Positions 1 to 35,147 of a stretch of 35,147 nucleotides of DNA are shown piece by piece. A program made the position numbers and the translations under genes. Within the stretch, counting starts at the first letter, position 1. The number at the start of each line of letters is the position of its first letter. This stretch comes from a virus: positions 1-35,147 of the IMG/VR virus record IMGVR_UViG_3300046369_000195. The stretch is one strand, 5' to 3'. The notes under the pieces are model-generated. The model had not been told where the DNA came from, searched no databases, and worked only from the letters and a program-made list of their open reading frames with translations.

Positions 1-106
1 GATAGTGTGTAGCAATTGCAATGAGGCGTTGCTGTTAATCGACGAGAATACCAGCCACGTTTTGACCGTGGACTTTGATGATGAGGATCACGACGATGTC
101 AGCTAG
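1..106 (+). CDS. 3' end of small zinc-binding protein (partial)
   Basis: This is the C-terminal piece of the gene seen whole at 34754-34972, cut by the window start. Read from base 2 it gives IVCSNC followed by an acidic tail ending DHDDVS and a TAG at 104-106. Compared with the right-hand copy it differs at D/N, D/E and two Y/H positions, and the other base changes are silent. This pattern is that of a diverged functional homologue rather than sequencing error. The stop overlaps the ATG of the small terminase gene (ATGTCAGCTAG). Confidence 0.85.
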   Translation, partial: IVCSNCNEALLLIDENTSHVLTVDFDDEDHDDVS

Positions 107-281
107 ATTGCCTGATGAGGTTTGGGTTGAGTTCCTGTCTCGCGTGACAGCGGGTAGAGCTGGTCAGTCAGTGTGCAAGGACAAGGACATGCCAGCGTGG
201 GGGACAACGTGGAACAAGATACACAACGACAAGGACTTTGAGCGCAAGTATATGAACGCGCTGGCGTCTCGCGGTATGATT
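1..281. repeat. Left copy of imperfect terminal redundancy
   Basis: This stretch aligns without gaps to 34867-35147. I count 14 mismatches over 281 bases. Thirteen lie in the first 89 bases, in the 3' end of the zinc-binding small gene, and only one lies in the remaining 192 bases, which are almost all terminase small subunit. It shows that the sequence closes on itself, giving a unit of about 34,866 bp. The uneven mismatch spread suggests two strains joined during assembly, or a recombination joint at the gene boundary. Confidence 0.97.
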
Positions 282-644
282 TATGCCGATCAATTGGATG
301 AGATAAACAGGCGTGTCCTGAATGGTGAGATTGATCCGCAAGCGGCTAGGCTTGTGTCGGACAACTTCAAATGGACGGCGGCTAGGTTGCTGCCAAAGGT
401 GTACGGCGACAAGCAGCAGGTTGATGTGACGCATGAGGCTGGTGGGTCATACCTCGACCTGTTGCAGCAAGTGAACAAGGCGGCTCAGTTGAAGCACGTT
501 GATGTGGTAGAACAGAGAGAAGACACAAGTGACGGATTACGCGCACGCGCGACCGAAGTTAACCAGATTTCAGTTAACTCTGATATGCCTAAAAAACAGG
601 CAAACAGGCGAAAAAAAGGCAAAAAGTTATCCACAGGCAGCTAA
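96..644 (+). CDS. terS: Terminase small subunit (putative)
   Basis: The protein is about 182 residues and should recognise phage DNA and load it onto the large terminase for packaging. The N-terminal half looks like the helix-turn-helix small terminases of P22/Sf6-type phages, with the segment WVEFLSRVTAGR and then PAWGTTWNKIHNDKDF. The middle part DNFKWTAARLLPKVYGDK is a common ending of that fold. The tail is very basic (KKQANRRKKGKK) and may touch DNA. A TTG at 75 would extend it by seven residues. I prefer ATG at 96 because it overlaps the upstream stop and follows GAGG at a fair distance. The position just before the methyltransferase and large terminase supports the call. The last 90 bases carry a 21-base repeat and a DnaA box. 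Confidence 0.8.
   Translation: MSARLPDEVWVEFLSRVTAGRAGQSVCKDKDMPAWGTTWNKIHNDKDFERKYMNALASRGMIYADQLDEINRRVLNGEIDPQAARLVSDNFKWTAARLLPKVYGDKQQVDVTHEAGGSYLDLLQQVNKAAQLKHVDVVEQREDTSDGLRARATEVNQISVNSDMPKKQANRRKKGKKLSTGS
558..578. repeat. GTTAAC-type 21-base repeat, copy 1
   Basis: Two GTTAAC hexamers flank a short AGATTTC-like core. It lies inside the small terminase reading frame. It matches the intergenic copy at 716-736 at 19 of 21 positions, both differences being A to G in the core. Such paired sites near a terminase gene could be packaging, origin or regulator sites. Confidence 0.75.
627..635 (+). other. Perfect consensus DnaA box TTATCCACA
   Basis: The nine bases match the classic bacterial DnaA box exactly. 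They fall in the last codons of the small terminase gene (K-L-S-T), just before a 173-base gap. A single box can occur by chance and the codons are ordinary, but it lies between the two 21-base repeats and next to palindromes. It is a candidate origin element for a phage with no polymerase of its own. Confidence 0.45.
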
Positions 645-671
645 GTCATTGTATTTGCACGATACGCGTTA

Positions 672-691
672 CGCATAATTAACGTTATGCG
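672..691. repeat. Short palindrome in the terS-methyltransferase gap
   Basis: The arms CGCATAA and TTATGCG pair perfectly around a six-base loop TTAACG. No T-run follows, so a terminator is unlikely. A protein-binding site is more plausible. Confidence 0.5.
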
Positions 692-715
692 ACATTTCTG
701 CAAAATATGTGCAAA

Positions 716-736
716 GTTAACCGGATTTCGGTTAAC
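716..736. repeat. GTTAAC-type 21-base repeat, copy 2
   Basis: This copy is a better palindrome than copy 1: arms GTTAACC and GGTTAAC surround GGATTTC. A further GTTAAC sits at 810-815, beside the methyltransferase start. That makes five GTTAAC hexamers within 258 bases. I noticed single copies at roughly 4-kb spacing elsewhere. Confidence 0.8.
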
Positions 737-738
737 CA

Positions 739-766
739 CCCCCCCCATCGAAATATCGCGGGGGGC
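739..766. repeat. C-run/G-run inverted repeat
   Basis: Eight C at 739-746 face six G at 760-765 across an AT-rich spacer, and A-rich sequence follows. A stem of six G-C pairs is possible. The absence of a T-run on the plus strand argues against a terminator. Long C and G runs are also prone to sequencing error. Confidence 0.4.
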
Positions 767-817
767 GGGAATAAAAATATATACCCCTTACCACCCCACC
801 CCCTTCGGAGTTAACGC

Positions 818-1333
818 ATGACCACCCGCCGCCACGAAAATGATTTTTACCCAACCCCGCCATTGGCCACACGCGCCTTGGCAGCGGTTGAGGCGTTTCG
901 CGGCGACATATGGGAACCAGCCTGCGGCAACGGAGCCATCAGCGACGTGCTATCGGAGAAAAACGCGGTTATTAGCACTGATTTACACGATTATGGGTTT
1001 GGGGCGTCAAATGCTGACTTCTTGGCCGCAGATCAGCTTCTTGCGCCTAATATCGTCACAAACCCGCCCTACAAGCACGCTCAGGCGTTTATCCAGAAGG
1101 CCATAGACCTTGGCGCAGAAAAGCATTGCTGGCTGTTGCGGCTGTCGTTTCTCGAATCCAAGAGGCGCAAGGTCGAGCTTTTTGATATAGCCCCGCCGTC
1201 GAGGGTTTGGGTGTTCGCCAAGCGCCTGACAATTTGGCGCGGTGATGAGGCACCGACCAGCACCGGCACTACGGCCTACGCTTGGTTTGTCTGGGATCGC
1301 GGCACCACTGACACGAAAATAGGATGGATTTAA
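818..1333 (+). CDS. Adenine-specific DNA methyltransferase, orphan
   Basis: At 171 residues this is a compact class I SAM-dependent enzyme that should methylate adenine N6 in DNA. The phage-type leader DFYPTPP (9-15) is followed by the SAM-binding motif EPACGNG (33-39) and the catalytic motif NPPY (82-85). Later segments VWVFAKRLTIW and WFVW fit the C-terminal strands of this small family. There is no separate target-recognition domain and no partner restriction gene nearby, so it probably protects phage DNA or changes its recognition by the host. GGAG at 807-810 is well placed before the ATG. It sits between the small and large terminase genes with a one-base gap to the latter, so a link between methylation and packaging is possible but unproven. 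Confidence 0.9.
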   Translation: MTTRRHENDFYPTPPLATRALAAVEAFRGDIWEPACGNGAISDVLSEKNAVISTDLHDYGFGASNADFLAADQLLAPNIVTNPPYKHAQAFIQKAIDLGAEKHCWLLRLSFLESKRRKVELFDIAPPSRVWVFAKRLTIWRGDEAPTSTGTTAYAWFVWDRGTTDTKIGWI

Positions 1334-1334
1334 C

Positions 1335-2732
1335 ATGACCACCCCCGCCACCATCGAAGCGATAGCCGCATTAAGGGCAGACCCCACGTTATTTGTCGAG
1401 GAGGTCTTGCAGGCCACGCCGCAAAGGTGGCAGGCGGAAGCCCTCAAGGCCATCGCCGCAAATGATCGTGTCGCCATCAAATCCGGCCACGGTGTCGGAA
1501 AGACCGCGTTTGAGAGCTGGGTCGTTCTGTGGTGGCTTATGACGCATTATCCGTGCAAGGTGGCCGTGACGGCGAACAGCGCACACCAGCTATCGGACGT
1601 ATTGTGGACGGAGATCGACCGTTGGGCGCGTAACATGCCGCCCGCGTTCAAGGAGCTGCTGGAGTTCAAGGCTGACAAGATCAGCCTCAAGGGCGCACCC
1701 GACAGCTTCGCAGTGGCCAGAACGAGCCGCCGCGAAAATCCTGAGTCGCTTGCGGGTTTTCACTCGCCGCACATGCTGTTTGTGGTCGAGGAAGCGTCCG
1801 GCGTGCCTAACGTCATCTTTGAGACGGCCAGCGGTGCGCTTAGTACCCCTGGTGCAAAAATCATTATGTGCGGTAACCCCACCCGATCCGACGGTTATTT
1901 TTACGACGCCTTCCACGGCGACCGCGAGAAGTGGCACTGCATTACGGTGTCGTGCGAGGAGGGTGAGTACGTTGACCCCAAATTTATCCGCGAGATGGGC
2001 GAGAAGTACGGCGAGGAGAGCAACGTCTTCGCGGTTCGCGTCTTGGGTGAGTTTCCAAAGCAGTCGGACGACGTGCTATTGCCGCTGCACCTGATTGAGG
2101 ATTCAACGAGGCGCGACGTTGAGGCAGGCCCGACCACGCCGGTTGTTTGGGGCTTGGACGTTGCGCGGTTTGGCTCTGACCGGTCGGCGCTTGCAAAGCG
2201 TCAGGGCAATATCTTGGTCGAGCCGATCAGGACGTGGCAGAATAAGGACTTGATGGAGCTTGCCGGTATTGTCTTGTCGGAGTACGACGCCGTGCCTTAT
2301 CAGATGCGCCCGCAGGCGATCTACATTGACGCCATTGGCCTTGGTGCGGGACTGGCTGACCGGCTGAGGGAGCTGGACATGCCCGCCGTTGGCATATCTG
2401 TGTCTGAGACTGCCAGCCTGAAGGCTAAGTTTAATAGGCTTAGGGATGAGCTGTTTTGGCATTGCCGCGAGTGGTTTGAGGCGCGCGACTGCAAAATACC
2501 GCAGGATGACACGCTTATATCGGAATTGTCGGGTATCCGCTATAAATACCTATCGACTGGCAAGTTAAAGGTCGAGAGCAAGGACGAGATGAAGCGCAGG
2601 GGGCAACGCTCGCCTGACGTGGCTGACGCGTTTGTGCTGACCTTCGCGGGGCAGGGTGCGGTTGCCGGTGGATACTCAAGAGGTTATAATTCAAATCGCA
2701 GTTTGAAACCAAAAACGAATTGGGTGGTTTAG
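1335..2732 (+). CDS. terL: Terminase large subunit
   Basis: The 465-residue packaging motor has an N-terminal ATPase and a C-terminal RNase H-like nuclease. Walker A is SGHGVGKT (50-57), Walker B is MLFVVEEA (147-154) and the coupling motif is in MCGNPT (178-183). Nuclease acidic residues lie in GLDVARFGSD (273-282), YIDAIGLGAG (330-339) and SPDVADAF (426-433). All key residues are present, and the length suits this short branch of TerL. The enzyme cuts concatemers and pumps DNA through the portal at 6750. Codon and base use match the structural genes. It ends in TAG directly followed by the TTG of the next gene, without a gap. Confidence 0.96.
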   Translation: MTTPATIEAIAALRADPTLFVEEVLQATPQRWQAEALKAIAANDRVAIKSGHGVGKTAFESWVVLWWLMTHYPCKVAVTANSAHQLSDVLWTEIDRWARNMPPAFKELLEFKADKISLKGAPDSFAVARTSRRENPESLAGFHSPHMLFVVEEASGVPNVIFETASGALSTPGAKIIMCGNPTRSDGYFYDAFHGDREKWHCITVSCEEGEYVDPKFIREMGEKYGEESNVFAVRVLGEFPKQSDDVLLPLHLIEDSTRRDVEAGPTTPVVWGLDVARFGSDRSALAKRQGNILVEPIRTWQNKDLMELAGIVLSEYDAVPYQMRPQAIYIDAIGLGAGLADRLRELDMPAVGISVSETASLKAKFNRLRDELFWHCREWFEARDCKIPQDDTLISELSGIRYKYLSTGKLKVESKDEMKRRGQRSPDVADAFVLTFAGQGAVAGGYSRGYNSNRSLKPKTNWVV

Positions 2733-4106
2733 TTGGAAAGATTCCTCAGCGAATATGATCGCGGCCTGCTTGCCGAGCCAGCGGTCATGCCATCCGTTGA
2801 CCCCTACGGTTTAGCCGCCACTGGCTTGTTATTTGCGCCGGGTGCTGGTGTCGCTGACCTTACCGGCAACGCGCCTGATCCGTCACGCCCCGGTCAGATG
2901 CTGCCATCGTTTTACGAGAACATTAGCGGCGGAAACTACCTCGACGCCGGTTTGCAGGCACTAGGCGGCGCTGGTGACGCGGTTCAAATGATGGGCGCGG
3001 CGTTTCCACCGGCACTAGCCGTCGGCGCTGCTATGAAGGCACCTAGAGGCATTAGGGCGTTCCACGGCTCGCCGTATGATTTTGAGCGCTTTGACATAAG
3101 TAAAATCGGCACTGGTGAAGGCGCTCAGGCGTATGGCCACGGTTTATATTTTGCTGAAAATGAAGATATAGCCAAAAGTTACAGAGACACCTTGTCTTAC
3201 GACAAAAGGAACTCTGTAAAATATGATGGCGAACGTGTTAGAAATTTACGCTTTGAAGACACTACTGGAGCCGATGACGTTCGTGAGAACATATTGGATG
3301 ATATTGCGGGTGAAATGTCATTTTTTGACCAGAAACCAGAAAACGTCATAAAGAGAAAAATTAAAGCGCTAGAAGTTGATGTGGCCAGACCAATAACTAA
3401 AACCGGCGATCAAGAAATTGATGATATACAAGAATACATAAGGCTGTCGAATATAAAAAAATTGGAAACTTATAAAAAAATAGACCCAAATAAGTTTACG
3501 CGCGGTTCAATGTACGAGGTAAACATAGACGCCGACCCTAGTGATATGATTGATTACGATCTTCCGTTAAGCCAACAGCCAAAAGTCCTTAAAGGGATAA
3601 ATGATGCTCACGGTGACCCTGAAATAATTATAGCGCAAGCTGGCCTTGACCCAGAAACAGCGACCGGAGGTCAGCTTGTCCACGCGCTGAGTGGATTCGG
3701 TCAAGGTATGGAAGGGCAAAAAGCTGCCTCTGACTGGCTTGCAAAAGCTGGAGTAAAGGGCATTAAGTTTTACAGCTCTAACTCTAGAAACGTCGCTGGC
3801 GGTGAGCTTATTGACGTAATTAAGGACGCTGACGGCTTTAGGGCAAAGGTCGCCGTCGACAATAGGGCAGGCGGATTAGGTGGAAGCGGCAGGGTTGTAA
3901 CAACCAGCGCCCCATACAAAACCGAAAAAGAGGCGCGTGAATGGGCGGAGCAATCCACCAAAAATCAAGAGAGAAATTTTGTCGTATTCGATGACGCGAC
4001 GATTGAGATCATGCGTAAATACGGCCTGCTTGCCCCGCTGGTTGGCGCAGGCACGGTTGCGGCGGTCAGTGATATGGGCGAAGACAACCAAGGGATTATG
4101 TACTGA
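2733..4106 (+). CDS. ART-PolyVal-type ADP-ribosyltransferase (putative virion cargo)
   Basis: The 457-residue protein carries a mono-ADP-ribosyltransferase-like domain of the kind found in phage polyvalent proteins. Key segments are AFHGSPYDFERF (109-120, likely NAD-binding H111), IGTGEGAQAYGHGLYFAE (125-142, Y139), SMYEVNID (259-266), ASDWLAKAGVKGIKFYSS (332-349) and NFVVFDDATIEIMRKYG (415-431). An extra stretch of about 50 residues near 360-413 interrupts the usual ending. Residues 1-100 are Gly/Ala rich, with SEYDRGLLAEP at the start. I use TTG at 2733, abutting the TerL stop. ATG codons further in, such as residue 19, are possible but would lose the RGLL segment. Bases about 3140-3620 are clearly AT-richer than the flanks, suggesting an acquired payload. 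The target is unknown; it might be co-injected and modify host proteins. Confidence 0.78.
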   Translation: MERFLSEYDRGLLAEPAVMPSVDPYGLAATGLLFAPGAGVADLTGNAPDPSRPGQMLPSFYENISGGNYLDAGLQALGGAGDAVQMMGAAFPPALAVGAAMKAPRGIRAFHGSPYDFERFDISKIGTGEGAQAYGHGLYFAENEDIAKSYRDTLSYDKRNSVKYDGERVRNLRFEDTTGADDVRENILDDIAGEMSFFDQKPENVIKRKIKALEVDVARPITKTGDQEIDDIQEYIRLSNIKKLETYKKIDPNKFTRGSMYEVNIDADPSDMIDYDLPLSQQPKVLKGINDAHGDPEIIIAQAGLDPETATGGQLVHALSGFGQGMEGQKAASDWLAKAGVKGIKFYSSNSRNVAGGELIDVIKDADGFRAKVAVDNRAGGLGGSGRVVTTSAPYKTEKEAREWAEQSTKNQERNFVVFDDATIEIMRKYGLLAPLVGAGTVAAVSDMGEDNQGIMY

Positions 4107-5659
4107 TGGCCTCACCATATGAATATGGCTTAATTGCCGATCAGGAGCGAGGCTTATTAGGTACACTTGCCAATATGTTCAGCCCTGTGCGCCGTCCCAT
4201 TAGGACGCCAGCCGAGACCACCTATATGGAGGCTGACGGCGCACTTTACCCGCAATACAAGTCAGCGACTTACGGCGAGCCTGAGTTTGGCTTTGAGTAC
4301 ATGCCCGCATATCGCGCCATCTCCGGCCTGTTGTCCGACCCTGAGGTGGCTGTCGATGCCGCCGCTGCAATGCCTGAGGCAATGCGCCAGATGTACAACG
4401 ATCAGGTTTTGGCGGGTATGGACATTGCCTACGGCGGGTCAGGTGAGCTTGTCGATGAGGACGGTAGGCGCATTAGTGCTGACGCCACAACAATAGCTGC
4501 GCCACTTGCGCCTGCGGGCATTGCCGCCGCTAAGGCTGGCGGCGCAACCCTTGGCGCTATGGGTGGTCGCTTGACGCCGAGCGAAGTCGCCCAAATTGCA
4601 CGACAAGCGGGTGAAGCAAAAAATCAGTCAATACTGACAGGCGCCCCGCAAGACCCCGGATATTTTACTTTTAAACAACGTGTCCCTTTTGATGAAATAG
4701 ACTACATCACAGAAAAAGCTGCTGATCTAGCTCCTGACCTGACTTTTAACCCGCATGATTATGTTGGTTATTTAATGAAAAATATGCCCGGAGATATTAG
4801 CCGCGCAGGTGAAAATATTGTTGAGGTTCAGGGGCAGCGTTTAACTCGACCAAACCGCGCTACAGGGGGTTACCAGTTTCCCCTTGAGCCTACGTCTCAA
4901 GAGCTTGAGCTTGCTTGGGCTTCAAACCCTCAAGTCATGTCTGGATATTACAACTCTATTCAAGACGCCGCAAAAGAGGGGAAGGGGCTGCTTGGAGTTT
5001 ATTCCGCTATGGGCGGTTTGTCTCAAGATTTTTCCCACCATATCGCAGACACGCTTGTAGACTTAACTAAACAAAACGCAAAAAGCGGCAAGATAAGCAA
5101 ATCAGCAGTAAAAGATTTTGATGCGAAAATAAAAAAGGTCTATCCTGACTTTCCCGGAATAACAAGTTCAAAGGTTGAGGGGTATTTATACTCTGATGGA
5201 AAAGGGAAGGCTAGAAAGTTGGTTGCGGATACAATGGATTCAGCCGCCGCCGCTGACGCTGGCTTCCCATACGTCCCATTGGCGCGTATTGCCGCTGCTG
5301 CGCCTCGGTTAAGAAACTTTGCCTATGACAAGACCGGCCACACAAATCCGACAGGTGCTAGGATTGTCGAGTTTGACCCTGACCAAAAAATAATCCACGC
5401 TGGTGGAAACAAACCGGAGTGGTCAAAAACGTACAAGTCTGCTGCCATTGGTTCAAACAGAGGTGGCTTGGAAATTGACGTTCCTAGAATAGTTTCATTT
5501 CCTAGCTTTTTTGAAAATCGTCGTTTGATAGGTGGCGTCCCAAAGGACGACAGAAAGTCCTTTGAGACAAGCAAAGTTGTTGAGCCTCTAACAAGTGAAA
5601 TTGCAGACAATATGTTGTTGTATAGAGACGAGTATAAAAAGGGGTTGTTAGGGTATTAG
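4106..5659 (+). CDS. Unrecognised large protein, possible second cargo
   Basis: I do not recognise a domain in these 517 residues. The N-terminus has YEYGLIADQERGLLGT and echoes the upstream protein's SEYDRGLLAEP. The C-terminus ends DEYKKGLLGY, again with GLL. An Ala/Gly-rich stretch (about 130-155) is followed by a region of about 360 residues of globular appearance, including GGYQFPLEPTSQELE, VYSAMGGLSQDFSHH and a proline-rich PDFPGITSSKVEGYLYS. I have a sense that this region resembles proteins beside portals in other marine phages, but I cannot name a family. The ATG overlaps the previous stop by one base, so the two genes are translationally coupled. Its interior is AT-richer than the terminase or portal genes. 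It could be an effector, an immunity partner or a minor virion protein. Confidence 0.7.
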   Translation: MASPYEYGLIADQERGLLGTLANMFSPVRRPIRTPAETTYMEADGALYPQYKSATYGEPEFGFEYMPAYRAISGLLSDPEVAVDAAAAMPEAMRQMYNDQVLAGMDIAYGGSGELVDEDGRRISADATTIAAPLAPAGIAAAKAGGATLGAMGGRLTPSEVAQIARQAGEAKNQSILTGAPQDPGYFTFKQRVPFDEIDYITEKAADLAPDLTFNPHDYVGYLMKNMPGDISRAGENIVEVQGQRLTRPNRATGGYQFPLEPTSQELELAWASNPQVMSGYYNSIQDAAKEGKGLLGVYSAMGGLSQDFSHHIADTLVDLTKQNAKSGKISKSAVKDFDAKIKKVYPDFPGITSSKVEGYLYSDGKGKARKLVADTMDSAAAADAGFPYVPLARIAAAAPRLRNFAYDKTGHTNPTGARIVEFDPDQKIIHAGGNKPEWSKTYKSAAIGSNRGGLEIDVPRIVSFPSFFENRRLIGGVPKDDRKSFETSKVVEPLTSEIADNMLLYRDEYKKGLLGY

Positions 5660-5835
5660 TAATCAGGAGCCGAATTTATGTCTATGTTTAGCACGGCACA
5701 CAAAATCCTATCTATTTCGTTTATTTGAGAAAGTGAGTTTTCTGAAAGCGTTTTATCTGATTCTGTAGCTACACCCTGTGCAAGCTCATATACTGAGTTC
5801 ATTATTATGTTTCTGAGTGGAATATTATCAACCAT
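5656..5835 (-). CDS. Small antisense hypothetical protein
   Basis: A 59-residue frame runs against the late operon and ends convergently inside the stop of the 517-residue gene. I choose the ATG at 5835 because GGAG lies about six bases before it. A second ATG at 5847 is not preceded by a good ribosome site. The protein is acidic and helical in appearance (NIIMNSVYELAQG, SQINEIDRILCAVLNI). No family is recognised. It fills a 237-base stretch with no convincing rightward gene, which favours a real gene. A chance frame remains possible. Confidence 0.45.
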   Translation of the reverse strand: MVDNIPLRNIIMNSVYELAQGVATESDKTLSENSLSQINEIDRILCAVLNIDINSAPDY

Positions 5836-5896
5836 ATCTGTCTCCATTTTAAAAACGAATTGTACCCCATATCAGGATAATATCAAAGGCAAAATT

Positions 5897-6157
5897 ATGG
5901 CACCAACCCGCAAAAAGAAAAGCGTCAACCTATCCGTCGGACGCGGTGAAAAGCAGTCGGTCAAGGCTGGTGGTGGACTTACTGCGAAGGGTCGTGCAAA
6001 ATACAACCGAGCCACAGGCTCAAAACTAAAGGCACCTGTGACCGGCAAAGTCAAAGCCGGTAGCGCAGACGCAAAGCGGCGCAAGAGTTTTTGCGCCAGA
6101 TCAAAGAGCTGGACTGGCCCACGCGGCAAGGCAGCTAGGGCAAGATGGAAATGTTAG
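5897..6157 (+). CDS. DUF6321-like small basic protein
   Basis: The 86-residue protein has the pattern GGGLTAKGRAKYNRATGS, then LKAPV, then AKRRKSFCARSKSW, ending in KAARARWKC. This matches the phage DUF6321 family as I remember it. It is strongly basic with two cysteines near the end and probably binds nucleic acid. Its function is unknown. The open frame extends to 5807, but the upstream part is poor. ATG at 5897 gives the conserved start APTRKKK. It opens a run of overlapping small basic genes between the cargo genes and the portal. Confidence 0.8.
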   Translation: MAPTRKKKSVNLSVGRGEKQSVKAGGGLTAKGRAKYNRATGSKLKAPVTGKVKAGSADAKRRKSFCARSKSWTGPRGKAARARWKC

Positions 6158-6166
6158 GAGTTAGCT

Positions 6167-6238
6167 ATGGGATACGGTAAGAAAAAAGGCGGCAAGAAGT
6201 CGGGCGGCGCAAAGCAGGTTCTCGGTAAATACTGCTGA
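6167..6238 (+). CDS. Tiny Lys/Gly-rich peptide (23 residues)
   Basis: ATG at 6167 follows TTAGGAGTTAGCT, an excellent ribosome site. The peptide starts MGYGKKKGGKKSGG and ends LGKYC. Its TGA overlaps the next ATG as TGATG, so it is coupled to the following gene. Similar tiny Lys/Gly peptides occur in marine phages. The function is unknown. It could be a real peptide or a leader that sets translation of the next gene. Confidence 0.6.
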   Translation: MGYGKKKGGKKSGGAKQVLGKYC

Positions 6239-6393
6239 TGTCGCTTTACGGAAATATCGCCAAGAAACGCGCACGCATTAAGGCGGGCAGCGGTGAGAAA
6301 ATGAGAAAGGTCGGAGCCAAGGGTGCGCCAACTAATGCTGCATTTAAGGCTGCGGCGAAAACCGCAAAAAAGAGAAAGAAGGCCAAAGCATGA
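6238..6393 (+). CDS. Small basic phage protein (SLY-type)
   Basis: The 51-residue frame starts MSLYGNIAKKRARIKAGSGE and continues KMRKVGAKGAPTNAAF with a Lys/Ala tail. This start and the GSGEKMRKxGAKGAPT core recur in small phage proteins beside portal genes, which makes the frame convincing despite its length. The very positive charge suggests DNA or RNA binding, or a role inside the head. It overlaps the previous gene as TGATG and the next as ATGA. Confidence 0.75.
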   Translation: MSLYGNIAKKRARIKAGSGEKMRKVGAKGAPTNAAFKAAAKTAKKRKKAKA

Positions 6394-6602
6394 TTGTTTG
6401 TGACAACTGCCCATATCGTGGCCGCTGCGAAATCAAGCAGCGTTGTATTCAGGGCAAAAACGCTATGCCTGACATGACACCGCCGCCAGCTCCGTCAAAG
6501 TTTGTGCAGACCAGCAAAGGCACAGTCGAGACTGCCGGAAAACGCGGCGCACCAATCAAGACTGCGGTCAAGAAGGTCATCAAAAAGGCGAAGATGCATT
6601 GA
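6390..6602 (+). CDS. Small Cys-rich basic protein
   Basis: The 70-residue protein begins MIVCDNCPYRGRCEIKQRC, giving CxxC and two further cysteines that could bind zinc. A proline-rich linker (PPPAPSK) and a basic tail (KTAVKKVIKKAKMH) follow. No family is recognised. The start overlaps the upstream stop (ATGA), and its own TGA overlaps a TTG that opens the next frame. Confidence 0.7.
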   Translation: MIVCDNCPYRGRCEIKQRCIQGKNAMPDMTPPPAPSKFVQTSKGTVETAGKRGAPIKTAVKKVIKKAKMH

Positions 6603-6757
6603 ACATCAGACGCCCGATTGTTGGCCGGATAAGACGCCCGCAGCCCCCGCTAGAACCAAAGGCGGAAGTGTGCGATAATGTCGACACGCCAAAGACGGCG
6701 ACCAAGGTTAAACGTGCGCCAAAACGCGCGGCAAAAGGTGCAAGGAAAAATGGCTAA
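6599..6757 (+). CDS. Small basic protein with TTG start, overlapping portal start
   Basis: TTG at 6599 overlaps the previous TGA as TTGA and opens a 52-residue frame beginning NIRRPIVGRIRRPQPP and ending KRAPKRAAKGARKNG. Its charge and style match the preceding small genes. It runs eight bases into the portal frame, ending at TAA 6755-6757. If it is real, the 24 extra residues of the long portal frame from 6678 (MSTRQRRRPRLN...) are an out-of-frame shadow. The non-ATG start and lack of a recognised family keep confidence moderate. Confidence 0.5.
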   Translation: MNIRRPIVGRIRRPQPPLEPKAEVCDNVDTPKTATKVKRAPKRAAKGARKNG

Positions 6758-8834
6758 AAAGATGGACGACGATCAATTGGGCAGCATCGTGTCTGGTGAG
6801 ATCACCGACGCGCTCAATCACTTTGACAACGAATACACGACTGACCGCCTCCGCGCCTTGGACATGTATTTGGGTGAACCACTCGGAAACGAGATAGACG
6901 GTCGCTCGACAGTGATTGCGACCGAGGTTGCCGACACCGTCGAGGCCATCATGCCTAATTTGATGCGGGTGTTTACGACAAACGACAAATATGTTCGCTT
7001 TAGCCCGCGCACTGCCGAAGATATGGAATCAGCCGAGCAAGCCTCGGATTACGTTAATTATGTGCTTAACACCCAGAACCCAGGCTATCAAATCCTGCAC
7101 ACGTTTTTCAAGGATGCGCTGTTATTCCGTTTGGGTGTCGTAAAGTTCTTTTACGAGACACGCGAGGAAGTTGACCAGGAAGAATATAGTGGGTTAAGCG
7201 AAGAAGAACTGACGATGCTTTTGAGCGACCCGACTGTCGAGCTTGTGTCTCAGACAGAGACCGTCGTTGAAAGCGTCTACGACGACGAGACCGGCGAGAC
7301 CGAAGACCTGCGCTCCGAGTACGATTTGACTGTACGCATCAAGCGCGAAGAAGGTGACATCAAAATCATCAATATTCCGCCTGAGGAATTTTTGGTTTCT
7401 CGCCACGCGACTTCGCTTGACGACGCAAACTTCATAGCGCACCGCACCAACATGACCGTCTCAGACCTTGTGGCTATGGGCTATGACCGCGACGAGGTCG
7501 AGCAGTTTGCTGGCGAGAATGAGCTGGACACCGACCGCGAGGTCAGCAACAGATTCCAAGACCTTGAATCGTCAATGCCGGTTGATGCGGCAGACCCGAC
7601 ACTGCGGTCTGTGCCTTACTATGAGTGCATTATCAAAATGGACTACGACGGCGACGGCATTGCCGAGCGTCGGCGCGTCTGCGCGATTGGCGCTGAGGGC
7701 AAGCACATCTTGCACAATGAGCCATTCGATCACATCCCATTCGCGTGCGTCTCGCCTATTATGATGCCGCACCGCCTGATTGGGCGCAGCATCTTTGACA
7801 TGACCGAGGACTTGCAGGTCATCAAGTCAACGCTGATGCGCCAGTATCTCGACAGCGTCTACTCATCTACCCTGCCACGCATTGCGGCGGTCGAGGGTCA
7901 GGTGAACCTCGACGATTTGCTTGACGGCTCACCCGGCGGCGTAATTCGGACACGCCAACCGGGCATGATCCAAGCTCTAACCGGCGCATCAGTCGGCAAC
8001 GAAATCCGCCCGCTAATGGATTATTTAGATACAGTAAAAGAGCAAAGAACAGGCATGAGCCGTGCTAGTCAGGGGCTTGACGCTAACAGCCTACAGTCAA
8101 GCACCGCCAGCGCAGTCTCAGCGACCGTGCGCGGCGCTCAGGTTAAGCTGGAATCTTATGCGCGTACAATGGCGGAGACAGGGGTCAAGGCACTCTTTAA
8201 GGGTATTTTGCACTTAGTCCTCAAATTCGATAACAAAGAAAAGATCGTGCGCCTCCGCAATCAGTTTGTGCCGATCAACCCAGCCGAGTGGTCAAGCCAA
8301 TTTGACACCGTTGTGCAGGTTGGCTTAGGCACGACTGACGACGAAACAAAGATCGCCTTCCTGACACAGATAGCATCAAAGCAAGAGCAAATCCTGATGC
8401 AGCTAGGTCAGGACAACCCGCTTGTGACGGCGCAGCAATACGTCAACACCCTGCGCTCAATCACTGAGGTCGGCGGCTTTAAGGATAGCAGCCTGTTCTT
8501 TAACTCGCCTGAGCAAGTCACGCAGTTTATTGAGCAGCAAAAGCAGCAGGCAGCCAATCAGCCGCAGCAGCCGTCACCTGAGCAGCAGCAGATGCAGCAG
8601 CTTATGCAGCTAGAGCAACAGAAGACGCAGGCCGACATCCAGATCGCGCAGCAAAAGGCCGAGGCTGACATTGCGCTGAAGCGCGAAAAGATGCAGGCCG
8701 AGCTTCAGATGGAGCGCGAGAAGATGCAAATGGAATTACAGATGCGCCAGCAGGAGCTACAGGCTGAGGCTGAACTGCGTGTCGCCAAGGCGGTCACCGA
8801 CGCCGAAATATCAACCAACCTACCGAGGGCATAG
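6750..8834 (+). CDS. Portal protein, P22-type
   Basis: Twelve copies should form the ring at the capsid vertex through which DNA enters and leaves. The start MAKKMDDDQLGSIV, then ALDMYLGEP, EGR-like IDGRSTVIATEV and DTVEAIMPNLMRVF are typical of P22-like portals. HEPFDHIPFACVSPI-like and GMSRASQGLDANSLQS segments follow. The last 110 residues are Gln-rich coiled coil ending TNLPRA, which fits the portal barrel. I choose ATG at 6750 with AGGA just upstream, giving 694 residues. A start at 6678 would add a basic leader lacking family resemblance and overlapping another frame. The cognate motor is TerL at 1335. Confidence 0.93.
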   Translation: MAKKMDDDQLGSIVSGEITDALNHFDNEYTTDRLRALDMYLGEPLGNEIDGRSTVIATEVADTVEAIMPNLMRVFTTNDKYVRFSPRTAEDMESAEQASDYVNYVLNTQNPGYQILHTFFKDALLFRLGVVKFFYETREEVDQEEYSGLSEEELTMLLSDPTVELVSQTETVVESVYDDETGETEDLRSEYDLTVRIKREEGDIKIINIPPEEFLVSRHATSLDDANFIAHRTNMTVSDLVAMGYDRDEVEQFAGENELDTDREVSNRFQDLESSMPVDAADPTLRSVPYYECIIKMDYDGDGIAERRRVCAIGAEGKHILHNEPFDHIPFACVSPIMMPHRLIGRSIFDMTEDLQVIKSTLMRQYLDSVYSSTLPRIAAVEGQVNLDDLLDGSPGGVIRTRQPGMIQALTGASVGNEIRPLMDYLDTVKEQRTGMSRASQGLDANSLQSSTASAVSATVRGAQVKLESYARTMAETGVKALFKGILHLVLKFDNKEKIVRLRNQFVPINPAEWSSQFDTVVQVGLGTTDDETKIAFLTQIASKQEQILMQLGQDNPLVTAQQYVNTLRSITEVGGFKDSSLFFNSPEQVTQFIEQQKQQAANQPQQPSPEQQQMQQLMQLEQQKTQADIQIAQQKAEADIALKREKMQAELQMEREKMQMELQMRQQELQAEAELRVAKAVTDAEISTNLPRA

Positions 8835-8836
8835 AG

Positions 8837-9997
8837 ATGGCCAAGCTAAACAAAATCATGCCGCCGCGTAACACAAAAATTCGCGGTCAAGACCACCTAC
8901 TAGCCTACATCACACCAGAAGAAGCGGCGCTTTTGATGGCCAATGGTGGTACTGGCGAAGCTGGCCCTATGGGGATTCCTTCTTACCCAGAGCCGGGTAT
9001 GGGTGGTGACAGCGATGACCGTGATGGGTCAGGCAACTCTGGTGGTGGCGGTTCATCTGGCGGCGGAGGCGGTGGTAGCTCCGATGATGGCGATGGCGGC
9101 GGCGGCGGTGGTGGCGGCGGTATGAATGAAGGCCAAGACAACACTGGCATTGCAGATGCTGCTGGGTATGGCGCACCAAGCGGCCCTTCTGGTGGCGGCG
9201 GCTACGATACAATCGGCAGAGCCGCAGAAAAAGATTATGGCGCTCCAGAACCATCAGCCCAAGATATTGAGGCTGCTAGAGGTTTTGACTTTGGAAGCGA
9301 AGCCTCTGACGCTTTAGCGGCTTCGTTTGGGCAAGGCTTCAACCAGATGGGCGCTGGTCTTGGCTATAATGTTTCTGGGTTAGAGCTTGATAAAGCCTTT
9401 GGTCAACTTGATGAGAGAATGGCAAGGGCTGAAAATTTGCCTGGGTTGCTCGGTGTTATGGCGAATTTAAATTTGTCAAACATAAGGTCAGGCCTCCAAA
9501 AAGGATACGCGCCAGCTTTTGATAAGGCTGGAAATATTCAAGGCGCTTTCGGCCCAGACCCATTTGGTTTTGGCGGGTTGGTTTACAGCGGTAATCCAAT
9601 CGAAGGCAATAAGGCAACAGGTTGGTCTGACGTTGACGGCGGTGACGGATATGACTCTCGCGACCCAGTCAAGCCAGTAGACCCAGAGACCGGCCAATGC
9701 GATGAGGGCTATATGTTCGACGAGGACATGCAGGCCTGCCGCTTAGACACAAGGTCTTCTATGGGCGGTCAGCCAGCGCTGCCGCAGGTTCCGTTTCAGC
9801 CGGGCGGGTATGCACGGATGGGTCTGTTAGATGAGGCTCCAATTAATCTGCCTCAGTTCCAGCAGCGTTACGGCGCGGGTTTCGGCACGCCTTCAGAGTT
9901 TGCTGCGGCTAACACCGCGTTTAGGCAGCAGGGCGCGTATCGTCCAGAATACTTTAAGCGGCCATATCCGACAGACGGATACACATTATTAGGTTAG
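8837..9997 (+). CDS. Gly-rich virion-associated hypothetical protein
   Basis: Of 386 residues, about 50-115 are almost pure Gly/Ser/Asp, the product of GGC/GGT repeats, so this part must be a flexible linker. The first 45 residues (PPRNTKIRGQDHLLAYITPEEAALL) look folded. Near the end GQCDEGYMFDEDMQACR carries two cysteines in a pattern seen in other phage proteins next to portals. The rest is Gln/Pro/Gly rich. No function is known to me. It lies two bases after the portal stop and before the scaffold, so it is probably a minor head or ejected protein. Confidence 0.6.
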   Translation: MAKLNKIMPPRNTKIRGQDHLLAYITPEEAALLMANGGTGEAGPMGIPSYPEPGMGGDSDDRDGSGNSGGGGSSGGGGGGSSDDGDGGGGGGGGGMNEGQDNTGIADAAGYGAPSGPSGGGGYDTIGRAAEKDYGAPEPSAQDIEAARGFDFGSEASDALAASFGQGFNQMGAGLGYNVSGLELDKAFGQLDERMARAENLPGLLGVMANLNLSNIRSGLQKGYAPAFDKAGNIQGAFGPDPFGFGGLVYSGNPIEGNKATGWSDVDGGDGYDSRDPVKPVDPETGQCDEGYMFDEDMQACRLDTRSSMGGQPALPQVPFQPGGYARMGLLDEAPINLPQFQQRYGAGFGTPSEFAAANTAFRQQGAYRPEYFKRPYPTDGYTLLG

Positions 9998-10004
9998 GGA
10001 AAAA

Positions 10005-10289
10005 ATGAACGAAGGTAAGGCGAGGGAAGCGGTGCTGCGGGCTGAGAAGGCTGAGGCACTGCTTAGGAATGAATTGTTAACCGAGGCGTTTGACTATCTG
10101 GAGAGCCAGTTTATTCAGGCTTGGAAGTCAAGCGGCATAGGTGAGGCCGAAGACCGAGAGCGAATTTACCAATTGAGCCAGAACCTTGAAGCCCTAAAGG
10201 GGTATTTTCAAACGGTGATATCGGATGGTAAGATGGCGCAATCGCAAATTGACGAAGTCAAGAGGCGCTCAACTTTTAACAAGAGATAA
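10005..10289 (+). CDS. Small helical protein upstream of scaffold
   Basis: The 94-residue protein is mostly charged helix, including AEALLRNELLTEAFDYLESQF and EDRERIYQLSQNLEALKGYFQ. Proteins of this size and pattern often precede the scaffold in phages of this type. They are annotated only as conserved hypothetical. GGGA is a clear ribosome site five bases before ATG. A role as a head assembly factor is a guess from position. Confidence 0.65.
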   Translation: MNEGKAREAVLRAEKAEALLRNELLTEAFDYLESQFIQAWKSSGIGEAEDRERIYQLSQNLEALKGYFQTVISDGKMAQSQIDEVKRRSTFNKR

Positions 10290-10301
10290 GGTAGAAAAAT
10301 T

Positions 10302-11327
10302 ATGGTCGACAATCCTAATGGAACCGACGCAATTTCAATGACTGATGCAATTAGCCTTCTGAACACTCCCACTGAGGACACCGTTACAGATGAGCGAAAT
10401 GAGGCTGAAGACCAGCCTCAACAGCCCGAAGCCGAGGCGCAAGTCCCATCCGAAGATCAGGCGCAGGATGCCCCCGAAGATGACGACTATGACGATGAGG
10501 TTGATGACGGCGAAGATGCCTATGATGACGATGATGACGACGAGGAAGTCGACGAGGAACCCGCTGAAAAGCTGTACACCGTAAAGGTGGATGGCAAAGA
10601 GGTGGAAGTTAACCTCGAAGAAGCCCTCAAGGGTTACCAACGTCAGGAGGCATTTACTAAGCGATCAATGGAACTGGCCGAGCAACGCAAGGCATTTGCT
10701 GCTGAGGCAGCCGAAACAAAACAGCTCCGAGACGCTTACGCGCAGCAACTTGAGTTACTGCAAGCCCAACTCCAGCAGACAAACCTCACTGAGGAACCTG
10801 ACTGGACAGCCTTGAAAAACGAGGGCTATTCGACTGACGACATTTTCTTTGCCAAGACCGAGTGGGACAAGCAACAAAAGCAGGCCTACCAAGTCGCAGC
10901 AGAGCGTCAGAAAATTGCCCAACAGCAGGCACAGGAGCAGGAGGCGCAATTAAAGCAGCACCTTCAAAACCAACGTGTCGAAATGCTTGAGCGCATACCT
11001 GAGTGGCGTAATGACGAGACCCGCGAGTTTGAGCGGAAGGAAGTCATTAAGTACGCCCAGAAGCGTGTCGGGTTTAGCGAGGAAGAAATCTCATCGGCGT
11101 CAGATGCACGCGCGATTGAGCTTTTGTACAAAGCGTGGAAGTGGGACAATCTAATGGAAAAGAAACCTACAACCAAAAAGCGCACTCGCCAAGCACCGAA
11201 GATGGCCAAGGCAGGGCAACCGGCAACCAAGCGCGAAGTTGCTAATCGTTCAAAGCGGAAGGCGCGTGAACAGTTTGAAAAGGCTGGCACCGTTGACGCT
11301 GCTGTACAACTTTTGATGGGTAGATAA
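10302..11327 (+). CDS. Capsid scaffolding protein (putative)
   Basis: The 341 residues have the composition of phage scaffolds. The N-terminus is very acidic (about 30-95 rich in Asp/Glu), followed by the common scaffold segment LYTVKVDGKEVEVNLEEALKG and a long Gln/Ala coiled coil (about 120-215). A basic C-terminus (KKPTTKKRTRQAPK) probably contacts the capsid protein, as in P22. The end EKAGTVDAAVQLLMGR is also usual. It lies directly before the major capsid gene, the classic order. It should guide procapsid assembly and then leave or be degraded. No protease domain is visible. Confidence 0.85.
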   Translation: MVDNPNGTDAISMTDAISLLNTPTEDTVTDERNEAEDQPQQPEAEAQVPSEDQAQDAPEDDDYDDEVDDGEDAYDDDDDDEEVDEEPAEKLYTVKVDGKEVEVNLEEALKGYQRQEAFTKRSMELAEQRKAFAAEAAETKQLRDAYAQQLELLQAQLQQTNLTEEPDWTALKNEGYSTDDIFFAKTEWDKQQKQAYQVAAERQKIAQQQAQEQEAQLKQHLQNQRVEMLERIPEWRNDETREFERKEVIKYAQKRVGFSEEEISSASDARAIELLYKAWKWDNLMEKKPTTKKRTRQAPKMAKAGQPATKREVANRSKRKAREQFEKAGTVDAAVQLLMGR

Positions 11328-11344
11328 CCCGAAGGAACAAAACA

Positions 11345-12295
11345 ATGGCCGTGTTCACAACACAAAACGCAGTGGGTGAAAAAGAACAGCTCGCTGACAT
11401 CATCTACCGGATTGATCCGGCAGAAACTCCAATTTTTTCCAATGTGAAAAAAGAAACCTCAAACGGCATTTTCGTCGAATGGCAAGTTCAGGAGCTGACC
11501 GCCGCGTCTGCTACTAACTATCATAACGAAGGTGCAACCACATCTACTGCTGCGGCGACACCAACTTCACGGATCGGTAACTACCACCAGATCTCAAAGA
11601 AGGTATTTGCTACATCCGGGACCCTGGATGCGGTCGATTCCGCCGGGCGTGAGCGGGAACACAATTACCAGAAGGTCTTGAAGGCCCTGGAATTGCGCCG
11701 GGACATCGAAAAAGCAATCGGTGACACAGACGTAGCACGTTCTGGAACAGACCCACGCAAGTCAGCGTCTTTGACTTGCTGGATCACAAACGGCTCAGTC
11801 GGTGCGACTGCCGGTGCCTTCGCCACAGGCGACGGAACTGACACAATCACTGGTGGAGACGACCGGGCGTTAACACTTGCACTCATCGAAGATGGCATGC
11901 AGGACGCCTGGACAGACGGTGGCTCACCTGAGCTGATGATTGCCTCGGCCACAAACCGCGCCAATTTTTCGGACCTGTCAGCCTCTGGAAACTTGGTCAG
12001 TAACGACGTGAATATGACTGCCGCTAAGGAGGTCAGCTACGTCGGGTCTACCAGTGTTTTCTTGACCGACTTCGGTACTGTGCAAGCTGTTCCATCTCGG
12101 TTCCTTGGAAACGACCGCGTGTTCTTGATTGATCCAAACTTTGTTTCAATCTGCACACTCAACGGACGTAACTTCCTTGAGCAGGAGTTGAGTCAGGACG
12201 GAGATGCAAAAACTTCGCATCTTCTCTGTGAATGGTCTTTGAAGCCTACCGCGCCTAAGGCGCACGCAATGATTATGGACTTGAACGGTTCATAG
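11345..12295 (+). CDS. Major capsid protein, SU10/DUF5309 type
   Basis: The 316-residue protein matches the SU10-like HK97-fold capsid family. Signature parts are EQLADIIYRIDPAETPIFSNVKK, NYHNEGATTSTA, RIGNYHQISKKVFATSGT and KALELRRDIEKAIG, with the C-terminal segment RVFLIDPNFV. It should build the icosahedral shell. Length is normal for the family, and no extra decoration domain is seen. AAGGAAC precedes the ATG. A strong terminator-like hairpin follows after eight bases, which would let this gene be read more than those downstream. Confidence 0.94.
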   Translation: MAVFTTQNAVGEKEQLADIIYRIDPAETPIFSNVKKETSNGIFVEWQVQELTAASATNYHNEGATTSTAAATPTSRIGNYHQISKKVFATSGTLDAVDSAGREREHNYQKVLKALELRRDIEKAIGDTDVARSGTDPRKSASLTCWITNGSVGATAGAFATGDGTDTITGGDDRALTLALIEDGMQDAWTDGGSPELMIASATNRANFSDLSASGNLVSNDVNMTAAKEVSYVGSTSVFLTDFGTVQAVPSRFLGNDRVFLIDPNFVSICTLNGRNFLEQELSQDGDAKTSHLLCEWSLKPTAPKAHAMIMDLNGS

Positions 12296-12302
12296 TAACT
12301 CT

Positions 12303-12331
12303 GAGGGGGCAGGCAACTGCCCCCTCTATTT
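12303..12331 (+). terminator. Intrinsic terminator after the capsid gene
   Basis: A perfect ten-pair stem GAGGGGGCAG/CTGCCCCCTC closes a GCAA tetraloop of the stable GNRA type and is followed by TATTT. The T-run is short, so it may be leaky. The next gene continues in the same direction after 16 bases with no obvious promoter, so partial read-through seems required. Confidence 0.8.
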
Positions 12332-12346
12332 CATAAGGGAAAAGGC

Positions 12347-12667
12347 ATGAAGCGAGTTTTATACACAGACCCTCACACCGCCAAAGAGGTGGTTATGGAT
12401 CAACGCTCTGATGGCACAGACATCATTGAGACGACCCAGAGGTTCGACACGTTGATTAAGATCAACAAGCAGATGAACAACGACTATCGCGCCAACGCTA
12501 CGGTAAACACGCAGCGTCATATACAGCATGTGGCGGAAATACCAAATGTCGTGTATAATCACCTGCTAGAGACACTAGGCCCGCCTGCCCAAAACCCAAA
12601 GGGCTGGAAGGCTTGGTTGAACAATAGTGAGAACCGAGACTTCAGGACAGGCGGCGGTAACGTATAA
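12347..12667 (+). CDS. Conserved phage head-region protein
   Basis: The 106 residues contain RHIQHVAEIPNVVYNHLLETLGPP and end WKAWLNNSENRDFRTGGGNV. The segments H-A-x-IP-x-V and LN-x-x-x-NRxFRT are recurrent in small proteins between capsid and adaptor genes of marine podovirus-like phages. The function is unknown, and head completion is only a guess. AGGGAAAAGG before ATG is a good ribosome site. Its TAA overlaps the next ATG (TAATG). Confidence 0.75.
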   Translation: MKRVLYTDPHTAKEVVMDQRSDGTDIIETTQRFDTLIKINKQMNNDYRANATVNTQRHIQHVAEIPNVVYNHLLETLGPPAQNPKGWKAWLNNSENRDFRTGGGNV

Positions 12668-13311
12668 TGGCAATTGCGACCTACACAGATTTGCAGGCAT
12701 CCATAGCTAATTTTCTGGCTCGGTCTGACCTGACCGCACAAATCCCAGACTTTATTGCGCTGGCCGAGGCTACTATGAGCCGAGAGCTGGAGACACGCAG
12801 TCAGGAAAAAAGGGCGATTGCAAGCACTGTGTCGGGCAATGAATATCTGAGCTTACCAACTGACCTAAGAGAGGTCAGAGAGGTAAAGCTAAACACATCA
12901 CCGCTGACCGTGCTGAGATACTACAGCCCTGTCGCGCTGGACGAGCAGTACGCATCAGAGGGCGGCGGCAAGCCGAAGGGCTACAGCATTGTGGGCGACG
13001 AGATAAAGTTACGGCCAGTGCCTGACGCCACCTACGAGATGGAAATCGTCTACATAGGTTCTATCGAGGCTTTGTCTGCATCAAACCTCACAAACACAAT
13101 CTTGAGCCGGTCACCCGACGCTTATCTTTATGGCTCCCTTGCTGAGGCTTACGCCTACCTGCTTGATGAGACTAGGGCGTCTCAGTATATGGCTCGATTT
13201 GACAAGGCTCTGGCACAGATCAAGGTGGACAATCAGCGCGCCCATTACGGAACTGGTAGCCTCCAAATCAGTAGTATTTATCAACGCCAATCGCAAGCTG
13301 CGGGGACTTAA
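12667..13311 (+). CDS. Head-tail adaptor protein (T7 gp11/SU10 adaptor-like)
   Basis: The 214-residue protein starts MAIATYTDLQASIANFLARSD and continues IPDFIALAEATMSREL, YLSLPTDLREVREVKL and IKLRPVPDATYEMEIVYI. These are hallmarks of the phage adaptor family that docks under the portal and holds the tail hub. The C-terminal helices (YLYGSLAEAYAYLLDETR) match as well. Order capsid, small protein, adaptor is typical. It is coupled to the upstream gene by a one-base overlap. Confidence 0.87.
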   Translation: MAIATYTDLQASIANFLARSDLTAQIPDFIALAEATMSRELETRSQEKRAIASTVSGNEYLSLPTDLREVREVKLNTSPLTVLRYYSPVALDEQYASEGGGKPKGYSIVGDEIKLRPVPDATYEMEIVYIGSIEALSASNLTNTILSRSPDAYLYGSLAEAYAYLLDETRASQYMARFDKALAQIKVDNQRAHYGTGSLQISSIYQRQSQAAGT

Positions 13312-13314
13312 ATT

Positions 13315-13701
13315 ATGAGTGCAATGTCAGATTACCTTGAGAATGAAATTCTCGACCATATCCTTGGAACCGGCGCATACACTATGCCGTCTACTGTTTA
13401 CGTTGGGCTGGCCACTGCGTCTTTCAATGACGACAACAGTGGCACGGAGCTAACCGGCAATAACTATGCGCGTGTGAGTGCAGCGTTTACTGCCGCAGCG
13501 TCTGGTACAACCTCAAACAGCGCGGCGATTGAGTTTAACGCGGCGACTGGCTCTTGGGGTTTGGTTTCGCATTTTGGAATCTTTGATGCGGCTAGTGCTG
13601 GCAACCTGCTAATTCACGGCGCATTTACCACTGCCAAAACAATCGCGTCAGGCGACATCTTGAAAATACCGACAGGTGACTTAGACATCACCGCAGCTTA
13701 A
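13315..13701 (+). CDS. Small beta-rich virion protein (tail or decoration)
   Basis: The 128 residues match a recurrent phage pattern: short helix at the start, VYVGLATASFNDD, NNYARVSAAFTAA, AIEFNAATGSWGLVSHFGIFDA, then GNLLIHGAFTTAKTIASGDILKI. It is often annotated as a tail-fibre-like or head-fibre-like protein. The beta content and small size fit a surface protein or tail attachment piece. The exact role cannot be fixed from sequence. The next gene, with tandem beta repeats, may be its partner. Confidence 0.72.
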   Translation: MSAMSDYLENEILDHILGTGAYTMPSTVYVGLATASFNDDNSGTELTGNNYARVSAAFTAAASGTTSNSAAIEFNAATGSWGLVSHFGIFDAASAGNLLIHGAFTTAKTIASGDILKIPTGDLDITAA

Positions 13702-13711
13702 AGGCGGTACG

Positions 13712-14443
13712 ATGGCAACTAACACCCCACAGCTTGAACAGTTAACTGGCAGCATTGACGCGCTGCCAGCGTCTCTGGACAGCCTTGACGCCCTGCCTTG
13801 GTGTAACCCTACGCTTGAGCAGCTAGACGCGTGGGGTACGTTAGAGCAGCTAGACAATTTTGGCTACACGCTCGACCAGTTAGACAATGGCGACAGGCTT
13901 TGCGTTCTTGTCACTGGCGGTTCCGCGTCAGTAGCTATCAACGCTACCGGCGCTGTGCTATTTGCTATTGAGTTTGATGGAGCCGCAACGATTGCTGCAT
14001 CAGCCACGGCTACACCTCAGCGCGTTCAGCATTTTGATGGCGCGGCGTCTGTCGCCGTCACATCTACCGGCACGGCAAACCGCATACAGAGCGTGTCAGC
14101 CTCAGTCACTGGTGCTGCCGGTGTTACGGCTAACGCAATCTTTATTGCATCATACGGCGGAGCTGCGGGGATTGCGTTTAATGCGACGGCTCAGGCGTTT
14201 GTTGTTCTTAGGGTTGACGGTCAAGCCACCGCAGCAGTAACAACAACCTCAGCGCCTGTCGGCACGTTTGTAATGTCGGGGTCGGCAAATGTCGCCGTGA
14301 GTGGTACAATCGCGGGCGAGATATTAGGCGAGGCTTGGGTAGACGAGGCAGATACGGCGGCGACGTGGACTGATACTACAGACACACCGGCTATCTGGTC
14401 GACCGTAACGTCTGGCGCAACAGGAGTTTGGTTAAGTCAATGA
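13712..14443 (+). CDS. Tandem-repeat surface protein with LEQLD/DALPASLDS motifs
   Basis: Two repeat systems are visible in 243 residues. Residues 7-60 hold four LEQLD-like units around GSIDALPASLDSLDALP. Residues 67-206 hold seven units of about 20 residues, each of the form G-x-A-x-[VI]-A-x-x-A-T-A, likely stacked beta strands or a thin solenoid. The last 35 residues are acidic with Trp (EAWVDEADTAATWTD). The same GS[IL]DALPASLDS motif is found in the next protein. No enzymatic motif is present. A decoration protein or spacer linking head and tail hub is plausible. Confidence 0.65.
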   Translation: MATNTPQLEQLTGSIDALPASLDSLDALPWCNPTLEQLDAWGTLEQLDNFGYTLDQLDNGDRLCVLVTGGSASVAINATGAVLFAIEFDGAATIAASATATPQRVQHFDGAASVAVTSTGTANRIQSVSASVTGAAGVTANAIFIASYGGAAGIAFNATAQAFVVLRVDGQATAAVTTTSAPVGTFVMSGSANVAVSGTIAGEILGEAWVDEADTAATWTDTTDTPAIWSTVTSGATGVWLSQ

Positions 14444-15894
14444 TTACTTTTGGTGAGTGGCTACCAGATCAGCCAGATTACTTAAATGCTGGTGTTATCG
14501 ACGCGCATAATGTGGTGCCTGCCTACAATGGCTATCGCAGCCTAGGTGAGTTTGTGGCTTACTCTGACAGCGCGGATAGCACTATTTTAAATGTTTTTTC
14601 AGCTAAAAACTCATCTGGCGGCGTCCGTCTTTTTGCCGGTGACAGCAGCAAGCTGTATCTATTTAACCAAGTAGGCTCAACCCTTGATGACGTTAGTGCG
14701 GCTGGCGGGTATTCACTGCTCTCATCTGAGCGTTGGCGTTTTGTTAAATTTGGCGAAGAAGTTATCGCTGCTGGCGGCATTGGTGAAAGCCTGCAAAAGT
14801 TCAACGTATCCACTGACAGCGCATTTAGTGTCTTGTCAGCCAGCGCACCAAAGGGCGACTTCATTGCTGTTGTTCGTGACTTTGTTTGGGTTGCCAATCT
14901 GGACACAGGCTCTGGCCGCGTACCGTATCGGTGTTACTGGTCTGGATTTAACGACACAACGTCTTGGACGGCTGGCACAGATCAGTCTGATTTTCAGGAC
15001 ATTCCTGACGCTGGTGCGATTACCGGATTGGTAGGGGGCGAGTATGCTACCATACTTATGGAGCGAGCTATCGTTCGCGCCACATACACAGGCCCACCGC
15101 TAATCTGGCAGTTCGATAAAGTCGAGACTGCTCGCGGCTGTCAGGTGGCTGGCTCTGTTTGTAATATTGGGCATACGGTGTTCTATTTGTCAGACGACGG
15201 TTTTTATTCTTTTGACGGCTCGCGCTCACAACCAATTGGCGCTGAAAAGATAAACCGCTGGTTCTTTGATGATTTTAACTTTGGTTACAAAGACAAGATG
15301 ACGTCAGTGGTTGATCCGCAAAACCAGTTAGCTATTTGGTCATATGTCAGTAACAGCGCAATCGACAGTACGCCCGATCGTCTGCTTATTTACAACTATG
15401 CTTTAAACAGGTGGTCATACGCGACAGTTCGTGCAGACCTTGTGGCACCGTTCTTCACCGCCGCCTACACGCTAGAGAATCTAGACCAAATTTCCGGCTC
15501 CCTTGATGCCTTGCCAGCTTCACTTGATAGCGCTTTGTATAAGGGCGGTCAGTATTTGTTTGGCGGTGCGCTTGGTGATAAGATTCATTCGTTTTCTGGA
15601 GACCCGCTAGAAGGCACGGTTATCACTGGCGAGACAGGCATTGCCACAGGAAACCATACGATTGTGACAAGAGCCTATCCTTACCACGAGGATGGCAGTG
15701 TTACGGTAGCTATAGGGCTTAGGGGCAAACACACAGACACGGTGGCATATACGGCGGCTGGCAGCGTTAACGACGCTGGGTTTGTGCCGTTTAGGGCGCA
15801 AGACCGTTATCACAGGGCTAAAATGGTTTTAACTGGTCAATGGTCATACGCGCAAGGGCTGGATATTGAGGCCAAGAAGGTTGGCAGGCGATGA
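14440..15894 (+). CDS. Tail hub/nozzle protein, P22 gp10-like
   Basis: The roughly 484-residue protein resembles the P22 gp10 stabilisation or nozzle family, a beta-propeller that plugs DNA below the adaptor. Typical parts are FGEWLPDQPDYLNAGVIDAHNVVP, VRLFAGDSSKLYLFN, VWVANLDTGSG and FYLSDDGFYSFDGSRSQPIGAEKINRWFF. GSLDALPASLDSAL (about 353-366) recurs from the preceding gene and forms an insert in the propeller. A TTG at 14428 is possible, but ATG at 14440 overlaps the previous TGA (ATGA) and gives the family start. It should contact the adaptor and the fibres. Confidence 0.85.
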   Translation: MITFGEWLPDQPDYLNAGVIDAHNVVPAYNGYRSLGEFVAYSDSADSTILNVFSAKNSSGGVRLFAGDSSKLYLFNQVGSTLDDVSAAGGYSLLSSERWRFVKFGEEVIAAGGIGESLQKFNVSTDSAFSVLSASAPKGDFIAVVRDFVWVANLDTGSGRVPYRCYWSGFNDTTSWTAGTDQSDFQDIPDAGAITGLVGGEYATILMERAIVRATYTGPPLIWQFDKVETARGCQVAGSVCNIGHTVFYLSDDGFYSFDGSRSQPIGAEKINRWFFDDFNFGYKDKMTSVVDPQNQLAIWSYVSNSAIDSTPDRLLIYNYALNRWSYATVRADLVAPFFTAAYTLENLDQISGSLDALPASLDSALYKGGQYLFGGALGDKIHSFSGDPLEGTVITGETGIATGNHTIVTRAYPYHEDGSVTVAIGLRGKHTDTVAYTAAGSVNDAGFVPFRAQDRYHRAKMVLTGQWSYAQGLDIEAKKVGRR

Positions 15895-16214
15895 CTACTA
15901 CCGAACGCACCACAAACTTTAGGGTACTAAACCCGATTACAGCGACAACGCGAGAAATCGCTGAGTTGCTAAACCGCACGATTAATGGCGGTTTAAACAG
16001 TGTTGGGTATGTAACTTTGCCTGCTAACTCAACGCAGGTAACAACAAGTGAGCCTAGATATTCAACGTCTAGTCTTGTGTTTTTTGCAGCAGTAGACCAT
16101 AGCCCTTACCATCACAATCCTTGGATTGACAGCACCAGCGCAGACGGAACTATGGTTATTAACTTTGACAATCAGGGACACGATGCACGATTTGCCTACC
16201 TTATTATCGGCTGA
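15891..16214 (+). CDS. Small structural hypothetical protein
   Basis: The 107 residues start MTTTERTTNFRVLNPITATTREIAELLN and then become beta-rich (SVGYVTLPANSTQVTT, LVFFAAVDHSPYHH, GTMVINFDNQG). Genes like this commonly follow the tail hub in related phages. It might be a small tail protein. It overlaps the hub stop (ATGA), and its end overlaps the next gene by 32 bases. Confidence 0.65.
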   Translation: MTTTERTTNFRVLNPITATTREIAELLNRTINGGLNSVGYVTLPANSTQVTTSEPRYSTSSLVFFAAVDHSPYHHNPWIDSTSADGTMVINFDNQGHDARFAYLIIG

Positions 16215-16584
16215 AGACAAGCTGAAGGAAAGGTTTGAGAAAAACCGCAAGTACATTGCGGATGCCCTCGAATACTCCGGCGGCACGCACTCAATAGACG
16301 ACGTTTACCTTGCCTGCGCTGTTGGCGAGGCACAGTTACATCCACTGGAAAAGTCGTGTATTATAACTGAGGTTGTGGACTACCCAAGCCTGACCGTTTG
16401 TCGTATCTGGCTGGCCGGTGGAGACTTGGACGAGCTAATGCAAGCTGAGAAGTCTATTGCGGTTTGGGCTAAGGCTCAGGGATGTGATGCGATGGAAATT
16501 AACGGTCGGATGGGCTGGAAACGAAAGCTCAAGGATTACAAAGCCACGTCTGTGGTTCTAACAAAGGATTTGAGAGATGAGTAA
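16183..16584 (+). CDS. Conserved phage protein, GNAT-like core
   Basis: I choose ATG at 16183, which has AGGGA five bases before it. A longer frame from 16126 lacks family resemblance. The 133 residues contain DVYLACAVGEAQLHPLEKSCIITEVVDYPS, then CRIWLAGGDLDELMQ and WAKAQGCDAMEINGRMGWKRKLKDY. This pattern is common in phage tail regions and looks like a small GNAT-type acetyltransferase fold; whether it is active is unknown. T7 gp13 is a comparable small protein, but equating them is speculative. Confidence 0.7.
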   Translation: MHDLPTLLSAEDKLKERFEKNRKYIADALEYSGGTHSIDDVYLACAVGEAQLHPLEKSCIITEVVDYPSLTVCRIWLAGGDLDELMQAEKSIAVWAKAQGCDAMEINGRMGWKRKLKDYKATSVVLTKDLRDE

Positions 16585-17539
16585 AGGCGGGGGTGGAGAC
16601 ACCAGACAAATCGTCCAGACAACTGCGGCACCAGAATACGCGCAGCCATTTTTAGAGTATGGCCTGTCTGAGGCTAAAGAATTATACGGTCAGCAGCCTG
16701 AGTATTACAGAGGCCCGACCACTATTGGGTTTTCACCTGAATCAGAAATGGCTCTTTCTGCGACGCGTGAGCGCGCCTTGGGCGGCTCCCCGCTTGTATC
16801 TGGGGCGCAGTCCTTAACAGGTCAGGCGATGGCTGGGGGATTGCAAAACTTAGCTATGCCATACGCTCAAAGATTAGCCGGTGGCGCTAATCTAGGTGAA
16901 TCAATCGGCATGATGCGCCAGACGGCTCGCGGTGACTTCCTTGGCGGGTCACCCGGCCTTAGCGGAGCTATTGAGCGTGCGTTAGACCCTGTTGAGGAGC
17001 GTATGCAGGCGGAACAAAGTATGGCTGGGCGTTATGGCAGCGCATACGGTCAGAGAGCAGCAGCAGATGCTATGAGCCGCGTCGCTGGTGACATAGCTTA
17101 CCGAGATTACGCCTCAGAGCGGGCAAACCAGCTTGCGGCGCAACAAAATCTTGCGGCGCTGCAAGAGGCTCAATACGGAAGCCAGCTTCGCGGTATGGGT
17201 GCGCTTGGGCAGCTTAGTTCAGCAGATATACAAAGACGCCTTGGCGCGGCAGCGGCTGCGCCTGGTATGGCAGAGCTTGATTACGCCGACTTGGCGAAAT
17301 TGGGTGCCGTCGGCGGTGCGCGCGAGGCTCAGTCTCAAGCGGAATTGCAGGCTGACATTGAGCGCTTTAATATGGAACAGCAGCAGCCCCTTATGTCGCT
17401 GGCAAACTATATGGCAACTGTTCAGGGCGGTACGGTTGGCGGTCAGTCGACTACGCCGGTATTTAGAAATACGACAGGTGATTTCCTGAGTGGTTTGAGT
17501 GGTCTGGCTGGCGTCGGCAAGGCATTTGGGCTTTTATAG
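16577..17539 (+). CDS. Putative ejection (internal virion) protein 1
   Basis: The 320-residue protein begins with a Gly-rich leader and then APEYAQPFLEYGLSEAKELY and TIGFSPESEMALSATRERALGGSPL. The long helical middle includes MAGRYGSAYGQRAAADAMSRVAGDIAYRDYASERANQL, a strongly recurrent phage pattern. It ends in Gly-rich LSGLSGLAGVGKAFGLL. Low cysteine, Gly/Ala/Gln-rich helices and location before two similar proteins suggest one of the set injected with DNA. The family has no assigned biochemical role that I know. The start overlaps the preceding gene by eight bases. Confidence 0.7.
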   Translation: MSKGGGGDTRQIVQTTAAPEYAQPFLEYGLSEAKELYGQQPEYYRGPTTIGFSPESEMALSATRERALGGSPLVSGAQSLTGQAMAGGLQNLAMPYAQRLAGGANLGESIGMMRQTARGDFLGGSPGLSGAIERALDPVEERMQAEQSMAGRYGSAYGQRAAADAMSRVAGDIAYRDYASERANQLAAQQNLAALQEAQYGSQLRGMGALGQLSSADIQRRLGAAAAAPGMAELDYADLAKLGAVGGAREAQSQAELQADIERFNMEQQQPLMSLANYMATVQGGTVGGQSTTPVFRNTTGDFLSGLSGLAGVGKAFGLL

Positions 17540-17554
17540 GTTAGGGGACTAAGC

Positions 17555-18865
17555 ATGTCTGTAGGTACAGAAACATTTTTACGGTTGCTGCAACAGCAGC
17601 AGCAGGCGGCTCCAACGCCTTCGGCTAATATTATGCGTCAGTATCAAACGCCTTACGGCGTTGCGCCGCCAATGGCGTTGCGTCGCCCTCAACCGCCAAG
17701 CGCTATGCCAACCGCGCCCAAACTTTCGCCAATGATGCAGGCAATCGCCAACCGCGCGGCTATGTCAAAGCTGACGCCGAGCGCTGGTCAGGTTGGCCTG
17801 CCAACTGGTGGCGCAGGTGGGATGCCTCAGCCTAGCGCACCTACAATGCCTCAGGGCGGCGGCGCACCAGCACAGACTACATTTGCCCAGCGGTTTGCCC
17901 AGCCTCAGACACAGGCGCTTCTTGGGGGTGCTATAGCAGGCGCTGAGGCTTCAGGTTACCAAGACCGTCCGGTTTCGCTCGGTCAGGTTTTAGGCCGTAT
18001 GGGTGCTGGCGCTATGGGAAGCTATCAAGCCGCTGAGGATCGCATTGCGGCTCAGAAGGCGGCGTCTCAAAAATCAGTTATTGACCGGCTATTGGCTGAG
18101 GCGCAGTACGCCAAAGCCACACGTCCAGACACAACTAGCCTTCTCAAAAACTTGGCTGCTGCGGGAATTGACCCCAATAGCCCAGAGGGTCAGAAAATCA
18201 TAATGGATGCGCTAACAAAGCCCGGCACGACAATTATGACCGGTGGTGAAGGCGAGTTTCTAAAAGAAGGCATTAAAGCTGGGTTTGCCACAATCAAAGA
18301 AGCGCAGAAAGACATCAAAACAGACTCCACATTAGCGCCAAGGGTCATGCAAATTATTGATCTGATAGAGGGTGGCGCTGAGACAGGTAGGATACAAAGT
18401 GCCACAATGGGATTGCGCCAGCTCGGTAAGGAGCTGGGCTTCTTATCGGATGAGCAGGTGAGCAGTTTGCGTGACCAAGAAGTCTTGAGAAGCGCAATGT
18501 CTTATATGGTTCCGAGAATGAGGGTCACTGGGTCAGGTGCGTCATCTGACAGGGATATGGCCTTCTTTGCTCAGGCAGCGCCTATGATGACCAACAGCCC
18601 AGAAGGCAACCTAATAATAGCTAAGATGTTCAAGCAGCTAATGGATTATAACAAAAAGCGCCTGACCTTAATGGGCAAGACTTTGAAGAAAGACAAAAAC
18701 CTTCTTGGCTTTGAGGAAGCGGCAGACGCAGAACTTGGCGCGTTTTACCAAAGAGCGAAAAATCAAGACGAGCTTGACAGTTTAGTTGAAAGCGGAGCCA
18801 TAAAAGAAGGTGATGTTTACTATAACGGTCTTGCTGGTGAGTTCCAAATTTTAGGAAGAGATTAA
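17555..18865 (+). CDS. Putative ejection (internal virion) protein 2
   Basis: The 436 residues open with Gln/Pro-rich disordered sequence (LLQQQQQAAP, PPMALRRPQPPSA) to about residue 120. A helical part follows, with VSLGQVLGRMGAGAMGSYQAAEDRIAAQK. The C-terminal half includes LRDQEVLRSAMSYMVPRMRVTGSGASSDRDM, recurrent in phage ejection-region proteins. The role inferred from position and composition is delivery into the cell, perhaps forming part of a channel. AGGGGA precedes the ATG. Confidence 0.68.
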   Translation: MSVGTETFLRLLQQQQQAAPTPSANIMRQYQTPYGVAPPMALRRPQPPSAMPTAPKLSPMMQAIANRAAMSKLTPSAGQVGLPTGGAGGMPQPSAPTMPQGGGAPAQTTFAQRFAQPQTQALLGGAIAGAEASGYQDRPVSLGQVLGRMGAGAMGSYQAAEDRIAAQKAASQKSVIDRLLAEAQYAKATRPDTTSLLKNLAAAGIDPNSPEGQKIIMDALTKPGTTIMTGGEGEFLKEGIKAGFATIKEAQKDIKTDSTLAPRVMQIIDLIEGGAETGRIQSATMGLRQLGKELGFLSDEQVSSLRDQEVLRSAMSYMVPRMRVTGSGASSDRDMAFFAQAAPMMTNSPEGNLIIAKMFKQLMDYNKKRLTLMGKTLKKDKNLLGFEEAADAELGAFYQRAKNQDELDSLVESGAIKEGDVYYNGLAGEFQILGRD

Positions 18866-18866
18866 A

Positions 18867-20435
18867 ATGGCTTCAAAATACACGCTCTCACCTAAAAAGA
18901 AACTTCAGTCTGGCACTGGCCGCACTGGTATGGACATTGCGGCTGACATTGGCCGCGCGGCAGCTCAAGGCCTGACGTTTGGCCTCTCAGATGAAATATA
19001 CGGCGCTTATAAAGCCTTTACGTCTGATAAGTCATACGAAGATGCGGCTAATGAGATACGCGAGGGGCTGGCTAGGTTCAAAGAGACAGACCCAGTCAAA
19101 GCATACGGCTTTGAGATATTAGGCTCTTTGCTGACTGGCGGCGCTGGCGCTGCGGCTGCAAAGCTAGGTGCAAAAGCCGCTGGAACAATCGGCGGCGGCA
19201 TTTACGGAGCCGCAACCGGAGAAACCCCAGAGGAAAGAATTGTTGGCGGCGCTATAGGCGCACCGCTTGGACTGGCGACTGCGGCTGCCGGTCAAGCTAT
19301 AAGCCCCAAAGTAACGCAAGCCGCGCAAGCCTTAATGAAAAAAGGTTATCCCCTGACACCCGGTCAGGCTTTGGGTGGCGTAACTAAATCTATTGAAGAA
19401 AAAATATCTTTGCCGTTTGCTCAGGAAATGATCCAAGGCCAGCAGAAAAACGTAATGAAGGCGTTTAATCGCGATATGGTCGAAACTGCCGTCGCACCAA
19501 TTGGCGCTAAATTGCCAAAAAACCTAGAGGGCGAAGACTTGGTCGAGGCAGCCTCTGAGGCTGTTAGCGACGCTTATGGTAAGGTTGTGCCAAAGCTGTC
19601 TATCGACGCCTCTGTGCTGCCAAATAAGGCAGCAGAGATAGCTGCAAGAAGGCAGCTAAACGCTGCCGACGCAAAAGAGTTTAACGAAATAATAAAAGAC
19701 CTAGTGCAAAGAAACGTGTCTGGTGGAAAGCTGTCCAAAGAAACCCTTAAAGACGTTGAGACAGATTTAACATCTGAGGTGTTTTCGACTGCCAACAAGG
19801 GCGGCAGAGAAGGCAGAATCGGCAGGGCGGTAAAAGAGTTTAGAGATGCCCTAAGAGCTGAAATATCTGCTCAAAACCCTAACGTGCCGGACTTGCAAAA
19901 TATTAATAAGGCATTTAGCGCAATGCGCCCTATTGAAAAAGCCAAGGAAAGCGCGTTATCGAAGGCAGGCATTTTCGGCCCAACGCAGCTTTTGCGGCAA
20001 ATGAAAAAGAAAGCGCCGACCGACCCAATCAAGGCGGCAGCTAGGCAGGCGCGTGAGGTCATTGGCCCGACTGTCCCATCAAGTGGGTCAGCCGAGAGGA
20101 TTGCCGTTAGCGAAATGTTCCGCAACCCATTTGGTATGGCGGCTGGCGTGCCTACGTCTCTTTTACTTAGCGGGCTTTACAGAACACCACCGGGGCGCAA
20201 GTTGGCTAGAGGCATGATACAAGCCCCTGGTGCAGCATTGCGTCGAGGCGCACCAGCAGCAGGCGGCTTGCTGTCTCAGCAGGTGCCTTCACCCATCAGC
20301 TCCGCCCAAGCAGGCTCAATCGAAAATATGGCGGCTGGCGGAAACATCGTCGGCTACGAGACTGTGACGGATCGTCAGGGCAACCCTGTCACGTTTGCCA
20401 AGACATCTGATGGCCGTGCGGTGCGCGTGCGCTAG
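18867..20435 (+). CDS. Putative ejection (internal virion) protein 3
   Basis: The 522 residues contain the hallmark AAQGLTFGLSDEIYGAYKA (about 33-51) seen in many podovirus internal proteins. A weakly hydrophobic Gly/Ala segment follows (about 85-150, LLTGGAGAAAAKLGAKAAG) that could insert in membrane. YPLTPGQALGG and long helices come next, and a tail mentions GGLLSQQVPSP. It should be ejected after adsorption and help DNA cross the envelope. No lytic transglycosylase domain is visible in any of the three ejection proteins. Confidence 0.72.
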   Translation: MASKYTLSPKKKLQSGTGRTGMDIAADIGRAAAQGLTFGLSDEIYGAYKAFTSDKSYEDAANEIREGLARFKETDPVKAYGFEILGSLLTGGAGAAAAKLGAKAAGTIGGGIYGAATGETPEERIVGGAIGAPLGLATAAAGQAISPKVTQAAQALMKKGYPLTPGQALGGVTKSIEEKISLPFAQEMIQGQQKNVMKAFNRDMVETAVAPIGAKLPKNLEGEDLVEAASEAVSDAYGKVVPKLSIDASVLPNKAAEIAARRQLNAADAKEFNEIIKDLVQRNVSGGKLSKETLKDVETDLTSEVFSTANKGGREGRIGRAVKEFRDALRAEISAQNPNVPDLQNINKAFSAMRPIEKAKESALSKAGIFGPTQLLRQMKKKAPTDPIKAAARQAREVIGPTVPSSGSAERIAVSEMFRNPFGMAAGVPTSLLLSGLYRTPPGRKLARGMIQAPGAALRRGAPAAGGLLSQQVPSPISSAQAGSIENMAAGGNIVGYETVTDRQGNPVTFAKTSDGRAVRVR

Positions 20436-20440
20436 ATTTA

Positions 20441-20475
20441 TGGTATAAATAGGCAGTTGCCTTTAGGAGAACAGA
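20441..20475 (+). promoter_or_regulatory. Possible extended -10 promoter and strong RBS before fibres
   Basis: The 40-base gap has TGGTATAAAT, an extended -10-like element without a clear -35, then a small GGCA/TGCC hairpin and AGGAGAACAG before the ATG. The gap interrupts an otherwise tightly packed operon, so an extra start for the fibre genes is plausible but weakly supported. Confidence 0.3.
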
Positions 20476-21945
20476 ATGGCCAAAAATTCTATCAGAGACT
20501 ACTCGGCAACGAATAGTAGCAATACGGACATCCAGAGTATCGACATCTCTGAAGGATGTAGCCCGGCGGGGATAAATAATGCCATCCGGGAGGTTATGGC
20601 CGACCTAAAGGATGTGTCTACTGGCGCGGTGGCTCTGGAAAGTCCTGCGATGGATAGTGCGTCTCTGACAGGCGATTTGACCTTCGGCGACAACGACAAG
20701 GCCATCTTTGGTGCTGCCAGTGACATGCAGATTTACCACGATGCTGGCAATAGCCGTATTGTAGATGCTGGAACAGGCAACCTAAACCTGCAAGCCGATA
20801 ACAATATCAATATTCTTAACAATGCTGGCACAGAATTTAAGGCGCAGTTCATTACTAATGGTGCAGTTAATTTATTTTACGACAACAGCAAAAAGTTAGA
20901 AACCACAGCCACAGGCGTTGACGTAACTGGCACTGGTACAATGGACAGATTGGGCTTGGGGGCTGCTGCACACGCATCAGCGGCCTTACTTCTAACAACA
21001 ACCAACCAGCATATTCGTCTTGATAATGGTGGTGAACTTGGAGTTATAGAATTAGAATCTAATGGCGATTTGAATATTTGGGCGCACGGCGAGGGCGAAA
21101 CAATCAATCTTAAAACTGGGTCTGGCGCAGGAGCTGATGTTTTAAGCGTTGTCGGTAACTTCGTTGGCATTGGCACGAGTTCGCCTTCACGACTGTTGTC
21201 ATTGAACTCAAGTAACGCATCTATTAATTTTAGCAATGGCACTTGGACAAACGAGATTATCAACAGTTCTGGTCAGATGGAGTTTCGTGCTGACCACACA
21301 AACGCGACTGGTAGTTCTTCGATTTTGTTTAGTGTCGATGGCTCAGAAAATATGCGCCTCGAAGGTGGACACTTGCTGTTGAACAACACAACCACTATCA
21401 GAAATGCAAGTGAAGAAGGCGTATCTATTGAAGCCGGTGGACGCATTTTTTTAGGCAGAGGTGCTTCGTCTGGCGGGTTTTCACATTTGGGTTTTGTTAA
21501 CGTGAATGGGATTGTTGGCACAGTTTCTACATCTGGTTCTTCCACAGCTTACAACACAACTAGTGACTATCGCCTCAAAGAAAATGTAACTTATGATTGG
21601 GATGCTACCACACGCCTCAAACAACTCAAGCCAGCACGTTTTAACTTTATCACTGACGCAGATACCACAGTCGATGGTTTCCTAGCCCACGAGGTGTCGC
21701 ACGATACTGACGGTAATCCGCTTGTACCAGAAGCAATTACTGGCACCAAAGACGCTATGCGTGACGAGGAGTACGAGGTCACACCAGCGGTGCTTGATGA
21801 TGATGGCAACGAGGTCACACCAGCAGTTATGGGTACACGGTCTGTGCCTGATTATCAGGGAATCGATCAGTCTAAACTCGTACCACTGCTCGTGAAAACT
21901 ATAATCGAATTAGAAGCCCGCATTACGGCACTGGAGGCTAACTAA
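20476..21945 (+). CDS. Tail fibre/spike 1 with S74 chaperone
   Basis: The 489-residue trimeric fibre probably binds the host. Residues 1-45 (SIRDYSATNSSNTD, EGCSPAGINNAIREVMADLK) are a virion attachment module shared with the next gene. The shaft is beta-rich, with repeated phrases such as GNLNLQADNNINI and NLFYDNSKKLETTATGVDV common to marine fibres. The C-terminus is an intramolecular chaperone (peptidase S74): S363-D364 and K368 in TSDYRLKEN form the self-cleavage site, followed by GFLAHEV and a terminal coil LLVKTIIELEARITALEA. The chaperone should cut itself off after trimer folding. Confidence 0.88.
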   Translation: MAKNSIRDYSATNSSNTDIQSIDISEGCSPAGINNAIREVMADLKDVSTGAVALESPAMDSASLTGDLTFGDNDKAIFGAASDMQIYHDAGNSRIVDAGTGNLNLQADNNINILNNAGTEFKAQFITNGAVNLFYDNSKKLETTATGVDVTGTGTMDRLGLGAAAHASAALLLTTTNQHIRLDNGGELGVIELESNGDLNIWAHGEGETINLKTGSGAGADVLSVVGNFVGIGTSSPSRLLSLNSSNASINFSNGTWTNEIINSSGQMEFRADHTNATGSSSILFSVDGSENMRLEGGHLLLNNTTTIRNASEEGVSIEAGGRIFLGRGASSGGFSHLGFVNVNGIVGTVSTSGSSTAYNTTSDYRLKENVTYDWDATTRLKQLKPARFNFITDADTTVDGFLAHEVSHDTDGNPLVPEAITGTKDAMRDEEYEVTPAVLDDDGNEVTPAVMGTRSVPDYQGIDQSKLVPLLVKTIIELEARITALEAN

Positions 21946-23660
21946 TGGCTAAGGATAAGATTACCGACTATGACGCCGTAGCGTCCAATAACCTGGATGT
22001 TGGCGGGATTTCCGTGGCCGAGGGCATGCTTCCCAGTGGTGTGAACAACTCTATCCGGGAGTTGATGAGCCATCAGAAAGAGGCTTTCGGCTCTGGCACT
22101 CCGCTGTATGTTGACCAGACGAATAATCGGGTTGGCGTGAACAATGCGGCCCCTGCAACTGCGCTTGACGTTTTAGGGGCTGCTAACGTAGTCACACTGG
22201 CGGGAAGTAATGCTACCACCTCCTATAGCACTTACATGTACAACACATCAACTATTGCGGGTTATATTGGCAATGGTTCAGGTATTTTGTCAGGTGCTAG
22301 CAGCAGCGATTTTATTATACGTTCTGAAGGAAATTTGGCATTTACGAGTAACGGTAATAACAGAACGATGACGCTAGATACTAGCGGCAACGTGGGCATT
22401 GGCGCAGTTCCAGAAACTACCTATGTACAAAAAACCACATTGCGATTAAGTTCAACTGCCTCTTTAATAGCTGGAACGTCTTACTATCCCTATCCATATT
22501 ATATAGCAAACAATCTCAATTATGATGCTTCAGACAACCTCAAATACATAGCAAATTCAGGCGGGGCATTGCTTTCTGTTAACGCTCACACTGGTGGCAG
22601 CTTTTCATTTTATACTGCGCCAGCAGGGACAGCAGGGGCAACGGCAAGCCTTTCAGAAAAGATGAGGCTTGCTACTGATGGTCGTTGGTGGGTCGGTGAA
22701 GCAGTAGGAACTACCTTAGGTGGTAACGGTGGTGAGGCTGCAACAGGGATTATGCACTACTCTACTTCTGTAGATGCTTATACTGTTATTCAGTCAAATG
22801 GTTCAAATGCTCCTTTGTATGTTGCGCGCGGACCCAGCGCGAGTGGTAATGCCTTTATAAGTTTTGGTGAAAATGGTGTTGGTACAGGAAGAATTGGCAC
22901 CGTTGGTAATAGACTGTATATTGCAGACCAAAATTCAAATACGGGGATTTCCTTTTTTCAAGCTTCTTTAATTCCCACCAATATCAATGGAACAGCAGTA
23001 GATAACACTTATGATTGTGGACACTCTAGCTACAGATGGGATGATATTCGTGCGACCAACGGCACTATTCAAACATCTGACGCTAACGAAAAACAGCAAA
23101 TCGCAGCACTGACTGACGCTGAAATGACAGCGGCTAAAGCTATTAGCGCACTGTTCAAGACTTTCAAGTGGAACAGCGCAGTCGAAACAAAAGGCGATGC
23201 TGCAAGAACACACGCTGGCGTAATTGCACAAGACGTTCAAGCAGCTATGACTGCCGCTGGGTTAGACGCTGGTGACTATGCGTTCTTCATTAGTGATACT
23301 TGGTGGGAAACACAGACTGAGGTTCCTGCGGTTGAGGCTGTTGATGCAGTTGATGCAGTTTATGAAGATGTTGTTATTCCGGCTGTTGAAGAAGAACTGG
23401 ATGAAGATGGCAACGTCATTGTTGAGGCACAACCAGAACGCACTGAACACCGTCTTGTTAGCGAGGGTATTCGGGCCGTAGAAGCTGTTGCAGCCTACAC
23501 ACGCACAGACGTTTACGACACAGCCGAAGAAGCCCCAGAGGGTGCTACAGAACGCACACGGATGGGTATTCGTTATCCTGAGTTGCTGGCGTTTATCGGT
23601 GCGGCAACTGAGCAGCGTTTGAGCAATATTGAAACACGCCTAGCGGCACTGGAGGCGTAA
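21945..23660 (+). CDS. Tail fibre/spike 2 with S74 chaperone
   Basis: This 571-residue paralogue shares the attachment module (ITDYDAVASNNLDV, EGMLPSGVNNSIRELM) and the S74 plan but has a different shaft, so the two fibres may recognise different receptors. The shaft has SEKMRLATDGRWWVG and many Asn/Gly turns. Cleavage residues S378-D379 and K383 are kept in TSDANEKQ. AGVIAQDVQAAM follows, then an acidic Val/Ala/Glu stretch (VPAVEAVDAVDAVYEDVV) and the coil RLSNIETRLAALEA. TAATG overlap joins it to fibre 1. Confidence 0.88.
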   Translation: MAKDKITDYDAVASNNLDVGGISVAEGMLPSGVNNSIRELMSHQKEAFGSGTPLYVDQTNNRVGVNNAAPATALDVLGAANVVTLAGSNATTSYSTYMYNTSTIAGYIGNGSGILSGASSSDFIIRSEGNLAFTSNGNNRTMTLDTSGNVGIGAVPETTYVQKTTLRLSSTASLIAGTSYYPYPYYIANNLNYDASDNLKYIANSGGALLSVNAHTGGSFSFYTAPAGTAGATASLSEKMRLATDGRWWVGEAVGTTLGGNGGEAATGIMHYSTSVDAYTVIQSNGSNAPLYVARGPSASGNAFISFGENGVGTGRIGTVGNRLYIADQNSNTGISFFQASLIPTNINGTAVDNTYDCGHSSYRWDDIRATNGTIQTSDANEKQQIAALTDAEMTAAKAISALFKTFKWNSAVETKGDAARTHAGVIAQDVQAAMTAAGLDAGDYAFFISDTWWETQTEVPAVEAVDAVDAVYEDVVIPAVEEELDEDGNVIVEAQPERTEHRLVSEGIRAVEAVAAYTRTDVYDTAEEAPEGATERTRMGIRYPELLAFIGAATEQRLSNIETRLAALEA

Positions 23661-23662
23661 CA

Positions 23663-23878
23663 ATGAACGAAGCAGCATCAAACGTAGTCACCATCGAAGG
23701 CAAGGAATATGATGAGGCGTCACTAGCTGACGACAGCAAATACTTCATCGCGCAAATCCGTGACTTACAAACAAAACAAGCAAAGCTAAAGTTTGACGCT
23801 GACCAAATCCAAGCAGCGTTGAACGCTATGACCAATGCGCTTATTGCGTCTGTCAATAAAGAAGACGACACGGAGTAA
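23663..23878 (+). CDS. Small DUF6447-like coiled-coil protein
   Basis: The 71 residues start with a beta part VVTIEGKEYDEASLADDSKYFI and continue into a helix IRDLQTKQAKLKFDADQIQAALNAM. This matches small phage proteins that follow fibres, resembling DUF6447. It could help fibre assembly or just lie at the start of the lysis block. GGAGG before ATG is strong. Confidence 0.65.
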   Translation: MNEAASNVVTIEGKEYDEASLADDSKYFIAQIRDLQTKQAKLKFDADQIQAALNAMTNALIASVNKEDDTE

Positions 23879-23881
23879 ATA

Positions 23882-24103
23882 ATGCAAATGACCAGCCTGA
23901 TAGATATGTTGCTTGGCCTCATCGCTGCGGCTGGGGCGTGGTGGATGAATGAAACCAGTAGAGAGCAGAAGCGCATCAATATCTTGCTGAATAAGACGCG
24001 GGAAGAATATGCCTCAAAGGACGATGTGCGCTCTGACATGCGTAACGTAATGGATGCACTGCACCGTGTCGAGGATAAGCTCGACAAAGTCTTGAGCCGG
24101 TAA
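23882..24103 (+). CDS. Small membrane-anchored coiled-coil protein
   Basis: The 73-residue protein has one N-terminal membrane helix (LIDMLLGLIAAAGAWWM, about 6-22) and a long charged helix ending VRSDMRNVMDALHRVEDKLDKVLSR. The plan resembles XhlA-type or inner spanin-like lysis helpers. Without clear family residues the exact role stays open. The neighbours downstream are lysis genes. Confidence 0.6.
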   Translation: MQMTSLIDMLLGLIAAAGAWWMNETSREQKRINILLNKTREEYASKDDVRSDMRNVMDALHRVEDKLDKVLSR

Positions 24104-24104
24104 G

Positions 24105-24305
24105 GTGTTCAAGGCGGTAATTCTCGCTTGCGTTATAGGATCGCCGACTGACTGCGTTGAGTTCCACGACGTCCGTGGCCCCTATTACACTGAGAGAGAG
24201 TGCCGCAACCGCGCTATGGAAATGTCCAGAGCGGTTGGCGAAATAGCTAACCTGATGCCGATCAAATGGCGTTGTGACGTTCTAAGGAAAGGTATGCTGT
24301 CCTAA
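24105..24305 (+). CDS. Small Cys-containing hypothetical protein (GTG start)
   Basis: GTG at 24105 directly follows the TAA of the previous gene. The 66 residues start with a short hydrophobic run FKAVILACVIG and contain four cysteines (in ILACVIG, TDCVEF, ERECRN and WRCDVL). The hydrophobic start is short for a signal peptide. Small proteins of this type occur in lysis regions of other phages. It might be an exported partner of the preceding membrane protein, but that is inference. It ends TAATG with the next gene. Confidence 0.55.
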   Translation: MFKAVILACVIGSPTDCVEFHDVRGPYYTERECRNRAMEMSRAVGEIANLMPIKWRCDVLRKGMLS

Positions 24306-24805
24306 TGGAGCCTATATCAACCGCATTGGCTGGGATTGCCCTGGTAAAAGCGAGTGTGGATGGGATCAAATCCGCACTCGGCACTGCAAAGGATATAGGC
24401 GCTATTGCCAATGACATCGACGCGCTTCTCAATGGGCAGGCTCAGGTTCAGGCTGCCAGCAACAAAAAGGCTGGTGTCGGATTGGCCGACCAATTCGGTG
24501 TTCAGTCGGTAGCCAAGGAAATGATCGACGCGAAAATCGCTGCCGAACAGGTCGCCGAAGTTCGCCGTCTGACAGACCACCGGTTTGGGGCAGGGACGTG
24601 GCAATCAATCTTGGATGAGCGAGCAAGGCGGATTAGGGAGGCCAAGGCCGCCCAGTTAGAGGCTCGCCGTCAGGCTCAATTGCGGCAAGATGAGGTTATG
24701 GAAAACGTAAAAATCGGATTGGCTATTTTCTTGTTGTCGGTGGTTGTGGTAGGTTTATTCGTCTTTGTGATGGTGTCAACCGCTGGAGCCATAGGGCTTA
24801 AATGA
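24305..24805 (+). CDS. Tail-anchored membrane protein in lysis block
   Basis: The 166 residues begin with a weakly hydrophobic helix (PISTALAGIALVKASVDGIKSAL), contain a charged coiled coil (LDERARRIREAKAAQLEARRQAQ) and end with one strong membrane helix (137-159, IGLALFLLSVV-like). Proteins of this plan are frequent near endolysins of marine phages without known function. It could be a pinholin-like or membrane-scaffold protein. The next start overlaps as ATGA. Confidence 0.6.
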   Translation: MEPISTALAGIALVKASVDGIKSALGTAKDIGAIANDIDALLNGQAQVQAASNKKAGVGLADQFGVQSVAKEMIDAKIAAEQVAEVRRLTDHRFGAGTWQSILDERARRIREAKAAQLEARRQAQLRQDEVMENVKIGLAIFLLSVVVVGLFVFVMVSTAGAIGLK

Positions 24806-25215
24806 GTGAAACAACAACCGGACTTATTGGCGAGTACATCGCTGCCGCCGCTATTCTTGCACAAGGGTGGCGCGTCTCTATGGCTCAACAAGACCGGGTA
24901 GATATGGTGGCGTGGAATGGGCAAGAGTTTCTTCGTGTGCAGGCAAAGACTGCAAGTTTACTTGGCAATCAAGATGGTCGATCTCCGCGTCACCACTTCC
25001 AACTTGGTCACGGCTGTAAAGCAAAACATCTGCCGACAAAGGATGATTACGATGTTCTCTGCCTTGTTTCCCCCAATGCCCGCCGGGTCTTGTTCATGCC
25101 GGTTACGTCAGTACGGCAATATAGTATGCGCCTGCCAGCGTCACGCTTCACTGAGGCTGCGGAAAACGATAGCTGGGATAAGGCGGTTGATTACGTTCTG
25201 GAGACGCGGCGATGA
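24802..25215 (+). CDS. PD-(D/E)XK nuclease-like protein
   Basis: The 137-residue protein matches the PDDEXK_5-like fold. TGLIGEYIAAAAILAQGW carries E11, DRVDMVAWNG carries D34, and EFLRVQAKTA provides the Q-x-K motif (Q47, K49). The Q in place of E is common in this branch. It should cut DNA, perhaps at branched structures or host DNA. It is oddly placed between a membrane protein and the lysozyme, with ATGA overlaps on both sides, so it is expressed with the lysis genes. A late role, such as destroying competing DNA, is possible but not shown. Confidence 0.75.
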   Translation: MSETTTGLIGEYIAAAAILAQGWRVSMAQQDRVDMVAWNGQEFLRVQAKTASLLGNQDGRSPRHHFQLGHGCKAKHLPTKDDYDVLCLVSPNARRVLFMPVTSVRQYSMRLPASRFTEAAENDSWDKAVDYVLETRR

Positions 25216-25697
25216 ATAAGGACGCACTTCGCGAGGAGCTGGCCGAAGACGAGGGCTGTAAGTATTTGATTTATTTGGATCATTTACAACTCCCAACCTT
25301 CGGAATTGGCCACTTAATCAAAGAGCATGACCCAGAATACGGCTTGCCGGTCGGCACTGAGGTGTCGGAAGACCGCGTGCGTAAGGCGTTTAATCTGGAC
25401 ATTGCCGTGACCGTGGAAGACTGCCGCCGGTTGTGCGACAACGTCGGCGTCGACTTCAACGAGCTTGACCTGCGCTATCCTGACGGCGCGTTGGCGCTGT
25501 GCAATATGTGCTTCAACCTAGGCTACCCCAGATTCAGCAAATTTAAGCGCCAGTGGGCGGCAGTAGCTGAGGCTATGGAAGACCCAAAGGCGTGGCTGAC
25601 AGTCGCCGCAGAGGCAGAAGACAGCCGCTGGTTTGATCAGGTGCCTAATAGAGCCAAGCGTTTGACCGCAAGATTTAGGGCGCTGGCTGATGGCTAA
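25212..25697 (+). CDS. Endolysin, T4-type lysozyme (GH24)
   Basis: The 161-residue muramidase should cleave the glycan strands of peptidoglycan at the end of infection. The catalytic set E14, D23 and T29 in EDEGCKYLIYLDHLQLPTFGIGHL has the same spacing as E11-D20-T26 in T4 lysozyme. The C-terminal part includes ALCNMCFNLGYPRFSKFKRQW and PNRAKRLTARF, also typical. There is no signal peptide, so it needs a holin to leave the cytoplasm. The two downstream genes provide this. Confidence 0.93.
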   Translation: MNKDALREELAEDEGCKYLIYLDHLQLPTFGIGHLIKEHDPEYGLPVGTEVSEDRVRKAFNLDIAVTVEDCRRLCDNVGVDFNELDLRYPDGALALCNMCFNLGYPRFSKFKRQWAAVAEAMEDPKAWLTVAAEAEDSRWFDQVPNRAKRLTARFRALADG

Positions 25698-25887
25698 GGC
25701 GATCACCGAATACAAGATCATCCCTCGGCTGATGATTTTTACTATGACCGTGGTTTACGTCAGGTGCATTGAGTGGGCGCTGGCGATGCCAGACCTATCG
25801 ACCCAGCAGGCCAGCCTAATTAGCGTGGTTACTGGGGCTATGACTGGTAGCCTAGCCGTGTTTTTAAACTCGGAGTCGAAGAAATGA
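25690..25887 (+). CDS. Holin, two-helix type (putative)
   Basis: The 65 residues include two membrane helices (about 11-31 and 43-59) joined by ALAMPDLSTQQASLI. The segment TQQASLISVVTGAMTGSLAVFL recurs in small phage holins of marine phages. It overlaps the lysozyme by eight bases and is coupled to the next gene by ATGA. It should open the inner membrane for the lysozyme. Confidence 0.75.
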   Translation: MAKAITEYKIIPRLMIFTMTVVYVRCIEWALAMPDLSTQQASLISVVTGAMTGSLAVFLNSESKK

Positions 25888-26270
25888 TACAAGCACTATT
25901 AGGCCCAATCTCCAGCCTTGCAGGAACGTGGCTAGAAGGCCGCGTGGAGACCGCTAAGGCGGAGACAGGCGCAAAGGTAGCCAAGGCCAAGGCAGAGGCC
26001 ACCATAATGGAAAAAAAGGCCACTGGCGAGATCGACTGGGATTTGAAGATGGCCGACGCAAGCGCGGCAAGCTGGAAAGACGAGTGGCTTACCATTTTGT
26101 TTAGCATCCCGCTGATCCTAGCTTTTTGCGGTGATTGGGGTCGGCACATAGTATCTGAGGGCTTTGCGGCTCTGGAGGCTATGCCGGAGTATTATCAGTA
26201 CACCCTCGGCGTTATCGTCTCAGCCAGCTTTGCGACGCGTTCTGCCGCCAAGTTCTTCGGTAAAAAGTAA
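25884..26270 (+). CDS. Holin-like membrane protein (GTA_holin_3TM-like)
   Basis: The 128-residue protein has a short N-terminal amphipathic helix, a Lys/Ala/Glu-rich coiled coil (TAKAETGAKVAKAKAEA) and then KDEWLTILFSIPLILAF with a second membrane segment near 105-118. This matches the family known from gene transfer agents and alphaproteobacterial phages. It may act with or regulate the preceding holin. It is the last gene of the rightward late operon, directly before a terminator. Confidence 0.72.
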   Translation: MIQALLGPISSLAGTWLEGRVETAKAETGAKVAKAKAEATIMEKKATGEIDWDLKMADASAASWKDEWLTILFSIPLILAFCGDWGRHIVSEGFAALEAMPEYYQYTLGVIVSASFATRSAAKFFGKK

Positions 26271-26288
26271 GGGGGCTTTCGCCCCCTT
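26269..26288. terminator. Terminator between convergent operons
   Basis: The eight-pair stem AAGGGGGC/GCCCCCTT has a TTTC loop and overlaps the last TAA. TTGTCT follows on the plus strand and the other strand has TTA-rich sequence, so it may work in both directions. It separates the rightward late genes from the leftward operon. Confidence 0.82.
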
Positions 26289-26291
26289 GTC

Positions 26292-26465
26292 TCACTTGTA
26301 TAGATATTGATAGTCAAACCTGTCGGCGGTCTGCATATCCTCAAAGACGACATTGTAGCTTTCATCGTCGATGCGCTCGACCCGCCTGACTAGGGCTGTC
26401 ACCAGCCTGCCCTTGGGGCCAGTCACGCTGACTAGGTCGTCTGGCTTTAAGTGTTCTGTTTTCAT
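26292..26465 (-). CDS. Small hypothetical protein (57 residues), last gene of leftward operon
   Basis: The leftward ATG at 26465 is preceded by AGGAGG, about as strong a ribosome site as exists. The product starts MKTEHLKPDDLVSVTGPKGR and ends MQTADRFDYQYLYK. PDDLVSVTGPKG followed by VTALVRRVE suggests a small beta barrel, perhaps SH3- or KOW-like. Nothing more can be said from sequence. It lies just before the convergent terminator. Confidence 0.75.
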   Translation of the reverse strand: MKTEHLKPDDLVSVTGPKGRLVTALVRRVERIDDESYNVVFEDMQTADRFDYQYLYK

Positions 26466-26474
26466 TTAATCCTC

Positions 26475-26687
26475 CTATAAAAGTTTAAAAGCTCTGGCTT
26501 TTCCGGCCACCTTCTCAGCCGCGCCACGCTCGACCAGTCCGGTCATCAGCCGGTGTACTTGGCTGAAGCTCTTGCCGGTCTTTTGCGATAGCTCACTGAT
26601 GGTCGGCGTGTAGCCGTACCGGCGGGTCATGCGGTCAATCAAAATCCGCAGTTCCGCCTGTTTTTTGGTCAGCGGCACATCAATCAT
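26475..26687 (-). CDS. LexA-like winged-helix DNA-binding protein
   Basis: The 70 residues match the N-terminal DNA-binding domain of LexA: LTKKQAELRILIDRMTRRYGYTPTISELSQKTG, then SFSQVHRLMTGLVERGAAEKV. There is no protease domain, so it cannot self-cleave as LexA does. It overlaps the exonuclease gene by eight bases and is probably a regulator for this operon or for the opposite one. It could also be an anti-SOS factor that occupies host LexA sites. I cannot choose between these. Confidence 0.82.
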   Translation of the reverse strand: MIDVPLTKKQAELRILIDRMTRRYGYTPTISELSQKTGKSFSQVHRLMTGLVERGAAEKVAGKARAFKLL

Positions 26688-27642
26688 CTTTTGACTCCTT
26701 AATGGTTAAGGTTGACTGCCGGACAATCCGTGCGGGCTTGGCCGGTGTCGTCTTGGCCGGTTGTGCCTTGAAGTTACGCATTGGCCACTTCACATAGTAA
26801 GAGCGATTGCCGACCACCCCGACCGCCTCATCGTGGCTGCCCAGACGTTCTTTCAGCATAGCCTCAGCTTCGTCGATGTCGCCTTCAGCGGCTCGCTTGG
26901 CGTCCTTGGCGTTAACCAACTGAGCCAGCCAGTCGTTGTCTTCGCCCTCAAGCGTGATTGGCGGTGCGCCGTCATCAACACGCGGATAGGCGGTATTGCC
27001 GTCAGAGCTGGACTGGATCGGATACCAGTCCACGTCAAGCTTGCGTCGCTCAAACTCCTCGATTTCATCCGTGATGCGCGACTGCACCGCAGCGTTTGCC
27101 TGATACAAGAATATGCGTAGCTCCACACCGCCGTACAAGACGCACACAGCGCCCCACGTTTTTTTCGTCGCAAGCAATTGACCTTGCAACTGCAATACCC
27201 CCCTATGAGGCGCTGGGCGGTCTTCAGGCTTGGCGCTGGTCAGCTTGCTCTCCAAGACGCCGACGCCGTCCACCCAGACAGGGCCGTCAACACAATAGAT
27301 GCCCTTGGCTGGGTCTGTGGTGACTTCATGCCCTAGCCCGCCGTCAGCGGTGCCGTCAAGCGACGCGGCAAATGGTAGAGTGTCGTGAAAGATGGCGTCG
27401 TGTTCCAGCTTCAGGTCAGTCAGGTTGAGCCGTTCAGCGGCCTCAGTCAGGATCATGCCTTCGGAACGGTCGCCCCAATCGCAGGCTTCGTTGCCGTTGA
27501 ATGGGTCGGGATCGGGCTTGCCTTCGATTGAGGCTAGTGCCTTGGCAAGCTGATCGTTGGGTGTCTTGTACGGCGACATATTCATAATTACCGGAATTAC
27601 CGAAGCGGTTATGATGTCGTCGGGTGTCTTTTTACCGACCAT
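26680..27642 (-). CDS. YqaJ-type viral exonuclease/recombinase
   Basis: The 320-residue protein has the lambda-exonuclease/YqaJ fold. MNMSPYKTPNDQLAKAL is followed by DWGDRSEGM (E61), FAASLDGTAD (D96), GVLESKLTSA (E131, K133) and GVLQLQGQLLATK. All expected active-site residues are present. The enzyme resects double-stranded ends for single-strand annealing. No separate annealase of the Bet/RecT type is seen, but the SSB-like protein at 30801 or a host protein may serve. The C-terminus is basic and Pro-rich (TTPAKPARIVRQ). GGAG for this gene lies inside the end of the homing endonuclease. Confidence 0.87.
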   Translation of the reverse strand: MVGKKTPDDIITASVIPVIMNMSPYKTPNDQLAKALASIEGKPDPDPFNGNEACDWGDRSEGMILTEAAERLNLTDLKLEHDAIFHDTLPFAASLDGTADGGLGHEVTTDPAKGIYCVDGPVWVDGVGVLESKLTSAKPEDRPAPHRGVLQLQGQLLATKKTWGAVCVLYGGVELRIFLYQANAAVQSRITDEIEEFERRKLDVDWYPIQSSSDGNTAYPRVDDGAPPITLEGEDNDWLAQLVNAKDAKRAAEGDIDEAEAMLKERLGSHDEAVGVVGNRSYYVKWPMRNFKAQPAKTTPAKPARIVRQSTLTIKESKDD

Positions 27643-28853
27643 TAGTTAGTCTCCTTTTTTGGTGTTTGTAAAATAGTTGGTATGGTGACAGCGTCCTCAA
27701 TGCTCCACCCCCTTTGTAGTCTTGCTTTGACTGTAGCGAACAAAATGTTGTTCTTTTTGCCTAAGCAACGACAAGCCTCATCTAAGCTAGGGTATGTCTT
27801 GCCGAACACCTCTGTCTCTTTAGCAAGAGGGTGTTTGTTTTTTGGCTTTGGCTCAAGGCCAGCAGCTTGCTCTGGTGTGTAGCCTGAGTGCAGCCGCATA
27901 AACCAAGCGCTTGCTGTTAAGCCATAAAACTTTGCCGCAGCAACGTTGGTCTCAAAGGTCATCCCATCAATGGTTATGGGCTTGTGGTTTTTTTTGAAAA
28001 CCTTTTTTTCAACAACGCCAAACGCCTCCTCAGGCGTCCACCCAAGACGGCCTAAGCGTCCTCTGGCGGTGCTTTCATTCACTCCATAAAAGTCTGCCGC
28101 AGCCTTTATATTGGGGAATGTGCGGCCTTCAACAGTAACCTCAATGTATATAGCGTTTTTATGGTTACGAGGCTCAAGGTCAATTGCTTGCTCTATTGTC
28201 CAGCCGCGCTGCAAACGAGCTTTAGTGCGATAAAGCAAGACGCCGTAATGATCGGCAATGTGCTGGATACTGCAAAACCTTTTGCCATCTACCCGCCATC
28301 CATTGCCGCCCTGTCTCGGGCCTCCGTTGTTAGTGTACTTAACGCCCTCTCTATATGCTGGCGGTGTATCAACGCCAAACGCCTGCTCGATTGTCCAGCC
28401 ACTATCTATTCTTTCTTTGACGGCCTTTTCGCCTATTGGCCTTTCGTCTGGGTGTCCTCCAGCCGCGCCTTGCAAGGGCATTGGTTGCAGTTGCCTCACA
28501 GCCTCTGCAAAAGATGGGTAAACAATTCCGCCGACTTTTATCGGGCGCATCTCTCTTGGTTCAGGAGAGTAACCGCCGGGGCTTAAATTGTATCCGTCCG
28601 GCGCGATTGTTTTCATTTTACTTATCCAGCGCGCCTCTTTTTTAGACAAACTTCGCAAAGATTTTGCTTGGTCGATTTTTGCAAAATCAAACACATCCTT
28701 GCCAAATTTCTTTATGGCTTCCGCAAGAGAGCCTTTAACCCCTTTATTCCTTTCTGCGGCACGGATGTGTTCTCTGACGCGCTTTTCAAAATTGATTGTA
28801 GCCCCAACATACTGCATACCGTTTACCGTATTGGTCGCAAGATAAACAATCAT
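27642..28853 (-). CDS. GIY-YIG homing endonuclease with five HTH repeats
   Basis: From ATG at 28853 the 403 residues start with a GIY-YIG nuclease: VYLATN and YVGA stand for GIY and YIG, with FEKRVREH as the catalytic Arg region, then KEARWISKM and GYNLSPGG. The rest comprises five units of about 45-65 residues, each with [VI]-x-G-x-x-[FY] at the start and R[LI]-x-x-G-[WY]-[ST]-x-E-[EQD]-A at the end. Examples are KARLQRGWTIEQA, GRLGRLGWTPEEA and MRLHSGYTPEQA. These are helix-turn-helix repeats of the NUMOD/IENR type and should read a long DNA target. The longer frame to 28955 overlaps another small gene. No intron is seen, so this is a free-standing mobile gene within the operon. It is AT-richer than its neighbours. 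Confidence 0.88.
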   Translation of the reverse strand: MIVYLATNTVNGMQYVGATINFEKRVREHIRAAERNKGVKGSLAEAIKKFGKDVFDFAKIDQAKSLRSLSKKEARWISKMKTIAPDGYNLSPGGYSPEPREMRPIKVGGIVYPSFAEAVRQLQPMPLQGAAGGHPDERPIGEKAVKERIDSGWTIEQAFGVDTPPAYREGVKYTNNGGPRQGGNGWRVDGKRFCSIQHIADHYGVLLYRTKARLQRGWTIEQAIDLEPRNHKNAIYIEVTVEGRTFPNIKAAADFYGVNESTARGRLGRLGWTPEEAFGVVEKKVFKKNHKPITIDGMTFETNVAAAKFYGLTASAWFMRLHSGYTPEQAAGLEPKPKNKHPLAKETEVFGKTYPSLDEACRCLGKKNNILFATVKARLQRGWSIEDAVTIPTILQTPKKETN

Positions 28854-28972
28854 CCCGCACCCCCAAAACGAGCCATCAGCGCCCAGAAGTTCAGCTCTGA
28901 ACTGACAATGTTTGTGAAAAAAGCCAAGCCAAATGCCATCAGCAACAGCATACAAATTGTGTCTTTAATCAT
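28850..28972 (-). CDS. Tiny membrane protein (40 residues)
   Basis: A short leftward frame starts MIKDTICMLLLMAFGLAFF and ends WALMARFGGAG. It has one membrane helix (about 5-20). GGGAGGGTGAC before ATG is a good ribosome site. The ATG overlaps the TGA of the preceding gene, and its own TGA overlaps the ATG of the homing endonuclease. The double coupling makes a real gene likely. The function is unknown; membrane effects such as superinfection exclusion are only speculation. Confidence 0.6.
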   Translation of the reverse strand: MIKDTICMLLLMAFGLAFFTNIVSSELNFWALMARFGGAG

Positions 28973-29259
28973 GTCACCCTCCCATATTTTGATGGTCTAT
29001 CCAGACGTGCGTCAGCCTTCTTTGGTGCCAACGCAGTCCAGCCATTGACGTGTAGCCGGTACGCGCTACACACAACCTCACCGCCGACCCAAGATTCGCC
29101 ACGAGATATATGCGTGATGAGGCTCTTGTAATCGGTGCGCTTGCAAGCCAACGCGATTGCGTCGTGCCTGTCGTAAAGCGGGCCGGTGACAACTGGACGC
29201 GTGAACGGATGGCTCACGACGTACCAGAGTTTGACGCGATCTTGCCTGATCTGTTTCAT
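28969..29259 (-). CDS. Hypothetical protein in leftward operon
   Basis: I take ATG at 29259, with GGGAGA upstream, giving 96 residues. A frame to 29328 adds a poor leader. Segments include VKLWYVVSHPFTRPVVTGPLYDRHDAI and RGESWVGGEVVCSAYRL. No family is recognised. It is strongly basic near the end (PKKADARLDRPSKYGRV). It is early and non-structural by position. Confidence 0.6.
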   Translation of the reverse strand: MKQIRQDRVKLWYVVSHPFTRPVVTGPLYDRHDAIALACKRTDYKSLITHISRGESWVGGEVVCSAYRLHVNGWTALAPKKADARLDRPSKYGRVT

Positions 29260-29285
29260 GCTGATCTCCCTTTCGGGCGGGGCTG

Positions 29286-29600
29286 TTAAGCCGCCGCCTT
29301 TCTTGACATATAAAGTGGGCCAGTCCATTGAACCCTGTACCCGCCGTCGATGATGTTCCCGCGAGGGTGGTTGCGGGCCGGAGTTGCCCAGCTTGCAGCC
29401 ATTAAGATATCGCCCTTCTTAAACATTGCGTCGTCATCACCCTTGACGATGAAGCCCCAAGCAGAATGGTCGCTAATGATTTTGATATATTTTTTGCCGA
29501 CCTTAAAAGACAGGCCAGCAGCAAAACGCTCATAGTCACCACCACGGCGGGCGTAGTCTGCTTTGATGGCTTCGATCAATTCGTTAATTTGATTTTCCAT
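29286..29600 (-). CDS. Conserved early phage protein, first gene of leftward operon
   Basis: The 104 residues include KIISDHSAWGFIVKGDDDAMFKKGDILMAASWATPARNHPRGNI and IDGGYRVQWTGPLYM. The W-G-F...KKGD-I-x-x-AASW-x-x-PAR pattern is recurrent in phages of many hosts but, to my knowledge, unassigned. It is the first gene after the promoter at 29647-29675 and has GGGAG before ATG. First-in-operon early genes often act on the host, but nothing here proves that. Confidence 0.68.
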   Translation of the reverse strand: MENQINELIEAIKADYARRGGDYERFAAGLSFKVGKKYIKIISDHSAWGFIVKGDDDAMFKKGDILMAASWATPARNHPRGNIIDGGYRVQWTGPLYMSRKAAA

Positions 29601-29646
29601 TTGGTAATCTCCCTTGATTTCCCTGTTTCGTCCCTCTTACCTTATG

Positions 29647-29675
29647 AATATGGACTTGCTATCAATATATGTCAA
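29647..29675 (-). promoter_or_regulatory. Sigma70-like promoter for the leftward operon
   Basis: On the minus strand a perfect -35 TTGACA (29670-29675) is separated by exactly 17 bases from CATATT (29647-29652), four of six matches to the -10 consensus. The start would lie about 35-40 bases before the first leftward gene. This is the best promoter I can find in the window. Confidence 0.7.
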
Positions 29676-29687
29676 TAGCGATAGCAA
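29656..29687. promoter_or_regulatory. Operator-like palindrome in divergent control region
   Basis: TTGCTATC at 29656-29663 and GATAGCAA at 29680-29687 are perfect inverted arms 16 bases apart. They enclose the -35 box of the leftward promoter, so a bound protein would block it. Candidate binders are the ribbon-helix-helix protein encoded 22 bases to the right or the LexA-like protein. Confidence 0.65.
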
Positions 29688-29708
29688 CATATTTTTAGGG
29701 TGATATAA

Positions 29709-29900
29709 ATGTCAGAGATTAAACCAGTTTTGTTGAGGCTCAGAGCCTCGACCATAGAAATGTTAAAAAAGGAGCTGGAATTATCGGCTCACCGTAGCCA
29801 GTCGTCGCTGGCCGACGAGCTGCTGGTAAAGCAGTTGGAGGCAAATGCACGCCAGCGCAATATGCAGTTTGAGATGGATCGCCAAGCGGGGCGGGTCTGA
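29709..29900 (+). CDS. Ribbon-helix-helix (Arc/MetJ-like) regulator
   Basis: The 63-residue protein has a short strand PVLLRLRAS followed by two helices (TIEMLKKELELSAHRS and SSLADELLVKQLEAN), the plan of ribbon-helix-helix repressors that bind DNA as dimers. It is the first rightward gene beside the palindrome, so autoregulation and control of the leftward promoter are likely. No antitoxin partner is evident. The next gene overlaps by one base. Confidence 0.75.
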   Translation: MSEIKPVLLRLRASTIEMLKKELELSAHRSQSSLADELLVKQLEANARQRNMQFEMDRQAGRV

Positions 29901-30343
29901 TGCGTGCCGGTGGAGGGCGTGCGAAAGGAGCAGCGTTTGAGAGGCAGATCGCGGGCATGTTGTTCGATGAGTTGGGCATAAAGTTTAAGCGCAACCTTGA
30001 GCAGTACCAGATGAAAAATCTGGCAGACCTGACAGCCTCAGACGCATCGTTTCCGTTTTTATTAGAATTAAAAAGATATAAAAATGCCGTGTCATCTTCT
30101 TGGTGGGATCAGATAGTGACCGCCGCCCGCACGTCAGACGGCAACCCTAATGACTGCCTGCCGTGCCTGATCTGGAAGCTAGACCGGCAGGACATTAATG
30201 TGCGGATACCCATTGAGGCGCTGGTAAGGTTAGGGCGGCCACTGGCTCAGGATGTAGCCGAGGCTTACGACTGGCGCTATACGGCGACGCTGTCTTGGCC
30301 TGACTTTATTATGGTGTGCCGCGATCTGATGGCGAGGGAATAA
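29900..30343 (+). CDS. PD-(D/E)XK nuclease, possible Holliday junction resolvase
   Basis: The 147 residues show GRAKGAAFERQIAGMLF with E14, LADLTASDASFPFLLELKRY with D43 or D48 and the E56-x-K58 motif, then SWWDQIVTAAR. This is the arrangement of archaeal-type or phage resolvases of the PD-(D/E)XK superfamily. It should cut branched DNA before packaging. It sits at the head of the replication genes. It is coupled to the regulator upstream and the next nuclease-like gene downstream. Confidence 0.78.
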   Translation: MRAGGGRAKGAAFERQIAGMLFDELGIKFKRNLEQYQMKNLADLTASDASFPFLLELKRYKNAVSSSWWDQIVTAARTSDGNPNDCLPCLIWKLDRQDINVRIPIEALVRLGRPLAQDVAEAYDWRYTATLSWPDFIMVCRDLMARE

Positions 30344-30771
30344 TGTTCCGGCCAATGTATGAATCCCAGGCCGACCGCAACAACGAGCAGCGCGTCGCTG
30401 ACTTGCTGGCGGAAAAGGGCTACAGCCTCGACAAGCTGCCAATGAGCTTTGGCCTAGACGTGGCTATAACCGACGATTTTGAGGAAAAGATTGTGGCGTT
30501 TGCCGAAATAAAGGCACGCACATTTGAGATGAATAAGTATCCCACGGCAATGATTAACCTGCACAAGGTTATCAGGGCGCATGACATTTCCGCTTGCACC
30601 GGATTGCCGTCGTATTTTATCGTACTTTACCGCGACGCATTGGTGCGAATAAATTTTGCCAGTGAGTTTGCGGTGAGAATGGGTGGCAGGTCAGACCGAG
30701 GCGATCCGGCGGATCGTGACGTCTGCGCCTATTACCCGATTAGTGGGTTCACGGTTGTGAGCCAATTTTGA
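30343..30771 (+). CDS. Second PD-(D/E)XK nuclease-like protein
   Basis: ATG at 30343 overlaps the previous stop (TAATG) and has GAGGGA upstream. The 142 residues contain E15, D39 in SFGLDVAI and the E55-x-K57 motif in AFAEIKART. VIRAHDISACTGLPSYFIVLY follows as the later core. It is related in plan to phage VRR- or Hjc-like nucleases, but I cannot name a subfamily. Two adjacent small nucleases suggest distinct substrates, or one may be structural. Confidence 0.7.
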   Translation: MFRPMYESQADRNNEQRVADLLAEKGYSLDKLPMSFGLDVAITDDFEEKIVAFAEIKARTFEMNKYPTAMINLHKVIRAHDISACTGLPSYFIVLYRDALVRINFASEFAVRMGGRSDRGDPADRDVCAYYPISGFTVVSQF

Positions 30772-30800
30772 AAAGCTGAAAACGGAAAAGGAAACGTAAA

Positions 30801-31442
30801 ATGGCTTTAGGTTTTGTGAATGAAAACAGCGGTGACGGTTCAGCAATCGTGCCGATTTTGAAGTATGACACGCGTGGCGGTTACATCATCAAGGTTGACC
30901 GGCATCAGGATGAGGGTGGCACTTGGGTTAAGGATGAATCCGAGCTGGAGTATCCGGTCAAAGTCGCAATGGATTTGGAGAACATAAAGGTCGGCTGGCT
31001 CGGCTTTGTTGGTGGTGCGCCAGACTTTCATCTGGTCAATATTGGTGAGCCAATGCCTGCACGCCCAAGCCCTGACCACAATCAGGGGTTTCAGGTCAAG
31101 CTCTGTAACAAGGAGCTGGGGCTGCGTGAGCTGTCCAGCGGCGCAAAGACTATGACCGTGCCTTTCAATGACCTGCACAACGCATATGAGGCTCAGAAGG
31201 CCGACAATGCGGGTAAGGTGCCGGTCATTGAGTTTACCGGCTCAGAGCGTTACAAGGTGAACACACCTAACGGCGAGCTGACCTTCAAGAAGCCGGTGAT
31301 GGTTATCTCCGGTTGGGTTGACCGTCCGGCGACCCTAGACGGCGCTGCAGCGCCGCAAGAACCTGCGCCGACAGTGTCAGCGCCTGTGATGGAAGCCGTT
31401 GCCACCTCGGCGGCTCCAGTGGCGGGCAGCGACCTGTTCTAG
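30801..31442 (+). CDS. ssb: Single-stranded DNA-binding protein (putative)
   Basis: The 213-residue protein has an OB-like beta core (about 1-165) including LKYDTRGGYIIKVDRH, VKVAMDLENIKVGWLGF and GFQVKLCNKELGLRELSS. A Pro/Ala-rich linker leads to the tip GSDLF, reminiscent of the acidic-aromatic SSB tail. Similar proteins sit before primase-helicase genes in related phages. It should coat single-stranded DNA in replication and recombination. The OB assignment is by pattern only. A strong hairpin follows the gene. Confidence 0.7.
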   Translation: MALGFVNENSGDGSAIVPILKYDTRGGYIIKVDRHQDEGGTWVKDESELEYPVKVAMDLENIKVGWLGFVGGAPDFHLVNIGEPMPARPSPDHNQGFQVKLCNKELGLRELSSGAKTMTVPFNDLHNAYEAQKADNAGKVPVIEFTGSERYKVNTPNGELTFKKPVMVISGWVDRPATLDGAAAPQEPAPTVSAPVMEAVATSAAPVAGSDLF

Positions 31443-31449
31443 CGCGGGA

Positions 31450-31503
31450 GGTCACGGCGGTTAGGGTTTCCCTCCCTTTCCCTAGCCGCCGTGGCCGCTT
31501 TTC
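31450..31503 (+). terminator. Long hairpin with T-run between ssb and primase-helicase
   Basis: Arms at 31450-31466 and 31480-31496 form a 17-pair stem with two G-U pairs around a 13-base pyrimidine loop, followed by GCTTTTC. It should terminate or attenuate transcription after ssb, so that ssb is made in excess over the helicase. No promoter is evident for the next gene. Confidence 0.78.
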
Positions 31504-31537
31504 TAAAGGGACAAAGGGGCAGGAAAGGGTTTGAACA

Positions 31538-33409
31538 ATGACAAATATATCGGCTCACATTGAGCAAATAGCGCGGCATTATTGGGGCGAGCCTAATATG
31601 AAGCTGTCGCAGAAAGGCCGGACGCTCCGGTTTGGCAACAGAGGCTCACGCGAGGTGCATCTGGGCAAAGGCACTTGGTTTGACTTTGAAACCAACGAGG
31701 GCGGGGGCTGCGTAGACTTGGTGCGGATGAACGAGGGCGCAACAATCGCCAGCAATATCCCCGAGATATTAGAAAGAAAATTCGGCATACAGCGTCAGGC
31801 GCAGCAGTCGTTGCAGCCAGCGCGGTTTATGTCGGCGGTGTATGACTACATCGACGATCAGGGTGAGGTGCGCTATCAGGTCAGGCGGTTTGAGCCTAAA
31901 ACGTTTAGGCAATGTCGCCCAGACGGCAAGGGCGGCTGGCTGTTCAATATGGATGGCGTCGAGGCTTTGCCGTATAACCTGCACCACATCATAACCAATC
32001 CAGACGCGCCTATATTTATCGTTGAGGGCGAGAAGGCGGCACAGCGGCTTACTAAGCTGGGGCTGGTCGCCACGACGTCTCACGGCGGTGCCAAGAAGTG
32101 GCAGGCGGTACTCAACCAGTATTTCGTTGGCCGCAATGTCGTGGTCTTGGCTGATAACGACGACGCGGGGCGTGAGCATGCGGATATAGTGACCGGCAAT
32201 CTGTTTGGCGTGGCCAAGCAGATCAAGCGGGTGGAGCTGGACGGCTTACCGGCCAAGGGCGATGTCGTTGACTGGCTCGACAGCGGCAAGGGCTTGGGTG
32301 ATCTGACGGCAGCGGTTAAGGCTGCCGTGGTCGTGGCTGAGGCTCCGGCGGTTGAGCCAGTCGCTGAGGCAGAGGATTATAACAACGATAATAATGACGG
32401 CGATTACTTCGACTTCGTCGACGAGGATTACCTAATGAACATGCCGCCAATTGAGTGGGCGGTGGGCCAGGGTGACGACGGACTTATTACGGCGCACGGA
32501 TTGAGCATGATCTATGGCCCGCCGGGGAGTGGTAAGAGCTTTATCAGCCTAGATATGGCGCTTTGTCAGGCGCACGGCATCGACTGGCAGGGCATTGAGA
32601 CCAAGCAGGGCGATGTACTCTATATAGCCGGTGAGGGCGTTGGCGGGCTTGGCAAGCGCGTCAAGGCGTGGAAGTCAACGCACGGACTAGGCACAAGCGG
32701 TCACTTTCACATGCTGCCTCTAGCCGTGAACATGCGCGATCAGGCTGAGGTTGAGAAGCTAATCCGGTCAATCGACCGGCTGGATAGGAAGTGGACGGCG
32801 GTATATATCGACACATTGGCGCGGGCAATGCTTGGCGCTGACGAGAACAGCTCGACCGAGACTGGCTTGGTAATATCTGCGGCTGACGCTATCCGTAATC
32901 ATGTGCAGTGTGCGGTCGTGTTTGTGCATCACTCTGGCAAGGCGGTTGAGCGCGGCAGTAGGGGTTCGTCGGCCATTCTTGGCGCGGTAGACACGTCTGT
33001 GGTGGTGTCGAAGGATGAGAGCTACATAACGATGCGCGTTGAGAAGCAAAAGGATGCCGAGCCTATGGCCGATATCACGCTGGAGATGACGCCGATTGCG
33101 TCCATATCAGGGTCGTCGGTGGTACTGACGAGGCTGGATGGCGGCGACGTGCCAAAGAAGAAACGGTCAGCCAAGCCAGCCTCAGGGCGGCAGGAACATG
33201 CGTTTATGGCATTGCAAAACCTCATCATAGATATGGGGCAGAAAAGGGTGCCAATTGCGGCGTGGAATGACGCCCATAAGGGCAAATCGCCAGATTTAAC
33301 GCCAGAGCAGCGAAACACGGCTCGGCAGGCACTTCAGGACAAGGGTCTGGTGGTTGTTGATAATTTTATGTGTTGGATAAACAGTGAGTTAGACGATAAT
33401 GTCGGTTGA
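31538..33409 (+). CDS. Primase-helicase (TOPRIM plus RepA/AAA_25-like)
   Basis: The 623-residue protein joins two replication activities. An N-terminal domain (about 1-85, FGNRGSREVHLGKGTWFDF) resembles the primase zinc domain but lacks the usual cysteine set. A TOPRIM domain has IFIVEGEKAAQRL (159-171) and VVVLADNDDAGREH (201-214). After an acidic linker (280-300) comes a RecA-fold helicase: Walker A GPPGSGKS (327-334), Walker B AVYIDTLARA (421-430) and VVFVHHSGK (460-468). The C-terminus looks like a winged helix. With no phage polymerase present, it probably opens and primes DNA for the host replisome. Confidence 0.9.
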   Translation: MTNISAHIEQIARHYWGEPNMKLSQKGRTLRFGNRGSREVHLGKGTWFDFETNEGGGCVDLVRMNEGATIASNIPEILERKFGIQRQAQQSLQPARFMSAVYDYIDDQGEVRYQVRRFEPKTFRQCRPDGKGGWLFNMDGVEALPYNLHHIITNPDAPIFIVEGEKAAQRLTKLGLVATTSHGGAKKWQAVLNQYFVGRNVVVLADNDDAGREHADIVTGNLFGVAKQIKRVELDGLPAKGDVVDWLDSGKGLGDLTAAVKAAVVVAEAPAVEPVAEAEDYNNDNNDGDYFDFVDEDYLMNMPPIEWAVGQGDDGLITAHGLSMIYGPPGSGKSFISLDMALCQAHGIDWQGIETKQGDVLYIAGEGVGGLGKRVKAWKSTHGLGTSGHFHMLPLAVNMRDQAEVEKLIRSIDRLDRKWTAVYIDTLARAMLGADENSSTETGLVISAADAIRNHVQCAVVFVHHSGKAVERGSRGSSAILGAVDTSVVVSKDESYITMRVEKQKDAEPMADITLEMTPIASISGSSVVLTRLDGGDVPKKKRSAKPASGRQEHAFMALQNLIIDMGQKRVPIAAWNDAHKGKSPDLTPEQRNTARQALQDKGLVVVDNFMCWINSELDDNVG

Positions 33410-33422
33410 TAATCATTCTCAA

Positions 33423-33499
33423 CCGAGGGTCGGTTGGGTTTTCAGCCGAGGGTAGGTTGGGTCGGCTACACCCTAAGGGTAGCCTACCCGACCGACCCT
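33423..33499. repeat. Iteron-like direct and inverted repeats after the helicase
   Basis: CCGAGGGTCGGTTGGGT (33423-33439) is repeated with one change at 33446-33462. The second copy begins an inverted repeat with 21-base arms (33449-33469 and 33479-33499) matching at 18 of 21 positions. The first copy can also pair with the right arm, so two hairpins compete. No T-run follows. An origin or an RNA switch is more likely than a terminator. Confidence 0.7.
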
Positions 33500-33533
33500 A
33501 AAACGAGCCGATGTAAAATGATGAAGGGAAAAG

Positions 33534-34112
33534 ATGATGGTAGCTAAAAAGACAACGAGGCAGAGGCCAAAACCTAGCAAGGTTTATTATCAGCCTACTC
33601 AGCCAGCAATGCGTCGGATGCAGGACGCGTTGCATAGGTATGACGATGTCGTGTCTGAGGTTGAGGGGCGATGGGGTGTAGACCGGCTGGTGTGGTTGGT
33701 TGGTGGCGACCTGCGTGACAGGTTTGAGCAGCAGATGGATAGGCTCAATGCAGCAATAGATAAATGCGATCCGTCTATCGAGCATGAGGTTGAGGTGACG
33801 CTGCGTGGTGTGGCGGCGTTAGAGGCTGCCGCCATAGCCGCTGGCGCGAAACCGCTGACAGGCGACTACATCGAGGGCAGGACGCCGGATGGTCGCGTGA
33901 TAGCTATTACGGCGACAGGCTATGAGGCGGGCAAGGTAAAGCGCGACAATCGCGAGATGGTAGTGTATTCTGTTGATGAGATAGGGCGGATCATTGAGGG
34001 GTTGAACAAAGAGGCACCTGTAGTTGATGCTATAAAGAACGCATTTGCGGGTGCCGAGGTTGTGAGCGTAAAGCCGGTTCCGGCTAACCTAGACGACGAG
34101 ATTCCGTTTTGA
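33534..34112 (+). CDS. Conserved phage protein with SSB-like C-terminal tail
   Basis: The 192 residues have a basic start (KKTTRQRPKPSK), a helical core (RRMQDALHRYDDVVSEVEGRWG, RDRFEQQMDRLNAAID) and a beta region (GRVIAITATGYEAGKV) that I associate with a common unassigned phage family. The end LDDEIPF is almost the bacterial SSB tip DDDIPF, the peptide by which SSB recruits replication and repair proteins. This protein may therefore attract host partners to phage DNA. ATG at 33534 or 33537 both follow AGGGA. It lies directly after the 33423-33499 repeats. Confidence 0.75.
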   Translation: MMVAKKTTRQRPKPSKVYYQPTQPAMRRMQDALHRYDDVVSEVEGRWGVDRLVWLVGGDLRDRFEQQMDRLNAAIDKCDPSIEHEVEVTLRGVAALEAAAIAAGAKPLTGDYIEGRTPDGRVIAITATGYEAGKVKRDNREMVVYSVDEIGRIIEGLNKEAPVVDAIKNAFAGAEVVSVKPVPANLDDEIPF

Positions 34113-34123
34113 GTGGGGTTCGT

Positions 34124-34357
34124 ATGGAAGATATCGACAACGAGCGTGACGATGTGCTGAAGGATCGTGAGTATATGTTACTCGGCACGTCCACTTGGAT
34201 TGACGTTAGGACGCTCACAGTGAACGTACAGCGCGTTGGTAACGGTGTCAGGATAGATGTGTGGCCAAGAGAGCTAATGCGTGGCTATGAGCCTCTGGCG
34301 AGCGTTGAGGTGCCATTTAGCAGGGGGAGGGATAATGATAGCAGCGGGGGATGGTAG
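34124..34357 (+). CDS. Small hypothetical protein
   Basis: ATG at 34124 gives 77 residues. A TTG at 34109 overlapping the previous stop is also possible. The protein has an acidic start (EDIDNERDDVLKDREYM) and a beta part (TWIDVRTLTVNVQRVGNGVRIDVWP). No family is recognised. Its end overlaps the next gene by 23 bases. Confidence 0.6.
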   Translation: MEDIDNERDDVLKDREYMLLGTSTWIDVRTLTVNVQRVGNGVRIDVWPRELMRGYEPLASVEVPFSRGRDNDSSGGW

Positions 34358-34505
34358 TTGGCAGCGCATGCTGGATCAGGATAGATGCCCAAAATGCAAG
34401 AGCCTGATGACAAAGCTGGTCAGCGACAAGGTTGTGGTCAAGCGTGAGTGCTTGGTTTGTAATTTAACGGTTAACGAAATGAGTAGAGATCATGAAAAGG
34501 GCTGA
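34335..34505 (+). CDS. Small zinc-ribbon protein
   Basis: ATG at 34335 follows GGGAGGGATA, a strong ribosome site. The 56 residues carry CPKC and CLVC 22 residues apart, a zinc ribbon, with KSLMTKLVSDKVVVKRE between them. It may bind nucleic acid or a polymerase. The longer frame from 34281 has no such ribosome site. It overlaps the next gene by 14 bases. Confidence 0.72.
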   Translation: MIAAGDGSWQRMLDQDRCPKCKSLMTKLVSDKVVVKRECLVCNLTVNEMSRDHEKG

Positions 34506-34761
34506 GGTTTTAGATACGGCGAAGGAATATGTGACCAAAGATCGGGCGCAGGATCACGGCAATATGGAGGACAACTTCACAACGATTGCGAAATACTGGT
34601 CAAACCATTTGGATCACAACGTCACGCCAATTGACGTAGGTATAATGATGACGCTGTTGAAGATGGCAAGGCTCAAGGGCAATCCATACCATCAAGATAA
34701 TTACGTTGACGGTTGTGGTTATCTGGCTTGCGCTGCCGAGCTGGTGGATCACGATGGGTGA
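34492..34761 (+). CDS. DUF6378-like phage protein
   Basis: The 89 residues match DUF6378 as I remember it: LDTAKEYVTKDRAQDHGNMEDNFTTIAKYWS, then IDVGIMMTLLKMARLKGNPYHQDNYVDGCGYLACAAEL. The helical fold with D, H and N residues resembles small nucleotide-handling (MazG-like) proteins, but no activity is established for it. It is widespread in phages. It overlaps its neighbours on both sides. Confidence 0.82.
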   Translation: MKRAEVLDTAKEYVTKDRAQDHGNMEDNFTTIAKYWSNHLDHNVTPIDVGIMMTLLKMARLKGNPYHQDNYVDGCGYLACAAELVDHDG

Positions 34762-34972
34762 GGTGCTAGAGTTCAAGCGTCATTGGGTCTGGTTCTTTGA
34801 TGAGCCAGTGACGTGCGACTATTGCCTTCAGGATACTCGGGGAAAAGTTTTTGAGAAGATGCAGTCGATAGTGTGCAGCAATTGCGATGAGGCGTTGCTG
34901 TTGATTGACGACAATACCAGTTATGTTTTGACCGTAGATTTCGACGATGAGGATTACGACGATGTCAGCTAG
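34754..34972 (+). CDS. Small zinc-binding protein with acidic tail
   Basis: From ATG at 34754 the 72 residues show CDYC and CSNC 20 residues apart, a likely treble-clef or ribbon zinc site, then an acidic end (VDFDDEDYDDVS). The longer frame from 34706 is an overlap artefact. The 3' part is repeated with 13 base changes at window positions 1-106. Its stop overlaps the terminase start. It may regulate the terminase region, though there is no direct evidence. Confidence 0.72.
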   Translation: MGEVLEFKRHWVWFFDEPVTCDYCLQDTRGKVFEKMQSIVCSNCDEALLLIDDNTSYVLTVDFDDEDYDDVS

Positions 34973-35147
34973 ATTGCCTGATGAGGTTTGGGTTGAGTTC
35001 CTGTCTCGCGTGACAGCGGGCAGAGCTGGTCAGTCAGTGTGCAAGGACAAGGACATGCCAGCGTGGGGGACAACGTGGAACAAGATACACAACGACAAGG
35101 ACTTTGAGCGCAAGTATATGAACGCGCTGGCGTCTCGCGGTATGATT
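34867..35147. repeat. Right copy of imperfect terminal redundancy
   Basis: This is the counterpart of 1-281 (about 95 percent identical, no gaps). After base 34955, the last of the clustered mismatches, only one difference remains. It lies at 35021 in the small terminase gene. Confidence 0.97.
34962..35147 (+). CDS. terS: Terminase small subunit, 5' part (partial)
   Basis: This repeats the first 62 codons of the gene at 96-644 and is cut by the window end. One difference (35021, silent) separates the copies. It is the same gene seen twice because the sequence overlaps itself, not a second terminase. Confidence 0.9.
   Translation, partial: MSARLPDEVWVEFLSRVTAGRAGQSVCKDKDMPAWGTTWNKIHNDKDFERKYMNALASRGMI

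Follow-up and report, generated by a model that had tools for sequence, protein, structure and literature searches.

What does a phage do with a cluster of short repeats at its terminase genes? The original prediction proposed that such a cluster could be an origin of replication recruiting DnaA, a packaging site read by the small terminase, or an operator. The window, i.e., the whole stretch of 35,147 nucleotides that was analysed, is one phage genome, circular in assembly, whose first ~285 bases nearly repeat the last ~285. These contig ends (1-285 and 34863-35147) are imperfect repeats, as if two strains had been joined when the circle was assembled, and the true genome length is about 34.86-34.9 kb. 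Three plus-strand genes surround the cluster: the small terminase subunit of Sf6 type (TerS, 75-644; PF20901, E = 2.6e-21, phrog_1482), a DNA methyltransferase (MTase, 818-1333; phrog_799, E = 2e-55), and the large terminase subunit (TerL, 1335-2732; phrog_2, E = 2e-51), the last being 73.5% identical to TerL of phage C72C1. Elsewhere on the map, an ORF resembling homing endonucleases of the GIY-YIG type (27642-28955, minus strand) is patchy among relatives.

The sequence elements listed in the prediction are all present. Five GTTAAC hexamers lie within 258 bases, from 558 to 815 (starting at 558, 573, 716, 731, and 810). The whole window contains 14 copies for 7.0 expected, a count reached in 1 of 100 shuffles, so that five in 258 bp are far from chance; the remainder of the genome, outside the cluster, shows no enrichment. 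Four of the hexamers form two 21-mers identical at 19 of 21 positions, both palindromic: GTTAACC-N7-(A/G)GTTAAC at 558-578, and GTTAACCGGATTTCGGTTAAC, with 7-bp arms, at 716-736. No other part of the genome has a high-scoring copy (about 30 bits for these two versus 9 for the next). A perfect DnaA box, TTATCCACA, is found between them at 627-635 on the plus strand, the sole perfect copy in the window, and the further palindrome with 7-bp arms is CGCATAA-TTAACG-TTATGCG (672-691). The left 21-mer and the DnaA box are not intergenic; both are contained in the TerS ORF (75-644), at its 3′ end. The fifth GTTAAC (810-815), directly before the MTase start, is not consistently kept among relatives and looks incidental. 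Methylation of GTTAAC by the adjoining MTase was considered and rejected, the MTase being absent in most relatives that keep the repeats. A CtrA-type reading was rejected by inspection: the CtrA-type motif is TTAA-N7-TTAA, and the TTAA spacing here is 11.

The conservation of repeats and box in relatives, on which the prediction had been made to depend beforehand, was found, both being kept at fixed spacing; hence the region is functional. The GTTAAC pairs and the DnaA box occupy the same offsets in relatives found by TerS down to about 55% TerS identity, below which they are gone from the exact-match count. In most close relatives two GTTAACC-N7-GGTTAAC palindromes, 158 bp apart, frame the palindrome at 672-691, and they evolve as inverted repeats; in one relative (L029) the spacing is 148 bp, one helical turn less. 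The prediction was thus right about a conserved and functional region, and it missed the main element, which it saw only as a palindrome. By its sequence, this palindrome, extended to 668-695, is a dif-like XerC/XerD site, and it is the element common to every subclade, including those lacking the box and the repeats.

The 28-bp site lies on the minus strand, where it reads ATGTCGCATAA-CGTTAA-TTATGCGTAAC, with an XerD-type arm at 668-678, a centre at 679-684, and an XerC-type arm at 685-695. It has the layout of dif (11 + 6 + 11 bp), arms of the host type, and the CATAA core common to host dif. In every subclade it takes the form N6-CATAA-N6-TTATGCGACA-W, including in C72C1, whose TerS is only 35% identical. 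Comparison with the dif of Rhizobiales and gammaproteobacteria shows that the XerC-type arm, when reverse-complemented, reads TTATGCGACA. The pattern CATAA-N6-TTATGCGACA is present in 44 of 385 alphaproteobacterial genomes, nearly always once (the reversed control in 3), with centres that include TATATA, TATACA, and TATACG. In the candidate host order, the pattern with TTATGCGACA occurs once per genome in 92 of 136 genomes (reversed control, 0), and this arm of the phage site is identical to the dif arm of that order. A single-contig genome of 2,753,527 bp from the order, possibly Candidatus Puniceispirillum marinum (SAR116), has the dif TTTACGCATAATATAAATTATGCGACAA, which has one full arm in common with one phage relative. 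The usual orientation of the host site is TTGTCGCATAA-TRTATA-TTATGTAA(N3), from which it follows that the conserved phage arm is of XerC type and that the site of the window is on the minus strand. The dif of Magnetospirillum is CGTCGCCATAATATACATTATGCGACAA (PMC2731167). Since its arms match those of host dif, the site could also serve as a marker for host prediction.

Within the cluster, conservation is highest at the dif-like core. Relatives were selected by TerS and TerL without use of the site, and only from this set, not from sets selected by pattern, can conservation of CATAA and TTATGCGACA be claimed: 72 of the 76 distinct TerS-TerL segments have the site, and the four without it come from distant families. 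It occurs exactly once in all 14 near-complete genomes (12 relatives, the window, and C72C1). The MTase gene, which separates the site from TerL in the window, is optional: only 2 of the 12 near-complete relatives have it. In one relative (L230 and L235) the site is found on the opposite side of TerS, which lies 241 bp downstream of it. None of the 14 phage genomes codes for a tyrosine (PF00589) or serine (PF00239) recombinase, and PF00589 is also missing from 14 further records, most of which have TerL-adjacent sites. The integrase-bearing phage phiM5 lacks the site. In an alphaproteobacterial MAG, one contig codes for a TerL with 52% identity; an integrase gene lies about 12 kb from this TerL, and there is no dif-like site nearby.

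Proximity of dif and terminase is found well beyond this group. Searching viral contigs with the 22-base alpha dif pattern alone yields matches from many phage families, and of 20 site-adjacent proteins picked from different contigs, 16 are terminase large subunits. In these pattern scans, whose contigs are redundant, whose loci are at most about 15 kb, and whose null for TerL adjacency is drawn from the same loci, the TerL start (phmmer) is no more than 1500 bp from the site in 67 of 73 TerL-bearing loci among the alpha matches listed (random positions: mean 16.5, maximum 30 in 2000 trials), and TerL is within 1.5 kb in 49 of 50 TerL-bearing loci among the gamma matches listed (random positions: mean 11.1, maximum 23). 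The gamma-type pattern had been picked independently of the finding. Of the reversed-pattern controls, one gave 42 matches, none near TerL, and the other gave 0 matches; the Rhizobial-type dif has 20 viral matches, none within 1.5 kb of TerL. Among the matches listed, the TerL genes group into 21 clusters when the threshold is 60% identity and into 3 when it is 30%, and TerL is on the XerC side of 48/54 (alpha) and 24/31 (gamma) distinct sites. A point against the reading preferred below is that several isolates whose TerL is related (HTVC010P and relatives, MEP301, Hodr) have no clear dif-like site beside it. In one contig (L257), possibly a phage-plasmid, the site is beside a ParB-like protein in place of TerL. 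No report of dif beside terminase was found in the literature searched. We tentatively propose, at odds a little short of even, that this arrangement is widespread and unrecognised in integrase-less tailed phages of alpha- and gammaproteobacteria, where the dimer-resolution enzymes of the host would circularise or monomerise the genomes and self-matching centres would bar recombination with host dif.

Several other sequences keep fixed distances to the dif-like site. Relative to its start, the left palindrome is 110 bp before, the right palindrome 48 bp after, the DnaA box 41-42 bp before, and a TAAGTCATTG element (642-651) 26 bp before. The DnaA box is at this distance in every relative that has it, always one per genome. 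In two groups TerS ends upstream of the box, which is therefore noncoding there, and the box is still intact. The TAAGTCATTG element is kept whether or not a subclade has the DnaA box, C72C1 included, with the 26-bp distance in most subclades. Its reverse complement fits the IHF consensus partly in the window and fully in some contigs. It is not a part of host dif, as the exact element is near dif in 0 of 385 genomes. Two distant relatives without the dif-like site (L070 and L072) have IHF-consensus-like sequences, ATCAATAGCTTA and ATCAAAGACTTA, directly after TerS. The fixed spacings are compatible with a folded nucleoprotein complex. Against a role of all these elements as XerCD accessory sequences, the DnaA box and the palindromes are absent from some subclades that retain the site.

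Our preferred reading, to which we give a probability of about 0.5, is that the cluster is a phage-borne XerCD site with accessory sequences that serves to circularise or monomerise phage DNA. The dif identity rests on the match of sequence and layout, and we infer XerCD binding, intramolecular use, the accessory roles, and the position of pac. Host XerC and XerD would bind the 28-mer core (668-695), and the palindromes, the DnaA box, and TAAGTCATTG would bind DNA-bending or bridging proteins controlling the synapse. The phage having no recombinase, host XerCD would recombine a pair of sites carried by the same phage molecule, either following infection or while the DNA is being replicated; there would be one site at each end of a terminally redundant genome, or one in each unit of a dimer. 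The phage DNA would thereby be circularised or monomerised, as by Cre at P1 loxP. In headful packaging the DNA beside the packaging start is duplicated, as is the case for P1 loxP, and its duplication at both headful ends would explain why the site is beside TerS and TerL. For recombination between phage copies, a match of the site to itself is enough, and it is on these grounds that circularisation or monomerisation is favoured. A point against this reading is that most accessory sequences here are on the XerD side; those of plasmid cer/psi lie on the XerC side.

Integration was the first thought because CTXphi, VGJphi, and TLCphi integrate at dif (PMC4246890, PMC5357621). The site would then be an attP at which host XerCD integrates the phage into host dif, as for the filamentous phages among the IMEX (integrative elements exploiting Xer), mostly by XerC-side strand exchange as in VGJphi. 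A dif-like core in a phage that, like IMEX, has no integrase of its own fits this idea, as does a Cro/CI-type HTH protein in the related C72C1 lineage. The alpha centres also fit: next to the XerC arm they retain YGT, which in many cases is compatible with host TGT/CGT, whereas on the XerD side they are mismatched, which is the pattern of VGJphi (PMC4246890). This XerC-side compatibility is partial in the alpha set and missing in the gamma set, where, among the matches listed, the host centre TGTATA occurs in 0 of 31 TerL-adjacent sites versus 9 of 46 loci without TerL. The centres of most phages differ from host dif and vary fast between close relatives, which speaks against integration. So do the flanks: wherever a locus extends far enough, TerS precedes the site (127/127) and TerL follows it (111/111), a few contigs being counted twice, and about 100 contigs show no host junction. 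No lysogens of close relatives were found in a scan of genome contigs, and TerL of this group is missing from all 136 candidate-order genomes, in which each dif-bearing genome has a single dif. Occupied dif sites were also sought in 16 host regions, and no phage genes were found there. The integrated copies at host dif that characterise IMEX are thus not seen, and attachment does not explain adjacency to TerL. Integration ranks second after circularisation or monomerisation by host XerCD, and we regard it as unlikely.

A pac or cos site is a rather improbable third reading, in which TerS would recognise the bend element and both 21-bp palindromes, with the dif-like core having an incidental or secondary role. 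The cluster is at the TerS end, and phages of P22/Sf6 type have pac in or near TerS; the IHF-like elements are at the TerS end in the dif-less L070 and L072 as well. Yet conservation is strongest in the dif-like core, whose match to host dif arms would not be required of a terminase site, and the palindromes are absent in C72C1. Contigs of close relatives end at 739-805 far more often than elsewhere, with 14 of 33 right ends in one 75-bp stretch, 100-175 bp past TerS, which speaks for pac; however, this pile-up is one-sided, matching left ends not being enriched, and coincides with a C8...G6 inverted repeat (739-765) found upstream of MTase/TerL in all subclades, even the distant L158. Because many contigs end there, this hairpin is probably an assembly obstacle, and the C-tract is disfavoured as a physical genome end. 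Some packaging link of the region is nonetheless plausible because dif-like sites adjoin TerL in many phage families.

Very improbable is an operator pair, independent of the dif-like core, for a phage regulator of the MTase/TerL operon. In its favour, the palindromes have symmetry, occur just twice in a genome, and are separated by about 15 helical turns, as in repressor loops, but no sigma-70-like promoter or terminator was found between them, and no regulator was identified. A 63-aa protein at the start of the early operon (29709-29900), with a strongly conserved LLRLRxST...SLADE motif, is present in all window-clade genomes and absent from C72C1. As a ribbon-helix-helix binder of the 21-mers it is unsupported: the predicted fold is one long helix (pTM 0.44) and uninformative. 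Least credible of all is a DnaA-dependent origin with iterons, for which one can cite the perfect box under DNA-level conservation, the two conserved repeats, and a phage that codes for a primase-helicase with, as predicted, no DNA polymerase recognised among the proteins scanned; against it, there is a single box, not significant by itself, the two repeats are palindromic rather than tandem, GC skew tracks the coding strand with no inflection at the cluster, so that the boxes, tandem iterons, and skew of a DnaA-type origin are not found together, and several subclades without the box keep the rest, leaving the proposed recruitment of DnaA with no independent support.

Among phages that integrate, filamentous, micro-, and tectivirus-like ones are known to use dif. 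Here, such a site adjoins the terminase of tailed phages that show no trace of integration, in many TerL lineages and two host classes. If the preferred reading is true, the chromosome-segregation machinery would be linked to genome circularisation or packaging in tailed phages. With chromosomal dif/XerCD of alphaproteobacteria, the phage site shares the 28-bp layout, the inner arm sequences, the single occurrence per genome, and the XerC-type arm, which is the same in the candidate host order; it differs in being phage-borne, in its centre and outer XerD-type arm, and in its phage-specific flanking elements. Like the attP of IMEX (CTXphi, VGJphi, TLCphi, gokushoviruses, and tectivirus-like phages), it is a dif-like site without a phage integrase. 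Unlike these, it is found in tailed phages of about 35 kb, beside the terminase, with no integrated copies found and a centre mostly mismatched to the host. Plasmid cer/psi are multimer-resolution sites with a Xer core and accessory protein sites at fixed spacing, and the phage site resembles them in its core and putative accessory sites at fixed spacing, whereas its accessory motifs are different, mostly on the XerD side, and in a phage context. The loxP-Cre system of P1 likewise places a tyrosine-recombinase site near packaging genes, and the circularisation and monomerisation proposed here are the same; the difference is that, in place of a phage-encoded recombinase, the enzymes of the host would act.
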